A DNA stretch of 63,357 nucleotides from Candidatus Hydrogenedens sp. (lineage in GTDB: Bacteria; Hydrogenedentota; Hydrogenedentia; Hydrogenedentales; CAITNO01). The stretch covers positions 1 through 63,357 of the forward strand of contig JAAYJV010000014.1 in NCBI GenBank assembly GCA_012522755.1. Reading direction: 5' to 3'. The notes under the pieces are model-generated. The model saw only the letters and a list, made by a program, of their open reading frames with translations. It did no database searches and was not told the DNA's origin. This document shows positions 1 to 63,357 of this stretch, in pieces (position 1 is the first letter of the stretch; every line of letters starts with the position of its first letter). The position numbers and the translations under genes were made by a program.

Positions 1-893
1 AAGCCTCCGTAACGTGCAGGACCATTGTGAACTATGCCATGAACCCCGACTTCCGAAGCTTTGAGACAGGTTTCCGCCTGGCCCGGACAGAGGGTTATGA
101 ACCTGAAGGCGAAGTTGAGGGCGAAGAGGAAGCTGTCGAAGGGGAAGTAGAACCAATAGAAGGCGAAGAAGAGCCTGTCGAAGGCGAAGAAGAACCTGTA
201 GAAGGTGAAGTAGAACCTGTCGAAGGCGAAGAAGAACCTGTAGAAGGCGAAGTAGAACCTGTTGAAGGCGAAGTAGAACCTGTTGAAGGCGAAGTAGAAC
301 CTGTCGAGGGCGAAGAAGAACCAGTAGAAGGTGAAGAAGATCCAATAGAAGGGGAAGAAGAGCCTGTCGAAGGCGAAGACCTTGTTGAAGGGGAAGAAGA
401 CCTTGTTGAAGGCGAAGTAGAAGCTGTTGAAGGTGAGGAAGAGCCTGTTGAAGGTGAAGAAGAAGCTGTTGAAGGTGAAGAAGAAGCTGTTGAAGGTGAG
501 GAAGAGCCTGTTGAAGGCGAAGTAGAACCTGTTGAAGGCGAAGTGGAACCCATCGAAGGCGAAGAAGAACCTATCGAAGGGGAAGTAGAACCAATAGAAG
601 GCGAAGAAGAGCCTGTCGAAGGCGAAGAAGAACCTGTAGAAGGTGAAGTAGAACCTGTCGAAGGGGAAGTAGAACCCGTTGAAGGTGAAGATCCACAGAT
701 ATATCACCCGGCTGACGGGGATCATGATTGGAAAATCGATGAAGAGGAAGCAATGAAATATCTTGAAAAGTGGCAAGAGGAAGAGGCGGAACTGCCTGTT
801 GCCATTCGTGCTATGTACATCTTCAAGAATGGCGAAGGCTATCGCTTTAATGCTGCTTCAGAACCACCTGTATGTTGGGAGCCCGTGGAATAG
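1..893 (+). CDS. SUMF1-type secreted protein, C-terminal part, with Glu/Gly-repeat linker and EF-hand-like C-terminal module (5' end outside window)
   Basis: The reading frame is open from base 3, so the true start lies upstream; the GTG at 27 is internal. The first visible residues end in GFRLART, which matches the end of the SUMF1 (formylglycine-generating-enzyme-like) domain of the protein at 36726-37823 (GFRLART). A low-complexity linker of about 195 residues follows, built from 7-residue units of the type [14 protein letters not shown]. The last 65 or so residues carry an acidic loop ([14 protein letters not shown]) resembling an EF-hand or dockerin loop and then [16 protein letters not shown] and [10 protein letters not shown]. 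This tail matches the C terminus of the SUMF1 protein at 35335-36585. Likely exported, with a stiff acidic spacer between catalytic-like and anchoring/binding parts; the function is not known. The SUMF1 assignment rests only on the short visible end and the paralogues. Confidence 0.75.
99..689 (+). repeat. Degenerate 21-bp tandem repeat encoding Glu/Gly/Val/Pro heptads
   Basis: About 28 imperfect units of 21 bp (for example gaaggcgaagtagaacct) encode the linker of the SUMF1-type protein. Units differ at synonymous sites and at the V/E position, and two shorter units near 370-410 break the phase while keeping the frame. The open frame on the opposite strand (Ser/Pro/Thr-rich) is only its shadow. 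Confidence 0.9.
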
Positions 894-906
894 AGAGGTG
901 CCTTTG

Positions 907-932
907 TTTGATCTCCGGGCCAACAGATCAAA
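907..932 (+). terminator. Possible hairpin downstream of the SUMF1-type gene
   Basis: An 8-bp perfect inverted repeat (TTTGATCT / AGATCAAA) with a 10-nt loop sits 14 bases after the stop codon at 893. No T-run follows, so it is at best a weak or factor-dependent terminator or an RNA 3'-end stabiliser. Confidence 0.3.
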
Positions 933-1170
933 AGTTCTTGTCCGGAGGAGTGGAATCAATATTCCGCTTTAACGTTTAAAGATGGAGGAGGGGTGAGACA
1001 GAGGTTGATTGCCGTGTTTCAGTATTTTGAGGTGAAAGGCTTATGGCTCCCGACGGTGTTGCTTTTGGTTTATTTATATTCCAAACCCCAATCAGACCCA
1101 TGAGGAAGTGATTTTTTTTCTTTGCTTTTTCCCGTCTGTTCCGTGTTCTTCCGTGATTAAAAATCCCTCT

Positions 1171-1915
1171 GTGTTACTACCCGTTAACTTCCATTATTTT
1201 TTCGAAGAAGTTTGTGTTGCTGACTCTGCAAGCCACGTACTTTCAAGATATTATGAGTCCTCGATTCGACAAGGTGTCTTCAGATAATCACGAATAAATA
1301 ATGCCTTGGGGAATCTGAAAGACTTTGAGATTTTCTCCTGGGAACGCCAATTTCCACATTGGCACACAGCGGGATACTGTCCTTGAAAAGTCTGTGGGTT
1401 CTGATGCGGCATAAGGACTGCGGTCAATCAAAAAAACAGATAGATTTACAGCGACTGAGTTCTATTTTTTTGCGAAGGTCAAGGTCATCGTACCGAATCT
1501 GTACTAGATAGTGTTATAGAACTTATCCGCCATCAGCCAATGTGGAAATTGGCGTTCCCAGGTAAGTACCAGACGGCTTTATAACTGTGTCTGGAAGATA
1601 GGATAACGCAAAGGCATATAAAGCACTGAAGAGGGCGGGTTATGTTCTTTGGATTCTTCCCAATCTGGATCCCGGTCATTTTTTACGTTGTTGTGGCTGA
1701 ATGCTTCGATGCAGGGGCCGGGTCGCAAAAAAAACGGGATAACGCAGGCGGGGGTATGTCTCGGGCGACAAAAGAGACTCCGGGGAGACATAAGCTTTTT
1801 CCTCTCATTCCTCTCATTCCTTTCGCGTCCTTTGCCGCTTTTCGCGGTTAAATAAAAAACATCATTTAGTTGCGGCTTTGCTGCGCTATGTTCCCATTGT
1901 GTCCCTGTGACAAAA
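1171..1915 (+). repeat. Composite non-coding repeat mosaic, copy A
   Basis: Fills most of the gap between 893 and 2007. In order it holds a left block starting ttactacccgttaacttcc (also at 4018 and, inverted, near 63140), the 27-bp inverted-repeat element 1337-1562, a right block starting at about 1561 (ggtaagtaccagacggc, also at 4387 and 56112) that runs through ccaatctggatcccggtcat (also near 4487), and a final block with the motif ttgcggctttgctgcgct (relatives at 4680, 47868 and 56188). The short open frames here encode repeat sequence and have no convincing start sites. No RNA gene recognised. The bases 933-1170 show nothing I can name. Confidence 0.85.
1337..1562. mobile_element. MITE-like element A with perfect 27-bp terminal inverted repeats
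   Basis: Bases 1337-1363 and 1536-1562 are exact reverse complements over 27 bp. Each end contains the 18-nt hairpin sequence GCCAATTTCCACATTGGC or its complement. The element is 226 bp, non-coding, and has paralogues at 4183-4388, 47541-47746 and 55914-56113. It could be a non-autonomous transposon relic or a BIME-like palindromic repeat pair. Confidence 0.75.
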
Positions 1916-1940
1916 AAACAGGCAGCCCAAAGTGTGGAAT

Positions 1941-1972
1941 GAAAAAGGGGTACGACCCACTGGCCGTACCCC
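1941..1972 (-). terminator. Rho-independent terminator of the beta-helix gene
   Basis: On the minus strand, GGGGTACG pairs with CGTACCCC (1965-1972 with 1947-1954) across a 10-nt loop and is followed by TTTTT. It lies 34 bases downstream of the stop codon of the minus-strand gene that ends at 2007. Confidence 0.85.
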
Positions 1973-2006
1973 TGCACATTGTCGTCAATCCGTCTTTTGA
2001 CTTTCC

Positions 2007-3620
2007 TCAGCTGCGGCGGAAGAAAGAAAAAGACATCAGAGTCAGCACACTGACTCCCAGGAGAAGCAAGTCACTCTGCATGTTTTTAACAGTCATAGAA
2101 GAGAATTCACTATCATAAAACTGTTTTGAAGAGCCGCAACCCCAAGCTGGTTTTATGTTGCTGTCATCATCCTGTTCAGTACCATCGCCCGGATCATTGT
2201 CATCATCCGGTACATAGTCTTCATCACCGCGATGGTATTCATAGGCGCCCATGTCAATCCCCTTGCCCTGAGGTCTTTTGCGTCCGAGAATATCGGTGCC
2301 TGGAGCACCCGAAGAAGTTCCCGCATCAATACAAGGAGAATCAGGAGAAAGCCTCATGTTGTCGGGAGCGTCTGCGAACAAGGGATCAGAAGAAATATTT
2401 CCTTCACCCCGGTATCCGCCTTTGATACAACTGTACAAAACAGTTGTGTTGCCATGACCGGACTCCTTGGAAATCCGTCCCGATACAGGTGCCCAGAGAA
2501 TACAGTTGATCAGAGTGACATCTGAGTCGTCGATGTGCAAGGATGACGGAAAAGAATAATAGGTCTGTACAAGGTCCAGCAGGCTGCAGTTAACCAAGGT
2601 GGCATCAGAATACTGAACAGCTACCCCAGTTCCCTCTCCGGCCACATTATTTGCAAAGATGCAGTTCGTGATGACCGCATCGGCACCCCAAAGGTTGCAT
2701 ACTCCTCCGCCCCAACCGGCAACATTGTTCATGAAACGGCAATTGTTCACAGTTGCGAGGGCTGTCCAATTAAGTATTCCTCCGCCAGCCTCACCACCGA
2801 TATTATTCTCAAAACTGCAATTTGTCAGGGTCGGACTGGAATCATTGTTTTCCATCCCGCCACCTCCAGAGGAATAATTATTCTCAAAACTGCAATTTGT
2901 AATGGTAGGGCTGGAGTTGGTGTTTGTCATTCCGCCACCCCAATCAGATCTGTTGGATGAAAAACGGCAGTCTGTGACAGCGGGACTTGATTCGAAGTTA
3001 TACATTCCTCCGCCAGAATAAGCAGAGTGGTCTTCGAAGATGCAGTTAGCCACAGTGGGACTGGATTGTACATTCAGCATTCCAGCGCCCGCCGGTAGAA
3101 GTTTATAGTCATCCGGAAAATCAGACTTGTCCTTATAGTCGTCGTCATAATAATCGTCGTCGTCATCAAAAGCAACGAATCCCTGGGCTATAACGAAGCC
3201 ATCCAGTACGGCGTTGTCTGCGCCGAGAACACATCGCCGTTCTCCGTCTCCATTAATGATGGTCTCGTTGGTATCCCAGTTTCTCTGCTTCCGCTCAGAT
3301 TCATTTCCGGCAAATCCGCCGTAGAGGGCAACACCTTCTTTCATGGTCAATACAATATCTGAGGTGCTCCTGTAGGTGCCGGCGGCCACCCATACTTCAC
3401 TGTCTTTTGCTGCAGCGTCCACAGCCGACTGGATGTCTTGATACGCTTTCGCCCAGCTGCTTCCATCTGGTTTGGAGGCCGCACTGGAGGCATTCACATA
3501 ATAGACGGTTGCCGCATTTTTTGCTTCAGATATTTCCAGAGCGCAAAGACTCGTGGTGCCGAAGCAAAGGAAGGCCAGAAGCCAGGTCAGAATGATTGCA
3601 GTTTTCTTCATCGTGTGCAT
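2007..3620 (-). CDS. Secreted right-handed beta-helix protein with C-terminal membrane sorting tail
   Basis: 537 residues. The start at 3620 is chosen because AGGAGG lies 7 bases upstream; longer in-frame starts lack a site. Residues 1-27 form a signal peptide (IILTWLLAFLCFG core). The body has the repeated pattern SSPT-x-x-NC-x-F with GGGM turns (roughly residues 175-370), typical of parallel beta-helix (polymorphic outer membrane protein or pectate-lyase-like) folds, preceded by the DIQSAVDAA...AAGTY signature common to this group. An insertion at about residues 150-175 is almost all Asp, Tyr and Lys. The C terminus has WGCGSS, then a hydrophobic stretch (LLLLGVSVLTLMSFSFF) and RRS, a tripartite layout like the CTERM-type sorting signals that carry a Cys. 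Likely surface-attached, possibly polysaccharide-binding; no catalytic residues can be assigned. Confidence 0.8.
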   Translation of the reverse strand: MHTMKKTAIILTWLLAFLCFGTTSLCALEISEAKNAATVYYVNASSAASKPDGSSWAKAYQDIQSAVDAAAKDSEVWVAAGTYRSTSDIVLTMKEGVALYGGFAGNESERKQRNWDTNETIINGDGERRCVLGADNAVLDGFVIAQGFVAFDDDDDYYDDDYKDKSDFPDDYKLLPAGAGMLNVQSSPTVANCIFEDHSAYSGGGMYNFESSPAVTDCRFSSNRSDWGGGMTNTNSSPTITNCSFENNYSSGGGGMENNDSSPTLTNCSFENNIGGEAGGGILNWTALATVNNCRFMNNVAGWGGGVCNLWGADAVITNCIFANNVAGEGTGVAVQYSDATLVNCSLLDLVQTYYSFPSSLHIDDSDVTLINCILWAPVSGRISKESGHGNTTVLYSCIKGGYRGEGNISSDPLFADAPDNMRLSPDSPCIDAGTSSGAPGTDILGRKRPQGKGIDMGAYEYHRGDEDYVPDDDNDPGDGTEQDDDSNIKPAWGCGSSKQFYDSEFSSMTVKNMQSDLLLLGVSVLTLMSFSFFRRS

Positions 3621-4182
3621 TGAGAGTCCTCCTGATGCCATTTTTGTTGATGCTTTCTGGTAGCGAATCTCTATTGAGTAATCATAAATATAATGATTTG
3701 AGACCATGAAGTGTGGTAGCTGTACTTTTGAAATTTTGCGTGAAGACCCGTATGAAAAGCACACATAGCGTATCAATCTAAACGTAATGCTAAAACATCT
3801 CTGTTTGTGAATTCAAGGGATAAAGTTTTTCTTCATGAATTCAAGTTTAAAAGTGAAGCTTGACGGGTATTAAAAGCTGATATTGCTTCAGGATGATGGT
3901 TCGGACGGATCTGCGAGGGGAAGCGCTTGGGATCAGAGCATTTATGGTGAATCAGTGGACAAAGAGGACGTGTTAAGACTAAAGGTATTTTTTATGTCTC
4001 ACAGTTGTTTTTCCGTGCTACTACCCGTCAACTTCCATTATTTTTTCGAAGAAGCTCATATTGCTGACCCAGCAAGTCATTTAAATTCAAGATATCATAA
4101 GATTCTCGATTCGGCAAAGTGTCTTCCGACAATCACGAACAAATAATGCTTTTGGGAACCCTGAAAAACCTTGAGATTCACT

Positions 4183-4388
4183 CCTGGGAACGCCAATTTC
4201 CACATTGGCTGACAGCGGGTCAAGATATTGACATTTTGTAAACTGTGATTCGGTAACAGATCTTTTACGGGCCACGAATTGAATAAAAGCCTTTGTACAC
4301 TCTGAATCTTTGTTGTCCCGTCAAATGCATACATGAGTCACGGTTTTTTCCCGGGTATCCTGCCAATGTGGAAATTGGCGTTCCCAGG
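4183..4388. mobile_element. MITE-like element B with perfect 27-bp terminal inverted repeats
   Basis: The ends 4183-4209 and 4362-4388 are exact reverse complements and identical to the ends of element A. The length, 206 bp, equals that of element C (47541-47746), and the interiors of B and C are clearly homologous (shared ttgacattttgtaaac, cccgt-aaatgcata and ttcccgggtat segments). Confidence 0.75.
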
Positions 4389-4629
4389 TAAGTACCAGAC
4401 GGCTTTATGCCTGTGTCTGGAACATAGGATAACGCAAAGGCAACATAAAACACTGAAGAGGGCCGGTTATGCTCCTTGGATTCTTCCCAATCTGGATCCC
4501 GGTCATTTTTTTCGTTGTTATGGCTGAATACTTTGATAGGCGGGCCGGGTCGCAAAAAAACCGGAATGACGGCGGGGGTATGTCTTGGGGCAAATTAGAG
4601 ACTTGAAGGGTTTGGTGGGCTCTGGGGAG

Positions 4630-4668
4630 TCGGTCGGATCGGTCGGATCAGTCGGATCGGACGGATCT
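4630..4668 (+). repeat. Short tandem repeat, about 10-bp unit
   Basis: About four imperfect units of GTCGGATCGG. Related shorter runs occur at 47200-47222, 3898-3906 and, inverted, 62690-62706, always inside the repeat mosaics. Confidence 0.7.
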
Positions 4669-4738
4669 GCGAGGGGCGGCGGTGCTTCGCTGTGTTCCCA
4701 CTGTGCCCATTGTTGTGAAAAAAAACGGCCTCTGAAAT

Positions 4739-4768
4739 TTGCGTTTCAACCGGAAGGCTACGTATGCT
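4739..4768 (+). promoter_or_regulatory. Possible promoter for the hemY-type gene
   Basis: TTGCGT (4739-4744), an 18-bp spacer and TATGCT (4763-4768), about 62 bases before the start codon at 4831. Boxes are only moderately close to the sigma70 consensus. Confidence 0.35.
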
Positions 4769-4830
4769 AAGGTACTTTATGTCCATCATTTGTTTCAGAT
4801 TCTTTAATTTCTTCGGAAAGTTTTCTTTTT

Positions 4831-6192
4831 ATGGATACAGATGTCATTGTCATCGGTGCGGGAGTAACGGGTTTATGTGCGGCCACACAGCTTTTACAGC
4901 AACGGGGGGCTGATTCTGTTCTTTGTCTGGAGGCCTCGGAGCATCCGGGCGGAACAACGGGCAGCGACCGTGTGGACGGCTTTGTTCTGGACTGGGGCGG
5001 AAATGGTTTTCTGGATCGTGAGCCACGGACTCTGGAATGGATTGACAGTCTTGGTTTAAGCGATGGGCTGGTTCGCGCGAATACGGCGGCGGCGAAACGC
5101 TTCATCTATCGTCATGGTCGCCTTCATGAAATCAAAGGGCCGCCCGCTTTTTTCTTTTCCTCCCTCTTGTCTTGGAAGGCGCGGCTCCGTCTGTGTTTTG
5201 AGCCCTTTATCCCCGCTAAAAGAGAGCGCAGCCCGGAGAGTATCCATGGTTTTGCTTCACGGCGGATAGGAGCGGAGGCTGCACGGATCATGGTGGGAGC
5301 CATGGTTCTGGGCGTGTATGGGGGCGATGCGGAAAAATTGAGCATGGAGCATTGCTTTCCCCGCATGACAGCCATGGAGCGGGATTATGGGGGGCTCATG
5401 AAAGCGCTGCTGGCCATCAACATGAAGAGAAGAGCCAGCCCTATGGGGCCGCCCGGCGTGTTGACCAGCTTTGAAGGCGGCACGGGGACTTTGGTGGAAA
5501 AGGCCGCGGCCCTTCTGGGCGACAGGATTCGATATAACAGCGCGGCAAAGGTTGTTACGAAAACAGAGAGCGGCTATACCGTCTCTCTTGCTGATGGTCG
5601 CCAGCTGAAAAGCCGTGCTGTCATTGTGGCTTTGCCTTCCCATGGAGCGGCGAAGATAACAGCCGGGCTGGATCTCTCTTTGTCTCAAGCTCTGGATGAG
5701 ATACCCTATGCCGGTTTGGCTGTGGTAAGCCTGTGTTTTCCCCGGGAAGCTGTGGGCCATGATCTGGACGGCTTCGGTTTTCTCGTACCCCGGGGCGAAG
5801 GGGTGCGTACTCTGGGCTGTCTTTGGACTTCGACGCTTTTCCCTTCTCAGGCACCGGAGGACAGTGTGCTTCTGCGGGTCATGATCGGCGGTGCCACGGA
5901 TCCTGAAGCCCTTGGATTAAGTGATGAGCAACTGGTGGCATTGGCTCTGGAAGAATTGACCCCCCTTCTGGATATCAAAGGGGAAGCGACACTGACACGG
6001 GTGATGCGCCATGAACAAGGGATTCCTCAATATACCCTGGGTCATGAGGAACGGCTTTCCGCCATTGAAGCGGGAGAAGAAGTTTTTCCCGGACTGGCCT
6101 TTGCAGGAAACGCCTACCGGGGTATCGGCTTGAACGACTGTGTTTTATCCGCTGATCGGGCTCTTGGACTGATAACGGACTATTTGGCTTGA
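4831..6192 (+). CDS. hemY: FAD-dependent protoporphyrinogen/coproporphyrinogen oxidase
   Basis: 453 residues, normal length for the HemY/HemG (PPOX) flavoprotein family, which oxidises the tetrapyrrole ring late in haem synthesis, in the cytoplasm or at the membrane face. The N terminus has the dinucleotide-binding motif VIGAGVTG (residues 7-14) with the acidic end of the second strand (CLEAS) and the following GG. The middle shows the family pattern GAMVLGVYGGDAEKLS and the segment SFEGGTGTLVEK. The C terminus has AGNAYRGIGLNDCVLS, which closes over the FAD. The start has only a weak purine-rich site (GGAAAG) upstream. No other haem genes lie nearby. Whether it acts on protoporphyrinogen or coproporphyrinogen cannot be told from the sequence by eye. 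Confidence 0.88.
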   Translation: MDTDVIVIGAGVTGLCAATQLLQQRGADSVLCLEASEHPGGTTGSDRVDGFVLDWGGNGFLDREPRTLEWIDSLGLSDGLVRANTAAAKRFIYRHGRLHEIKGPPAFFFSSLLSWKARLRLCFEPFIPAKRERSPESIHGFASRRIGAEAARIMVGAMVLGVYGGDAEKLSMEHCFPRMTAMERDYGGLMKALLAINMKRRASPMGPPGVLTSFEGGTGTLVEKAAALLGDRIRYNSAAKVVTKTESGYTVSLADGRQLKSRAVIVALPSHGAAKITAGLDLSLSQALDEIPYAGLAVVSLCFPREAVGHDLDGFGFLVPRGEGVRTLGCLWTSTLFPSQAPEDSVLLRVMIGGATDPEALGLSDEQLVALALEELTPLLDIKGEATLTRVMRHEQGIPQYTLGHEERLSAIEAGEEVFPGLAFAGNAYRGIGLNDCVLSADRALGLITDYLA

Positions 6193-6256
6193 AAGACGAT
6201 TCTGTATTAAACTCTTTATACAGATAAACTGTTTTACTGCAAGGAGGGCCAGTATC

Positions 6257-6373
6257 ATGTCTAAAGTCACGATCCATGTTTTTCTGTATTGTCCCGGTGA
6301 TACGGCTCAGCAAGCCGCCTTATCCATAGTCTCTGAGCTGGGACTGAAAATTGTGAAGAGGCGTCCTGGGTAA
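6257..6373 (+). CDS. Small protein, 38 residues, unknown function
   Basis: A short frame starting ATG at 6257 with a strong Shine-Dalgarno site AAGGAGGG 7 bases upstream. The product begins MSKVTIHVFLYCPG and ends in the basic tail KIVKRRPG; it has one Cys, no membrane segment, and a beta-alpha-like pattern. It stands alone between the hemY-type gene and the ROK gene. It could be a real small protein or the surviving 5' piece of a decayed longer gene, since the stop at 6373 comes mid-fold. I recognise no family. Confidence 0.5.
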   Translation: MSKVTIHVFLYCPGDTAQQAALSIVSELGLKIVKRRPG

Positions 6374-6417
6374 AGATTTTTGTCGTATAACCGAACAGGC
6401 TGGGTTAACAGCGAGTA

Positions 6418-6450
6418 TCTCAGAAAACCGGATCAACTGGCATTCTGAGA
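6418..6450 (+). promoter_or_regulatory. Hairpin or operator upstream of the ROK gene
   Basis: A perfect 8-bp inverted repeat (TCTCAGAA at 6418-6425, TTCTGAGA at 6443-6450) encloses a second short stem (CCGG / CTGG). It lies 41 bases before the ROK start and has no T-run after it, so an operator or leader RNA structure is more likely than a terminator. Confidence 0.45.
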
Positions 6451-6491
6451 TGCTCTCTCCAGAGCCCTTTGCCTGACTGGAAGGATCTTTC

Positions 6492-7460
6492 ATGATAAAA
6501 GAAACGGCTTATCTCGTTGCCATTGAAATTGGCGGAACCAAATTGCAGGCCGTATTGGGTCTGGCCGACGGCACCATTGTGGAAAGTCGCCGAGGCCGGG
6601 TCAACCCCGAAGAAGGTGCGGCCGGGATTCTGGAGTGGTGCCGCACAAATTGTGCTGCACTTATTGAAAAAGCGACCGCTTCGGGAAAGACGGTACAGGC
6701 CATCGGCATAGGCTTTGGCGGCCCGGTTGAAAGCGGCACGGGCCAGGTTCTCGTTTCCCATCAGATTGAAGGCTGGCAGGGCGTCCCCCTGAAACATCGC
6801 TTCGAAGAATGGTTCAAAGTCCCTGCAATCGTTGCCAACGACGCCAATGCGGCTGGCTGGGCGGAATATTGCTGTGGCGCGGGACAGGGCACCCGGAATT
6901 TCGTTTATATGAACATAGGCAGCGGCATAGGCGGTGCTCTGGTCGTGGAAGGTCAGCTCTACGATGGCCAGGGCCGGGGCGCCTGTGAAATCGGCCACAC
7001 CTGGGTGCCCGATTGGACTTCCGGTGACGTGGGAGCGGTGGACAAACTGGAGCATCTCTGTTCGGGCTGGGCCATCGAAAGGCGTATCCGCAGTGCGGCA
7101 CCTCCTCCGCCGGGCACTCCGTTATATGAACGCTGTGATGGCGATCCCGCCCGGCTCAGCTGTGCATTGCTGGCGGAAGCGGCCCGTGAAGGGGATGCGC
7201 TGGCTTTGAAAGAGATCCGTCAGGTAGCGGCAAGTGTGGCCATTTCTCTCGGTAATGTGGTGACTCTCTTTCATCCTGAACGCATCGCTCTGGGCGGTGG
7301 CGTGGCTCTTATGGGCGATGTTCTGATCAATCCCATCAACGAAGCGCTCACCATGCGCATGTTCGCACCTTTCAAAGACTCTGTCCAGCTTGTTCCCTGC
7401 AAGCTGGAGGAAGATGTGGTTCTGGTCGGTGCCCTTCTGCTTGCCGGTGCCCAGCCCTGA
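6492..7460 (+). CDS. ROK-family sugar kinase-like protein
   Basis: 322 residues. The N terminus has the ROK phosphate-binding loop IEIGGTK (residues 11-17), the catalytic Asp is D117 in VANDANAAG, and GSGIGG follows; these support an ATP-dependent hexokinase or N-acetylhexosamine kinase. The family's His metal ligand position is kept (H169 in EIGHTWV), but the usual Cys-rich zinc motif that follows in glucokinases and NagC-type regulators is absent (the region reads TSGDVGAVDKLEHLCSG). There is no N-terminal helix-turn-helix, so it is an enzyme-type rather than repressor-type ROK. GGAAGG lies 8 bases before the start. The substrate is not determined. Confidence 0.85.
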   Translation: MIKETAYLVAIEIGGTKLQAVLGLADGTIVESRRGRVNPEEGAAGILEWCRTNCAALIEKATASGKTVQAIGIGFGGPVESGTGQVLVSHQIEGWQGVPLKHRFEEWFKVPAIVANDANAAGWAEYCCGAGQGTRNFVYMNIGSGIGGALVVEGQLYDGQGRGACEIGHTWVPDWTSGDVGAVDKLEHLCSGWAIERRIRSAAPPPPGTPLYERCDGDPARLSCALLAEAAREGDALALKEIRQVAASVAISLGNVVTLFHPERIALGGGVALMGDVLINPINEALTMRMFAPFKDSVQLVPCKLEEDVVLVGALLLAGAQP

Positions 7461-7475
7461 TTTTACGGGAGTGGG

Positions 7476-7505
7476 GCGGCGGTTCGTTATGCAAGGCCGC
7501 TTTTT
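7476..7505 (+). terminator. Rho-independent terminator of the ROK gene
   Basis: GCGGC (7476-7480) pairs with GCCGC (7496-7500) across a 15-nt loop and is followed by TTTTT, 15 bases after the ROK stop codon. The stem is short, so efficiency may be modest. Confidence 0.55.
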
Positions 7506-7647
7506 CGTATACTGATAGTTTGTGGAACTTGGGATTCCCGAAAAGAAATGATTTTTAAATACCCCGGATACAAGAAGCGGTAGAGGCTTGTCCGTTGATC
7601 GTCCTCTCCTGCAACTGTATTGATAGAATAATCTGAGGAGCCTCGTT

Positions 7648-8931
7648 ATGAACGTGCTGGTAATAGGCAGCGGCGGCCGTGAGCATGCCCTGGCCTGGAA
7701 GATAGCCCAGAGTCCGCTTGTGAAGAAAGTCTATGGAGCACCCGGCAATCCGGGCATAGACAGGCTGGAAAAAGGCGCCTGCATCAATGTGGAAGTGGAT
7801 GACTTTGAAGCGCTGGATACCTATATAGAAGCGGAAAGCATTGATCTGACTGTTGTGGGGCCGGAAGTGCCTCTGGTTCTGGGTATTACGGATTTTCTTG
7901 AAGCCCGGGGTAAACGCGTCTTCGGTCCCTCACAAAAAGCCGCTCAGCTGGAAGGGAGCAAGAGTTTCGCCAAAGACTTCATGAATCGCCATGGAATCCC
8001 CACAGCGGCCAGCGAGACTTTTGATGACCTGCAGGAGGCCTTGCGCCATGTCCAATCCCGGCCGACGCCGCTGGTAATCAAAGCCGATGGCCTTGCCGCT
8101 GGAAAAGGCGTGACTGTTGCCACGACAACAGCCGAGGCGGAGGCGGCTCTGCAGGCGGCCATGGCCGAAGGCGCCTTTGGTGATGCCGGTGCCCGTGTGG
8201 TTGTGGAAGAGTGTCTGGTTGGCGAAGAAGCCTCCATTCTGGCTTTTTGTGACGGCCATACCGTGAAGCCCCTCGCATCGAGCCAGGACCACAAGCCCGC
8301 TTATGAGAATGATGAAGGCCCCAACACAGGCGGTATGGGCGCCTATTCTCCGGCCCCTGTCGTGACGGAAGCAATGATGGAGCTCATCACCGCAGAGATC
8401 CTCGAAGCGACGGTGAAAGGAATGGCTGAAGAAGGCATGCCCTATCAGGGCCTTTTGTATGCAGGGCTCATGATTACAGAGGACGGCCCGAAGGTGATTG
8501 AGTACAACGTCCGCTTCGGCGACCCTGAAACACAGGCCATCCTGCCAAGGATGGAGACGGATCTTGTTCCCGCACTGCTGGCCTGCTGCAACGGAAGTCT
8601 GGAAAACTGCGAGATTGCTTATTCCTCCCGGCCCTGTGTCTCCGTGGTCATGGCCAGCGGAGGCTATCCCGGTGTTTATGCCCAGGCCAAAGAGATCAGC
8701 GGTGTGGAAGAAGCGGAGGCTCTGGAAGATGTGGCTGTCTTTGCAGCCGGTGTGAAGCGTGTGGGCGATCAGCTGGTCACAAACGGCGGGCGTGTCCTCA
8801 ACGTCACAGCCCTGGGCGATACCCAGCAGGCCGCTCTGGAAAGGGTGTATCAGGCTGTGGGGTGTATTCACTTCGAAGGAGCCTTTTACCGTCGTGACAT
8901 TGGCGCAAAAGCACTGAAGCATCTGGAATGA
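7648..8931 (+). CDS. purD: Phosphoribosylamine-glycine ligase (GARS)
   Basis: 427 residues, the full family length. Catalyses ATP-dependent ligation of glycine to 5-phosphoribosylamine, the second step of purine synthesis, in the cytoplasm. Motifs in order: GSGGREHALAWK at the N terminus, the PGNPG loop, HGIPTA, the ATP-grasp segment VIKADGLAAGKGV, the signature GPNTGGMGAYSPAP, and YNVRFGDPETQ near the metal site. GAGGAG lies upstream of the ATG. No other pur genes are adjacent; the next gene begins 10 bases after the stop and is unrelated, so co-transcription is possible. Confidence 0.97.
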   Translation: MNVLVIGSGGREHALAWKIAQSPLVKKVYGAPGNPGIDRLEKGACINVEVDDFEALDTYIEAESIDLTVVGPEVPLVLGITDFLEARGKRVFGPSQKAAQLEGSKSFAKDFMNRHGIPTAASETFDDLQEALRHVQSRPTPLVIKADGLAAGKGVTVATTTAEAEAALQAAMAEGAFGDAGARVVVEECLVGEEASILAFCDGHTVKPLASSQDHKPAYENDEGPNTGGMGAYSPAPVVTEAMMELITAEILEATVKGMAEEGMPYQGLLYAGLMITEDGPKVIEYNVRFGDPETQAILPRMETDLVPALLACCNGSLENCEIAYSSRPCVSVVMASGGYPGVYAQAKEISGVEEAEALEDVAVFAAGVKRVGDQLVTNGGRVLNVTALGDTQQAALERVYQAVGCIHFEGAFYRRDIGAKALKHLE

Positions 8932-8941
8932 TCCGGGATCG

Positions 8942-10192
8942 ATGCGGGTTGCAACAAAGGAACTGATCGGAATCAAAAGCGTTGGAACAGGCGTGAACGA
9001 CACCATCCCGACAAATGAATCTTCCACCGGGCTCCGTATTTCCCTTTTGGGCCAGACAGTGCTGCTTCTGCTGCCTGTTCTCCTTTTTTTCGGCATTGCT
9101 GAAATGGGGTCCCGTCTGTATGAAAGAGCACATCCTGTTCTTCAGGTGGATATCGGCCAGGGCTTTGATGAAAAGAGCCTGCTGTTTCAGGCCGCATCAG
9201 ATGGTTTTATGGAAACCCGGCCCGAAAAAAGCGTTTCTTTTCAGCTGCAGCGTTTTCAAATGCCCAAAGGACAAGGTTGCCTGCGCATTTTCGCTCTCGG
9301 CGGTTCTTCTGTCAATTACCTTAATTATGAATTTTCCGAGATGGCGCGGGAGTTGCAACAGACTTTTTCCTCTCTCTTCGACAGGGTGGAAGTGATCAAT
9401 TGCGGCGGACTGTCCTACGGAACCCATAGACTCGTACTGATCGCATCGGAGATCATGCGTTACCAGCCTGATCTGGTCCTGCTCTACAGCGGACACAATG
9501 AATTTGAAGAATTGCAGCAGATGCACCTGTCCCTGCAAAGTTATACTGGTGTCCAGAAGATTCTCGGAAAATCGGCTTTCTATCGCCTTATTCGCGATCT
9601 GCGAGCCCGTCAGGCCATAGCCAGATTGGAAGAAAGCCATCTCGCCCGTGAAGTGGCACAGTCCATCCCCGATTCTTCCAAAACCTGGGAGATGGTATTT
9701 ACTCCGGAAGAAATATCCGGGCGCATGGCCGCCTACAAAAACAACCTCAGTGTCATGATCCGCCAATGCCGGGAGGCAGGCATTCCTGTGGTGATCGGGA
9801 CGGTCCCCTCCAACCTGATCAGGCCCAACCTGCCCGGAAGCGATGGGGTGCGCTATGAAGAAGTGCTGAGACTCTACGAAGACGGTGCCTATGAGGAAGC
9901 CTTGGAACTGGGTACACTGATCCTGGCGGAAGCGTCACCCCGGCATCAGTCATCGCGGGTGGAAAATAGTGTAATCCGCGAACTGGCACAGGTTTTTGAG
10001 GTGCCTCTCGTCGATGTGGAGCAGGCTGTTCGGGCTGCGGAACCCCACGGGATTCCCGGAGAAACTCTCTTCAGCGACCATTGTCATCTCAATGAAGCGG
10101 GGAATCGCATCCTGCGGACGCACTATCAGCAGGTCATTACTGAACTTTTACGGGGCTTATATGCACAAGAGCCGCCCCTTGGTATACAATAA
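8942..10192 (+). CDS. Membrane-anchored SGNH/GDSL-type hydrolase-like protein
   Basis: 416 residues. One membrane segment at about residues 31-51 (LLGQTVLLLLPVLLFFGIAE) suggests an N-terminal anchor with the rest outside the cytoplasm. SGNH blocks are visible: LGGSS (S122 the likely nucleophile), INCGGLSYG, YSGHNE (Asn of block III) and SDHCHLNEAGN (D379 and H382). The family includes esterases and O-acetyl transferases/esterases acting on polysaccharides or peptidoglycan. It starts 10 bases after purD; the first 30 residues before the membrane segment are weakly supported, and an internal start is possible. The substrate is unknown. Confidence 0.78.
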   Translation: MRVATKELIGIKSVGTGVNDTIPTNESSTGLRISLLGQTVLLLLPVLLFFGIAEMGSRLYERAHPVLQVDIGQGFDEKSLLFQAASDGFMETRPEKSVSFQLQRFQMPKGQGCLRIFALGGSSVNYLNYEFSEMARELQQTFSSLFDRVEVINCGGLSYGTHRLVLIASEIMRYQPDLVLLYSGHNEFEELQQMHLSLQSYTGVQKILGKSAFYRLIRDLRARQAIARLEESHLAREVAQSIPDSSKTWEMVFTPEEISGRMAAYKNNLSVMIRQCREAGIPVVIGTVPSNLIRPNLPGSDGVRYEEVLRLYEDGAYEEALELGTLILAEASPRHQSSRVENSVIRELAQVFEVPLVDVEQAVRAAEPHGIPGETLFSDHCHLNEAGNRILRTHYQQVITELLRGLYAQEPPLGIQ

Positions 10193-10256
10193 GTTACTCA
10201 TGATTGTTTTTTTTGGAAAATACGTTTCATTTCAGTGACAAGGTAGCCTTTTTATC

Positions 10257-12779
10257 ATGATTACACAATATGGTCGACGTTCCATGCGAAGAAAAGCCTG
10301 GTACCGCAGCGCATTTAAGACTCAGGTTCTGACTTTCGTATTGGGTATGGTGGTTGGTGCCTGTTTATATTATGCCTTGTCTGATATTTTTTTCTCCGGC
10401 TCCACTTCGAAAGAGGAATCTGTTCTTGCTCAGGATGTGGCCGACGAGATTTCAGAGAAAGAGCCTTCAGCAGTCGAAAAAGAGAGCCCTGTCCTTCTGG
10501 TGCCGGAGCAAGCCATCGAACCTGTTCCCGCTGATATGGAGAGTCTGTGGCCCTTGCGCCATGTGATTGTCGGTCTGGAAGGCGAGCAGCTTTCCCGGGC
10601 AAACATTGATATGCTCAATTCCTGGAAACCGGGAGGAGTCTGGCTGCGTGAAAAGAATACGGAAAATCCACGCCAGATTGCAGAGATGATTTCTCTCATC
10701 AATCTCTATGCTTCTCTGGATGGTACCCGGGCGAAGAATCCTCTTGTCTGCATGATTCAGGAAGGGGGGGAAGGGCTCAACGCGCTCCGTATGGGAAATG
10801 CTCTCTCCTATCAGGATCTGGCGTCGCTGGAGAGTCTGGAGGCCATTAAAGACGTGGGCCGTCAGGTAGCCGAAACAGCCTTGAACACGGGCGTCGGCGT
10901 GTTACTGGCACCGCGTATGGACATTTTCTTCCCGGGACAGACAGCTCCGGAGGAACGTTTTCGTTATCTGAGTGATAACAAAGAATCAGTCGTTCAGGCG
11001 GGGCTTGCCTATGCCGGGGGACTCATGGAAGGCGGTGCTCTGGCTGTAGTCGGCAATTATCCGGGCATGGGCAGTGCTCTTTTCAGAGAACAGCGTCTGC
11101 CTGTTGTTGAAGAAACTGATATTGAACGTCTTGCGGAAATCATGCTTCCCTTTGCCGAAGCGGCCGCATCAGATATATCCGGTTTTCTGGTGGGAAGTGT
11201 TTCCGTTCCGATTCTGGATAAGGAACAGCCCGACCGACCCGCTTCCCTGTCCTCCCGTCTGGTTCGGGAAGTGCTTCGCCGTCAATTCGGCTATACAGGG
11301 GTGGTTCTGGCTTCCGATATTCTCGATGTGGCTGTCTGGTCAGGGAGGGATGCGGAAGAAGATATTGTTGATGCTTTGAAAGCAGGTTGTGACGCCGTCT
11401 TTATTTCCTCTGTGAGTGGCGAAGAACTCGGACGGATTGCTCAGGAAATTACCTCAGCCGTGGAGAAGGGTGTACTTGAGAAAGAAGAACTGGATGCTTC
11501 GGCCCGCCGTCTTGACCTCTGGCGCCAGCATATTGCCGAGTATTATCCGGTGCCGCCTGAAGAAGCTGCTGCTGAAGATGCGGAGGGAGAAGAAGAACCC
11601 GACTCGGAAGTTATGGAAAGTGAAACAGTCGGAGCTGAAGAGACGGAAGAGGCTGTGGCCCTGGAGGAACCTGCGCCTGCAGCAGAGGAAGAAGCTGCGG
11701 CTGTTGTGACGGAAGTGACCGTGGAGGAAGAACCGGAAGCTTCGCCTGAAGAGCCGGTGGATGAAGAAGAAGAGATTGCCTCCGGTGAAGCTCCGGCGGA
11801 AGAGAGTCCCGAAGAGCCTGAAGTCCTTCAGGATGCGGAGCCTGAAGAAGAGACTGAAAAAGAATCCGAAAAAGAGCCCGAAAAAGTCGTGGAAACACCC
11901 AGAGTTCCCACGCCGCAACCAGCAGGAACCAAAGCCATTTCCTATACCATTCAACCGGGCGACACTCTGAGCAAGATCGCAACGAGCCACCAGGTGAGCA
12001 CCACTCAGCTGATGCAATGGAATGGCTTGTCCAATGGGGATATCAAATTCGGTCGGAAGCTTACTGTATACGTGCCGGATCTTCCCGCAGAAGAGGAGTC
12101 GGGAGAAATAGAGGAAGCTGCTGCAACAGAAGAAGTACCACAGGAAGAAGAGGTTGGGGCCCCTGTTGTCGAAGAACAAAGTGTGGAAACAGCCGTAGAA
12201 GTGGAAGAGAAAGAGGAAGAGATTCACTCAGTCGAGGAGCCTCCCACAGAAGAAATGGAAGAGGAAGAGACTCATTCTATCGAGGAGCCTCCCGCAGAAG
12301 AAAGGGAAGAGGAGGCTGCGGAGAAATCAGCTGATGCTCCCGATGAACTGTCGCCTCCGCTGGTGCCTTTCAAAGCTACGGAGACTCCGGACGGTGATGA
12401 AGAGGTTGTCCTGGAAGCACCTGATGCGAACTTTGATCTGAACAGCGATATGGAATACCAGCCCGTCCCTGAAGTGCTGGAGGAAAGCGAAGATCAGCCG
12501 GCACCTCAGGAAGAAGAAACAATCGCTGAGGAAGAGACAGAAGAAGAGGGTGCAGAAAGTGTTTCGTCTCCAGCCGCCGAAGAAGAAGTGGCAACTCCAT
12601 CGGAAACAGACGAAAGTGTCTCCGGTGAATTCACAACCCACACCATTGAAGCGGGAGATACACTCCATTCCATTGCCAATCGCTACAATACCACGGTACA
12701 GAATCTGATCAAGATCAATGACATCAAAGATGCCAATGTGATTGTCCTGGGCCGAGAACTCAAAGTTCCGATGCCCTGA
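10257..12779 (+). CDS. Membrane-anchored degenerate GH3 (NagZ-like) domain with acidic linkers and two LysM domains
   Basis: 840 residues. An N-terminal membrane segment (residues about 20-43) is followed by a GH3 N-terminal-type TIM barrel (about 95-430): GGVWLREKN, LVCMIQEGG, GVLLAPRMD and GVVLASDILD. The position of the GH3 nucleophile is kept (D354 in SDIL), but the NagZ substrate/acid-base loop, normally KHFPGHG, reads GNYPGMG (residues 266-272) and the following His is lost. Then come a Glu/Pro/Ala linker, LysM 1 (about 560-607, YTIQPGDTLSKIA), a second acidic linker, and LysM 2 (about 792-840, HTIEAGDTLHSIA). LysM domains bind peptidoglycan or chitin-type glycans, so this is probably a wall-associated protein, and the barrel may bind rather than cleave. 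The gene is followed after 39 bases by a GT2 gene in the same direction. Confidence 0.8.
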   Translation: MITQYGRRSMRRKAWYRSAFKTQVLTFVLGMVVGACLYYALSDIFFSGSTSKEESVLAQDVADEISEKEPSAVEKESPVLLVPEQAIEPVPADMESLWPLRHVIVGLEGEQLSRANIDMLNSWKPGGVWLREKNTENPRQIAEMISLINLYASLDGTRAKNPLVCMIQEGGEGLNALRMGNALSYQDLASLESLEAIKDVGRQVAETALNTGVGVLLAPRMDIFFPGQTAPEERFRYLSDNKESVVQAGLAYAGGLMEGGALAVVGNYPGMGSALFREQRLPVVEETDIERLAEIMLPFAEAAASDISGFLVGSVSVPILDKEQPDRPASLSSRLVREVLRRQFGYTGVVLASDILDVAVWSGRDAEEDIVDALKAGCDAVFISSVSGEELGRIAQEITSAVEKGVLEKEELDASARRLDLWRQHIAEYYPVPPEEAAAEDAEGEEEPDSEVMESETVGAEETEEAVALEEPAPAAEEEAAAVVTEVTVEEEPEASPEEPVDEEEEIASGEAPAEESPEEPEVLQDAEPEEETEKESEKEPEKVVETPRVPTPQPAGTKAISYTIQPGDTLSKIATSHQVSTTQLMQWNGLSNGDIKFGRKLTVYVPDLPAEEESGEIEEAAATEEVPQEEEVGAPVVEEQSVETAVEVEEKEEEIHSVEEPPTEEMEEEETHSIEEPPAEEREEEAAEKSADAPDELSPPLVPFKATETPDGDEEVVLEAPDANFDLNSDMEYQPVPEVLEESEDQPAPQEEETIAEEETEEEGAESVSSPAAEEEVATPSETDESVSGEFTTHTIEAGDTLHSIANRYNTTVQNLIKINDIKDANVIVLGRELKVPMP

Positions 12780-12818
12780 TGCCGTTCCCATGATTCTTGA
12801 GTCCGGAGATATCGCACC

Positions 12819-13841
12819 ATGAAGGTCATCATTCAAATACCCTGTTATAACGAAGAGGAAACGCTGGGAATCACTCTGGATGCTTTGCCCTCTTCGCTGC
12901 AGGGTATAGACACGGTGGAATGGCTGGTTATAGATGATGGCTCCACAGATGCTACGGCGGAAGTGGCTGTCCGGCATGGTGTGCATCATGTTGTGACCAA
13001 TCGGACGAACCGCGGGCTGGCCCATGCTTTCTTGCGTGGACTGGATGCCTGTATTCAGTACGGCGCTGATATTATCGTCAATACCGATGCAGACAATCAG
13101 TATTGTGCTGATGACATCCAGAAACTCATTGATCCTATTCTCACCGGAGAGGCTGAAATTGTCGTTGGTGCAAGACCTATCCTCCAGATCGGGCACTGGT
13201 CCATCAAAAAGAAGATTTTACAGAAAATCGGATCCAAGGTGGTTCGCATGGCAAGTGGAACCCTGATCGCCGATGCTCCCAGCGGCTTCAGAGCCATCAG
13301 TCGTGAAGCGGCTGTGCGGCTGAATGTCTTTGACAACTATACCTATACGCTGGAGACCATTATTCAGGCGGGGCGAAAAGGCATTCCCATCATCTCCGTA
13401 CCCATCCGCACCAATCCTGATTTGCGTCCCTCACGGCTCATGCGTGGCATCCCTGAATATATCCGCAACTCCCTTTTTACCGTCGTACGCATATTCATGA
13501 CCTACAGGCCTTTCCGATTCTTTGCGGTGCCGGGTCTGCTGATTTTCAATGGGGGTATCCTGCTTTTCCTCCGCTTTCTGTTGTTTTATCTCACAGGTGA
13601 CGGGGCCGGTCATGTGCAGTCACTCATTATCAGTGCGCTCTTTATGGGGTCTGGAGCCGCACTGATGGTGACGGGTATGATTGCGGATCTGATCGGCGTG
13701 AACCGCCAGCTTCTGGAAGATATCCGGAGCCGTGTGCGGGAACTTGAATATGAGCTGTCCAAACTGAAAAAAAATATCCTGACCCATAAGAGCCCTTCAT
13801 CGGAAAATAATCCGGAGGATGTGGAAAAGAAAAAGGGCTGA
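12819..13841 (+). CDS. Family 2 glycosyltransferase, polyprenyl-phosphate type with C-terminal membrane segments
   Basis: 340 residues. The N terminus IIQIPCYNEEETL, the motif VIDDGSTD and the metal site NTDADNQY (DXD) define a GT2/DPM1-like transferase that uses a nucleotide sugar. Two hydrophobic segments near residues 230-285 (PFRFFAVPGLLIF... and SLIISALFMGSGAALMVTG) resemble the C-terminal membrane part of undecaprenyl-phosphate sugar transferases. A coiled-coil tail of about 40 charged residues follows. GGAG lies 10 bases before the start. Likely role: sugar transfer to a lipid carrier for envelope glycan; the sugar is unknown. Confidence 0.88.
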   Translation: MKVIIQIPCYNEEETLGITLDALPSSLQGIDTVEWLVIDDGSTDATAEVAVRHGVHHVVTNRTNRGLAHAFLRGLDACIQYGADIIVNTDADNQYCADDIQKLIDPILTGEAEIVVGARPILQIGHWSIKKKILQKIGSKVVRMASGTLIADAPSGFRAISREAAVRLNVFDNYTYTLETIIQAGRKGIPIISVPIRTNPDLRPSRLMRGIPEYIRNSLFTVVRIFMTYRPFRFFAVPGLLIFNGGILLFLRFLLFYLTGDGAGHVQSLIISALFMGSGAALMVTGMIADLIGVNRQLLEDIRSRVRELEYELSKLKKNILTHKSPSSENNPEDVEKKKG

Positions 13842-13912
13842 TGGAACACTTTCTCTCTGGCCGATGTTCTCTATGATGAGTGTAATAACCCTTGAGATAA
13901 AGAGATTGACAG

Positions 13913-14137
13913 ATGAGTACTTTACTGATAACACCCCTTGCAGCTCTCGTTTTTATGGCAATTGTCTTCACTCTCTGGACAGGTGCACAGCTTCTGGCGG
14001 AAAAACGGCTGGGCTACCGTGCTCAGGGCTGTAAGGGCCCTGCACGCGGGCCGGGTGGTGAAGCACGCTGCTGCAAGGGCGGCGGACGCCTCTGTGAGGA
14101 AACCGACAACCTTGAAAAGCAGACATGCCGGGAATAA
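13913..14137 (+). CDS. Small membrane protein with Cys-rich tail
   Basis: 74 residues. One hydrophobic segment at residues 3-27 (LLITPLAALVFMAIVFTLW) is followed by a short basic region and a Cys/Gly-rich tail with QGCKGP, RCCKGGG and a final C (five Cys). The layout recalls small single-pass maturation proteins with clustered Cys such as NqrM, but the match is only architectural. It lies between two GT2 genes, 71 bases after the first. The Shine-Dalgarno site is weak, and a metal or Fe-S role is only a guess. Confidence 0.55.
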   Translation: MSTLLITPLAALVFMAIVFTLWTGAQLLAEKRLGYRAQGCKGPARGPGGEARCCKGGGRLCEETDNLEKQTCRE

Positions 14138-14337
14138 GAGTCTTTTTGACCGGAGAATTCTGTCTTTACTCTCCTTGATTATTACAGAGTGTCACGACTT
14201 CTTTTGACTGTTATTCAAGCCCCGGCTTTTGTGTTACCATAGAGCTTCTCCCTGAATGAATGTCTGTATTGTGACACGAACAATCGATAAGCCCGAAGCT
14301 GTTCTGTAACCGGGCATCTGTGCATGGAACGGATACA

Positions 14338-15267
14338 ATGGCACAAGTTGAGATAAGCGTAGTTGTTGCTGCAAAAGATATTACCGATGCTCTCCCCACC
14401 TTGCTTCTCTGTTTTGAAAGCCAGAGTATGCCTACAGCCTGCTACGAAGTGATTTTTGTCTCATATGGAAAAGTCGGCGAGGAGGCGTTGGCACAGACTG
14501 AAAAGTTTCTTGCAGGAGCTTCCATTGCAGTGAAACACCTGCATGAGCCCTCCTCTTCAGAGGCCAAAGCTAAAAATACCGGTGCCCGCCAGGCTTCAGG
14601 CTCTCTGCTTCTTTTTCTGGATCCTGATTTGCTCGCCGGACCGGAGCTTCTGGAAAAGCATGTGGAGGTGCATAGAGAACAGGGAAGGCCGGCCATTGTT
14701 TTCGGTCAGTGCGCTCCCCACAGCACTTTACCGGGCGGTCTGCTGACCCGATGGTTCATGAAAACTGATCATGTGCTGATGGATGTGGAACGGCCGGAAA
14801 CCTTGTATCATTGTTCCAGCCGAAACTTCAGTATGGCGCGCCGTCTTTTTCTGGATGAAAAAGGTTTTTCTGAAGAATACCAGGCCATGCGGGCTGCTGA
14901 TATCCTCTTTATCAAAGCCTTGAAAGGCAAGCAGTTCGCTCCGGTACGCATGCCCGGTATACAGGCTTTCATATGGCATGCCTCAGGCTTCAAAGAAGAA
15001 TGCAAGCGCCATTATCAGGAAGGCTATGACCTGACTCGGCTCGCACTTCGTTTTAAAGATCCTGAATTTGCAAAAAAATTCGGACTGGTCTGCTCGGCTT
15101 TTCGCTTCTGGCTGGAAGAATTGTATATGCCTTTTTATATACGTACCTGCCACACGCGAACACTGGATATGCGTCTGCACGGCCACAGTTGCAGACGTGT
15201 GCTGACCTATGAGCGTCATCGGGGTGCCCGGACCGCTCTGCGCCGTTATGCCGGGAAAAAATACTAG
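14338..15267 (+). CDS. Family 2 glycosyltransferase
   Basis: 309 residues from the ATG at 14338, preferred over the one at 14320 because GGAACGGA lies just upstream and the domain begins at once (VEISVVVAAKD). Shows a GT-A fold with AKAKNTGARQ, a DXD-like site FLDPDLLAG, and an aromatic/His acceptor region (FIWHASGF). No membrane segment. Such enzymes build envelope or surface polysaccharide; donor and acceptor are unknown. It lies with another GT2 upstream (12819), but about 180 bases separate it from the preceding small gene, so it may have its own promoter. Confidence 0.82.
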   Translation: MAQVEISVVVAAKDITDALPTLLLCFESQSMPTACYEVIFVSYGKVGEEALAQTEKFLAGASIAVKHLHEPSSSEAKAKNTGARQASGSLLLFLDPDLLAGPELLEKHVEVHREQGRPAIVFGQCAPHSTLPGGLLTRWFMKTDHVLMDVERPETLYHCSSRNFSMARRLFLDEKGFSEEYQAMRAADILFIKALKGKQFAPVRMPGIQAFIWHASGFKEECKRHYQEGYDLTRLALRFKDPEFAKKFGLVCSAFRFWLEELYMPFYIRTCHTRTLDMRLHGHSCRRVLTYERHRGARTALRRYAGKKY

Positions 15268-15271
15268 AGGT

Positions 15272-15293
15272 GCCCGACCATTGAGGTCAGGGC
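15272..15293 (+). terminator. Weak hairpin after the GT2 gene
   Basis: GCCCGACC pairs with GGTC-A-GGGC (one bulged A) across ATTGA, five bases after the stop at 15267. No T-run follows. Confidence 0.3.
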
Positions 15294-15409
15294 CTGTAAT
15301 CATAATACAAAATGAAAGCGTTATCTCTTTGATACCCGGATATGCTGATCCGGATTCTTCATGAGTGGTCTGATGATTTCTGAGCGCAACAGTTGATGCG
15401 AAAGGAAAA

Positions 15410-15802
15410 ATGATGCGGAAACAGTGTATCGTATCCCCCAATGGTCCTCCGGCCGTCGGTCCTTATTCTGCAGCCGTCCGTACAGGCAATCTCCTCTTTA
15501 TCTCCGGTCAGGGTTCTCTTGCCCGTGATGGAAGTGGCTATATGGCCGGGAGCATGGAAGAGGAAAGCCGCAATGCTCTGGAGAATCTTAAAATCGTGTT
15601 GGCGGATGCGGGCCTGACGCTGGATGATGTGGTGAAGACGACTGTCTATCTTTTGGATATGATGAACTTTACCGCCTTCAATGAAGTCTATAAAGAATAT
15701 TTCAGCCGGGATTGTCCGGCACGCACCTGTATTCAGGCGGCCGGGCTGCCTCTGGGCATGCAGGTGGAAATAGAGGCTATCGCTGTTTTTCCGGAAGAAT
15801 GA
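15410..15802 (+). CDS. ridA: RidA-family enamine/imine deaminase
   Basis: 130 residues, typical for the YjgF/YER057c/UK114 family. RidA hydrolyses reactive 2-aminoacrylate-type intermediates from PLP enzymes in the cytoplasm. Family features: GPYSAAV, LLFISGQ, the Arg that binds the carboxylate (R105 in PARTCIQ), and VEIEAIAVF at the end with the catalytic-site Glu. Two ATGs in tandem (15410, 15413) follow AAAGGAAAA; either may be used. The stop codon overlaps the next gene's start region (ATGA at 15799), so the two are translationally linked. Confidence 0.93.
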   Translation: MMRKQCIVSPNGPPAVGPYSAAVRTGNLLFISGQGSLARDGSGYMAGSMEEESRNALENLKIVLADAGLTLDDVVKTTVYLLDMMNFTAFNEVYKEYFSRDCPARTCIQAAGLPLGMQVEIEAIAVFPEE

Positions 15803-15804
15803 GT

Positions 15805-17049
15805 ATGAAATTCCGCACTTTATATATAGCATCTTTGTTCCTGTGTCTGGCGCCCCTTCCGCTGCAGGCACAGGAAGCGACCCGCATGAATAATGAAGGG
15901 GTGGAAGCCTTCAACCAGGGAGAATACAGCCGGGCCATCACATTGCTCGAAGAGGCGCACGCACTGGATCAGAGCAGCGAAGCGATCCGGCGCAATCTCT
16001 GCAATGCCTATCAGAAAAAAGCGGAACTGCTGGCCGGGGACCGGGAATTCAATCTTGCAGTCCAGATTCTGAGAAAAGCGACCAAAGTGGACCCGAAGAA
16101 CATTTCACCTCTCGTTCAGATGGGCTCTTATTATCTTTCCCAGGATCGCGTCTCCGATGCCATAGATGCGCTGGAAAATGCCATTGCCATCACGCCGGGA
16201 AATCTCAATGCCCATGAACTGCTCGGGCAGGCTTATTATGAAGACAATGATTTATACTCCGCCCGTGTACAGTGGGATTATGTCCTGGCTCTGGAGCCCG
16301 ACAGAGCCGGGCTGCAAAAGCGATATGATAAAGCCTTTCGCGAAGAGTCTGTTGAGCAGGAATTCAACCGATGGAAGGCCAATCACTTCACCATCAGTTA
16401 TCCCCGCGAATGTCCGGCCCGCTTGCGCAGTGCCATCACTTCCATTCTCGAACGTGCCTATCTTGATGTGGGGCGTGCTCTGGGAGGAAGCTACCCGCCC
16501 TCACCGGTTCAAGTGGTTTTATATACCTTCGAACAGTTCTCGGAAGCCACACGTATGGAAGGACACGTGGGTGCTGTCTATGACGGGAAAATTCGCAGTC
16601 CTCTCACCGATGCTGATGGGGAGTGGATCGCTGAAGAAGAACTGAAAAGGCGGCTTGTTCATGAATATGTCCATGTGATTGTGCGCCAGATCGTAGGCGA
16701 TAAAATTCCCTGGTGGCTCAATGAAGGGTTGGCTGAGACCCTCTCCAAATCTCTGAATGCCCGGGAAATAGAGCAATTGCGCTCCATCTATGAAGGCGAT
16801 GTGGCTTTGTCCCTGGCAGCCATGGAAAGCACCCAGATGGAACAACGTGGCCCGGATGAATTGCGGCGGGCTTACTTGCAGGCCCATGCAACCGTTGACA
16901 TGTTATGGAACCGTTATGGCCGCAATAAAATGCTTGCCTTCATGCGCGGCCTTTCCCGGGGTGATTCGCCGGAAGAGGTATTTCAATCCGTTTATCGGCG
17001 CAACTACGCAGCCTGTGAAGCGGAGGTTGCCGCCCGGTATCTCTATTGA
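15805..17049 (+). CDS. Secreted TPR-containing zinc metallopeptidase (MA/gluzincin type)
   Basis: 414 residues from ATG 15805 (GGAAG 7 bases upstream; ATG 15799 is an alternative that overlaps the ridA stop). A signal peptide ends near LPLQA. TPR-like helices span about residues 20-190 (NNEGVEAFNQGEY, LVQMGSYYLSQDRVSDAIDALE, NLNAHELLGQAYYED). The C-terminal half is a gluzincin: HEYVH at 286-290 (zinc ligands H286 and H290, catalytic E287) and NEGLAE at 306-311 supplying the third ligand. This peptidase-MA-like fold with TPRs is common in PVC-type genomes; the target is unknown. The 3' end overlaps the convergent gene at 17043 by 7 bases. Confidence 0.85.
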   Translation: MKFRTLYIASLFLCLAPLPLQAQEATRMNNEGVEAFNQGEYSRAITLLEEAHALDQSSEAIRRNLCNAYQKKAELLAGDREFNLAVQILRKATKVDPKNISPLVQMGSYYLSQDRVSDAIDALENAIAITPGNLNAHELLGQAYYEDNDLYSARVQWDYVLALEPDRAGLQKRYDKAFREESVEQEFNRWKANHFTISYPRECPARLRSAITSILERAYLDVGRALGGSYPPSPVQVVLYTFEQFSEATRMEGHVGAVYDGKIRSPLTDADGEWIAEEELKRRLVHEYVHVIVRQIVGDKIPWWLNEGLAETLSKSLNAREIEQLRSIYEGDVALSLAAMESTQMEQRGPDELRRAYLQAHATVDMLWNRYGRNKMLAFMRGLSRGDSPEEVFQSVYRRNYAACEAEVAARYLY

Positions 17050-18116
17050 TTCCCTTTCTTTTCCTCTTCTTCGTCCTTTTCTTCCGGCTCCGGCGGCGTA
17101 ATGGATACAGTGGTGACTGTGGCTTCCTGATGCAGGCCCTGATCATCCACACGGACAAGACGCCAGGATCCATTGATGGCCGCCGGTGTCATGATGAGCC
17201 GGGTCTTGCCCCAGGGAATCTGGTCGCCTGTGCGTGCCTCACGGTGAGTATGGCCGACAAGCAGATAATCCAGGGGATCATCCACAAAAAGTGTCAGCTG
17301 TGAACGCATGCCCATGTCCGGATCATAACGATGGGTCATCCCCACACTCCAGCGGCTGGGACGCAGTTCCCGGCGATAAAGATATAAAAGACTGTTCTGC
17401 ACGTTCATCTCGTCGGCAATGAGATAGTCTTTCGTGTCGAAGGAGAGATAGCCGTCCCGCCCGTACTGAAAAGCGTAGGTGAGATGTTCAAAAAAATCTG
17501 CATAGTTGGAGTCTGTACGGTCATGATTGCCCGGCGCCAGAAAAGTGGGGATCCGGCTGGTATCGAGAATTTCCAGCAAAGATAAAAATTCTTCAGCCGT
17601 GCCATGATCTGTAACATCACCGGTAATCAGAGAGAAGTCCGCATCAGATTCATTCACCTGGCCCAAGAGCTCCAGAAGAATTTCCCGATCGGAACGTTTA
17701 TGGCGGGTTGTACCGGTGTGCATGTCTGTAATATGGGCGAAAGCATAGCTCTCCTTCAGGGCTTCCACAATATAAACTGAACGAAGGTTCACATCCTGGA
17801 TCTCACTGTTCTTTCCGCAGAGGCTGTAGCATCCCGCCGGAAGATCAGCCGGAAGGGTCGCCTCCCCATAAACTCGCTTTCCGCGACTTTCCCGCCAGTT
17901 TGTTTCCAGAGGGAAAACAAGGCCTTCTCTTTCCAGATGCAGTTGAGCTTCTTCCAGGAGTATGATTTCAAAGGCATCGCCTGCTGTTGCAATGACGGGG
18001 CGCCCGTTGTTGGGTACCCGGATCAGACCCAGGCTTCCATCCTCCTGACGGGCATGGGCGGCGGGCATACAGACAAGACAAGAGACGATCAGAATAATGA
18101 TTCTGTTTATACGCAT
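17043..18116 (-). CDS. Secreted calcineurin-like metallophosphoesterase
   Basis: 357 residues with a signal peptide (IIILIVSCLVCMPAAHA). An Ig-like N-terminal part of about 110 residues precedes the phosphoesterase domain, which carries all metal motifs in order: DMH, GDVTD, GNHD, GMTH and GHTH. Such enzymes cleave phosphomonoesters or diesters; the substrate here is unknown. The C terminus is acidic and basic low-complexity (EEKDEEEEKKG). The gene follows 12 bases after the beta-propeller gene, so the two form a minus-strand operon. Confidence 0.88.
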   Translation of the reverse strand: MRINRIIILIVSCLVCMPAAHARQEDGSLGLIRVPNNGRPVIATAGDAFEIILLEEAQLHLEREGLVFPLETNWRESRGKRVYGEATLPADLPAGCYSLCGKNSEIQDVNLRSVYIVEALKESYAFAHITDMHTGTTRHKRSDREILLELLGQVNESDADFSLITGDVTDHGTAEEFLSLLEILDTSRIPTFLAPGNHDRTDSNYADFFEHLTYAFQYGRDGYLSFDTKDYLIADEMNVQNSLLYLYRRELRPSRWSVGMTHRYDPDMGMRSQLTLFVDDPLDYLLVGHTHREARTGDQIPWGKTRLIMTPAAINGSWRLVRVDDQGLHQEATVTTVSITPPEPEEKDEEEEKKGNQ

Positions 18117-18128
18117 GAAATTGTTTCC

Positions 18129-19229
18129 TTATTTTTTAGAGGGACGGGGTTGCCAGACAGGGTTCATGGCTTCCGCCTCGCCCCTGGTCAACTGTTTCTG
18201 ATTGGTACCATCAAAAGAAGAGAGATGTATTTGTGAGTGCCCGCTTGCGTCTGAGGCATAAACAAGCCACTTGCCGTCGGGAGACCAGGAGGGTGCCCAG
18301 CACTGATATCCTTTTCCTCCGGCAATGAGGCTCACATTGGCTGTGGAAACCTGGCTGCGATAAATTCCACTGAAACCATCACGAAAAGACTCAAAGGCGA
18401 TCCAATCGTTATCCCGGGACCAGTGCGGATTCCAGTCCGCAGCATGGTGATTGCTCAGATTGGCGATGCCCCGGCGACCGATCATGAATATCTCCCGGTC
18501 GCCGCCCTCGTTGCATTCATAGGCGATCTGACGTCCTTTGTGGTCAGGCCGTACGGCATAACGAACATAGCGCTGGCTGTCTTCAGTGAGCAGCGAAAGA
18601 AGAGGAACGACGGTGTCGCGGGTGACGATAAAGATTTCCGTGCTCAGTTTGGGAGGCATGCTGGCCGCACCGATGGCCAGAAGTGCCCCGTTCTTTTCCG
18701 CCTCTTCTTTCAACGCAAAGAGCCCGAGAGAGTCCGCAGCCATCTGATCATCAGGGTCCAGAGCTTTGAGCATATCCGTTGAAGGCAGCCATACCGGAGA
18801 GAGGAGACCTTCATGTCCGCCTCCCCAGACTTCTTCAGTACCCGATTCAAAATCATAGACTTTAATGGAGCGCAGGGGCGACTCATTAACGGCACAGCTG
18901 AAGGCTGTTTTTTTTCCATCAGGTGACCAGGCCGGTTCATAATTCCATTCATCCCCATGAGGGAGCAGGAAATTTTCTTCCGTATCCAGTGTGTGGATAC
19001 AGACTGCGTACCCTCCCTCCACACGAGACTGATAGGCAATACGCTGACCATCAGGCGACCATTGAGGGGCACTGTCACCGAGGCCACGACCAACAGACTT
19101 CACGTCTCCAGTGTCGAGATCCAGACAGGTCAGACAATATTCGAAAGGGGTGGGGCCGGTAATGAAAGCGACCGCACCTGTCTGACCCAGGCTGGCTTGC
19201 AAGATAAGCAGTGATGCTGTGATGAACAT
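18129..19229 (-). CDS. Secreted TolB-like WD40/PD40 beta-propeller protein
   Basis: 366 residues with a hydrophobic N-terminal signal. Repeated WSPDG units (APQWSPDGQRIAY, EPAWSPDGKKTAF, NPHWSRDNDWIAF, APSWSPDGKWLVY) mark a TolB-type PD40 propeller of about six blades. Between blades a helical insert (about 150-210) is less conserved. It lacks the TolB N-terminal domain and no tol-pal genes are near, so it is probably a stand-alone periplasmic or surface binding protein. First gene of an operon with the metallophosphoesterase. Confidence 0.83.
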   Translation of the reverse strand: MFITASLLILQASLGQTGAVAFITGPTPFEYCLTCLDLDTGDVKSVGRGLGDSAPQWSPDGQRIAYQSRVEGGYAVCIHTLDTEENFLLPHGDEWNYEPAWSPDGKKTAFSCAVNESPLRSIKVYDFESGTEEVWGGGHEGLLSPVWLPSTDMLKALDPDDQMAADSLGLFALKEEAEKNGALLAIGAASMPPKLSTEIFIVTRDTVVPLLSLLTEDSQRYVRYAVRPDHKGRQIAYECNEGGDREIFMIGRRGIANLSNHHAADWNPHWSRDNDWIAFESFRDGFSGIYRSQVSTANVSLIAGGKGYQCWAPSWSPDGKWLVYASDASGHSQIHLSSFDGTNQKQLTRGEAEAMNPVWQPRPSKK

Positions 19230-19800
19230 TGTTGTCTCCTGAAACTGTTCAATCCGGAGTCTTTTCTGTCTCTCGGAATCTCCGGATAAGCTCTTTGAGA
19301 AATCCTCTTTTCAATCTCATGTTGAAAAAAATATTTCTTCAATTTTTACTTCGTGCACTGATAGTGTCATGGTAATATGATTCGCAGGCCAATGGCAAAT
19401 CTCCGGGATGTCCATTTGTTCAGGCCGACATTCTGCAGTGAATAATAAACTGTTGACACAGCCTGACGGGTAAAAAGATGCGTATATCATACTTTGGAGC
19501 CTGAAAACAGGCCATAAGAAAGCTCTTGACACTGGGTAACAGAAAAGGTGAAAAATCAACAGAATACCCTTCTGCTGTTGATCCTTTCTGCTTTCCGGCA
19601 AGTATTGTTTTTTCCTCACATGTTTCCTGTATAATAAAAACTCACATAAAGCCTTGACATCTGAATTAATATTTACTACAATATTTGTCAAGAGTTTACT
19701 TGTGGAAACAATGCACTGTTGCAATGTTCCTTATGTGACTGTTTGGGTTTGACTTGTGCGGAGATCATTTCGACACCGCCTAAAAAAGTAAGGTGCGTAT
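19230..19800. other. Divergent intergenic region before the pilus operon
   Basis: 571 bases between the minus-strand propeller gene and pilM. A 135-codon frame on the minus strand (19317-19724) has no ribosome site, no recognisable protein pattern and covers the promoter, so I regard it as chance. AT content rises toward pilM. No repeat mosaic is present here, unlike in other large gaps. The promoter is listed separately. Confidence 0.6.
19654..19682 (+). promoter_or_regulatory. Sigma70-type promoter of the pilM operon with flanking inverted repeat
   Basis: A perfect TTGACA (19654-19659), a 17-bp spacer and TACAAT (19677-19682) lie about 120 bases before the pilM ATG. A 7-bp inverted repeat, CTTGACA at 19653-19659 and TGTCAAG at 19686-19692, brackets the core promoter and could be an operator half-site pair or coincidence. 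Confidence 0.75.
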
Positions 19801-21834
19801 ATGGCCAGGATGTGGTCAGGCCTGAAAAAAACTGCCGGGAAGAAACGACTGGTGATCGACATAGGCACCAGCGCCATACGTGTATGTGAACTGGCAAAAA
19901 CAAAATCAGGTCTAGAAATCAGCAAATACGTCCAGCGCGAGTATAACTCTGATCCCTCTCTGGACGAACAGGCTCGCAACCAGTTGCGCACGACAGCCTT
20001 GACGGAAGCGCTTAAAGAAGCGAAGATCCGTAATCGCAAAACTGTGCTGGGTGTGCCCGGGCAGTCTGTCTTTACCCGTTGCCGTACTCTCCCTCCCGTT
20101 GCGGAATTCAAAGTCAACCAGATTGTACGCTACGAGATCCAACAGCAGATTCCCTTCGGACTTGATCAGATCGCCATGGACTATCAGGTGCTGAACAAGA
20201 CGGAACAGGGTGGCTATGATGTGATGATGGCGGCTATCAAAGTGGATGTGGTTGAAAAACATCTCGATACGATCAAAGCCGCCAAAGCCTCCATTGATAC
20301 GGTGGACGTTCTGCCGCTGGCCGCATACAACTGGCTCCTTCATCAAAAACAGATGGGGCAGCAGGGGGATTGTGTTGCACTCATTGACATCGGCGCCTCC
20401 ACAACAGACATTGTGATTGAACGGGGCAACCAGTTCCGCTTCACACGACCCTTGAATATGGGCGGCAACGATATTACCATCGCCCTGGCGGAAGCCTTCA
20501 ATCTGGATTTTGTTTCCGCTGAAAAAATCAAACGGGAACGGGCCTTTGCTCCCACAGGCGATCTCCAGAGAGATGGCAAGGGTGGCGAAATCATCGGCGG
20601 TGTGCTGCAGCGCTTGTCAACAGAGATCATCCGATCTTTCTCCTATTTCCGCTCACTTCCCGGCGGTGGTCAGGTAAACAGGATCCTGCTCACCGGTGGT
20701 TGTGCACGAATGAAGAATATTGTGCCCTACCTGAGCAGACAGCTGGGTATGGATGTTCAGATCGCTCCGGTGATCAACAATATTACCGTTGGTGCTGGTG
20801 CGGCTGCAGTCAAAACAGCACCGGAACAGGCCTGCGTTATTCTTGGTATGGCACTTCGCTGCTGGGAACCCGTGACCATCGGAATCAATCTGATCCCGCC
20901 CCGCATTCTGGAAACAGCCAGACGCAAAGAACAGGCTCTCTATTGGAGCTTGTCCGTGGCGGCTCTCATTTTGATATTTGCTTCTCTGGTGCCTTCGGCC
21001 GCCAAAGAAAACAAACGGGTGAAAGAACGCATTGATGAACTGCGTGCCGCTGTTCGTGCCTATGACCCGGAACTCGTCCAGCGGATCCGTGTCGGTGCTC
21101 CCGTGCCTCAGTCTGAACTGCGAGCCCAGCTGGATGTCCGGAAAAGACAACTGCAAACACTCGTCGGACAGGTTGACACGTTGGAAAAAGCCAAGAGGCA
21201 GCGTCGCTTCTGGCTTGATGAGTTTGCCTATGTCAACGAAGCCAGACCGCCACTGGGTCAGATATGGTTCTCTTCCATGGAATCCTGCGTGATCGAGGAG
21301 GAACAGCCCCAGCAGCATCACCAGCCTCCGGGAATGCGCCCCGCTGCAGGTGACGATGATGGCGGTACCCTGGCAATGCAGCGCCGGGGATTCCCGGGAT
21401 TGCAATATTCCGGAGCGGGAGCTGTGAGCACCGGTCAGCCGGTAATGGGCCTTGGCGGAAGACCGGGGCATGTACCCGAAGCTCAGATGAACGAAACAGC
21501 CATTCCCCGTGCCAACGGGATCATCGTTCACGGTTTTGCTGAATCGGATGAAGTGATCAATGAGTTCGTCAAAGGACTTCGTTCCAGCTCCAGACAAATG
21601 GCCAATACCTGGTTCGTCAGTGCGGAAAAAGTGATCTTCAGTGAAGGCAGTGTACGCCGTGTTCCCTGGAGTATTTTGAATGATGCTCCCACAGAAGGTA
21701 ACATCGGCGATCGAAGCACTCAAAGTGTCGGTGCCGGACAGGATTCGCTCTTCACTTTTACTGTGGAACTTCTTCTTCGTTACACGGCAGAAAAGCCGTC
21801 CCCAGCCACTGAAACGGAGGACGGAACTGTATGA
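19801..21834 (+). CDS. pilM: Type IV pilus/type II secretion inner-membrane platform protein, PilM-PilN fusion
   Basis: 677 residues, about twice the length of PilM alone. Residues 15-360 are the actin-like ATPase PilM (LVIDIGTSAIR; ALIDIGASTTDI; ILLTGGCARMKN). A membrane segment at about 378-400 (LYWSLSVAALILIFASLVP), a coiled coil, a Gly/Pro/Gln-rich stretch (about 500-560) and a C-terminal alpha/beta domain with GFAESDEVINEFVKGL correspond to PilN. The cytoplasmic PilM and its membrane partner PilN are thus one chain, as in GspL. It begins a four-gene operon, overlapping the next gene by ATGA. Confidence 0.88.
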   Translation: MARMWSGLKKTAGKKRLVIDIGTSAIRVCELAKTKSGLEISKYVQREYNSDPSLDEQARNQLRTTALTEALKEAKIRNRKTVLGVPGQSVFTRCRTLPPVAEFKVNQIVRYEIQQQIPFGLDQIAMDYQVLNKTEQGGYDVMMAAIKVDVVEKHLDTIKAAKASIDTVDVLPLAAYNWLLHQKQMGQQGDCVALIDIGASTTDIVIERGNQFRFTRPLNMGGNDITIALAEAFNLDFVSAEKIKRERAFAPTGDLQRDGKGGEIIGGVLQRLSTEIIRSFSYFRSLPGGGQVNRILLTGGCARMKNIVPYLSRQLGMDVQIAPVINNITVGAGAAAVKTAPEQACVILGMALRCWEPVTIGINLIPPRILETARRKEQALYWSLSVAALILIFASLVPSAAKENKRVKERIDELRAAVRAYDPELVQRIRVGAPVPQSELRAQLDVRKRQLQTLVGQVDTLEKAKRQRRFWLDEFAYVNEARPPLGQIWFSSMESCVIEEEQPQQHHQPPGMRPAAGDDDGGTLAMQRRGFPGLQYSGAGAVSTGQPVMGLGGRPGHVPEAQMNETAIPRANGIIVHGFAESDEVINEFVKGLRSSSRQMANTWFVSAEKVIFSEGSVRRVPWSILNDAPTEGNIGDRSTQSVGAGQDSLFTFTVELLLRYTAEKPSPATETEDGTV

Positions 21835-22817
21835 AATATAAAGCTCAAGTCGTAGGTATAATTATTCTCGCCGCTATTGGCGGTGCCTTTTATGGAACCT
21901 GGCACTTCTTTTTCCAGGAATTATTCGAAGGCTACAAACAGGACAGTGCCTTGAAGAATTCTCTTGAAAATACTCTCAAGCAGATGGAGGATAATTTCAG
22001 CGGCTACAAACCTGAACTGCTCATTGACGAATGGCAGGGAATGGTGCAGCCTTGGCGTTCAGCCCGGGAAGATCGCGCCAAGTTCTTCAATTTCGGCGGA
22101 TGGTATGATATAGACATCAAACAGGATGACGATCGTATCCTCAAGTTCTGGTACACGGAAGAATCCAATGCCATGCTTATGGAGCTTTATAAAAAAGTGT
22201 ACGAGAAAATGGGAGGCTATGATCGATTTCCCTATGATCTGCGTGGTATGCTCAATGTTGCCAAAGAAGAAGATTGGACCGGACAGAATGTGACTCAAGA
22301 GCAAATTGATCTGGCTTTGCGTACATTGCAGTTCGGTATCAACCTGTCTGAGTATCTGCTCAAAGCCGAGATAAGCAGTTTGAGCAATGTGGTTCTCTGG
22401 CCCCGTCGTTTTCCCGAAGCCCATCAGAAAATGCTGGGTTTGCAGACAGTGGGTCTTCGGTTTACAATGACAGCCAGAGATCTTGTCCGTTTTCTGGAGG
22501 CCTTGCGTCAGGAAACCCGGTATTTCAGTGTGGATGCCATAAGAGTGATTTACCCTTATATCTCTTATGCCGGGGAGCCTCAGCTCGATGTGAGGCTTCT
22601 GCTGACCCAGGCCAATTATCGTGCGCCTCAAGACGAGGGTACGCCGGGAACGCCTGGAGTTGGTGCCGCACCGGGAGCAACTTTCGGAGCCGGTGGAGCG
22701 CCTATGGTGATTCCGCCCAGAGAAATTGATCCCGAGCGTATGCGTCAACAGCAAGAACCCGGGCCTCTGGGACGCTTCTGGAGATGGTTTAAACGTACTG
22801 TTCTGTACATGAACTGA
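21831..22817 (+). CDS. PilO/GspM-like inner-membrane assembly protein
   Basis: 328 residues. One N-terminal membrane segment (VVGIIILAAIGGAFYGTWHF), then a helical/coiled region and an alpha/beta periplasmic domain near 200-260 (GLRFTMTARDLVRFLEALRQE), followed by a Gly/Pro/Ala-rich linker and a short basic helix at the end. Position and layout match PilO: it follows the PilM-PilN fusion with a 4-base overlap and precedes PilP and secretin genes. The middle insertion (residues 60-170) is longer than in classical PilO. Assignment depends mostly on context. Confidence 0.7.
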   Translation: MKYKAQVVGIIILAAIGGAFYGTWHFFFQELFEGYKQDSALKNSLENTLKQMEDNFSGYKPELLIDEWQGMVQPWRSAREDRAKFFNFGGWYDIDIKQDDDRILKFWYTEESNAMLMELYKKVYEKMGGYDRFPYDLRGMLNVAKEEDWTGQNVTQEQIDLALRTLQFGINLSEYLLKAEISSLSNVVLWPRRFPEAHQKMLGLQTVGLRFTMTARDLVRFLEALRQETRYFSVDAIRVIYPYISYAGEPQLDVRLLLTQANYRAPQDEGTPGTPGVGAAPGATFGAGGAPMVIPPREIDPERMRQQQEPGPLGRFWRWFKRTVLYMN

Positions 22818-22882
22818 TGAGTAAAAACTTGTGAATAATGTTGCTTTGGTATACACTAACTTGATTCGGGAAGCTGAAGTAC

Positions 22883-23407
22883 ATGGATAAACTTCAAAAA
22901 CTCGGTGCCTGGCTGTGGCGAAACAAAGAACGGATGGTCCTGATCATCATGATCGCCGTGCTGGTTTACCGTGTTTATGGCATTTTCAATCCGCCTCAAC
23001 AAGAGGCTTGGGCAAGACTGCCCCAGCCTAGAGTGGAGTTGCCGACGGACCCTGATGAGAGGCAGGAATTGGGCTTGCCGAATATGCCGCCCCTGCCGAC
23101 ACCGTCGATTATGCCGGGCGTATATACGACCCTCTATGACCGTAATCCATTTTGGTATTATTCCGGTCAGAAAGAAAGTTCCGGCACTGAACAAATCAGT
23201 GCCTCTGATTTGAATATAGAATTGGTGGATATCCAGGCTGTCCGGGGAAGACCCCGGGCGAGACTGCGCACCTCCAGAACAGTAAAATGGTACTCGGAAA
23301 ACGAACAGTTTGAAGAGTTTGAAGTGACAAGTATTGATGCGGAGTCAGAAACCGTTGTGGTATATTCGCAGCGCTACTCCAAATCCTTTACCCTGGAAAA
23401 AAATTGA
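22883..23407 (+). CDS. PilP/GspC-like protein
   Basis: 174 residues. A short cytoplasmic lead, one membrane segment (MVLIIMIAVLVYRVYGIF), a Pro-rich periplasmic linker (NPPQQEAW... LPNMPPLPTPSIMPG) and a small C-terminal beta domain (about 105-170), the arrangement of PilP or GspC homology-region proteins that connect the inner platform to the secretin. It lacks a lipobox, so it is more GspC-like than PilP-like in anchoring. 65 bases follow the PilO-like gene; the secretin start is 74 bases downstream. Confidence 0.65.
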   Translation: MDKLQKLGAWLWRNKERMVLIIMIAVLVYRVYGIFNPPQQEAWARLPQPRVELPTDPDERQELGLPNMPPLPTPSIMPGVYTTLYDRNPFWYYSGQKESSGTEQISASDLNIELVDIQAVRGRPRARLRTSRTVKWYSENEQFEEFEVTSIDAESETVVVYSQRYSKSFTLEKN

Positions 23408-23481
23408 TGTTAACCCGAAGAAAGCATGAAGGCATGACTGTAAAGAGAAGATGCCGCAAACCGCGGGAGGAAAAGACCGTC

Positions 23482-26316
23482 ATGAACAGTAAACAAACAG
23501 CGATAGTGACACTGCTTTGCGTTATGCTCATCGCATATTTTGCCATGCCGCTGGCTCATGGGCAAGATGTCGAAGATGCACAGTCAGCGGATGTCGGTAT
23601 GCCCGAAATACAGACAACGCCGCTGGACGCAAACGTCACAGAGGCGGAGTCTTATTTCAGGCGCGGCGTCGATCTTTACAAAAAAGATTTGTTCAGAGAA
23701 GCGCTTACCGAATTCAACCGGGCCCTGGCTCTCGATCCCAATATGGCCGAGGCAAGAGAGTTTCAGGAGAAAGCCAACCTGAAACTGCAGCAGGCCATGG
23801 TCGGTGTCGCTACCGGTGAGTCGCCTGTATTCCAGACCATTGAACCCGATACACTTCGTGCAAACGAAGGTCGCATGGATCTGAGTGCCGACGAGATTCG
23901 TATGGAACGCGTCCGGGAACTCATGGATCATGGTGCCAAATATCTGGAAGCGGAACACTATGCGACAGCCGTGGAGATTTACAGCAATGTGCTGTTGATT
24001 GACCCGGAGAACCAGGATGCTAAAGATGGTTTGCATAAGGCCACGCTGGGTGCTCATGAGACCAAAATAAAAGATTCACAAAGCGGTGTTACCGAAGACC
24101 GTGCCATGATCCAGGGTTTTATTGAATCTTCAAAACGACTCCCGGAAGGGGCTGATGCACGCGGTATCAAGCCCTATCGCTTCTCCGTACCCGAAATAGC
24201 GGAAGAGCGCGAAGAAGTGCATGAGATGAGTGAGATCGAGAAAATTCTCGAGTCACCGGTAAGTATTGAATTTGAAGATATTCATATCAACGAAATTGTC
24301 GACTTTATCGCTGACAGCTACGACGTGAATATTGTGATTGATAACCGTGTTGTCGCTCCTCCGCCCAGAGCGGTTCCCGTTGTGGCCACACAGGCTGGGG
24401 CTGCTCCCGGCGCCTTCCCAGGTGCTCCCGGTGCGCCAGGGGCTCCAGGCGTACCAGGTGCTCCCGGTGCGCCAGGTGCTTTCCCCCAGCAGCCTGCGGG
24501 AGCCCGTCCCGGCGGTGTTGCCGCTGGCCCGGGAATGAGCACCACGGCTCAGGGGTCTGAAGTCGATATTGATCCCGTTTATGGCGAAAAAACAGATGGC
24601 CGTGTACCCTATATCAATCTGAAGTCTGTGACATTGGGCGAAGGGCTCCAGGCTCTCTTGCGTCCCCTCGGTCTGGACTATGCCGTGCAGCCCGGATTCA
24701 TCTGGATCAGTAAACCCACGGTGATTCGTCGTGAGTCTTTTGAAAAACTTGAAACCCGCTACTATGAACTGCGAAATGCCGGTTCAGAAACCCTCTTTAA
24801 AGTTGTGTTGCGCAACGTCCTCGGTGGTGTTGCTGACACCTATGGTGGTGGCGGCGGCTACGGTGGCGGCATGGGCGGCTATGGCGGCGGCATGGGCGGC
24901 TACGGTGGCGGCATGGGCGGCTACGGTGGCGGCATGGGCGGCTACGGTGGTGGCGGCAGCAGTCGCGATGTCACCATGATCAGCAATATCTCCGATCTTT
25001 TTACCCGGATTTCCGATATGATGGTTGGTGAGGCGCCTGCTATTCCCGACATGGTGGGTCTCTCTCGTGTAGGCACCGGTGCTACGACAGGTCAGGTGTC
25101 CACAGCTGGCGGTTACAATGCCGCTCAGACGGGTGCGCAGCTGGGCAGCACAGTCGGAGCCGCATCTTCCGGCCTCGGAGGCGATGTTCTGACCTTGCTT
25201 GAACGTCTTGTGCCTCAGGTATACGAGCCGTATTCGGAAGAACTCCTTTCCGATATGATTTACAACCCCGCCAACAACATGTTGATTGTAAAGAATACAG
25301 CAAGCAATCTTGAAGAGTTTGAAAAACAGCTTAAACAGATTGACGTTACACCCAAGCAGGTGAGTATAGAAGCCAAATTCCTTACCATCCGTCTTGAAGA
25401 CCTGAAAAAAGTCGGGTTCCAGTGGGATGCGACTTTCTCCGATTTGAACTCTCGCAAGCGCACCATTTCAACACTGGAAAACGATGCTTATTACTACTAC
25501 GATATCAATGGTGATGGAAGAGACGAAATACTTCCATTCTATACCCGCCCCGATGGCAAGCCGGTTATCAGCAACACCATCACGGATTCCACTATTGCCG
25601 GACTGGTGAATCCTGTTGCCTCTGCACCGTCCACTTTCAATATTGTTGGAAATATTCTCAATAATGCGGATGGTGACAAACTGAGTCTGACCTTTGACTA
25701 TCTGGATGGTCTTGAAGAGTCTGAGCTTCTCAGTGCTCCCCGGGTGACCACAATGAACCGCAAACCGGCCATTATCGCTGACTTCGCCACAGAGTATTTT
25801 GTTTCCTCTGTGAATACGGAAGTCTATGCTTTTGCCGGATCCGGTATCGGCGGCAATGCCATGACCTCTTTCGTGCAGAATATTGTGCCTTCCGCCTACA
25901 ACTTCGGTATCGCCCTTTCTGTAACACCTCAGATTCGTGACAACAATCAGGTTCGTCTCTGGCTGAATCCTGAAGTGCGCACCAAGACAGGTACAAAGAC
26001 CTTCGAACAGAAGCAGATCATTGCTGACCAGACTATTTCCAATGAAATCAATCTGCCCACCACTTCCTGGCAGGCTGTCTGGACAAACGTGATTGTTCAT
26101 GATGGTGATACCCTGGTACTGGGCGGGCTGATACAGGATCAGACCTCCAAGAGCAGCCACAAGATGCCCTATCTGGCGGATATTCCCGTCATCGGCTTCT
26201 TCTTCAAGGGCTCCAAACGGGAGACAAACCAGTCCAGTCTGCTTATCTTTGTCACACCTGACATTGTGGACTCCACTGGAGCACGTTTCTTTGATGTTGA
26301 AGACTTTGAAAAATAA
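23482..26316 (+). CDS. pilQ: Secretin (PilQ/GspD-type outer-membrane channel) with N-terminal TPRs
   Basis: 944 residues from ATG 23482 (GGAGG 11 bases upstream; earlier in-frame starts would precede the signal peptide by 26 residues). Signal peptide ends near LAHG. TPR helices span about 40-180 (AESYFRRGVDLYKKDLFREA). An N0/STN-type domain follows at about 255-300, interrupted by a collagen-like Gly-x-y run, then a Gly-Tyr-Met tandem run (about 455-495) and the secretin barrel (about 570-940) with VSIEAKFLTIRLEDL, a central ATEYFVSS region and the C-terminal signature VHDGDTLVLGGLI...PVIGFFFK. Forms the oligomeric outer-membrane pore of a pilus or secretion system. Last gene before a strong terminator. 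Confidence 0.9.
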   Translation: MNSKQTAIVTLLCVMLIAYFAMPLAHGQDVEDAQSADVGMPEIQTTPLDANVTEAESYFRRGVDLYKKDLFREALTEFNRALALDPNMAEAREFQEKANLKLQQAMVGVATGESPVFQTIEPDTLRANEGRMDLSADEIRMERVRELMDHGAKYLEAEHYATAVEIYSNVLLIDPENQDAKDGLHKATLGAHETKIKDSQSGVTEDRAMIQGFIESSKRLPEGADARGIKPYRFSVPEIAEEREEVHEMSEIEKILESPVSIEFEDIHINEIVDFIADSYDVNIVIDNRVVAPPPRAVPVVATQAGAAPGAFPGAPGAPGAPGVPGAPGAPGAFPQQPAGARPGGVAAGPGMSTTAQGSEVDIDPVYGEKTDGRVPYINLKSVTLGEGLQALLRPLGLDYAVQPGFIWISKPTVIRRESFEKLETRYYELRNAGSETLFKVVLRNVLGGVADTYGGGGGYGGGMGGYGGGMGGYGGGMGGYGGGMGGYGGGGSSRDVTMISNISDLFTRISDMMVGEAPAIPDMVGLSRVGTGATTGQVSTAGGYNAAQTGAQLGSTVGAASSGLGGDVLTLLERLVPQVYEPYSEELLSDMIYNPANNMLIVKNTASNLEEFEKQLKQIDVTPKQVSIEAKFLTIRLEDLKKVGFQWDATFSDLNSRKRTISTLENDAYYYYDINGDGRDEILPFYTRPDGKPVISNTITDSTIAGLVNPVASAPSTFNIVGNILNNADGDKLSLTFDYLDGLEESELLSAPRVTTMNRKPAIIADFATEYFVSSVNTEVYAFAGSGIGGNAMTSFVQNIVPSAYNFGIALSVTPQIRDNNQVRLWLNPEVRTKTGTKTFEQKQIIADQTISNEINLPTTSWQAVWTNVIVHDGDTLVLGGLIQDQTSKSSHKMPYLADIPVIGFFFKGSKRETNQSSLLIFVTPDIVDSTGARFFDVEDFEK
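24412..24482 (+). repeat. Collagen-like GAP repeat in the secretin
   Basis: Nine-base units such as ggtgctccc and ggcgtacca encode about eight Gly-x-Pro/Ala triplets. It sits between the N0-like domain and the next secretin subdomain, a site where secretins tolerate loops. Confidence 0.8.
24841..24960 (+). repeat. 24-bp tandem repeat encoding GGGMGGYG in the secretin
   Basis: About 4.5 nearly identical units of 24 bp (ggcggcatgggcggctac). Near identity between units suggests recent expansion and likely length variation between strains. Confidence 0.9.
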
Positions 26317-26342
26317 AGTCTGAATTTCCATGTTTGTTTACC

Positions 26343-26376
26343 GGGCGGCTCTTTCACGGAGCCGCCCTTTTATTTA
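26343..26376 (+). terminator. Rho-independent terminator of the pilus operon
   Basis: Perfect 9-bp stem GGGCGGCTC / GAGCCGCCC with a 7-nt loop followed by TTTTATTTAT, 26 bases after the secretin stop. Confidence 0.95.
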
Positions 26377-26452
26377 TGTGCGGTTCTGAACAGGCTGCGG
26401 ATCCTGTCGGATCCAACGGGAGGGATGATCACAGCCCTCAGCAGGTAATGCC

Positions 26453-27718
26453 ATGCGCTTTTTCTTGTACAATCTGACACTGTATCTCCTTTCTCCTTTA
26501 GTTTTCCTCTACCTGCTTTTCTCCAAAAGAAATCGCGGACTCATCCGTCGTTTCCGTCCCGATCTGCGTCCCTGTCCCGCAGGATCAATCTGGTTTCATG
26601 CCTGTTCCGTGGGAGAGGTGGGCGTTGCACTCACTTTGATGGAGGAGATGAAAAAACGCTTTCCTGAAAGCTTCTTTCTGATGACAGTCAGCACAGTGTC
26701 AGGCATGAAACAGGCTGAGGCCGCCAGGAGCGGTGCTCAACTGGCCTGGCTTCCCTTTGATCTCTCCAACGCTATGAGCTCTTTTGTAAGGCACTACGCC
26801 CCCCAGGCATTGATACTCATAGAGACGGAGATCTGGCCCAATATGATCAAAGCCATGCACAGACGGAAGCGACCTGTCATCGTCGTCAATGGCCGGCTGA
26901 GCGACAAGCATTTCCCACGATACAAAAAACTGAAAAAGTTCAGTCCCCCTGTCTTTCCTCTCCTCTCCGGAATCTGCAGCCAGGAAGAGACTTATACGGA
27001 GCGTTTTGAGCAATTGGGTGTTTTTCCCGAACGCATTGAAACAACGGGAAACATGAAATATGATCAGAGGCCGCGGATGCTGAGCTCAGAAGAAAAACAG
27101 GCCCTCCAAAAAGAAGTGGGTATTGGCGAGAAAGATCCGGTTGTTGTATTCGGAAGCACCCATCCCGGCGATGAAGAACTTGCCGCTTCCTGCTGGGAAG
27201 TCCTTTCCAGAGAAATTCCCGGTCTGTACATGATTGTCGTACCGCGCCATCTCGACCGTTTAAAAGCGGCTGTTCAGCCTTTCGGTAAAATCCCTTTCCT
27301 GCAGCGTTCACTGATTCGGGGTAAAGATCTTCCTGAGAAGAGTCCTAAAGTGCTTTTCGTCGACACCATGGGTGAACTCACACAATTCTATCAACTGGCC
27401 TCGGTGGCTGTTATTTGCGGCAGCTTTTACCCCGGCGTGGAAGGGCATAATCCTCTGGAAGCGGCGGTGGCGTCCGTGCCTGTGGTTTTTGGTCCTCATA
27501 TGGAAAGTTTTAAAGATGCCGTGAAACTTCTGGTTGCAAAAGGGGGAGCTGTTGAAGTGCCGCGACCGGATACACTCATGCCCATTTTGCATGGTCTTCT
27601 GGACGATGAAGAGGAAAGGAAAGAGATCGGGCGAAAAGCACTTGAAGCGGTTCAAAGCAACGAGGGGGCCACATTGAAAACAGCAGATGCTCTCAGCCGC
27701 TGGCTCACAAAGGAATGA
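26453..27718 (+). CDS. waaA: 3-deoxy-D-manno-octulosonic acid (Kdo) transferase
   Basis: 421 residues. Transfers Kdo from CMP-Kdo to lipid A precursor on the cytoplasmic face of the inner membrane. The N-terminal membrane anchor (LYLLSPLVFLYLLF) is followed by the GT30 signature FHACSVGEVGVA, with the catalytic Glu at E55, then FLMTVSTVSG, LIETEIWPN, TGNMKYDQ, VVFGSTHPGDEE, VVPRHLDR and GGSFYPGVEGHNPLEAA equivalents (here CGSFYPGVEGHNPLEA). Its presence implies a Kdo-containing LPS and hence an outer membrane. It sits alone between the pilus operon terminator and a convergent gene. Confidence 0.95.
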   Translation: MRFFLYNLTLYLLSPLVFLYLLFSKRNRGLIRRFRPDLRPCPAGSIWFHACSVGEVGVALTLMEEMKKRFPESFFLMTVSTVSGMKQAEAARSGAQLAWLPFDLSNAMSSFVRHYAPQALILIETEIWPNMIKAMHRRKRPVIVVNGRLSDKHFPRYKKLKKFSPPVFPLLSGICSQEETYTERFEQLGVFPERIETTGNMKYDQRPRMLSSEEKQALQKEVGIGEKDPVVVFGSTHPGDEELAASCWEVLSREIPGLYMIVVPRHLDRLKAAVQPFGKIPFLQRSLIRGKDLPEKSPKVLFVDTMGELTQFYQLASVAVICGSFYPGVEGHNPLEAAVASVPVVFGPHMESFKDAVKLLVAKGGAVEVPRPDTLMPILHGLLDDEEERKEIGRKALEAVQSNEGATLKTADALSRWLTKE

Positions 27719-27757
27719 CGGCGCTTTCAAGCTGTCTTCAGTACTCTTCGAATCTGC

Positions 27758-29995
27758 TCAGGACTGTTTCTGACCCCGCAGGTAATAGAGAACTCCAAGC
27801 AAAAGAAGTAGAAGGGTTCCCACACTGATGTAAAGCCCGAAAGTGAAAGATTGAGGCCTGTAGGTCAGTGTGACTCGCTGACTCCCCTTCATCAGTTCAA
27901 CACCCTGAAAAGCGATATCCACAGGAAAGAGCGGGTTGTCCTGTCCATTGAGTTCAGCATACCAGCCGGGATACCAGGAATTGGCTACAACAAGAATTCC
28001 ACTCTGAGCGCCATCAAGACGCAGATCAATCTTATCGGAAGAAAGGTGTTCCACCTGCACACGGGTGTTTTTACCCGTATCATTTCCGGGCACAGGAATA
28101 TAATCTGACTCCACCAGAGGCGGACCGGAAGCGCGCAGTATATTGTCTTTTTCCATATCCAGGGGTCGGGCCGTATTGGATACCCGGGCAAAAGGATAGG
28201 TGTTCAAATCTCGAAGAAGAACAGCGCCTGAAGGGAAAACATCCTGAATATTCAATACGGGACGGAGAAGTGAGAAGCCTTCAAGAATGTCCTGTTTGGT
28301 AAGCACGAGTTGACTCGAAGCGGTGAGGCGCAGCAACTCCGGTTGAGAAGCGGCCTGCCTGTTGAACTCTTCCAGACGCTTCAGGTGTACCCCGGAAGGG
28401 GAATAACTTTGTGAGATGCCGTGAATGGAAAGGGGCCACTGGGCCAGTTTGTCCGTACCTGAAATACGGATGTTTTCCTTGCACAGACTTCGAGTGAACA
28501 GGGTGTCGGGTATCGCCTGCTCTACGGAAGTATAATGGCTCAGAGGCTGGTAGGCACGCCAGGAACCCAGAAAGAGAAGGATGCACAAGGCGGTGACCAG
28601 CCAGGAGACCCGGGGCTTCAGCAGGGTAATACCGAAAATAACGACCAGGAGCAGACACAGCAGCAGGGCCGGCAAGAAATGGGGAAGTTGCTGCAATTTA
28701 TGGCGGGTCATGAGCAGAGCTATAAAAAAGGAGAGGCCGTAAAACACGGGGAGAGCATATTTCAAACGCTTTAATACAGTCTTGCACTGCTCCAGATTCA
28801 GGCGAAGCCATTCTTCGGCTGTCGTTGCTGTCAAAAAGAAAAAGGCCAGTGGTATGGGAAGCAGGAAATAATGGCTGTCAAAAAAAGACAGACCGGTAAT
28901 CTGACGCAGATGGGGAGTGATGAACATTCCCAGAAAAGCGAAGAGGACAGCCGTCAACAGGAAGGCTTCAACACGCCGTTTCCGGATACGCAGGGCAAAA
29001 GAGCGTAACGCAAACCACAAAGGCAGCAGCAGAAATCCCATCACACAGGAAGGCAGCCACAAAGCCGCTTCTGTTTTTCCGGCTGCATTCCCGGCAAGAC
29101 TCTGAGGCGAAAGAAGGATCAGGGAAAGATCGCGAACCTTGATGAGAGGGAGATCGTTGTTCTCCAGGTAACCATGGTTTAAAAATTCAGCATAGGGCAA
29201 TACCTGCAGAGCCGCCAGACAGAGTGCCAGAAGACCGCTGATCAGCAGAATCAGAAAAGTATTGACATAGCCTTCTCCTTCCCGGGTGCGCAGCCTGTAG
29301 ACAGGGATGAGCAGCATGAGAAAAAGAAGCATGGCCACCAGGCCATCAGGCCCGCCAGCCAGGGCCATCACACCCAGAAGCAATGCCAGTACCGGCCAGA
29401 TGCGATATTGCCCCAAGAGCAGTGCCTGCATGGCTACGAGCAGCAGCGGAAAGAGAGGCACCAGATCAGAGACGGGAAGCCAGTGCCCCACAAGCAGAAT
29501 CCCGCTCAATTGATATCCGAAACCAGCCACGAGAGCCAGTGAAGGTGAAAAATGGAATTTACGGGCTGCAAAATATGCAAAGAGGCCCGCTGCAGCACTT
29601 TTTAAAAATACGGATACGCCCAAAGCAGCCGCCAGAGGAAAGACATAGAGGGGCAGAGAAAAAACTGAGAAAACTCGGGTACGCCAGAGGGCGAGAAAGG
29701 GGATACCACAACCCTCATAGGGATTCCACAGAGGAAGTTTCTTGAGCAAAGCACTTTCGTTTAAATAGACATACCACGGGAAATAGCGTTGAACAAGTTC
29801 TGTGGAGCTCTCGCCCTTTGACAGATGAAAGCCGCTTTCCCGGGCCTCCTGCCAGGGGGCACGTAAAGTGAGTTCACTGAGGTCGAAAGGAAGGGAGCCA
29901 CCTTTAACGACCGGATAAAGAAGCACGGCCGGCACGATAAAGAGTACGGCCAGACAAATGAAAGCTTCAAGGTAGACACGTCTTTGATGCGGCAC
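27758..29995 (-). CDS. YfhO-family integral membrane protein (probable glycosyltransferase-like)
   Basis: 746 residues from a GTG at 29995 with AGAAGGG upstream; a TTG at 30013 is an alternative. About a dozen hydrophobic segments fill residues 10-460, and the C-terminal part has the family's soluble beta domain with VVANSWYPGWYAELNGQ and a final membrane segment (LYISVGTLLLLLLGVLYY). YfhO proteins resemble GT-C glycosyltransferases, and some members are needed for lipoteichoic acid or glycolipid glycosylation in Firmicutes. An acidic pair early (PFDLSELTLRAPW) may be the GT-C loop. The gene is convergent with waaA. Confidence 0.82.
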   Translation of the reverse strand: MPHQRRVYLEAFICLAVLFIVPAVLLYPVVKGGSLPFDLSELTLRAPWQEARESGFHLSKGESSTELVQRYFPWYVYLNESALLKKLPLWNPYEGCGIPFLALWRTRVFSVFSLPLYVFPLAAALGVSVFLKSAAAGLFAYFAARKFHFSPSLALVAGFGYQLSGILLVGHWLPVSDLVPLFPLLLVAMQALLLGQYRIWPVLALLLGVMALAGGPDGLVAMLLFLMLLIPVYRLRTREGEGYVNTFLILLISGLLALCLAALQVLPYAEFLNHGYLENNDLPLIKVRDLSLILLSPQSLAGNAAGKTEAALWLPSCVMGFLLLPLWFALRSFALRIRKRRVEAFLLTAVLFAFLGMFITPHLRQITGLSFFDSHYFLLPIPLAFFFLTATTAEEWLRLNLEQCKTVLKRLKYALPVFYGLSFFIALLMTRHKLQQLPHFLPALLLCLLLVVIFGITLLKPRVSWLVTALCILLFLGSWRAYQPLSHYTSVEQAIPDTLFTRSLCKENIRISGTDKLAQWPLSIHGISQSYSPSGVHLKRLEEFNRQAASQPELLRLTASSQLVLTKQDILEGFSLLRPVLNIQDVFPSGAVLLRDLNTYPFARVSNTARPLDMEKDNILRASGPPLVESDYIPVPGNDTGKNTRVQVEHLSSDKIDLRLDGAQSGILVVANSWYPGWYAELNGQDNPLFPVDIAFQGVELMKGSQRVTLTYRPQSFTFGLYISVGTLLLLLLGVLYYLRGQKQS

Positions 29996-30161
29996 GAAAG
30001 AGCCCTTCTGCAAAGAAATAAAATAAGCTTTTCCACATTCTCCTCATGCACAGGAGCCTGTGTCAAGTGTTTTTCCTGAAAGAGGATAAAGCTTAGTATA
30101 CCGTAAATATGCCCGATGTTGCATCTTAAGGGCCTGTCTGAATTCACTTGTCATAGATGAC

Positions 30162-31262
30162 TCAAAGTCTGATGCCCGGGGCTGTTTCCAAAAAAGCGCT
30201 TACCGTAATTTGTGGAAAGGCCTCCTGCAGACGTTCTTTCATCTCCATGACAACCGGCTGTTCCGTACCCCAATGACCGGCGTCTATACAGGCGATATCA
30301 CGCAACTGTGCTGTTTCCGCATCGTGATAACCCACGTCGCCGCTAACATAGACATCGGTATTTTCAGGAAGTTTCCCCACCATTTTTCCACCACTGCCCC
30401 CCAGAAGAGCCACCTTTCTGACTTTCTTTTCCCCTTGTCCATAATAGACGAGATGAGGCAGACAAAGGGCATCCCGAACTTTCTTTCCGAAAACAGCCAG
30501 AGACATGGGTTCTTCCAGTATTCCCTGACGCCCCAATCCTATGCGGCGGTTCGGATTTTCCAGAGCGATCAGATCATAGGCGGGTTCTTCATAGGGATGG
30601 TGGTTCATCAGTGCCTGCAATATCTTGGCACTTGTAGCCGCCGGCACAATCATTTCCAGCCTGATTTCAGGTTCCAGATTCAATTGCCCTTTCTCACCAC
30701 TGAAAGGTTTCGCCGCCTCCAGGGGCTGAAAACTCCCCATCCCTTCCGATTGAAAAGAACAATGACTGTAATCGCCGATGACACCTGCTCCAGCAAGAGC
30801 CAGGGCATCACGGAGGCGATCCACATGATCTTTCGGCACAAATGTAATGAGTTTGAACTGTCTCTGGCTGTCATCACGGAAAAGAGGCTTGATTTTTGTC
30901 AACCCCAACTTCGTGGCCAGAATATCGTTTACACCTCCCTCCGTAATATCAAGATTCGTATGAGCCACGAAACAGGCGATCCTGTTGCGGAGGATTTCCG
31001 CACAGAGCCGGGCATGGGGGTAATCTTCACGGAGCGTTTTGATGGGCCGGAAAATGAGGGGATGATGAGCCACGATCATGTTGGCGCCCATGTCTTTGGC
31101 TTCTTCCAGAGCCTCAGGCGTGACGGAGAGACAGGTCAGTACGGCGTTGACTTCCTGTACGGGATCACCTGTCTGAAGTCCCACATTGTCCCAGTCAGCA
31201 GCCAGTTTTTCCGGGGCCCACTCTTCCATAAAGTTGCAAATATCTTTGACTTTATAACTCAT
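30162..31262 (-). CDS. Nif3-like dinuclear metal centre protein
   Basis: 366 residues from ATG 31262 (AAGGA 9 bases upstream; the longer frame overlaps the upstream gene too far). Matches the Nif3/YqfO/DUF34 family: N terminus ICNFMEEWAPEKLAADWDNVGLQ, metal ligands in VAHHPLIF and AHTNLD, a mid-chain insertion domain (about 130-240), and the C-terminal GDVGYHDA and IDAGHWGTE. Forms a toroidal hexamer with two metals per subunit; the biochemical role is unsettled (proposed GTP cyclohydrolase-like or metal insertion). The start lies inside the end of the MEMO-family gene (11-base overlap), so translation is coupled. Confidence 0.92.
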   Translation of the reverse strand: MSYKVKDICNFMEEWAPEKLAADWDNVGLQTGDPVQEVNAVLTCLSVTPEALEEAKDMGANMIVAHHPLIFRPIKTLREDYPHARLCAEILRNRIACFVAHTNLDITEGGVNDILATKLGLTKIKPLFRDDSQRQFKLITFVPKDHVDRLRDALALAGAGVIGDYSHCSFQSEGMGSFQPLEAAKPFSGEKGQLNLEPEIRLEMIVPAATSAKILQALMNHHPYEEPAYDLIALENPNRRIGLGRQGILEEPMSLAVFGKKVRDALCLPHLVYYGQGEKKVRKVALLGGSGGKMVGKLPENTDVYVSGDVGYHDAETAQLRDIACIDAGHWGTEQPVVMEMKERLQEAFPQITVSAFLETAPGIRL

Positions 31263-32091
31263 CTTCCAAAATCCTTTTCTCAAATGAAACAGAGGCAAAG
31301 CCTGTAATCCAGTGTTCTCTGGTATCAAATGTCGTCGTACAGCCATAGTCGAGAAGAAAGCCTTCAGGAACGCCCCGTGCAGCGCAACAGGACATCATGG
31401 TGACGACGGCAGCCGAGGCGGATAAGGCACAGATGCCCTGTTGCAGCCCCTCCATAAGTCCGGAAATGTCTCCATTTTGTATGCGGGTCAGCGTTATTGC
31501 GCCCTGTCGGCCATCAGAGTTCCGGGCAAACTGGGTATCCAGATCGGAGGTACAGATGAGCAGATCATCTTCCGACAGGGCTGCGGCCAGCTCCTTTCCC
31601 AGTCCCACATGAAAATCAGAGGCTTCTTCTCCGAGAAGAAGAGAAACAACAGGGATCTTATCATCATAAGTGTATATATGCTGTACATAAGACAGAGGCA
31701 TTGAAATATGATGCGCCTCATCATGGTTTTCCGGACAAATACAATCCAGACGCTTCTTCAGGATGTTTCTGAATTCCCGGTCGGCTGGAGAGCTTGTCAG
31801 AGCTGTCTTGAAAGAAGAACGACTGTAAAGGGACAGCCCGGAAAAATTCAGTTGAGAAGAAGCGTTGATGAACACGATGCGTTTGGGCACCCACCGGTGT
31901 ATACGGGCAAAAGCGAAGGCCGCCGTACGGCCGGAAAAGAGATAATGATCATGAGGCACCAGCAGCGCCACAGGCTTGCAGGTCGGTACATGCGGCTGCA
32001 GCGGTTTCATAAGCTCATCCAAAAATTTACCCAGAGCCCGGGGAGTTTCAGGGAAACAATAATAGTCGGGCAAAGGTCTCCAGGAGGTCAC
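31252..32091 (-). CDS. MEMO1-family protein
   Basis: 279 residues from a GTG at 32091 with AAGGAG 7 bases before it. Family marks: LVPHDHYLFSGRTAAFAFARI (the usual PHAGY site, here PHDHY), FINASSQLNFSG, NHDEAHHISMPLSYVQHIY and CTSDLDTQFA. MEMO proteins share a fold with extradiol dioxygenases and bind metal; their role in bacteria is unknown, though they are often part of the AMMECR1-MEMO-radical SAM set. No AMMECR1 gene is here, but it is coupled to Nif3, another metal-binding family of unclear function. Confidence 0.82.
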   Translation of the reverse strand: MTSWRPLPDYYCFPETPRALGKFLDELMKPLQPHVPTCKPVALLVPHDHYLFSGRTAAFAFARIHRWVPKRIVFINASSQLNFSGLSLYSRSSFKTALTSSPADREFRNILKKRLDCICPENHDEAHHISMPLSYVQHIYTYDDKIPVVSLLLGEEASDFHVGLGKELAAALSEDDLLICTSDLDTQFARNSDGRQGAITLTRIQNGDISGLMEGLQQGICALSASAAVVTMMSCCAARGVPEGFLLDYGCTTTFDTREHWITGFASVSFEKRILEDEL

Positions 32092-32123
32092 GGCTCCGCT
32101 CCTTTTATGAAGTTCCAGGGGAA

Positions 32124-35100
32124 TCAGCGTTTTTCCAGTATCTCCAGAGCTTCGGCCACTTTTCTTCGTTGTGCTTCAATAGGCGCCGGATCTTTCGTAA
32201 AGATGCTCAAAGTCTTGGAAATAGTATCAGGCACTTCCAGCAAGGCTGTGAAAGTTTCCAATTCTTCCTCAGTCAAATGCTCTTTCTTCTCTTCTATTGC
32301 ACTGCGCAGCATGGCCAGATATTCATAATCTTCTATACCGTCCCGGAGCATTTCAATTCGTATGGTGTCTACGGGCGCTTCAAAATTCGCTTTGGAAGGC
32401 CGTCCGTCAGCCACGGCTTCAGGGGGATATAAAAAGCGGGCATCGCCATTACCCCAGGGCAGCGGGGTTTCCTCGCCATAGCTGTAGGACCAGGCCATGG
32501 TATCCTCATAAGGATTCTGCGGATGTTCCGGATCGGGATAGCCCGTCACACTGTGCCAGAGGATACTGTGCCAGATGAGGAAGCCCACAATATTCCGCTC
32601 CCAGGTCTGCCAGAGCCACACCCGGAAATCCGTTGCCGGATGGTCGATGAACAGCCCCGCATAGGGCTCCTTGGGCAGTGTACAGACATACCACCAGATT
32701 TTCTCGCCCAGCGCTTCCCGGGCTCGGGCATCTTTTTCATTCCAGAGGAAGGGGAGAGGACACCAGATATTCGGGCCACCGTAAAGCCCCTCGTGAATCT
32801 CTTCCGTGATCATCCGCCCGATCTTGGGCGCATGTTTTTTGAACTTGTTGAAGCCGTTCATGACAAAGGGATAGTCCTTCTCTTCGGGTTCATCAAACCA
32901 GTAAATGAAGCTGTCTTCTATCCACCCTTTTTCCTCAAAATGTTCCCCCAGTTGACGGCAGTAATCGGCGAAGAGATGCTGATAGACTTCCGTGTCCTCC
33001 GTGAAACCGCGGATGGAAGGAGCCCGTTGATAATAGAAATTACCCCAGCCCATCCCCTGAACAGGGACACGGACTGAGTTGAAATGAAACTCCTGAAAGC
33101 CCCGTTCCGTTCCCCGGTCATAGGCCTCCCAGTCGAAGTGTACTTTCAGGCTTTTGATGTCCTCAGGCGGGTTCTCCGGAGAAATATCGGGCCAATGTAC
33201 AATAAAGGGATCGAGAGGGGAGAGGTCATGGGGAGTGAGATGATGATCCGCCATGGCCTGAAGATAACTGTCCACCACGCGCCGTTTATCCGCATCCGCA
33301 GTGGCGCCATGATAGCGGATGGCCATATCGTGATTCAGCCCGAAGGTGCTCACACAGCTCATGCGATCGGGGAGCGTGAAATCGAAGACACGCAATTCAA
33401 AGGGAACTTCCTGACGGTAATCATCAGCCGTAACAATAAGCTGGCCGCTGTATTCTCCCGCTGGTGCGTCTTTCCCCGGTTTCACACGGATCCAGAAGGG
33501 CTGGTTCACACCCGCCTTCACAGTGAGCCCATCCTTCTGGGGCGGCAAAGGATCAGCCCAGTCCGCCGGTGGCGCTGTGGGGTCTGTCGGCTGCATGACA
33601 GGCACATGGCGCACCCGCAATACATCCACAGCCCCGCCGGAGATTACAGCACCTTCGGCACTCTTCAGATCCGTAGCGCTTACCCGGACATGGTGCAAGG
33701 TCTTTTCCGGAAGAAGAACCAACTGCGCCGCCTCCGCTTCGTTTTTCGCTGTTTCAATGCGCAAGGCTGTTCCCGTTGCTGTGGGCATGCCACGGTTTTT
33801 CCGGATCTTCCAGCCCGACGAAGCCCACCAGAGTCCATCACCCAGTTTTTCGCCATAGGCCGTATGGAAATATTCAGGGAAGGGGCACTGATAATAGAGG
33901 CGGATCCCATCGCTTTCCAGTGTCAGCTCATCCAGAGTGTTTTCAATGGGCACAGTGAGCGCCTCGCCGAAGGGGGCCTTCGAAAAGACCTGGCCACCAG
34001 CTTTGAGCGTCACTTCCCCCGCCAGTGGCTCTCCGTCTTTTGTCGCCCGGACGGTGATTCCCTCTTCTGAGCGGTCAGGATTGTGCAATGCCGGAGCGTC
34101 CACCTCAACTTCTAGTCCTTCCGCCAGTTCCTGCACCTCCATCCAGCGGGTGCTGCCGAAAGCGGTCATGGCTTTCCCGCCCAGTTTCGCTTCCACACGA
34201 TACTCCAGAATCTGCAGATTTCTCTCGGCCACGGCCGACCCGGAGAGGCGGACCCACAGGCTTTTCATGGGAAAAAATTCCGCTGGAGGCTTCAAGGAAA
34301 ACCGTTTGCCTTCTCCCAGAACACCCAGTTCCAGCCAATCTTCTCCTGTACGGCTTACCTCCACTTTTAATTTGCTTTCTCCGAAACAGCGCGTCCAGAA
34401 TAAAAGAGTGAGGTCATCAAAGAGATGCTCCGCCACCTCATGCTCAAAGATCGCATAGGCACCATCAAAGAAGATGAGCCGATCCGTGTTGAAATGATTG
34501 GTGAATTCTCTTGAAAAACGGTGCACATTGCTGCGGCTCTGTATCTGGGTGGTGGAAAAGAAATAATCATTCCCCCGGATACGCTCTCCTTCTCCCAATT
34601 CCACCTCACCGAAGCGGGCATGAACAGGCATGGCACGTACAAGACTCAAGTTGTCAAAATGAAAGCGGCTGTCATCCTGCCACTGGCCTACCCGGTAAAA
34701 ATACTCCTCCTCCCGGTGAGGCGTACGGAAACCATAACGGATGGTCTTCCATATTTCAGGCAGATAAAAAACGTCCACATTGTATTTTTCCACACCGACC
34801 AGGGCACTGCCCCCGCCCCGGCCCAGTTCTTCCCGACGCATATCAAGCTGCAAGAGATAGTGACAGCCCGGTTCCAGATCAAAGCTTTGTGAACGCCAGC
34901 ACAAAAGCTCTTCCGCTGCACCTGTCCCTTCTGTCCAGATGCTCTTTTCTCCATGGGAGGCCTGACCTGACAGGACACCGCCTTTGGGACTGTCCATGAT
35001 CCATCCCTCCGCATTTCCGGAGTCATCCAGCCTTTCAAAAGAGGCGTTGACCTTTTCATCGGGCAATGCTCCGGCGGAAAAGCAAAGACAAATCAAGCAG

Positions 35101-35126
35101 GAAAATACAAACAGCCGACAATACAT
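32124..35126 (-). CDS. Secreted DUF4091-containing glycoside-hydrolase-like protein
   Basis: 1000 residues with a signal peptide (LFVFSCLICLCFSAGA). Beta-rich N-terminal modules (about 25-430) resemble carbohydrate-binding domains (ASFERLDDSGNAEGW...FHFDNLSLVR). The catalytic-like part (about 600-900) has a TIM-barrel pattern with IYWFDEPEEKDYPF, the DEP motif typical of DUF4091/GH123-like proteins, and the DUF4091 tail VDTIRIEMLRDGIEDYEYL at about 930. Members probably cleave amino-sugar-containing glycans; the substrate is unknown. It precedes the MEMO gene by 32 bases and so likely heads the operon. Confidence 0.85.
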   Translation of the reverse strand: MYCRLFVFSCLICLCFSAGALPDEKVNASFERLDDSGNAEGWIMDSPKGGVLSGQASHGEKSIWTEGTGAAEELLCWRSQSFDLEPGCHYLLQLDMRREELGRGGGSALVGVEKYNVDVFYLPEIWKTIRYGFRTPHREEEYFYRVGQWQDDSRFHFDNLSLVRAMPVHARFGEVELGEGERIRGNDYFFSTTQIQSRSNVHRFSREFTNHFNTDRLIFFDGAYAIFEHEVAEHLFDDLTLLFWTRCFGESKLKVEVSRTGEDWLELGVLGEGKRFSLKPPAEFFPMKSLWVRLSGSAVAERNLQILEYRVEAKLGGKAMTAFGSTRWMEVQELAEGLEVEVDAPALHNPDRSEEGITVRATKDGEPLAGEVTLKAGGQVFSKAPFGEALTVPIENTLDELTLESDGIRLYYQCPFPEYFHTAYGEKLGDGLWWASSGWKIRKNRGMPTATGTALRIETAKNEAEAAQLVLLPEKTLHHVRVSATDLKSAEGAVISGGAVDVLRVRHVPVMQPTDPTAPPADWADPLPPQKDGLTVKAGVNQPFWIRVKPGKDAPAGEYSGQLIVTADDYRQEVPFELRVFDFTLPDRMSCVSTFGLNHDMAIRYHGATADADKRRVVDSYLQAMADHHLTPHDLSPLDPFIVHWPDISPENPPEDIKSLKVHFDWEAYDRGTERGFQEFHFNSVRVPVQGMGWGNFYYQRAPSIRGFTEDTEVYQHLFADYCRQLGEHFEEKGWIEDSFIYWFDEPEEKDYPFVMNGFNKFKKHAPKIGRMITEEIHEGLYGGPNIWCPLPFLWNEKDARAREALGEKIWWYVCTLPKEPYAGLFIDHPATDFRVWLWQTWERNIVGFLIWHSILWHSVTGYPDPEHPQNPYEDTMAWSYSYGEETPLPWGNGDARFLYPPEAVADGRPSKANFEAPVDTIRIEMLRDGIEDYEYLAMLRSAIEEKKEHLTEEELETFTALLEVPDTISKTLSIFTKDPAPIEAQRRKVAEALEILEKR

Positions 35127-35334
35127 GGCATCGATCCTTATTTAATGACCACAAACAGAAGAACGATACAATATGAATGCAGCGAAAGGTGAAGAAAGGA
35201 ACTTCTTCTCCCTTCAAGAATACCATAGCATATTCATGAAAAGAAGCTGAAGAAGTGCCATTCGAAAAAAGGAGTCAACAGCAAAGACAAGAACTTCCGC
35301 CAAAATATCTTTGACCCTCTTGTGACCTCACCTG

Positions 35335-36585
35335 CTATTCTTCTGATTCCGCAAGTTCCCAGTGCAGCGGTGGCTCCAGCTCAGGGTTATAAAAATAAGC
35401 GCCTCCCCTTTCACTGATGTAAAGCATCCGGATCGCCTCCGCCATGGACAAGTCGCCACTCTGCCATCCGTCGATAGATCCCATCGCTTCCTCATGGTCG
35501 ATCTGTCCATCATGATTCCGATCAGACGGGTGGGTCAGTTCCACGTCGCTTTTTGCGATACGGAAACCGAGAAAATAATATCGCTGCCAGGGTTCTGTTA
35601 TATCTGTGTTCCGGGCTGCACAACGTGCATCGTACCCTATACGTTGCCAGTGGCCCCCGCGTGCAGCCTTATAGTAGCCCTTCGCCGGTCCGGAAGGATT
35701 GCGCCCGGGAGAAGAATTATAATAAGTGCTGGAATACCAGTCATGGCACCATTCCCAGACACCGCCGCTCATGTCGTAGGCACCCACAGGGCTTCGTGCG
35801 TCCCGGGTCAGTATTTCAGGGGTGCTCAGTGTCACGGGGTTGATGCCGTTATACCAGCCCACGGGGGTAGTATAAGGTTTTATCTCCAGTCCCAGTGGAT
35901 TGGGTGAGGGATAGGCCTCGTAATTGGCCAGGGTGATATCAAGGGTATCACTCATCATCCCATAATGCCAGTGCTTTTCCCCGTCCCACGCAGCCGCACG
36001 TTCCCATTCCGCTTCCGTGGGCAGGCGGTACCCGTTGCGCACGGGATGATAACGTTTCCAGGTCGAAACATCGTAATAGGGCTCCAAACCCTCTCTTTGG
36101 CTCAGCCAATTGCAATAACATACAGCGCCATACCAGGACACGCGAATTACGGGGTGCTCGTCCATGGGAAACAACTGCCCCCCGTATCCTCCCCAGCTGC
36201 GTATGGCAAATTTATTTTCATCCCAAAAGATTTGAACGTTGTCAGAGTCTTTTTGATCACAGGCAATGGGTTGACCATAGGCGTGAACGATGCCGCCTGT
36301 ATAGGGGTTGCCCTTGTTATCTTCCAGTATACTGAGATTCGAATTGAGAAAAGCGGTGAACTGAGCGGCTGTCTCCGGATACATACCGATCTGATAGCGA
36401 TCCAACCATACCGTATGAACAGGTTGTTCACCAATGGCTGTACCGCTATAAGGTCTGCCCATTTCGAAGTAGCCTTCCTCGACGGTGAGCATGGGGGTAA
36501 GAGATTGTGCCCCGCTATCCCAAGCCCATATCCCGCTGATAAGCCCGAACAACACAAGCATGGAGGACATACACTTGCTCTTCAT
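35335..36585 (-). CDS. Secreted SUMF1-domain protein with EF-hand-like C-terminal module
   Basis: 416 residues with a signal peptide. The formylglycine-generating-enzyme-like domain (about 30-345) shows YFEMGRPY, HPVIRVSWYGAVCYCNWLS, GYRLPTEAEWERAAAW, GAYDMSGGVWEWCHDWY and AARGGHWQRIGYDARCAAR. The paired catalytic Cys of true FGEs, expected just after GGSW/Y, are not present (GGHWQRIGYDARC keeps only the later Cys), so sulfatase activation is unlikely; binding or another oxidase-like role is possible. The last 65 residues (SDRNHDGQIDHEEA...AIRMLYI...EPPLHWE) match the C terminus of the gene at 1-893. The paralogue at 36726 lies immediately upstream. Confidence 0.85.
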   Translation of the reverse strand: MKSKCMSSMLVLFGLISGIWAWDSGAQSLTPMLTVEEGYFEMGRPYSGTAIGEQPVHTVWLDRYQIGMYPETAAQFTAFLNSNLSILEDNKGNPYTGGIVHAYGQPIACDQKDSDNVQIFWDENKFAIRSWGGYGGQLFPMDEHPVIRVSWYGAVCYCNWLSQREGLEPYYDVSTWKRYHPVRNGYRLPTEAEWERAAAWDGEKHWHYGMMSDTLDITLANYEAYPSPNPLGLEIKPYTTPVGWYNGINPVTLSTPEILTRDARSPVGAYDMSGGVWEWCHDWYSSTYYNSSPGRNPSGPAKGYYKAARGGHWQRIGYDARCAARNTDITEPWQRYYFLGFRIAKSDVELTHPSDRNHDGQIDHEEAMGSIDGWQSGDLSMAEAIRMLYISERGGAYFYNPELEPPLHWELAESEE

Positions 36586-36725
36586 AGACCATTCCTTATC
36601 CGTTGAGAACAGTGCTCTTAATATCTATTATACCGCATAAAGAAAGTTTTCAGCAGAATTGTTTTTGAGCTGCTTATGCTGTATTCGGCTGTGATCATCT
36701 GATGTACAGACTTTTATTTTTCTTG

Positions 36726-37823
36726 TTATTCCGGCGTCCGGGCCAGCCTGAAACCGTAGAAGTTGCTCCGATAGCCCGGCCCGCTGCAGCTGCGGAAGGC
36801 CATGCGGCAACCGGCATCACAAGTGCTCCAGTCGGGACCGCGAAGGATGCGACATTTCAACGGTTCCGGGCCTGTCGGATTGTTCGGAGGACTGACAGCG
36901 TAATAGTTCCGATCATACCAATCATGACACCATTCCAATACATTGCCGCACATGTCATAAGCGCCCACGGGGCTTTTGACATCCAGGGTCACTGTCTCGG
37001 GAGACCGTAAAGCGGAAGGATGAATGCCATTGTACCAGCCCACAGGGGTCGTATAAGGGGTGGTGATCAAGTCCATGGGATTGTGTCGACCAAAGTTGGC
37101 TTCCTCATGACTGATGCTGTCACCGGGCATGCCGTAGCGCCAATGCTTTTCACCGTCCCAGGCGGCCGCACGTTCCCATTCCGCTTCTGTCGGCAGCCGA
37201 TAGCCATTGCGCACAGGTTCATAACGCTCCCAGGTGGAAGGATCATAACAGGGCTCGAGATCCTCTATTTCGCTCAGCCAGTTGCAGAAGCATATAGCGC
37301 CATACCAGGACACACGGAAAACAGGATGATCGACCATGGAAAAAAACTGATCCTTGTATCCTTGTCTCTCTCTGACACAGAAACTGTCATCAGCAAAGGC
37401 AATCATACAGTATGCGGAATAACCTGCTGTCTCCGCCAGAGCTTCGTCATAAGCGTGGATCACACCTTCAGAAAATCTCTCACCATTGGCGTTTTGAAGC
37501 AGATTATGGGAATGAGCCCAGTTCAGTACCTTCGCAAATTGGCCATTGGTGACCGGATATTTGCCAATCTCATATTCATCCAGATAAACACTGTGTACGG
37601 GCAACTCCCCCTTCAGTCTTTCATAGGGATCAGGAACATCATCCAGGTCATAAGGTCGCCCCATTTCAAAAGATCCGGCCGGAACGGGGAGCATCTCGGG
37701 AGGAAGGACAATGCAGGATGTCTCAGCATCGGATTCAATGGCTTGCACTTGTGAAATATAAACGGTCAACCCCGTCATCAATCCTGTGATCAGAATCCAA
37801 AAAAAGATATGCCGAGATTTCAT
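36726..37823 (-). CDS. Secreted or membrane-anchored SUMF1-domain protein
   Basis: 365 residues. N-terminal hydrophobic segment IFFWILITGLMTGLTVYI may be a signal or anchor. The SUMF1 domain is closely similar to that of the downstream gene (shared NGYRLPTEAEWERAAAWDGE, RVSWYGA and TTPVGWYNGI), so the two arose by duplication. The region after RGPDW reads STCDAGCRMAFRS with two Cys four apart, whereas FGEs have them five apart and differently placed, so activity is uncertain. It ends at GFRLARTPE without the linker or EF-hand-like tail. First of the pair in transcription order, with 140 bases between them. Confidence 0.85.
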   Translation of the reverse strand: MKSRHIFFWILITGLMTGLTVYISQVQAIESDAETSCIVLPPEMLPVPAGSFEMGRPYDLDDVPDPYERLKGELPVHSVYLDEYEIGKYPVTNGQFAKVLNWAHSHNLLQNANGERFSEGVIHAYDEALAETAGYSAYCMIAFADDSFCVRERQGYKDQFFSMVDHPVFRVSWYGAICFCNWLSEIEDLEPCYDPSTWERYEPVRNGYRLPTEAEWERAAAWDGEKHWRYGMPGDSISHEEANFGRHNPMDLITTPYTTPVGWYNGIHPSALRSPETVTLDVKSPVGAYDMCGNVLEWCHDWYDRNYYAVSPPNNPTGPEPLKCRILRGPDWSTCDAGCRMAFRSCSGPGYRSNFYGFRLARTPE

Positions 37824-37929
37824 GGACTTGCCCTTTCTGTTGGTTTTTATCCGGAGAAGACAGGCTGGCCAGCATTGTAATAAGCATAACAGAAGCGTGT
37901 TGATTTTGCTACAGAGATAAGAAAGAAAC

Positions 37930-38230
37930 GGGGCGTATCAGTGGACATCTTGTAATCCCGAACAAGCAAGGCCTTTGAGAACCCTGAAGACCGTAGAGAA
38001 TCACACCCGAGAACGCCAATTTCCACATTGGCTGACGGCGCATGATGACCGGGAAAATATAGCACAGCACAGCTGCAACCCAATCAGCCTTTTTTTAAAC
38101 CAGGTCAATCAGGTCACATACGAAAGAAACACAGGCGGTATAAAAAAGATCTTCTGTCTTGACAGGTCCACTCTGTCCATTTGATCCGCTGATCCTGTGT
38201 AAAGCTCTGAACCTCGACCCCCGCCCTCGC
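37930..38230. repeat. Repeat mosaic, copy E (partial, two blocks in opposite orientation)
   Basis: The block 37944-38050 is like the left side of element B (gaacaagcaaggcctttgag... up to the hairpin 38006-38032), but no right end follows. The block 38088-38230 (aaccaggtcaatcaggtcac through ccctcgcagatc) is homologous and parallel to 62551-62700 and inverted relative to 3898-3960. It fills the gap between the SUMF1 gene and araB. Confidence 0.8.
38006..38032 (+). repeat. Solo 27-bp hairpin half-element
   Basis: Matches the conserved 27-bp end with the hairpin GCCAATTTCCACATTGGC intact and changes only in the leading bases (cccgagaac for cctgggaac). No inverted partner nearby. Confidence 0.8.
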
Positions 38231-38284
38231 AGATCCAGGCAGCACATCCAGGCTGAATCCCTGTGGCCTGAATATCTCTTTCAG

Positions 38285-38315
38285 TTGCAGTTTGTTGCCT
38301 GAACTGGGCTATAAT
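38285..38315 (+). promoter_or_regulatory. Possible promoter for araB
   Basis: TTGCAG (38285-38290), a 19-bp spacer and a perfect TATAAT (38310-38315), about 55 bases before the araB ATG. The long spacer lowers confidence. Confidence 0.45.
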
Positions 38316-38369
38316 CAGAGCTGTGTTATTCAGTAATCTTTCTCCGCAACCTTTAGAAAGAGAAATGCC

Positions 38370-40052
38370 ATGAAAGAAAAGTATGTCATCGGTTTGGATT
38401 ATGGTACCAACTCGGCCCGTGCTGTAATTGTCAGTGCCAGTAGTGGTGCGGAAATCGGCACGGCTGTCTTCGAGTATCCTTCGGGGGAGAATGGAATTAT
38501 TCTTGATGAGAAGAATCCCGATCTGGCCCGGCAGCATCCCTGGGATTATCTGCAGGCTGTGGCGGCCATTGTTCCTCAAGCTCTTGAAGAGGCGAAGAAG
38601 AGCCCGGGATTTTCCGCTGAAGACATTATCGGTATAGGCGTTGATGCTACAGGTTCCACTCCTTTGCCTGTCGATAAAAACGGGACCCCTCTGGCACTGC
38701 TAGATGATTTTAAAGAGAATCCGGCAGCCATGGCCTGGCTGTGGAAAGATCATACGAGCCATGCTGAAGCCGTGGAAATAACGGCTCTGGCGGAGAAGAT
38801 GCGACCTCAGTATCTTGCCAAGTGTGGCGGCGCTTATTCCTCCGAATGGTTCTGGAGCAAGATTCTTTATTGCAAGCGTTCCGCTCCTGATGTATTTTAT
38901 GCGGCCCATACCTGGGTGGAGCATGCGGATTGGATGACGGCTGTTCTCACGGGAACGGCGCATCCGGAAAGCCTGAAACGCAGTATCTGTGCGGCCGGGC
39001 ACAAAGCCATGTTTCACGAAAGCTGGGGCGGTTATCCCGATGCGGAATTTCTGACCTCTCTGGATGCCGCTCTGGGTCGTGTCCGAGAGACCCTGCCCGA
39101 CAAAGCCTGGTCCATAGCGGAGAAGGCGGGAGAACTGACGGAAGAATGGGCGCTGAAACTGGGGCTTCCCCAGGGGATTCCTGTTGCTATGGGCGCCATT
39201 GATGCGCACATGGGCGCCGTGGGTTCCGGGATTCAGCCGGGCGTGCTGGTGAAGATTCTGGGTACCTCCTGCTGTGATATGCTCGTGGCACCCCTGTCCC
39301 AGAAGCTGCCGGATATCCCCGGGCTCTGCGGTATTGTTCCCGAATCCATCCTCCCCGGCTGCTATGGTCTGGAAGCGGGTCAGTCGGCTGTAGGTGATAT
39401 TTTCAACTGGTTCGTGAGCAATGTGAAGCCCGCCGGTGAAAGCCATGAAAGCCTTACGGAAAAAGCCTTGAAACTGAAGGCGGGTGAAAGCGGCCTTCTG
39501 GCACTGGACTGGCACAACGGCAACCGTACGGTTCTCGTTGATCAGCGGCTGACGGGTGCTCTGCTGGGCATGACCCTCCATACACGCCCTGAAGAGATTT
39601 ACCGGGCTCTCATCGAGGCCACGGCCTTCGGTGCCCGGGTGATCATGGAACGCTTTCTGGAATATGGCATGGCTGTGGATCGCATTATCAACTGCGGCGG
39701 AATTTCCGGTAAGAACGCCCTGCTCATGCAGATTTATGCGGACATCATGGGCCGTCCTCTGGAAGTCTCAAAGAGTACTCAGACCTGTGCTGTCGGTGCG
39801 GCCATGGCCGGTGCTGTGGTTGCCGGCGCTGCTGCAGGTGGTCATGACAACTTTGCGGCTGCGGCTGCGGCCATGTCGCATACGGACGACCTGGTGTATA
39901 CGCCTGATGCCGAGAGCAGCGCAACCTATGATCGCCTCTATGGTCTGTACAAGAAGATTCACGACAGCTTCGGTGTGGAAGATCACCGTGATGAGCTTTA
40001 TACGGTCATGAAGGAACTGCTTGTCATCCGTGATGCCGCAAAAAAGGGCTGA
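38370..40052 (+). CDS. araB: Ribulokinase
   Basis: 560 residues, the usual length for AraB. Phosphorylates L-ribulose (and often D-ribulose or ribitol) to the 5-phosphate in the cytoplasm, feeding pentose catabolism. FGGY-kinase marks: IGLDYGTNSARA at the N terminus, GIGVDATGSTPLPVD, the specificity segment CGGAYSSEWFWSKILY, GAIDAHMGAVG, LGTSCCDML and, near the C terminus, NCGGISGKNALLMQIYADIMG. No araA or araD is in the window. Together with a GH51 homologue at 57232 it hints at arabinose use, although that homologue looks inactive. Confidence 0.95.
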   Translation: MKEKYVIGLDYGTNSARAVIVSASSGAEIGTAVFEYPSGENGIILDEKNPDLARQHPWDYLQAVAAIVPQALEEAKKSPGFSAEDIIGIGVDATGSTPLPVDKNGTPLALLDDFKENPAAMAWLWKDHTSHAEAVEITALAEKMRPQYLAKCGGAYSSEWFWSKILYCKRSAPDVFYAAHTWVEHADWMTAVLTGTAHPESLKRSICAAGHKAMFHESWGGYPDAEFLTSLDAALGRVRETLPDKAWSIAEKAGELTEEWALKLGLPQGIPVAMGAIDAHMGAVGSGIQPGVLVKILGTSCCDMLVAPLSQKLPDIPGLCGIVPESILPGCYGLEAGQSAVGDIFNWFVSNVKPAGESHESLTEKALKLKAGESGLLALDWHNGNRTVLVDQRLTGALLGMTLHTRPEEIYRALIEATAFGARVIMERFLEYGMAVDRIINCGGISGKNALLMQIYADIMGRPLEVSKSTQTCAVGAAMAGAVVAGAAAGGHDNFAAAAAAMSHTDDLVYTPDAESSATYDRLYGLYKKIHDSFGVEDHRDELYTVMKELLVIRDAAKKG

Positions 40053-40071
40053 GAAGAGAAAAGAGAGGAAG

Positions 40072-40155
40072 AAAAAAAATGGAGCTGGAACGGGGAATCG
40101 AACCCCGGACCTCGTCATTACGAGTGACGCGCTCTGCCAACTGAGCTATTCCAGC
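40072..40155 (-). tRNA. tRNA-Thr (anticodon CGT)
   Basis: Minus strand; mature 5' end at 40155, encoded CCA at 40080-40082, then an eight-T tract at 40072-40079 that can serve in termination. The acceptor stem GCTGGAA pairs with TTCCAGC; D-arm AGCTCAGTTGGCAGAGC; anticodon stem CGTCA / TGACG around loop CTCGTAA, anticodon CGT reading ACG; T-arm CCGGGGTTCGATTCCCCG. Seventy-six bases including CCA. The gene converges on araB, whose stop is 20 bases past the T tract. Confidence 0.96.
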
Positions 40156-40206
40156 AGCCGTTTTTGGAAGGGCACAGCCCGGATAATACTGAACTGTGAA
40201 TGCCTC

Positions 40207-40236
40207 ATTTTACCCAAGTGCAGGCCTTAAGTTCAA
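40207..40236 (-). promoter_or_regulatory. Promoter of the tRNA-Thr gene
   Basis: On the minus strand TTGAAC (40231-40236), an 18-bp spacer and TAAAAT (40207-40212), about 45 bases before the mature tRNA 5' end. Confidence 0.5.
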
Positions 40237-40257
40237 CTTCTTCTCCCTGTAAAACTG

Positions 40258-40266
40258 TGTTATACT
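40258..40266 (+). promoter_or_regulatory. Extended -10 promoter element for adk
   Basis: TGTTATACT: a TG one base before TATACT, about 68 bases before the adk start. No good -35 box is seen, consistent with an extended -10 promoter. Confidence 0.4.
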
Positions 40267-40334
40267 CAGGCTGACTCATCTGTGGTTGGTTGGAAGTGCT
40301 TCATTTAACAACAAAATAAAAAAGGATTGTAGTG

Positions 40335-40970
40335 ATGGGATTGAAAATTGTCATGCTGGGTGCTCCGGGCGCAGGTAAAGGAACGCAGGCCATACGGATG
40401 GCTCAGGAAATGGGTATTCCCCATATTTCCACAGGAGACATCTTCCGGAAGAACCTCCGGGAAGGTACGGATCTGGGTAAAGAAGTACAGAAATACCTGG
40501 ACAGCGGTGCTTTGGTGCCTGACCAGCTGACTTGTGATATTGTGGCTGATCGTCTTGTGGAGGAAGATTGTGCCAATGGGTATATTCTGGATGGCTTTCC
40601 CCGGTCAGTGCCTCAGGCTGAAATGCTGACCCGTTTTCTGAAAGAACGTGGCGAGGCCATTGATGCAGCCATTAATATTGATGTGCCTGACGAAGAGATT
40701 GTGGGGCGCCTCAGTGCCCGTCGCAGTGATCCGGAAACAGGTGCGGTCTACAATCTGATTTTCAATCCGCCGCCCGCAGAGATTGCCGAGAAACTGATCC
40801 AGCGGGAAGATGACAAGCCGGAAACAGTGCAGACCCGTTTGAAAACCTATCATGAGACAACGGCACCCATTATCGGATTTTATGAGAAACTGGGTGTGCT
40901 GAAAAATATCCCGGGCAGTAATGCGAGCCCTGATGAAATTTACAAGCGGATCATGATTATTTTAGGCTAG
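40335..40970 (+). CDS. adk: Adenylate kinase
   Basis: 211 residues from ATG 40335 (AAAGGA 8 bases upstream; GTG at 40332 is also possible). Interconverts ATP plus AMP and 2 ADP. P-loop GAPGAGKGT, AMP-site STGDIFR and LDGFPRS, and REDD...R residues are in place. The LID is of the longer type but shortened: ARRSDPETGAVYNLIFNPP leads directly to AEIAEKLIQREDD, without the roughly nine residues (EGKDDVTGE-type) found in the E. coli enzyme, and has no zinc Cys. This form resembles the plant and cyanobacterial-type enzymes. Confidence 0.96.
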   Translation: MGLKIVMLGAPGAGKGTQAIRMAQEMGIPHISTGDIFRKNLREGTDLGKEVQKYLDSGALVPDQLTCDIVADRLVEEDCANGYILDGFPRSVPQAEMLTRFLKERGEAIDAAINIDVPDEEIVGRLSARRSDPETGAVYNLIFNPPPAEIAEKLIQREDDKPETVQTRLKTYHETTAPIIGFYEKLGVLKNIPGSNASPDEIYKRIMIILG

Positions 40971-40990
40971 TCTTTTTTCTGGAATGCTCC

Positions 40991-41033
40991 ATCGCCCTTT
41001 ATCCGGTGCAGTGCCGGATGAAGGGCGATTTTC
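40991..41033 (+). terminator. Rho-independent terminator of adk
   Basis: A 16-bp stem (ATCGCCCTTTATCCGG with CCGGATGAAGGGCGAT, one T-G pair) with a 7-nt loop TGCAGTG and a short T-run, 21 bases after the adk stop. Confidence 0.88.
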
Positions 41034-41087
41034 AGATATCAGGGGATAGGGGCGAGGGCGACCGTACTCAGTCCATTCAGTCCCGGG

Positions 41088-42620
41088 CTATGCAAGCATA
41101 TCCAGTTCAATTTCCTTTCGGTTCCGGGCACGGAGGAAGTGCACTTCATGGATATGGAAATCTGAGACGGATTCAATGGAGACTTCCCGGCTGAAGCGGT
41201 CGGCGATGACTTTCAAAAGATCGCTGTTCTCGCCGCGGAGGCGTCGTGTCACATCGGGGTGGGCCTGCAGAATAATATGTTTTTCCCGGGTGGCACAAAA
41301 CAGACTCTGCAATTTGCGCAGGGTGTCAAAGGTGACAGTGGTCACGGAGCGTACCATGCCGCTCCCTTCACAATAGGGGCAGTGTTGTGACAGGGCTTTG
41401 ATGAGATTATGCTTGACCCGTTTTCGGGTCATTTCGATCATGCCCAATTCACTGACTTCTGAGAGGGTGATTCTGGCACGGTCATGGCGTAAGGCTTCGC
41501 GAAAACGCTTGATGAGTGTTCTTCTGTTCTGGGAGTATTCCATGTCGATGAAATCCAGAACGATGATCCCGCCCATATCACGAAGGCGCAGTTGTCGCGC
41601 AATCTCCTCGGCTGCTTCCAGATTGGTTTGCAGCACAGTGTCCTCCAATTGCTTTTTGCCGGTGAACTTGCCCGTATTCACATCAATGGCAATGAGAGCT
41701 TCTGTATGGTCAATGGCGATATATCCGCCACTTTTCAGATAGACCTTCCGTCGCAAGGCCTTTTCAATTTCTTCTTCGACACCCATTTTTTCGAAGAGCG
41801 GCTTCTTCTCTTTATAGAGGCGCACTTTCTTTTTCAGCTTCGGTGCAAACTGATCCAGAAAATTCATGATCCGGCCATATTCGACTTCACTGTCAATGGT
41901 CAGACGATCGAAATCCTCCTTGAAAAGATCGCGCACAGAACGAAGGATGGGACCCAGATCTTCCCGCAGAAGCGTGGTTTTTCTGCTCCGTTCATAATTG
42001 GCACGGGTCTTGTCCCAGGCACGGACAAGATAATCGATATCCTCTTTCAATTCTTCACGGGTACGACCCTCACAGGCTGTCCGGGAGATAATCCCCATCC
42101 CTTTGGGTCGCAGCTCACGCAGCACTTTCCGTAGGCGGTCCCGCTCTTTACCGGATTCAATTTTCCGGGATACACCCAGCGTGTTGATCGTAGGCAGAAG
42201 AACGAGATAACGTCCCGGGAAAGTGATGAAATTTGTGAGCCTTGGCCCTTTGGTTCCGAGCCGGTCTTTGGAAACTTGAACCATGACATATTGATTTTTT
42301 TTCATCATGGTCTCAATGGCCTGCTGATGAGCGCGTTTCTTACGGGATTTCGCCCGGGGCACTCCATGCTCCAGTTCAATATCCCCTGTTCCCTCAGCAC
42401 CGGCTATATCTGATACGTAGAGGAAACCATTTTTTTCAAAACCGATGTCGATAAAGGCCGCCTGGATACCGGGGATAATGGCATCCACCCGCCCTTTGTA
42501 TATGTTACCGACAACACTCCGGTCTTCTTCCCTCTCAATGATCAGCTCAGCCAGTCTTTTGTCTTCCAGCAGTGCGATTCTGGTTTCCAGAGGGTTCACG
42601 TTGATTACAAGACTTTTCAT
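41088..42620 (-). CDS. rng: Ribonuclease G (RNase E/G family)
   Basis: 510 residues. Endonuclease of rRNA and mRNA processing, cytoplasmic. S1 RNA-binding domain near 35-125 (VGNIYKGRVDAIIPGIQAAF...GFLYVSDI), 5'-sensor region (GRYLVLLP, GVSRKI, RTACEGR), catalytic metal Asp residues in IAIDVNTG and GGIIVLDFIDM, and the zinc-link CPYCEGSG. It lacks the long C-terminal degradosome scaffold of RNase E, so RNase G is the better name. The S1 domain contains a short basic insertion (PRAKSRKKRAHQQ). The gene is convergent with adk. Confidence 0.94.
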   Translation of the reverse strand: MKSLVINVNPLETRIALLEDKRLAELIIEREEDRSVVGNIYKGRVDAIIPGIQAAFIDIGFEKNGFLYVSDIAGAEGTGDIELEHGVPRAKSRKKRAHQQAIETMMKKNQYVMVQVSKDRLGTKGPRLTNFITFPGRYLVLLPTINTLGVSRKIESGKERDRLRKVLRELRPKGMGIISRTACEGRTREELKEDIDYLVRAWDKTRANYERSRKTTLLREDLGPILRSVRDLFKEDFDRLTIDSEVEYGRIMNFLDQFAPKLKKKVRLYKEKKPLFEKMGVEEEIEKALRRKVYLKSGGYIAIDHTEALIAIDVNTGKFTGKKQLEDTVLQTNLEAAEEIARQLRLRDMGGIIVLDFIDMEYSQNRRTLIKRFREALRHDRARITLSEVSELGMIEMTRKRVKHNLIKALSQHCPYCEGSGMVRSVTTVTFDTLRKLQSLFCATREKHIILQAHPDVTRRLRGENSDLLKVIADRFSREVSIESVSDFHIHEVHFLRARNRKEIELDMLA

Positions 42621-42828
42621 ATATTCTCCTGACAGCTCCGCAGGGTCATGGGATCCTGATTTTTGGAATCTGTCTTCTCGTCAACAGTCGGGTTCTTTTT
42701 TCCGCAACCCGATAAAACAGCCTGATTCAACAAGCTTCTTTCGGGGCCGGACAAATGGAACCCTTCCTCGCAGAGAGTGTTCAAATGCCTGTCTCACTCG
42801 GTGGAGGGAGACAGGGGGTTTAAATTTC

Positions 42829-42863
42829 AAAAAAAAACGTCACCCCCGGTTAGGGAGGTGACG
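42829..42863 (-). terminator. Rho-independent terminator of the 42889-44538 gene
   Basis: On the minus strand CGTCACC-TCCC pairs with GGG-GGTGACG around a short loop, followed by a run of nine T. It begins 26 bases after the stop codon at 42889. Confidence 0.92.
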
Positions 42864-42888
42864 CCTGAGATTAAAGATAGTGAATGAA

Positions 42889-44538
42889 TCAGCGTTGCGG
42901 CTGCTGCTGGGCTTGCTGGGCCTGTTGGGCCTGTTCCTGCAGCATCTGTTCGTAGCGCAGTTTCTGCACATTGGATTCTTCCAGCTTTCTGCTGGCAAGT
43001 TCAACGACTTCCTGTTTGTCTCTTGCCACAGAGGCCGATTCATCTTCAGGAATAACCGATACAATCCTGGAAACGGACAGGTACTTGTTGGATGCCTCAT
43101 CGAACTGATTGTTGTCTCTGGCCCGGTCACCTTCGTCGATGGCCTGGCTGGCTGCATCCAGCACTTCATTGATCAGATCCGAGATTTCCCGGCGGAGACG
43201 GCGGATACTTTCACGGGCCGTGTTGGCATGGACCTTGAACTCCTCGTCCACGGCATCAAAGAAACCGATGGATTGACGATAAGTACTGATGGCGTTGGCG
43301 AAGTCCTGCATCTCCCTGTAACGGTTGGCTTCCTCGTGGATACGTTCGCCCGTGGCGATAATGCTGAGCACCACTTCCAGTCGCTCGTTGCGTTCGCGAA
43401 TGGCCACGTCCGTTTCCTGAATCAACTTGGCCGCCGATTCATTGGAGCGGTCATAATTGAGGGCATCCTCAAAGGAACGCTTGGCATTGTTCAGGTCTGT
43501 TTCTTCGGCATCGGGCTGGGCTGCGTGCAAAAGGAAAGTATTGCCCTCGGACATATAATGCTCCGAGAGTTTCACACCGATTGCAGTCCGATCTTTGCCG
43601 CCCATATCAAAGGCTTTTTGCCATTCAGAAACACCGCGAAGTTTGACTGTGCGCTGGGGATGATCGTAGAACATGTCTCCGATCTGTTCCATGGCTTCTG
43701 TCATACCGGCGCCGACCCGTTCGAAATTTTTGTAAATGATTTCCACCTGAGTCATGTTGTCTTTGACATTGAGCAGATAATCCATTTCCTGAACAAAGTA
43801 CCAGGCCAGACTGCGTGAAGAAGGTTTGGACAAACCGAAGGCGCGAACCGTATCTTCATGTTGAAGCACGGTGTTCCACACATCCGCCACTGTTTCCACG
43901 GCTCTGATAAAATAGGCCTGGCCGCCAAGTTTCAGATAGCCTTTGTAGTTGGTCCCCACTTTGTAGTCATGGGCAATCAGTTTCTTGTCTTGGGCGTGCG
44001 TGTCGCGTCTGTCTGTAAAGAACACGCTGGCATTGCGGACGAAATCTCTGTTCTTTTTGGGCACTTTGAAGTGGAAAAAGTCAACCTGGTTTTCAATGTC
44101 TGTCACAACTTTACGGCGCATATCCTGATCCGCCGCTGTCCAGGCATAGCCATAGGGCAACATCAAATGGGCCGTCAGGGAGCTCAGTACTCCCATCCGG
44201 TAGGCAAAATAGGAAGTGGGACCATAAGTCCGAGCTTCACGGAGCAGCTGGATCTCGCTGGCAATAGCCTCCACCACTTCGGCGTCAGAATTAAGTGGAG
44301 TTGTTTTGGCGAGAACCTGCCAGCCGTCTGTCGAACCGCTGACCACGTCTTTTTCAAAGTTGACACCCACAATACCTCCCGGACGGAAGACATCGGGATA
44401 ATCATTTTTCAATACCTGCAGGCTCATGGCTGTAATGCTGCGCATCGCCTTGGGACCCCACGCTTGTGCATCCAGGGGATACAGCACGCCAGAAATAGCC
44501 AACACCGGCACAATAATCAAAAAAACATGTTTCCGCAT
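42889..44538 (-). CDS. Secreted helical-repeat protein of unknown function
   Basis: 549 residues from ATG 44538 (AGGA 9 bases upstream). A signal peptide ends at LDAQA and the mature chain begins WGPKAMRSIT, which recalls the WG-x-x-H start of zinc-dependent phospholipase C/S1-P1 nuclease folds, but the His is replaced. A later segment with AYRMGVLSSLTAHLMLPYG has a similar flavour. The second half is helical, with TPR-like units (AKRSFEDALNYDRSNESA; FANAISTYRQSIGFFDAV) and a Gln/Ala-rich coiled end (EQAQQAQQAQQQPQR). I do not recognise the family. The fold comparison is weak and activity should not be assumed. Strong terminator follows. Confidence 0.7.
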   Translation of the reverse strand: MRKHVFLIIVPVLAISGVLYPLDAQAWGPKAMRSITAMSLQVLKNDYPDVFRPGGIVGVNFEKDVVSGSTDGWQVLAKTTPLNSDAEVVEAIASEIQLLREARTYGPTSYFAYRMGVLSSLTAHLMLPYGYAWTAADQDMRRKVVTDIENQVDFFHFKVPKKNRDFVRNASVFFTDRRDTHAQDKKLIAHDYKVGTNYKGYLKLGGQAYFIRAVETVADVWNTVLQHEDTVRAFGLSKPSSRSLAWYFVQEMDYLLNVKDNMTQVEIIYKNFERVGAGMTEAMEQIGDMFYDHPQRTVKLRGVSEWQKAFDMGGKDRTAIGVKLSEHYMSEGNTFLLHAAQPDAEETDLNNAKRSFEDALNYDRSNESAAKLIQETDVAIRERNERLEVVLSIIATGERIHEEANRYREMQDFANAISTYRQSIGFFDAVDEEFKVHANTARESIRRLRREISDLINEVLDAASQAIDEGDRARDNNQFDEASNKYLSVSRIVSVIPEDESASVARDKQEVVELASRKLEESNVQKLRYEQMLQEQAQQAQQAQQQPQR

Positions 44539-44731
44539 GACGCTGATTCCTGTGGCGCTCTCAGAAGCGCCCATACTGTTTTAGGTTGCGTGTCCCGAAC
44601 AGGTGTTCAAGACCGTTACAAAACCATTGGCAGCACGTATGCTGTGACTGTTATTCTATCAAAAAGAGACATGACAGTCTATACAGCCATGATTCCTTAC
44701 CTTAAAAACTAACATAAACCATGGCAAAGTG

Positions 44732-47047
44732 TCAATAGTTTTCCTTTTCTTCTTCCGAAAGCTCTTCCGGCACAGCCTCGGGTGTTTCCTCCCGCGGCTT
44801 TTCTTTCTCGCTATTTTTTCCTGAAAACAGCCGGCCGACACGGCGACCAAACTGCCAATATTGCTGAGATTGGGCCTGTTTGTGAGTCCGGTGAAGAAAT
44901 TGTTCCACCTGAGTGAAGACCTCCGGACTCCCCTCTCCGTTGATTATACCATGACGGGCCCGCTCAAAGAGAGTAAGCTGTTTGTCGGAGGTGCCCAGAC
45001 CTTCAAAGATCTGTGTGCCACTGGCCGGGTCGACGGTTGTGTCTTTGGAGGCCTGGATCACCAGCGTGGGCTGTTGTACCAGAGGCAGGGTTTCCGCCGC
45101 CACGTTCATGATCTCTGTAAGCTGCCGGACGCCCCGCAGGGGATTGCGCGTGTAATTGATGTGCTTGTTTTCCGGATTGTTTTCCACATAATCTTTGGCA
45201 TATTGCTGCTGTCCGAAACGTTTCAACAGTGTGTTCACCGTGATAATGGAGGGAACCAGGCGGATGGAATAGCTTTTGATATGCAAGGGTGCGCAAATGG
45301 TGAATACAGCCTTTATCTGGGCCGGCTTATAGGCACCGGCGAGCAGCGCCAGACAGCCTCCCGTGGAAAAGCCGCCCAGAACCACATGATTGGTGATGGT
45401 GCGCATGACGGCATAACCCCGGTTGAGTGAGGCATACCAGTCTTCCCAGTGCCGTTGTTCCAGATCTTCCGGCGCTGTTCCATGTCCCTTGAGGCGGACA
45501 CCATAGACGGCGTAGCCGGCGCGGCAAAGATGTTCCGCCAGGGCACGGATCTCCAGAGGAGCCGCCATGTAGCCATGGGCGAGGACAACGCCTCCGCGAA
45601 TCCGCCAGGGCCGCAACAGAAAAGGACGTCCCACCCAGGGCGGTTTGCATTCGGCCGGTTCATAAAAACGCGCATAATCTTCTTCAAACTCCCGACGATC
45701 GAGCCGGACGAGGTGGCGCCGTAAGGCGGCCTTGATCAGAAAATTGGGTGCAAAGGCGATGCGCCTGACGGAAAAGGGGATGTTGCGCACGGCTTCAAAT
45801 TCATTGGCGATAACCTCGGGGGTGGCATCCTTGGGCATTTCATGAAAGGTGGGCATGGGCATGATATGACGGGGACAGCGTTTGAAGCCTTTTTTCTCCG
45901 GTGATATGAAGCCTGTACCCACAGCCATGTCCATGAATGACGTGAAGGCTTCATGGGGCTCGTCGTAGATGAGGCGCTGGCACTGATCAGCCAGATCAGG
46001 ATGCACCTGACATTCGGAATTGATGATCTTGTGAGCGCACAAGTAGGCCCGTTCTCTATAGGCTCTTTCGCTCAATATGCGGTCATCAGGCTGTTGCCGG
46101 ATAATTTCCGCAAGAATGTGATCCAGATTGATCGTCGTATTTTTGTAGATCTCCTCCATATAACGGTTGGTGATCTGGCGGGCCACATCTTGTAACATTT
46201 TTTTGGGATTTGTTTCCAGACTTTCCAGATCGTTGAGGCTGCATGCCATGAAGGAGGCATATTCGGGTGTCTCCAGATAACGAATCACCTCAATGGGCTC
46301 GCCGAAACGGATGTCGATATCCGTGTCTTCAGCCAGGACGGTGCCTTCAACAGACAGTTCGCTCAACGAACGGCTGGACAGATCCGGTGCCATGAGCCGA
46401 GCCGCTTTCAGGAAAATATTTTCACGGGCACGAATGGGGTAATAGGTGATGTTGACAGGGACAAGCAGGATCTTTCGGCCGGTCACATCGACAGCATCCG
46501 TCATGTCGAATTTCTGAAGGGCCTTTGTCAGATCTTCTTCCTTCTCTCTGTGATGGAGACATTTGAGTTTGCTCTGGTAATAAGCTGCACGTAAAGCCAG
46601 CGCAGCCGCACCACTGTGAGGAGGACGCTTGCGGTTTCCATCAAAGATTTCAAAATCTCCTTGAGAACTCAAGGCTTTTTTGTCCTTGACCATGCCTCCT
46701 TCAGGAAAGATGATCCAGGGATGGTCTCCCCGGAGCAGGGTGCGGATGATCAAAGTGTCCCTGTCGGGGTTCTCCGTCGATATGGATCCCATGGCCTTCA
46801 GATAAGAGCCGATCCGTCCCTGAAACAGGGAAGCATCAGCCAGAGAGCCGGGGGTCAATCCCGTGTGCTGATGGATCAGCCAGGGCAGGAGAATGGTCTC
46901 CAAGCGGGTGAAATGGTTGGCAACAAAGATGATGCTGGCATCGGAATCAATGGCTTCCACGTTATGAAGCCGCACCCTTGCCTTGATCAGACGGCTGGAC
47001 AGTTCCAGAATCCATTTGGTCAGATGCAGTGCCAGCGAAGATGCCAT
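44732..47047 (-). CDS. Fusion of PlsC-type acyltransferase and alpha/beta hydrolase (lipase-like)
   Basis: 771 residues. Residues about 1-260 are a glycerophosphate-type acyltransferase: NHFTRLE at 44-50, where the usual H-x4-D is H45-x4-E50, and FPEGG at 114-118. A helical middle (260-460) follows. Residues about 485-720 are an alpha/beta hydrolase: VVLAHGYMA (oxyanion region), nucleophile S561 in GFSTGG, Asp in QASKDTTVD and His in RARHGI, close to monoacylglycerol lipases. The C terminus is a charged tail. A combined acyl transfer and acyl release activity on membrane lipid is plausible but inferred. Confidence 0.85.
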   Translation of the reverse strand: MASSLALHLTKWILELSSRLIKARVRLHNVEAIDSDASIIFVANHFTRLETILLPWLIHQHTGLTPGSLADASLFQGRIGSYLKAMGSISTENPDRDTLIIRTLLRGDHPWIIFPEGGMVKDKKALSSQGDFEIFDGNRKRPPHSGAAALALRAAYYQSKLKCLHHREKEEDLTKALQKFDMTDAVDVTGRKILLVPVNITYYPIRARENIFLKAARLMAPDLSSRSLSELSVEGTVLAEDTDIDIRFGEPIEVIRYLETPEYASFMACSLNDLESLETNPKKMLQDVARQITNRYMEEIYKNTTINLDHILAEIIRQQPDDRILSERAYRERAYLCAHKIINSECQVHPDLADQCQRLIYDEPHEAFTSFMDMAVGTGFISPEKKGFKRCPRHIMPMPTFHEMPKDATPEVIANEFEAVRNIPFSVRRIAFAPNFLIKAALRRHLVRLDRREFEEDYARFYEPAECKPPWVGRPFLLRPWRIRGGVVLAHGYMAAPLEIRALAEHLCRAGYAVYGVRLKGHGTAPEDLEQRHWEDWYASLNRGYAVMRTITNHVVLGGFSTGGCLALLAGAYKPAQIKAVFTICAPLHIKSYSIRLVPSIITVNTLLKRFGQQQYAKDYVENNPENKHINYTRNPLRGVRQLTEIMNVAAETLPLVQQPTLVIQASKDTTVDPASGTQIFEGLGTSDKQLTLFERARHGIINGEGSPEVFTQVEQFLHRTHKQAQSQQYWQFGRRVGRLFSGKNSEKEKPREETPEAVPEELSEEEKENY

Positions 47048-47262
47048 GGGTTCAGAAATTCCTGTTTGATGTCAGCGGTATAAAAAGGCCTGTAGACAGT
47101 ATGATAGCCTTCTTTGAGGAAAAAGTCCACCCCGCCACCGCCATTTCACAGGGGAGAGAGAGGAGAATTTAAGAGAATTGAAAGGAATTTAGTGGTCTTT
47201 GGGGAATCGGTCGGATCAGACGGATGTGGGAGGGGCTCGGGGTGACGACTTTGTGTCGCGTA

Positions 47263-47289
47263 CCTGGGAACGCCAATTTCCACATTGGC
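47263..47289 (+). repeat. Solo 27-bp hairpin half-element
   Basis: Exact copy of the 27-bp end, followed by agatagcg, a tail shared with other copies. No facing partner adjacent. Confidence 0.85.
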
Positions 47290-47400
47290 AGATAGCGTAT
47301 GATGACTTGGAGAAGTTATAGACTTGATTACGGCATAATGCCTTTCTTTTCTCAAACAAACCCATTGCTCAGAAAACTTTCCGGCAGAGGATGTGCAAAT

Positions 47401-47427
47401 TGTGGGAGCGCCAACGTCCCTGTTGGC
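47401..47427 (+). repeat. Solo variant half-element with compensatory stem change
   Basis: Reads GCCAACGTCCCTGTTGGC in the hairpin, where the sixth stem pair is C-G instead of T-A. Both arms changed together. The tail agatagcgggtaa is shared with the other copies. Confidence 0.85.
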
Positions 47428-47540
47428 AGATAGCGGGTAAAGTGCGTAGATAATTTGTAAACAGTGCTTCGGCAAACTGTCTTCCGACAATCACGAACAA
47501 ATAATGACTTTGGAAACCCTGAAAGCCGTTGAGAGTCACT

Positions 47541-47746
47541 CCTGGGAACGCCAATTTCCACATTGGCAGACAGCGTGTTATGACATTGACATTTTGTAAA
47601 CAGTGATGCGGTGACAGGTCTTTTGCCAACCAAGAATAAAATAAAAGCCTTTCTAAACTCTGAGTCTTTGTTCTCCCGTTAAATGCATATATAAGTCATG
47701 GTCTTTTCCCGGGTATTCCGCCAATGTGGAAATTGGCGTTCCCAGG
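47541..47746. mobile_element. MITE-like element C with perfect 27-bp terminal inverted repeats
   Basis: Ends 47541-47567 and 47720-47746 are exact reverse complements, identical to those of A and B. Same 206-bp length as B with a homologous interior. Confidence 0.75.
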
Positions 47747-47974
47747 CTGCGCGACCCAAGGTCTTTAATTTATCAGTGTTAATCAGTTTCCATCTGTGGT
47801 TCTGAGGGTCCTTGTTTCAGTGCCAGTTTTTCGACCCCATTGCAGTCAGACAAAAAGCTTCATTTGCTTGCGGCTGTGCCGCGCTGTGTTCTCTATACCT
47901 CTATGGTGAAAGAAAACAGCACACATATCTTGCGGAACCCCAAGGTTTGAAAGCTTTCTTTGCTCCTGGAATTT

Positions 47975-47983
47975 TGTTATAGT
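47975..47983 (+). promoter_or_regulatory. Extended -10 promoter element before the DUF1080 gene
   Basis: TGTTATAGT (TG, one base, TATAGT) about 62 bases before the start at 48046. No clear -35 box. Confidence 0.35.
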
Positions 47984-48045
47984 TTAAGCTTCTGTGATTT
48001 CTGCTTCGAAAAACTCTTTGAATCAAGCCGAAAGGATTATTTTTC

Positions 48046-49359
48046 ATGCCTTACCGCTCACTTCTTGTATTGCTGCTTCTTTCTTCCATGGTGATGCCCG
48101 CCTGTGCCACGGCTAACATTGAACTGGCCAAAGACCGCTTGAAGGTGGAGTCCGGTCAGATTTATCGCCGTGATAAGAGCTTTACGGTTCGTGCCGTCCA
48201 TGTGCCTGATCTGTGTGCGAAAGGGACTGAACTGAAACATATGGTTCCCGCCATGGCCAGAATCGGTGAAGTGGGTGCCAATGCCATCGCTTTTGATCTG
48301 TGCGGCTTTTCCGAAGATGGCCGCACTCTCGATCCGGCCGCTGTGGAAACAGTGTCCACCTATGCACTCCGGGCGAAAGACCAGCGTATGGTGCTCGTAG
48401 TGCGCGTGCTGGGCCAATCCACCGATGAAAGCTTCAGAAACAATGCTGTGCGCACAGCGGCCCGTGCTCTGGCGGCTGAACAGCTGGCCTTCTATTGGAT
48501 CGACGGCCCTGATGCGGGTGCGCTGGCCAGGGAGTTCAAGAGCCTGGCTCCGACGCTTCTTGTGGCCGCTCCCGAACATGGCGATGTGCAGACGACATGT
48601 GATGCGGCTGAGGCCGGAAAGAGCGGGTTGTTTTTTCTTGTCGACTCTTTGCCCGAAGATCCCTGGGGCGATGTGAACTATCTGCTTCCCTCCACGGAAG
48701 AAACCTATGCCCTCCTCGATGAGGCTTATACCAATGAAGTGGAAAAACTTCCCTGGACACCGGACAACAGCCTCCTTTCCGAAGAGGAGCGTGCCGAAGG
48801 ATTCATTTCCTTATTCAACGGGAAAGATCTGGACAACTGGTGGAATTATTACCATGGCAAAGAATCTTTCCGGGTGACTGATGAAGGGTATATCGAATGC
48901 TATCAGAGCGGAGCGGGAGGCTTGATTACCCGTGACCGTTACAGCGACTTTATTCTGCGGCTCGAATACATGCAGAGCGAGCCTGACGCCAACAGCGGCA
49001 TTCATCTTCGTGTTCCCCGGGCCGCCCGTCAATCCAAACTCGGTTTTGAATTTCAGCTCCTGGCCGATGCCGGGCTGGAAGAGCCCCATTCCACCAGCAC
49101 AGGATCCATCTATGATGTTCTGGCGGCGCAAGCTGTAGCCGTGAAAAAAGAAGGGGAGTGGAACAGCGTGGAAATCATGTTGAAGGGCCCCCATTACAAA
49201 GCGACACTCAATGGTATTGTTGTGCAGGATGTGAATTTTGACGAGATTGAAGAAATGAAATACCGCTTGCGCCGAGGCTTCATCGGTCTGCAGGATCATG
49301 ATGACCATGTGGTCTTCCGCAATGTCCGCATCAAAGTGCTTGATACTGACAGTCCCTGA
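48046..49359 (+). CDS. Secreted protein with C-terminal DUF1080 (3-keto-disaccharide hydrolase-type) domain
   Basis: 437 residues with a signal peptide; the Cys in MPACAT could be a weak lipobox. The N-terminal 200 residues look like a TIM-barrel remnant of a glycosidase (HMVPAMARIGEVGANAIAFDLCGF). The C-terminal domain (about 255-435) is DUF1080: FISLFNGKDLDNW, YSDFILRLEYMQ, ANSGIHLRVPR and RRGFIGLQDHDDHVVFRNVRIK. DUF1080 members include 3-keto-glycoside hydrolases, which act with Gfo/Idh/MocA-type oxidoreductases such as the two at 53022 and 54523. It leads an apparent operon with mutY (16-base gap). Confidence 0.85.
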   Translation: MPYRSLLVLLLLSSMVMPACATANIELAKDRLKVESGQIYRRDKSFTVRAVHVPDLCAKGTELKHMVPAMARIGEVGANAIAFDLCGFSEDGRTLDPAAVETVSTYALRAKDQRMVLVVRVLGQSTDESFRNNAVRTAARALAAEQLAFYWIDGPDAGALAREFKSLAPTLLVAAPEHGDVQTTCDAAEAGKSGLFFLVDSLPEDPWGDVNYLLPSTEETYALLDEAYTNEVEKLPWTPDNSLLSEEERAEGFISLFNGKDLDNWWNYYHGKESFRVTDEGYIECYQSGAGGLITRDRYSDFILRLEYMQSEPDANSGIHLRVPRAARQSKLGFEFQLLADAGLEEPHSTSTGSIYDVLAAQAVAVKKEGEWNSVEIMLKGPHYKATLNGIVVQDVNFDEIEEMKYRLRRGFIGLQDHDDHVVFRNVRIKVLDTDSP

Positions 49360-49375
49360 CCCGTCTCGCGCGCCG

Positions 49376-50437
49376 ATGAAATACAGTAAAACACAATTTC
49401 ACAAGTCTCTGCTCCGATGGTACGATGAGGATGCCCGTGATCTGCCCTGGCGGCGTACGGACGACCCCTATTGCATCTGGCTGTCGGAAATCATGATGCA
49501 ACAGACGCGCATTGAACAGGGAACCCCCTATTACGAGCGTTTTCTGGAGCGTTTTCCTGATCTGCATTCTCTGGCCGCCGCCACGGAAGAAGAAGTGCTG
49601 AAGCAGTGGGAAGGACTGGGCTATTACAGTCGTGCCCGGAATCTGCATCGGACAGCGCAAATTCTGGTTGAACAGTATGACGCTGTTTTTCCCGAAAATC
49701 CGGAAGTGTTGCAGTTGTTGCCCGGAATCGGGAAGTATACAGCCGGTGCCATTGCAAGCATCGCCTTCGGGGTACCTGTTTCCGTGCTGGATGGAAATAT
49801 CAAGCGTGTTCTGGCGCGACTCCAGGCCGTGGAGGAATCCATAGACAAGCCGGCCGTGGATAAACGCCTGTGGGAACTGGCCACGGTCGTTCTGAATCGC
49901 CGTCGACCGGGCGATCATAATCAGGCCATGATGGAACTGGGAGCCCGCATCTGTGTGCCCCGAAATCCTCTTTGCGCATCCTGTCCCGTGCGGAAGCATT
50001 GCCGTGCTTTTTCAAAAAATCTGCAGGACCGTTTGCCCCTGCGTACGCCCAAAAAGGCCATTCCCCATCATGAAATGGTGGTGGCCGCTATCGTTCACAA
50101 AGGCTGCTATCTTATTGTCAAGAGACCTTCAGAGGGCTTTCTCGGCGGTCTCTGGGAATTTCCCGGCGACAGAATTAAAAAAGCCGAGTCGCATGAAGAA
50201 GCCTTGCGCAGGCTGGGAAAAGAAATGCTCACCCTCACGATCAGGCCGGGAGGCTTGATTGCCGTGGTACGCCATGCTTATACCCATTTCAAGGTTACAT
50301 TGAATGTTTATCGCTGCAGGACTCAAAAGAGCGATGTTCTGTCGACAAGCCACACGGACAGCCAATGGGTGAAAGCAGAAGACTTTGAAGACTACCCTTT
50401 TCCCACTGGACATCGGAAATTTCTGCACCTTTTATAA
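49376..50437 (+). CDS. mutY: A/G-specific adenine DNA glycosylase
   Basis: 353 residues from ATG 49376 (longer frames run into the upstream gene). Removes adenine mispaired with 8-oxoguanine. The HhH-GPD domain has LPWRRTDDPYCIWLSEIMMQQT (the E-x-MMQQT catalytic region), LPGIGKYTAGAI (helix-hairpin-helix) and the catalytic Asp in VLDGNIKRV; the 4Fe-4S ligands are C193, C200, C203 and C209 (CVPRNPLCASCPVRKHC). The C-terminal NUDIX-like 8-oxoG recognition domain follows (GGLWEFPGD). Full length. Confidence 0.96.
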   Translation: MKYSKTQFHKSLLRWYDEDARDLPWRRTDDPYCIWLSEIMMQQTRIEQGTPYYERFLERFPDLHSLAAATEEEVLKQWEGLGYYSRARNLHRTAQILVEQYDAVFPENPEVLQLLPGIGKYTAGAIASIAFGVPVSVLDGNIKRVLARLQAVEESIDKPAVDKRLWELATVVLNRRRPGDHNQAMMELGARICVPRNPLCASCPVRKHCRAFSKNLQDRLPLRTPKKAIPHHEMVVAAIVHKGCYLIVKRPSEGFLGGLWEFPGDRIKKAESHEEALRRLGKEMLTLTIRPGGLIAVVRHAYTHFKVTLNVYRCRTQKSDVLSTSHTDSQWVKAEDFEDYPFPTGHRKFLHLL

Positions 50438-50464
50438 AAGCCCGGCCTTGTTTGGAGAAAAAGA

Positions 50465-51385
50465 ATGACAAGATCCACTCCTCAGAAAAAACTGGAGCGT
50501 ATCCGGGAGATATGGCCGATGCTCCGCAAACTGACAGGCCCCTGTCGTGCTTGCGGTCGGGCCTGTGAAGTGGACAGGCCTGGAGGTGTGCAGGGGCTGT
50601 GTCGGGCCATGAGCAGTGCGGGGAAAGAAGTGCGCTGGCTGTCCGCTCATCTGCACTTTGGCGAGGAAGAGATGCTTGTAGGCCGGGGCGGTTCGGGAAC
50701 TGTCTTCTTCTCTCACTGTACTCTGTCCTGTGTCTTCTGTCAGAACTGGAACATCAGTCAACAGGGTCAGGGGACAGACCATAGCTGGGAAGAACTGGCT
50801 GAAGTGTTTCTCCGGCTTCAGGACGAAGGAGCCGAGAACATCAATCTGGTGACGCCCACGCAATATATTTATCCTATTGTGCAGGCATTGGAAAGAGCCT
50901 TGCAAGAGGGACTGGACCGGCCCATTGTTTATAACACCAACTGCTATGACAATGCCGAGCTGATCGCACTGCTGGATGATGTGGTGGATATCTGGTTGCC
51001 CGATTTCAAATATATGTGCGCCGATTATGGACAGAAATTATCCGCTGTAGCCAACTATCCGACTGTAGCGAAAGAGGCTCTCCGTGCCATGTATGATCAG
51101 GGTGCTGCTGTAAGAATGGAGCACGGCGTTGCACAGAAGGGACTCATCATCCGGCATCTGGTTTTGCCCGGCGGTCATGCGGGAAGCATCGAGTTTCTGA
51201 ACTGGCTGCAACGGGAAGAAATGATGGATATGAGCTTGAGCATCATGAGTCAGTATCACCCGCAGTATCAGGCGCACCGTTATCCGGAGATTGACAAGAC
51301 CATTACGGCCGGTGAATTCAATGCGGCTGTGGACTGTGCGGAAAAGTTGGGATTCAAAGCCGTCATTGCTCAGCGCATGCTTTGA
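50465..51385 (+). CDS. Radical SAM protein, COG1313/PflX type
   Basis: 306 residues. The cluster motif is C-TLS-C-VF-C within SHCTLSCVFCQNW, a CX3CX2C that binds 4Fe-4S and SAM. Extra Cys at the N terminus (CRACGRACEV and GLCR) form a possible accessory metal site typical of this subfamily. Other marks: NLVTPTQYI, NTNCYDNAE, LPDFKY and SQYHPQYQAHRYPEI. It resembles pyruvate-formate-lyase activases but no glycyl radical enzyme is nearby; function unknown. GGAG upstream; 27 bases after mutY; the end overlaps the convergent gene by 16 bases. Confidence 0.88.
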   Translation: MTRSTPQKKLERIREIWPMLRKLTGPCRACGRACEVDRPGGVQGLCRAMSSAGKEVRWLSAHLHFGEEEMLVGRGGSGTVFFSHCTLSCVFCQNWNISQQGQGTDHSWEELAEVFLRLQDEGAENINLVTPTQYIYPIVQALERALQEGLDRPIVYNTNCYDNAELIALLDDVVDIWLPDFKYMCADYGQKLSAVANYPTVAKEALRAMYDQGAAVRMEHGVAQKGLIIRHLVLPGGHAGSIEFLNWLQREEMMDMSLSIMSQYHPQYQAHRYPEIDKTITAGEFNAAVDCAEKLGFKAVIAQRML

Positions 51386-52806
51386 TTCTGCGGGGCCGGA
51401 TAGCGGATATGGATAACCCAATCCGCATCGTCAGGCTTCATGAGAATAGTGGTGCCACGGCTGGTGATATGGAAAGGTGCTGAGCGTTGGCCTGTTCGGG
51501 GATTATAGAATACCGCTTCCGCTTCACCCTTCTCTTCGGGCAACTTCAGCGAAAAACTTCGCGAACTGTTCCGACCTGCATAGACCACATACTCCAAAGG
51601 AGGTGCAGCCAGACAAAGCATGCCATCGCTTGCGAGTTCATTGTGGGGAACCATTTTATCGAGATGGGAAAGCTCTTCATTGAACAGACGACTCAGATGA
51701 CCGAGCCAATCCCGTCGTTCCATGCCCTTGTCACCGCCGGGAACCAGCGGATCATACCCCATGATACCTGTCTGAGGCGTTTCCTGTTCCGTATCACCAT
51801 GATAGCTGAAATGACCGCCGCCCATGGCGAAAGTCCACATGCTTGTCCGGGCTTCCTCACCCCGATAAGGACCGCCTTCCAATAAAAAATACGGCCGGGC
51901 CGGCTCCGCGAAAAAACCCTCTAAGGCAAGACTGTTTTTATTCACCCTGTCGCTGGTGTCATTGATGACGAAATCCACCTCTTGCCGTCGAGCGGACCAG
52001 TCCATCCAGCAGACTCCCCGTTTTTTGAAGAAGTGGAGGAAATGATCGCCCATATTTCCATCCGTATAGGAATGTTCATCGAGGAAGACAAAGAAGACAT
52101 TTCCGAAAGGGTTGAGTTCTTCAATGGCTTTCAGTGCAAAACTTTCCCAGATCCATTGGGTCTTTTCCGCATCGCTCCACTGGTCGTCCCAGCTCTTTTG
52201 CCAGATCTCCACGCCCGCTGTGGCGATGGTGACGCCATCAGGAAGATTCCGGTCCAGATGCCCGCCGTTGGCTTTGTTGAAAGGATGATAGGGCCAGGCA
52301 TTGGCATTTCCTTTGATCCATCCCGTGAAGACGGTATAGCCCACGAGCATGTTTTTGCTTTTCGCATAGGCGCAGAGATCACGGGCACGGGGCCAGTAAT
52401 GGTCAGTCGCGCCTTCCGGGCCCTCGTCAAAAGCCTGCAGATTCCAGCGGGGTCGTTGGTCTCTGGCTGAAGGACCTCCGTCCTCCCGTTGCCAGGGTGT
52501 GAGTCCGGGATAAACATAACCCCACCGTTCCTCTATTTCGCTGCCGTCCTCTTTTTGACGGGGCGCAACAAATGACCAGACATGAACCATGGGAATGCCC
52601 CGCTCGGCGCAGTCATCGATCCAGGCGTGGTAATCGAGGTTGGCATTCTGCAGAACACACTGGGTGCCGCTGTCTCCTGTGAGCATGAGCGTACGGCCTT
52701 CATAATTCACCCAATGACCGCTCGCACTTGTTGTGATGCGAGAGGGGCTCTCGCAGGAGCAGGTTGTCAACAGAAGAGCCATACAGGCTGTAAAGAATGT
52801 GTCCAT
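51370..52806 (-). CDS. Putative glycoside-hydrolase-like lipoprotein
   Basis: 478 residues. Lipobox LLTTC with C16 as the acylated Cys. The chain begins with a WVNYEGRTLMLTGDSGTQ segment and HAWIDDCAERGIPMVHVWSF, reminiscent of the start of DUF4038/apiosidase-like TIM barrels (RYFVD-x-GKPFFYLGDT). Other marks are WNLQAFDEG, FFVFLDEHSYTDGNMG and a C-terminal beta sandwich (YVVYAGRNSSRSFSLKLP) typical of the putative collagen-binding tail of these proteins. An active-site pair could be the Glu in LDEHS and an upstream Asp/Glu but this is not proven. Convergent with the radical SAM gene. Confidence 0.72.
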   Translation of the reverse strand: MDTFFTACMALLLTTCSCESPSRITTSASGHWVNYEGRTLMLTGDSGTQCVLQNANLDYHAWIDDCAERGIPMVHVWSFVAPRQKEDGSEIEERWGYVYPGLTPWQREDGGPSARDQRPRWNLQAFDEGPEGATDHYWPRARDLCAYAKSKNMLVGYTVFTGWIKGNANAWPYHPFNKANGGHLDRNLPDGVTIATAGVEIWQKSWDDQWSDAEKTQWIWESFALKAIEELNPFGNVFFVFLDEHSYTDGNMGDHFLHFFKKRGVCWMDWSARRQEVDFVINDTSDRVNKNSLALEGFFAEPARPYFLLEGGPYRGEEARTSMWTFAMGGGHFSYHGDTEQETPQTGIMGYDPLVPGGDKGMERRDWLGHLSRLFNEELSHLDKMVPHNELASDGMLCLAAPPLEYVVYAGRNSSRSFSLKLPEEKGEAEAVFYNPRTGQRSAPFHITSRGTTILMKPDDADWVIHIRYPAPQNQSMR

Positions 52807-53021
52807 TCTTCATTCCTTCATAATGAGAAAGGGGAATCACCTTTTCCAGTTCATCCTTTGGATACTATGATCTGAAAGGAAAGATTCCAAGTTGCAAAAA
52901 GAGATGCTTCCGGAGTATGGTAACATAGAAAAGTGAAGAATCGAATGGTTTTCAGCCTGGATGAATTGTACAAACATGGATATGAGAACCAGGCTTGCAA
53001 ATGGTACAGGAGGAATGACAG

Positions 53022-54485
53022 ATGGCTAAGAAAGAGATGTCCGAAAAGAAAGCCGGTCTTACGCGGCGCAGCTTTATCCAGAGCAGCTCAGCAATTTCTC
53101 TGGGCGGCCTTTTTTCCATAGGCCGGGCCAGGGGCGATGGGCCTTCCATCAACGACAAGATCAATATAGCCTGCATCGGTACGGGCTGGCAGGGCCTGTA
53201 CAATACCGAAGTTTTCATGCAGGACCGTAATGCCCGGCTTGTGGCTGTATGCGACCCCTATAAAGAAGGGCAATATATGCAGCGTGGTGTTTGCGGTCGT
53301 GAACCGGCCCGCCGCATGGTCGATCGGTACTATGACTATGAAGGCCCCGACAGAGGCGGCTGTTCCGCTTACGCGGATTATCGCGAAATGCTGGAAGACC
53401 GTCCGGAAATTGATGCCGTGGTGATTACCGCGCCCGACCATCTTCATGCCGTCATAGCCTTGGAAGCCATACGCAAAGGCAAGCATGTTTTTTGTGAAAA
53501 GCCGCTGGGCCATTCACTGAAGGAAGTACGTCTCATGACTGAAAAAGCCCATGAGGCCGGAGTGGCCACACAAATGGGCAATTGGGGTCATGGCCTGGAG
53601 GATATCCGTCGTCTCTGCGAAATGATCTGGGACGGAGCCATCGGCACAGTCAGCGAGGTTCATGCCTGGGCCAACCGTCCGGGCGGCTGGTGGCCCTATG
53701 GCATCGACAGGCCTGAAGACGAACCGCCTGTTCCTGAAGGCCTGGACTGGGATCTGTGGCTGGGTCCGGCACCCTGGCGGCCCTGGCATCCGGCCTATCA
53801 TCCCTTTATCTGGCGTGGCTGGTGGGATTTCGGATCCGGTGCTCTGGGCGATATGGCCTGTCATATTCTTGATCCCGTTGTCTGGGCACTTGATTTAGGA
53901 GCGCCTGAAACTGTGGAAGGCACTTCAGTGAAACTGAATTCCAAGACCACACCTTTCGGAGGAGAAATGCCCAATTGGAGGGTTCACCCTGAAACAACCA
54001 CTTCAGGCGCACAGGTACGCTGGACTTTCCCCGCCCGGGGAGCGCATCCGCCGCTGACCCTGACCTGGAGCGATGGGGGATTGAAGCCGCCCCGGCCTGA
54101 TGCACTGGGAGCGGACAAGCCTCTGGGTGACAGCGATGGCGGTGTTCTTTTCATGGGTGATGAAGGCATTCTTCTCTGTGGCTGTTATGGATCGAATCCG
54201 CAACTGCTTCCGGAGTCGAAGATGAAAGCCTATACCCGGCCGAAACCCACCTTGCCCCGGTCACCCGGTCATTACAAAGAATGGGTGCTGGCCTGTCGGG
54301 GAGAGGGAAAAGCCTGGGCCAACTGGGATTACAGTGGCCCCTTGACCGAAATTGTGACTCTGGGTATTGCCGCTATCAGGGCGGACAGAAAATTGCTCTG
54401 GGATCCGAAAAACATGAAATTTCCCAATGCCCCCGATTCCGAGCATCTCATCAGCCCGACTGTCCGCGAAGGCTGGAGTCTCTGA
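53022..54485 (+). CDS. Tat-exported Gfo/Idh/MocA-family oxidoreductase
   Basis: 487 residues. The N-terminal twin-arginine motif TRRSFIQ (R15-R16) and following hydrophobic segment suggest Tat export of a pre-folded NAD(P)-binding protein. Rossmann motif ACIGTGWQG, the substrate-side EKP in CEKPLGHS, and DMACHILDPVVWAL in the C-terminal domain are present. AGGAGG 8 bases before the ATG. Such enzymes oxidise sugars (commonly the 3-OH) with bound NAD. It precedes another member by 37 bases, and a DUF1080 gene is 3.7 kb upstream, consistent with 3-keto-glycan metabolism. Confidence 0.9.
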   Translation: MAKKEMSEKKAGLTRRSFIQSSSAISLGGLFSIGRARGDGPSINDKINIACIGTGWQGLYNTEVFMQDRNARLVAVCDPYKEGQYMQRGVCGREPARRMVDRYYDYEGPDRGGCSAYADYREMLEDRPEIDAVVITAPDHLHAVIALEAIRKGKHVFCEKPLGHSLKEVRLMTEKAHEAGVATQMGNWGHGLEDIRRLCEMIWDGAIGTVSEVHAWANRPGGWWPYGIDRPEDEPPVPEGLDWDLWLGPAPWRPWHPAYHPFIWRGWWDFGSGALGDMACHILDPVVWALDLGAPETVEGTSVKLNSKTTPFGGEMPNWRVHPETTTSGAQVRWTFPARGAHPPLTLTWSDGGLKPPRPDALGADKPLGDSDGGVLFMGDEGILLCGCYGSNPQLLPESKMKAYTRPKPTLPRSPGHYKEWVLACRGEGKAWANWDYSGPLTEIVTLGIAAIRADRKLLWDPKNMKFPNAPDSEHLISPTVREGWSL

Positions 54486-54522
54486 TTATCTCAGCACTGA
54501 AACATTATCAGAAGGATTTGTC

Positions 54523-55824
54523 ATGTCCCGTAATTGTGAAAGTACCCGGCGTGAATTTTTGAAAAACTCAGGTGTTCTCACAGCAGCCGCACTCGCCGCC
54601 GGAGCCAGGCCGCAACATGTTCATGCAGCGGGCAGTGATGTCATCAGAGTCGGCATGATCGGCTGCGGAAGCCGCTGTACAGGTGCCGCTGTGGAGGCCT
54701 TGACCGCTGATCCCGGTGCCCGGCTTGTCGCCATGTGCGACGTGATCCCCGAGCGTATTCAGGAGAAACGTAAACGGCTCATACAGCAATTCAAGGATCG
54801 GGTGGCTGTTGACGATGATCACTGCTTCTCCGGTCTCGGCGGTTTCAGGCATGTCATAGAAAGCTCAGACGTGGTGCTCATCGCCTGTGCGGCCAAATTT
54901 CATCCCTGGTATGCACTCGAAGCGCTGAAAGCCGGCAAACATGTCTTTATGGAAAAACCCCATGGTATTGACCCCCTGGGCATTCAGACTTTGAAAAAAG
55001 CGGCGGCTCTTGCCGAAGAAAAGAATCTCTGTCTGGTTTCCGGTCTGCAAAGCCGTTATCACAGTGGTTACGAGGAAACGATCAGAAGAATCCACGATGG
55101 GGATATCGGGGATGTTGTCTGTTTTGAAGAGTACTTTCTCCGGGCACCTTATTGTGTGACTGAACGCGAGCCCTGGATGAATGAACTTCAATGGCAGTGC
55201 AGTACTCAGTACCATTTCAACTGGCTTTCCGGAGACGATATCCCCCAATCACTTGTGCATAATCTGGACCGTGTCTCCTGGGTCATGGGCGATGAGCCCC
55301 CCTTGAAATGCCTGGGTCTGGGCGGACGGTCCACCATGACAGCACCCCGTTACGGCAACGTCTTCGATCATCATTCCGTAGTCTATGAATATGAGACGGG
55401 TGTGAAAGTCTTTGCCTTCTGCCGCACCACAGAGAATTGCTACAACGACAACTCCAGCATTGTGCACGGAACGAAAGGGAAAGCCTCCCTTCTGGGATCA
55501 GAAATATGGGGTGACAAGGCCTGGAAATGGAAGGGCGCCTGCAATCCCTATCAGGCGGAGCATGACGCGCTCTTCCGTGCCATCCGTTCCGGCGAGGCGT
55601 TGAACAACGGCGATTTCATGGTATACGGAACGCTCATGGGTATTATGGGACAGATCGCATGTTATACCGGTGCGGAGATCAGCTGGGAGACTGTCAGTCA
55701 GTCTGATTTCTCCTTCGGTCCACTACCGGAAGACTGTCATGACGATATGGAACCGCCTGTGCTCCCCGGCGAAGACGGATCCTATCCCGTCTATCAACCG
55801 GGGATTACTGATCTTCTGGGATAA
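54523..55824 (+). CDS. Tat-exported Gfo/Idh/MocA-family oxidoreductase
   Basis: 433 residues from ATG 54523 (AAGGA 8 bases upstream). The twin-arginine motif TRREFLK is followed by SGVLTAAALAAGA. Rossmann motif VGMIGCGSR, acidic and Asp residues after LVAMCDV, EKPHGIDP (catalytic-type Lys), and HNLDRVSWVMGD for the substrate domain. Sequence differs considerably from the neighbouring member, so they probably have different substrates. The NGD...YGTLMGIMGQIACYTG end is typical for planctomycete-type secreted oxidoreductases. Co-oriented with the previous gene. Confidence 0.9.
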   Translation: MSRNCESTRREFLKNSGVLTAAALAAGARPQHVHAAGSDVIRVGMIGCGSRCTGAAVEALTADPGARLVAMCDVIPERIQEKRKRLIQQFKDRVAVDDDHCFSGLGGFRHVIESSDVVLIACAAKFHPWYALEALKAGKHVFMEKPHGIDPLGIQTLKKAAALAEEKNLCLVSGLQSRYHSGYEETIRRIHDGDIGDVVCFEEYFLRAPYCVTEREPWMNELQWQCSTQYHFNWLSGDDIPQSLVHNLDRVSWVMGDEPPLKCLGLGGRSTMTAPRYGNVFDHHSVVYEYETGVKVFAFCRTTENCYNDNSSIVHGTKGKASLLGSEIWGDKAWKWKGACNPYQAEHDALFRAIRSGEALNNGDFMVYGTLMGIMGQIACYTGAEISWETVSQSDFSFGPLPEDCHDDMEPPVLPGEDGSYPVYQPGITDLLG

Positions 55825-55892
55825 AGATTGTTTCAGTGCACTGCAGCCGTCATCTTTTGATAATCTCGAATTAATAAAGGCCTGGTGATGCT

Positions 55893-56235
55893 GGAAAGCC
55901 GTTGAGACTTGTTCCCGGGAGCGCCAATGTCCCCATTGGCAGATAGCGAGTAATGGCACCGATATTTTATAGACAATGATGCGGTAACAGGTCTTTTGCT
56001 GGCCACGAATAAAGTTTTTGGAAACTCTGAGTCTTTGTTCTCCCGTCAAATGCATATATAAGTCATGGTCTTTTCCCGGGTGTCCTGCCAATGTGGAAAT
56101 TGGCGTTCCCAGGTAAGTATCAGACGTCTTTAAAAAACGACCTGTACTTCGTGACTTCGTGGTTAGAAAAAGCAAGTATCATTTACTTGCGGCTGTGCTG
56201 CACTGTGCTTTCCCTGTTATTTTCTTCATGCCACA
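55893..56235 (+). repeat. Composite non-coding repeat mosaic, copy D
   Basis: Between the second oxidoreductase and the convergent GT2 gene. Contains element 55914-56113, the start of the right block (gtaagtatcagacg), and the ttgcggctgtgctgcactgtg block (56188-56208). Confidence 0.8.
55914..56113. mobile_element. MITE-like element D, diverged left end
   Basis: The right end 56087-56113 is identical to the others. The left end 55914-55940 carries changes (cccgggagc and GCCAATGTCCCCATTGGC), which still form a hairpin and extend it to seven pairs. Length 200 bp. The interior matches B and C (ggtcttttgc, ctctgagtctttgttctccc). Confidence 0.75.
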
Positions 56236-57227
56236 AAAAGAAAATCAGTTCCTTCCTGATAGCCGCGAGGTGTCAGTCGTGACCTGATATCATCCCGGGC
56301 GCCCGGGGTTCCGACGGCAACAACAATAAAACACTGTCCGGGCGGAGGCAATTCATCTTCTCTGATAACATGAACCCCATGAATATGTTTTCCGATTTTC
56401 CGGGGATTGATATCGACGACAGCCTCCGGAGCTTCCGCCCATTCCTGCAGCCAGGCTTTGCCCACTTCGCCGGCACCCCATTGATAAAAGGCTTTTCCTG
56501 ACTTCTTGGCATCGGCAACGGGAAGATAAATGCGTTTCAAAGCTCTGAAGGCTTTTAACCCATAACGTTCATCCTGGCGCGAAAGTCTCTTGTCATGATC
56601 ACGCCACAAAAGAAGCTGTTCCTTTGTTTTTCCGAAGACAGCTCCCTGCATTGCGGCCCGCAGGAAAAAATCATAATCTTCCGGGAAAGGACCTTCCCGG
56701 TAACCGCCCAGAGCAATAAAGAGCGAGCGTTTCATCATGAAAGTGGGATGGGGGAGGGGACACTCCACAAAACGTTCTTTATAAATGTCGTCATGACAAA
56801 GGAGACTGTTTATCCATCTTTCATAGCGTTCCGTTCCCGAAGCGCGGCTCGGTCCTTCCAGTTGTACACAGGTACCGCACAAATCCAGCTGAGGATTTTC
56901 CTGGAAAAGACGCAGTTGTATTTCCAGACGTTCCGGCCGGGCGATGTCATCGGCGTCCATACGTGCGAGAAAAGGAGTCTTTGCTTCTGCGCAAGCCCGG
57001 TTCAGACTTTTTACGATGCCATGGTGAGCGCCCTGCAGTACCCGGATACGGGAGTCCTTCCGGGCATAGGATTCCAACAGAGTTGCGGAACGGTCTCTTG
57101 AGCCATCATCCACAGTGATCAGTTCCCAGTCATTGTATGTTTGAGAGAGAAGGGAATCCAGGCTTTCGGCAAGCCAGGTCTCTTCGTTATAAACGGGCAT
57201 TATAATGGAGACACCAGGGGAAGCCAT
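56226..57227 (-). CDS. Family 2 glycosyltransferase with C-terminal Rossmann-like extension
   Basis: 333 residues. GT-A domain: VSIIMPVYNEETWL, VDDGSRDRS, the DXD site ARMDADDIA and FPEDYDFFLRA, for nucleotide-sugar-dependent transfer. After about residue 240 a C-terminal part (FYQWGAGEVGKAW, AVVDINPRKIGK, IVVAVGTPGARDDI) resembles a nucleotide-binding or methyltransferase-adaptor-like domain. Last gene of a three-gene minus-strand operon; it follows the GH51-like gene by 4 bases. Acceptor unknown. Confidence 0.85.
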   Translation of the reverse strand: MASPGVSIIMPVYNEETWLAESLDSLLSQTYNDWELITVDDGSRDRSATLLESYARKDSRIRVLQGAHHGIVKSLNRACAEAKTPFLARMDADDIARPERLEIQLRLFQENPQLDLCGTCVQLEGPSRASGTERYERWINSLLCHDDIYKERFVECPLPHPTFMMKRSLFIALGGYREGPFPEDYDFFLRAAMQGAVFGKTKEQLLLWRDHDKRLSRQDERYGLKAFRALKRIYLPVADAKKSGKAFYQWGAGEVGKAWLQEWAEAPEAVVDINPRKIGKHIHGVHVIREDELPPPGQCFIVVAVGTPGARDDIRSRLTPRGYQEGTDFLFVA

Positions 57228-57231
57228 GAGA

Positions 57232-58701
57232 TTATCGTGCGCTGAGAGAAAGTGAAAAAGCGGTCACTGACAAAGGGGGGAAAGAACACGGGAGTTTTTC
57301 ATTGTCCAGGAGAGGCCGCAGGCGTTTCGCATTAATCAGCGAGGGATTCTCCCAATTGTTTTCATCTGTCAGTTTGGAACCCTTCACCATCCTTCCACTC
57401 GCACTCGAAATAGTGGCATCACGTATATCCACGTATCCTTCCAGCGTTTCTGTTTGCGAAGCATTGATCACAGTCAGATAAAGTTTCTTTTTTGTTAAAG
57501 AAGCGCAGATATCGAGCAGAGGCCGGGAAGGTTGAAGTGACTCAGCTGGAAGCTCAGTCCCCGAGCTTTTTACAGCGACAAGCCGCCCCTCGCGGTGAGG
57601 GCGCATGATATCAAAAATATGATACAGAGGCGTGAGATAAATACGCTCTCCCTGGGTAACAGCCAGACACTGACCGACGTTTATGGCCGGGCCGAAAAGG
57701 GCGGAAGAAACCAGGGGGGCCAGTCTGTGCATGGAATGGAGAAAGGAAGCTCCCAGTAGAGCGGCTTGTATTGTGCGGCGAGGCTCAGTGAGTTCCTGTA
57801 TCAAATTATCTTCAGAAAGCCGCCAGTCATTGACAGTCAGAGAAAAGTCATGTTCCGGCTGATAATAACGCAGCAGACCATGCAGCGCCTTTATCTTGTC
57901 CTCCAGCTCATGAATCTGAACATAGCTTTGACAAGAGGAGTTCTGATTACAGTCCTCAGGAGCGGGCACACTCAAGCGACAGGGTGTTGTAAAGGCCTGG
58001 GGAAGCAGCGTGGGTACTATGCTTTGAACAAAATCAGCAAACCAGTTTTTCGGCAATTCCTGCAGTGGGGTTCCGGGCCCGGCCCAGAGATGAATATCCG
58101 GTGCGATGGCCTTCATGGCTGCAGCGAAAGAACAATATCTTTCAGCATAGTGTGTGGCAAAATAGGGGCTGCTGTTGAAGGGGGCGGCGGCCAGATCCCA
58201 GAAAGGTACATTGTGCGGCTTGGCTGAGCCCGCTTGTGAGCGCAATTCAGCCAGAGTGGAGCAGCCCGGAAAATTACAGTATTCCACCCAGTCCCGCGCT
58301 TCCTGAGGGCGGCCCGTATGTGTGTTCACCTGCAGACAGGGGACAGTGCCCAGTTCTCTGCAAAAATAGAGGAAATCTTCCGTCCCGAAAGTGTTTGGCT
58401 CCAACTGTTGTGCCGAAGCATTGGTTGTAAGTCTTCTCTGCTCCTTCCTGCACACTCCGTGCTTCCAATGATATTCCCGGCTGAAACTGCGCCCGGGCCA
58501 GCTGATTACAGGAATGCGCAGATGCGTAAGAGCGGCCAGCACATCCAGACGGATTCCCTTCCTGTTGGGAATGGCTGCGTCTTCTTCAACCCGGATGCCG
58601 TCATAGATACATTGCCCTGCATGGGCTATTGACAGACCGTGGAGAGATGCGGGGATCCTCTGGCTCGTCAGGGCGGGCCAGCAGCGAATGGTCACGCTCA
58701 T
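57232..58701 (-). CDS. GH51 (alpha-L-arabinofuranosidase)-like protein without catalytic glutamates
   Basis: 489 residues, no signal peptide. The N-terminal half follows GH51 closely: GIRLDVLAALTHLRIPVISWPGR, SREYHWKHGV, and NTFGTEDFLYFCRELGTVPCLQVNTH. The acid/base site, normally WGVGNE, reads WDLAAA (168-173), so the Glu is Ala173. The nucleophile site, normally DEW, reads NDW (D292). Both catalytic Glu are missing, so hydrolysis is unlikely. The C-terminal part is the family's beta domain. It sits 3 bases after the 58705 gene and 4 bases before the GT2 gene, an intimate operon. Possible binding or regulatory role. Confidence 0.8.
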   Translation of the reverse strand: MSVTIRCWPALTSQRIPASLHGLSIAHAGQCIYDGIRVEEDAAIPNRKGIRLDVLAALTHLRIPVISWPGRSFSREYHWKHGVCRKEQRRLTTNASAQQLEPNTFGTEDFLYFCRELGTVPCLQVNTHTGRPQEARDWVEYCNFPGCSTLAELRSQAGSAKPHNVPFWDLAAAPFNSSPYFATHYAERYCSFAAAMKAIAPDIHLWAGPGTPLQELPKNWFADFVQSIVPTLLPQAFTTPCRLSVPAPEDCNQNSSCQSYVQIHELEDKIKALHGLLRYYQPEHDFSLTVNDWRLSEDNLIQELTEPRRTIQAALLGASFLHSMHRLAPLVSSALFGPAINVGQCLAVTQGERIYLTPLYHIFDIMRPHREGRLVAVKSSGTELPAESLQPSRPLLDICASLTKKKLYLTVINASQTETLEGYVDIRDATISSASGRMVKGSKLTDENNWENPSLINAKRLRPLLDNEKLPCSFPPLSVTAFSLSLSAR

Positions 58702-58704
58702 GGA

Positions 58705-59397
58705 TCAGTCCCTTTCCCTGATCTCATCAAACTGCTGTAGAAAGGGGAAAACGTGGTCCGTTATAAAGCGACGTGTCGTCTGCAGATTTGTGGCAATGAT
58801 ATCCACATTATCCGGTCCCACGGGCTGGCGTCCGAAAATTCCTTTCACCTCAACGAATATTTCACTTACGCTGTGCCGGAAAGATTCTATAATCACATGG
58901 AGAGTGCCGCTGTGTTCATTGGTTTCCGGGAAGATGAAACGCAGCCCGCCCGTGGCCAGGGGACGTTGAAAATAGGGCTGAATCCGGTTATCCAGCTGAC
59001 AGGCGTTGTCCAGAAGGAAAACCCGGGCATCGTCAAAATTCGTGAGGGCGAAGGTGGAGCGTACTGTCAGGGCATGCAACATGATATTGGGAATATTCTG
59101 CGTGGTCATGGCCAGAGGCACAGCGACACGGAGTTTTTCGATGAAGGTACTCAGGGGGATATCAGCCCATTCTTCAATCATCAGCATTCGCTCCGGCAGA
59201 TGGATCATGATGGATTGGGCTTTGGCCCGTTGAGAATGAAATTTAGCCTGCAGAGGAGTGGAAATATCGATGCTGTCATAAGCTGCACGGCTCTGAGAGA
59301 GATCATAGTACAGTTTTTGAAGATGCTGCCGGTTCAAACTGAGTGGAGGATGGATCAGTTCCGCTGAAAAATGGATGACACGATCCTCAATTTGCAT
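58705..59397 (-). CDS. Hypothetical protein, first gene of the GH51-like/GT2 operon
   Basis: 230 residues, cytoplasmic by appearance (no signal or membrane segment). Mixed alpha/beta: HFSAELIHPPLSLNR at the start, a helical middle (STPLQAKFHSQRAKAQSIMIHL), a beta region (HALTVRSTFALTNFDDARVFLL) and a helical end (TTRRFITDHVFPFLQQFDEI). I do not recognise the family. Its stop is 3 bases before the GH51-like start, implying linked expression and perhaps a joint function. Bases 59398-59504 hold nothing recognisable. Confidence 0.7.
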   Translation of the reverse strand: MQIEDRVIHFSAELIHPPLSLNRQHLQKLYYDLSQSRAAYDSIDISTPLQAKFHSQRAKAQSIMIHLPERMLMIEEWADIPLSTFIEKLRVAVPLAMTTQNIPNIMLHALTVRSTFALTNFDDARVFLLDNACQLDNRIQPYFQRPLATGGLRFIFPETNEHSGTLHVIIESFRHSVSEIFVEVKGIFGRQPVGPDNVDIIATNLQTTRRFITDHVFPFLQQFDEIRERD

Positions 59398-59504
59398 GAT
59401 AATCCCTCTTCAATTCCTGATGGTACCCGGGCAAGCCGTTGCAGCCGGGCACGCTGCTCTTCGCTTTCAGTTTCACACTTTCGCAGTTCTTCAAAATTTT
59501 CTTG

Positions 59505-60335
59505 TCAATACGCCCGGATATCGTCAATAAAGACGGCGCTTTCCTGACCGATTTCTCCTGCGCATGAGAAGCTGAAACTCAAAATGGCCGGGCGTCCGGA
59601 GGCAAATTCATCAATGTCCAGTTCAATATTCTGATAGGCGTTGTAACCCAGAGCCTCCGTTTCAGTCAGTTGCCAGAGCAGGGTGTTGTTGATGCTCACA
59701 TTGAAGGTGAACGGGTTTGTGGTGAGCGGAACCGATACATTGAAACTCAAAGTGGCTTTTTTCTGAGCAGGCAATACAATCTGCTGAACCAGTGTCGCCT
59801 GTTCAAATCCATACTGTGCACTGTTGCCGAACCAGGCCCAACCCTGTCCGTGAGCGGGACCACGACCGCCCAGAAGTCCGCAGGTTCCGGTGGTGCAGAT
59901 GATCGGCAGGCCGGTTAGCGACAGTGCCTCCCAGGAAGTTTCGGCGGAGGGGTATTCGAAGTTGCCATCTTTGACAAAATTCACCTGATCATTCCCGATA
60001 TCCGGCTCTCCCTCTGCAGGTTCCAGGGCATCGTACTGGAACTCCGCAGCCACAGCCTCATCGGCATAGATTTTTTTGTCTGTCGGATTCACTGTGGTGT
60101 TGATGCCTGAACCCACCCATCGGCGGAAGCTGTACCCTTCAGAAGGGATGGCTGTGAGAGTCACCGTGGTGCCGGCAAAGTAAGAGGGTCGTTCCGGAGA
60201 AAGCTCCACAACACCGCCTTCAATAGGTACGGAGGTGACTGTTAGCACATAAAAGGCATTGGGCGGACAGCCGGCCAATGCCAGAAGTGCAAGGCTTGCA
60301 AAGATTGCCGAAAAAAACAATGTTTTAGCAGACAT
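59505..60335 (-). CDS. Lipoprotein with InlB-type B-repeat domain
   Basis: 276 residues. Lipobox LALAGC with C23 as the lipidated Cys. Residues 30-100 form a divergent InlB-type B repeat (LTVTSVPIEGGVVELSP... GTTVTLTAIPSEGYSFRRWVG). The remainder is a beta-sandwich-like domain (FVKDGNFEYPSAETSWEAL ... LSFNVSVPL ... LELDIDEF-type strands) that resembles carbohydrate-binding modules and ends in VFIDDIRAY. Probably displayed at the cell surface or periplasm; ligand unknown. Follows the small gene at 60407 and the TolC gene in the same direction. Confidence 0.82.
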   Translation of the reverse strand: MSAKTLFFSAIFASLALLALAGCPPNAFYVLTVTSVPIEGGVVELSPERPSYFAGTTVTLTAIPSEGYSFRRWVGSGINTTVNPTDKKIYADEAVAAEFQYDALEPAEGEPDIGNDQVNFVKDGNFEYPSAETSWEALSLTGLPIICTTGTCGLLGGRGPAHGQGWAWFGNSAQYGFEQATLVQQIVLPAQKKATLSFNVSVPLTTNPFTFNVSINNTLLWQLTETEALGYNAYQNIELDIDEFASGRPAILSFSFSCAGEIGQESAVFIDDIRAY

Positions 60336-60406
60336 GGCGGAATTCCTTTTTCCGTCTGAAGATACCTGGCCAGACCCAATGCAGCAACAAGAAGCAGAAA
60401 GCGGAG

Positions 60407-60520
60407 CTACCGGCGGCTGAAAAGGTTTCCCAGGTTTCTGAAAATTTCAATGATGAAATTCAGCAGGTCGAACAAGTCATAAAAAAAGTCTATGATTTCG
60501 GTATGGGACGCTTTGATCAT
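60407..60520 (-). CDS. 37-residue hydrophobic/amphipathic peptide
   Basis: Start ATG at 60520 with AAGGAG 8 bases upstream, one of the best ribosome sites in the window; stop TAG at 60407. The product (MIKASHTEIIDFFYDLF...NLGNLFSRR) is almost entirely one amphipathic or membrane-seeking helix with acidic residues spaced along one face and a basic end. It lies 56 bases after the TolC gene and 71 before the lipoprotein gene, in an operon. Candidates are a membrane-associated small protein, a TolC-associated regulator or a peptide toxin; none is proven. Confidence 0.6.
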   Translation of the reverse strand: MIKASHTEIIDFFYDLFDLLNFIIEIFRNLGNLFSRR

Positions 60521-60576
60521 TTCAAGATCTCCTTCAGTTTATGAAACATAAAGCCAAGCGGAATAACCGCTACTAC

Positions 60577-62334
60577 TTAATCATCGTCCAGGCCGTCTTC
60601 ACGGGGATCCTTTCGGATAACATCCAGACTGACGCCTGTAGCCGTGTGCAAAGCTTGCCAGCAACGATGCAGGTTGACACGGGCTTGTGCAAGAAGGCCC
60701 ATGGCTTGAACATAATCATTTTGTGCCTGGTTCAATCGTACAAGCATGGCCTTACCTGCATTATACTCTTTTTCGACCAGATCACGATTTTTTTCCACAC
60801 AGGAAGCCGCTTCCAGCTGAAGTGTCAGAGCCTCCTGAGCAATTTTCAGATCCAACAGAGCCGCACGTACTTCAGAGGCTATCTTCTGTTCCGACTCAAC
60901 AATGTACCATTCCGCTTCTTTACGGGCGTGCTTTGCTGTGGTCACTTGCGCCTTGCGACGGCCCCCGGCAAAAAGATTGACTGATACATTGATGCCCACT
61001 GTGGATACAATCCGATCGGAGTCAAAAGAATTTTCATTGATATTGGCCGTCTGAGCCATGGCTATAGCCGCCACCTGAGGGGAGTATTGAGCGTATTCTC
61101 TACGTACGGAGGCCCGGGCACGTTTCAATCCCAGTTCCTTTTGTTCGAGATCGGGGCGACAGGCGAAAGCCAGTTCCAGCATGGCTTCCGTATCGGGCAC
61201 GACCATGATATCCGGACTTTCTTCTTCCAGTGCAGCAAGCTGGATATGCTCGTTCAGATACCCTTCTTCTTCGCCAATGAGTACGGCAAGAGCTATCCTG
61301 GCCAGTTCATGTTCTCTTGTCGCCCTGAGCAGGTTGCCCCGAGCCGCATATAATGCCGTCTCGAAATTCAATACATCACTTGTGGCTGCACGACCCACAT
61401 CGCGCCGAACCTGAGCTTCTTTGCGGAGGCGTTCAAAAAAAGTGATGGCCGCTTCCGCCACGACAACCTGCTCCCGTGCATATTGGCCGCCATAATAAGC
61501 CTGGGCGACTGCATCCAGAAGAATACGCTGGCCGTCTTTATAGGCTGCTTGTGCTTCCTGAAATGCATGTTTCGCCATGGCGTTGGCAAATTCTCGGGCG
61601 AAGCCATCGAAGAGCAGCCAGCCGGCTGTTATATTCATCGAAGCGTTTTCATAGGGGCTGTCCAGATATTTGCGCGCTCTGTTCAGAGCATCATCGGAGC
61701 TGTTCAACCAGGAGCGGAGGTTTCTGCGGTCAAATTCACGGGGAAGGGTGTTGGATACAGTGTACCAATACATCTGGCGACGGATATCTGAAACCAGATC
61801 CTGAGTTTGATCAAGATAATCATTCAAGGGATCCGTGTACGACGATGGGAGCCAGGTCCAGGTGTAGGTGTAATTAAGGTCGATCTGCGGGTAATACATG
61901 GAGCGCGCCATGGCAACCAGTTGCTTGGCCTGATACACGCGCTCAGCGCCGGCGGCCAGTGAGGGGTTGGCGGAAATGGCTTGACGCTGTGCCTCAACAA
62001 GATCAAGGGCGTGAACATCTTCACAAACATCTTCCGGAGGAGGTGGCATCGACTCGGGAGCAGAAATGGATTGTCCCTCGGCATCACTGCTCTCAGCAAT
62101 AGCAAGGGATGTATCTGTCTGGTTCTCTTCAGTTGATCCATTCACAGAAGTGTTTTGTGAGGCCTCTTCGGCATTCATCACAGGCCGAGGAGGATCCTCG
62201 CTGTGTATAACTGTGTATTCTTCCGCCAGATCAGCCGAAGTACCATAGGCCGGAATCCAACAACACAGAAAAGCCAGAAGGGCACACCAGCTGACACCTG
62301 CAACAACGGTATGCGGTATCGCAGGGTATGCCAT
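60577..62334 (-). CDS. TolC-family outer-membrane channel protein
   Basis: 585 residues from ATG 62334 (AAAGGAA 8 bases upstream; 62358 is an alternative). A signal segment (VVAGVSWCALLAFLCCWIPAYG) is followed by an unusual 70-residue acidic Ser/Thr/Pro/Glu-rich lead before the first OEP domain (HALDLVEAQRQAISANPSLAAG). The two long helical hairpin repeats are visible: RSMYYPQIDLNYTY ... LGLKRARASVRREYAQYSPQVA, and SVGINVSVNLFAGG-type strands (VGINVSVNLFAGGRRKAQV) for the barrel. Forms a trimeric outer-membrane exit duct for efflux or type I secretion. No inner-membrane pump or adaptor is adjacent. Confidence 0.88.
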   Translation of the reverse strand: MAYPAIPHTVVAGVSWCALLAFLCCWIPAYGTSADLAEEYTVIHSEDPPRPVMNAEEASQNTSVNGSTEENQTDTSLAIAESSDAEGQSISAPESMPPPPEDVCEDVHALDLVEAQRQAISANPSLAAGAERVYQAKQLVAMARSMYYPQIDLNYTYTWTWLPSSYTDPLNDYLDQTQDLVSDIRRQMYWYTVSNTLPREFDRRNLRSWLNSSDDALNRARKYLDSPYENASMNITAGWLLFDGFAREFANAMAKHAFQEAQAAYKDGQRILLDAVAQAYYGGQYAREQVVVAEAAITFFERLRKEAQVRRDVGRAATSDVLNFETALYAARGNLLRATREHELARIALAVLIGEEEGYLNEHIQLAALEEESPDIMVVPDTEAMLELAFACRPDLEQKELGLKRARASVRREYAQYSPQVAAIAMAQTANINENSFDSDRIVSTVGINVSVNLFAGGRRKAQVTTAKHARKEAEWYIVESEQKIASEVRAALLDLKIAQEALTLQLEAASCVEKNRDLVEKEYNAGKAMLVRLNQAQNDYVQAMGLLAQARVNLHRCWQALHTATGVSLDVIRKDPREDGLDDD

Positions 62335-62465
62335 AAAACGTTCCTTTTCTATTGCCATGCCGCAAAGGGCAAGAATGGGTTAAAGCATATTTCAGCCATG
62401 AAGCATAATGGAATGGCAAATCATGACAAACTCGACCTTATCAAAACAACCGCGCTCCCCTTAAG

Positions 62466-62494
62466 GATATACCAAATACCTGTACACTGTTCAA
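62466..62494 (-). promoter_or_regulatory. Promoter of the tolC-like operon
   Basis: On the minus strand TTGAAC (62489-62494), a 17-bp spacer and TATATC (62466-62471), about 130 bases before the start at 62334. Confidence 0.5.
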
Positions 62495-62550
62495 ATGGAG
62501 CGTTTATTCGGTCACAATGTTAGGGGAATGGGCCCGGTTTTTCTCTTTTA

Positions 62551-63150
62551 ACCAAGTCAATCAGGTCACACACGGAATAATACAAGCGGCATAAAAATGA
62601 TCTGCTGTCTTGACACGTCTACTCTGTCCACTTTGTCCACTGATTTACCATAAATGCTCTGACCCCGACCCGCGCCCCTCGCAGATCTGTCCGATCCGAC
62701 CGACTCCCCTGAGAAAACCGACCCCTTCAAGTCTCTTATTTACCGCAAGAGATACCCCCTGCCGTCATGCCCGGTTTTCCGCCTTTTTGTTCTCCCAAGA
62801 GACAGAATTGTAAGTTGTCTATTCTGAGGGTAGTGCATTGACCTTGAGTGCTTTCCGGCGGAAAGTTTTCTCTGTAATGGATTTATTAAAAAAATAGAGA
62901 TATCATGCCGCAATCAAGTGAATATATTCTCCGGGCCATGATACGCTGTGTGCCAATGTGGAAATTGGCGTTCCCAGGAGTAAATCTCAACAGTTTTCAG
63001 GGCTCCCCAAGGCATAATTTGTTTGTGATTATTACAAGATACCTTACCAATCCAGGATCTCATAATATCTTGAACATAAATGTCTTGCGACGATAACAAC
63101 ACAGACCTCTTCGAAAAAAAATAATGGAAGTTGACGGGTAGTAACACGAA
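62551..63150 (-). repeat. Composite non-coding repeat mosaic, copy F
   Basis: Runs in the opposite sense to copies A-D. Contains the block 62551-62710 (tcaatcaggtcacacacgg ... ctcgcagatctgtccgatcc), the half-element 62952-62978 with its left flank, and the terminal aataatggaagttgacgggtagt block near 63118-63140. No gene in 62335-63310. Confidence 0.85.
62952..62978 (-). repeat. Solo 27-bp hairpin half-element
   Basis: Exact match of the inverted 27-bp end. Its neighbouring sequence (63000-63140) is the inverted form of the left block of copies A and B. Confidence 0.85.
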
Positions 63151-63237
63151 GCTCAGAAGCTTCGTGGCGACTCTATGAAAAAAAGTACATTACTTCACGC
63201 TTACAATTATGCTTAAATCTTGATTTTGATCTGTCAA

Positions 63238-63283
63238 AACTCGTTGAAAATGTCCCCTGTAGAACTCATTAGAAATGTCCCCT
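63238..63283 (+). repeat. Direct repeat at the left end of an insertion sequence
   Basis: Two 21-bp copies (aactcgttgaaaatgtcccct at 63238-63258 after one base offset, and a variant at 63263-63283) share AACTC-TT-GAAA-TGTCCCCT. Such TGTCCCC-containing end repeats precede the transposase in some IS families; they are probable transposase-binding sites. Confidence 0.65.
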
Positions 63284-63310
63284 TATACTGGATCTCCGAA
63301 AGGAGGTACC

Positions 63311-63357
63311 ATGAAAGAAGGACCTTTACTGATGAGCCGCAAAGAACAACTTCGACT
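63311..63357 (+). CDS. Insertion-sequence transposase, N-terminal fragment (cut by window end)
   Basis: ATG at 63311 preceded by AAAGGAGG at a normal distance; visible residues MKEGPLLMSRKEQLR. This resembles the start of ISNCY/IS1202-type transposases, which begin with a short LMSRKE-type lead into a helix-turn-helix. With only 15 residues the family is uncertain. The 21-bp repeats at 63238-63283 fit an IS left end. Confidence 0.5.
   Translation, partial: MKEGPLLMSRKEQLR

Follow-up and report, generated by a model that had tools for sequence, protein, structure and literature searches.

A predicted GH51 pseudoenzyme encoded within a conserved UNK-GH51-GT2 cassette of Candidatus Hydrogenedentota

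Most known pseudo-glycosidases come from animals and plants. In Klotho (GH1-like) and the chitinase-like lectins (GH18), which are mostly eukaryotic, secreted or membrane proteins, the glycosidase fold was kept after the catalytic acids had been lost and was reused for binding or scaffolding. Neither GH51 pseudoenzymes nor a UNK-GH51-GT2 cassette turned up in a literature search; PMC3526467, an apparent hit, deals with GH5 subfamilies. Within the window, that is, the whole 63,357-nucleotide stretch of DNA that was analysed, the middle gene of such a cassette encodes a homologue of the GH51 alpha-L-arabinofuranosidase of Thermobacillus xylanilyticus (Abf; PDB 2vrk, 2vrq and 6zt6-6zta). Residues 18-485 of the window protein match 6zta/2vrk with an E value of about 1e-56 (6zta best, 2e-56), and the predicted barrel and beta domain are common to both proteins. 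In contrast to Abf, the window protein lacks both catalytic Glu residues and most of the -1 subsite (Table 1).

Table 1. Features of the cassette in the window
Feature	Position	Strand	Basis
Terminator-like hairpin and T run, 3' of GT2	56172..56190	-	consensus match only
GT2 glycosyltransferase, 333 aa, last cassette gene	56226..57227	-	domain match, relatives
Cassette GH51 homologue, 489 aa, predicted to be catalytically dead	57232..58701	-	alignments, Pfam, structure model
Asp in place of nucleophile Glu, codon 292	57826..57828	-	GH51 alignments
Ala-Ala in place of acid/base-site Asn-Glu, codons 172-173	58183..58188	-	GH51 alignments
UNK, 230-aa conserved protein, first cassette gene	58705..59397	-	homologue search, predicted fold

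Fold and active site of the cassette GH51 homologue

By sequence homology, the window protein belongs beyond doubt to family GH51. Its reading frame begins with ATG and is open throughout all 489 codons. Pfam PF06964 (Alpha-L-AF_C) scores 65 bits, and the NCBIfam model ArfA matches with an E value of 3e-41, under that model's cut-off. The AF2 model has a pLDDT of 88.7, with low-confidence stretches beside the two catalytic sites (176-179 and 299-304) and at 386-388, and superimposes on 2vrq and 2vrk with TM scores of 0.90-0.91 (0.91 to 2vrq). The model and residue conservation together show that the (beta/alpha)8 barrel and the C-terminal beta domain are retained in the predicted structure. 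The clear GH51 scaffold and intact frame of the original prediction, which had been made by a model from the letters and open reading frames, are thus borne out. No signal peptide-like or membrane segment was found in the sequence, and the lack of a signal peptide had also been predicted; active cassette GH51s likewise begin without a signal peptide, so this absence is no peculiarity of the dead copy.

In an alignment of 23 cassette GH51s with PDB GH51s, both catalytic Glu residues are found in 16 proteins and not in the other seven. The dead copies belong to family f1 (the window, G003 and G008) and to genus g19 of family f11 (G030, G048, G040 and G046). The 16 active copies resemble the window gene in their site between UNK and GT2 or beside UNK, and the proteins share about 31-38% identity with the window protein; unlike it, they keep both Glu residues and almost the entire arabinofuranose pocket. 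The acid/base motif WGVGNE aligns with WDLAAA in the window protein, the reading first proposed, with Glu replaced by Ala173 and no WG-x-GNE pattern left. The nucleophile motif VDEW is VNDW, in which Asp292 replaces Glu and the DEW pattern is gone; the claim of a lost nucleophile therefore holds for the Glu, but the residue has been substituted by Asp and not removed. The nucleophile Glu is still present in G003 and G008. In the f11 copies, the acid/base loop is deleted and the nucleophile is Gln, Gln, Ala and Ser (G030, G048, G040 and G046, respectively).

The sugar-contacting positions, which in GH51 structures include the -1 subsite residues E28, R69, Y242 and Q347, were located by motifs and are numbered on the basis of T. 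xylanilyticus Abf. At these positions the window protein carries E28A, R69S, N175A, E176A, H240P, Y242R, E298D and Q347P, so that the four -1 subsite residues of an active enzyme read A, S, R and P. Fifteen active cassette relatives share 129 invariant columns. Of these, the window protein has lost 15 of the 17 beside the landmarks and 40 of the 112 elsewhere (p 5e-5); the corresponding losses in G003 are 9/17 and 10/112 (p 6e-5). This concentration is not significant in G008 and is marginal in three of the four f11 copies. The window protein has thus retained its scaffold but not its pocket. Because the arabinofuranose-contacting residues were lost too, sugar binding in the canonical site is unlikely, and the sugar-binding role that had been suggested finds no support there. 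Since Asp is a carboxylate and the fold is intact, the protein might still be an enzyme that uses Asp292 as nucleophile with another acid, perhaps on another substrate. We consider this very unlikely: Ala-Ala-Ala stands at the acid/base site and no Glu lies close to it, E28, R69, N175, H240, Y242 and Q347 are all replaced, and in the f11 copies a missing acid/base loop is combined with a nucleophile position occupied by Gln, Ala or Ser. Comparison with known GH51s leaves a protein that, judged by its sequence, is catalytically dead.

The window genome has two further, neighbouring GH51 genes on contig C108 (L135 1271-4339 and 4738-6705, minus strand). In both proteins the GNE and DEW motifs are intact and the N-terminus resembles a signal sequence, and one (1022 aa) apparently contains a second glycosidase-like domain. 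Among the GH51s found in this genome, the cassette copy is the only one predicted to have lost catalysis.

The UNK-GH51-GT2 cassette and the UNK protein

The gene order UNK-GH51-GT2 is common across Candidatus Hydrogenedentota. The GH51 gene of the window is separated by 3 nt from the upstream UNK and by 4 nt from GT2, which agrees with the spacings first reported, and cassette neighbours elsewhere show few-base gaps or short overlaps. In a survey of 68 genomes of the window's order, UNK was present in 54 (35 of the 38 high-quality ones), and most genomes had a close GT2 orthologue. By a reading of the coordinates, GH51 directly follows UNK in 23 genomes, with GT2 next in 18 of these. In at least 17 genomes UNK lies no more than about 250 bases from GT2 and GH51 is absent, and UNK also occurs without either neighbour, for example in Hydrogenedens-like genomes. 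UNK-GT2 is therefore the wider pair, and GH51 is its variable middle gene and not obligatory to it. The tight link to both neighbours is real and conserved across the cassette genomes; the shared function with the transferase that the original prediction drew from it is unproven, and many UNK-GT2 pairs stand without GH51.

UNK and GT2 are both intact in the window, and the ARMDADD and PEDYD segments of GT2, which are conserved in its relatives, are preserved. All three cassette proteins are predicted to be soluble and are apparently cytosolic. Terminator-like sites of the kind that follows GT2 number eight in the region, compared with 4.8 expected. Genes for a TolC-like outer membrane protein and a small InlB B-repeat lipoprotein are found upstream of the cassette in several genomes of f1 (window 59505-62358, minus strand; also L031, L032 and L042), preceded in L031 and L032 by a large pump-like gene, RND type by appearance; this context is missing at the listed loci of other families. 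Contig L067, the title of which reads Nitrospiraceae bacterium OTbin.67, also carries the UNK and GH51 genes of the cassette; its public name looks wrong.

In Pfam, NCBIfam and the sequences of the PDB, UNK has matches at chance level only. Its AF2 model is confident (pLDDT 91) and contains two beta-alpha-beta4-alpha units, although a profile comparison found no match between the two halves. Foldseek ranks TATA-binding proteins (TBPs) first in the PDB (E about 1e-6, probability 1.0), but the superposition gives a TM score of only 0.36-0.40 by query length with an rmsd of about 10, and membership in the TBP fold was not accepted. A literature search for bacterial TBP-domain proteins found nothing, and matches to viral models (TM 0.56-0.62 to an unnamed protein) gave no functional lead. 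Four distant relatives of UNK come from genomes of other orders, where the surrounding genes differ (L131 5736-6611, L132 5734-6537, L130 5875-6567 and L133 2027-2722); in two related genomes among these, the gene is beside recN-like and ATP-pyrophosphatase-type genes.

Losses of catalysis, selection and gene loss

Families f1 and f11 are far apart in the UNK tree, and a constraint that unites the seven dead-GH51 genomes lowers the log-likelihood by 139 units (AU p 8e-98). The seven dead copies join in the GH51 tree without support (50/54), and a group made up of the dead copies of f1 and two active copies of that family is not rejected (p 0.375); long branches make this tree unreliable here. 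A single clade of all seven dead copies was accordingly discarded. Since the UNK tree rejects it, catalysis was most probably lost on two occasions; independent losses in the two lineages explain the data most simply, and transfer of a dead copy in place of the second loss is conceivable. The public records of the matching genomes are metagenome assemblies, which would allow for an assembly or binning artefact, but the seven dead copies, with their open frames and conserved neighbours, span two lineages, which makes this extremely improbable.

Dead GH51s evolve faster than active ones. The pN/pS of GH51 is 0.34-0.64 in dead-dead pairs (0.64 for window-G003) and 0.18-0.30 in active-active pairs, and that of UNK in the same dead pairs is 0.17-0.32, all of which are rough values because synonymous sites are near saturation. 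Branch lengths in the GH51 tree are 1.89 for the window, 0.87 for G008 and 0.18 for G003, compared with 0.05-0.35 for active copies. In a neutral simulation at 0.2 substitutions per site, about 7 stops arose and the probability of no stop was about 0.001. The four f11 genomes hold an already dead version in open frames at 52-64% amino-acid identity. Frames that stay open where neutral ones carry several stops show that purifying selection on the dead GH51s continued, although weakened. Open frames under purifying selection after catalytic loss are clearest in f11. For the window copy, selection is inferred from frame survival: synonymous divergence of neighbouring genes from the genus-mate G001 is at least 1.4, about 0.7 per branch, which at the neutral stop rate indicates that the frame was selected for most of the time since the split. 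A more recent relaxation may have occurred, and the branch of 1.89 fits either relaxed constraint or a changed role. The open frames at high divergence and the shared dead copies of f11 support the earlier view of a putative pseudoenzyme rather than a fresh pseudogene.

G001 keeps UNK and has neither the cassette GH51 nor a GT2 orthologue, and a search for a GH51 remnant in it found none. Across genera g1 and g3, three genomes carry dead copies and three (G001, G013 and G016) have no GH51 after UNK. The short UNK-GT2 gap of G014 (genus g4) weakly matches 21 C-terminal GH51 residues (52% identity, E 0.01 in a tiny search), a possible remnant consistent with deletion. The absence in G001 and the G014 match favour dispensability and keep alive the main and serious rival to a retained role, namely slow decay, in which activity became unnecessary and constraint fades toward deletion, with the window copy at a late, still open stage. 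The mixed presence in g1 and g3, the G014 gap, the long branches of G008 and the window and the high pN/pS of window-G003 all agree with it. Against it stand the open frames where neutrality would leave about 7 stops, the dead copy kept by four f11 genomes, and G003, whose pocket is lost on a branch of ordinary length. We regard decay as possible, with a chance of perhaps one third in our estimation.

A proposed non-catalytic role and comparison with known systems

The gene probably descends from one for an active GH51 enzyme of the cytosol that lay between UNK and GT2 in Ca. Hydrogenedentota; in the active cassette, glycosyltransferase and arabinofuranosidase would make and trim a furanosyl conjugate. 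In two lineages the active site was destroyed, as the sequences show, with the barrel and the C-terminal beta domain kept; the dead protein would persist because it serves the UNK-GT2 module in a second, non-catalytic way, most probably as a scaffold or a regulatory subunit in the cytosol. Retention of fold and neighbour order after probably at least two losses suggests such a job, and we lean slightly toward the dead GH51 staying in these lineages as a non-catalytic subunit of the module. The concentration of losses in the pocket, the kept fold and gene order, the activity predicted for 16 relatives, the separate placement of the dead lineages in the UNK tree, the intact UNK and GT2 of the window and the continued selection argue for this. 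The absence of GH51 from at least 17 UNK-GT2 genomes and from G001 argues against it, as do the fast window branch, which fits weakening constraint, and the weaker pocket signal in G008 and three f11 copies. Because many UNK-GT2 operons have no GH51, the role would be conditional, and the physical partnership that it implies is putative. The broader idea, that GH51 does structural or regulatory work in the module in addition to catalysis, so that catalysis could be lost repeatedly while the protein stayed, is held more tentatively, at somewhat under even chances.

If this reading is correct, the evolution of a bacterial pseudoenzyme can be traced in stages: intact, acid/base lost, both lost and gene deleted. 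Because related species carry the gene of this operon intact, half-dead or dead, or have deleted it, the operon makes it possible to ask at what point, and for what reason, an enzyme fold outlives its chemistry. The cassette also points to UNK, a widespread, unstudied protein of the phylum beside a glycosyltransferase. In common with Klotho and the chitinase-like lectins, the glycosidase fold of the cassette GH51 outlasts its catalytic acids; unlike them, the protein is bacterial, predicted to be cytosolic and encoded in an operon, and shows two apparently independent losses.
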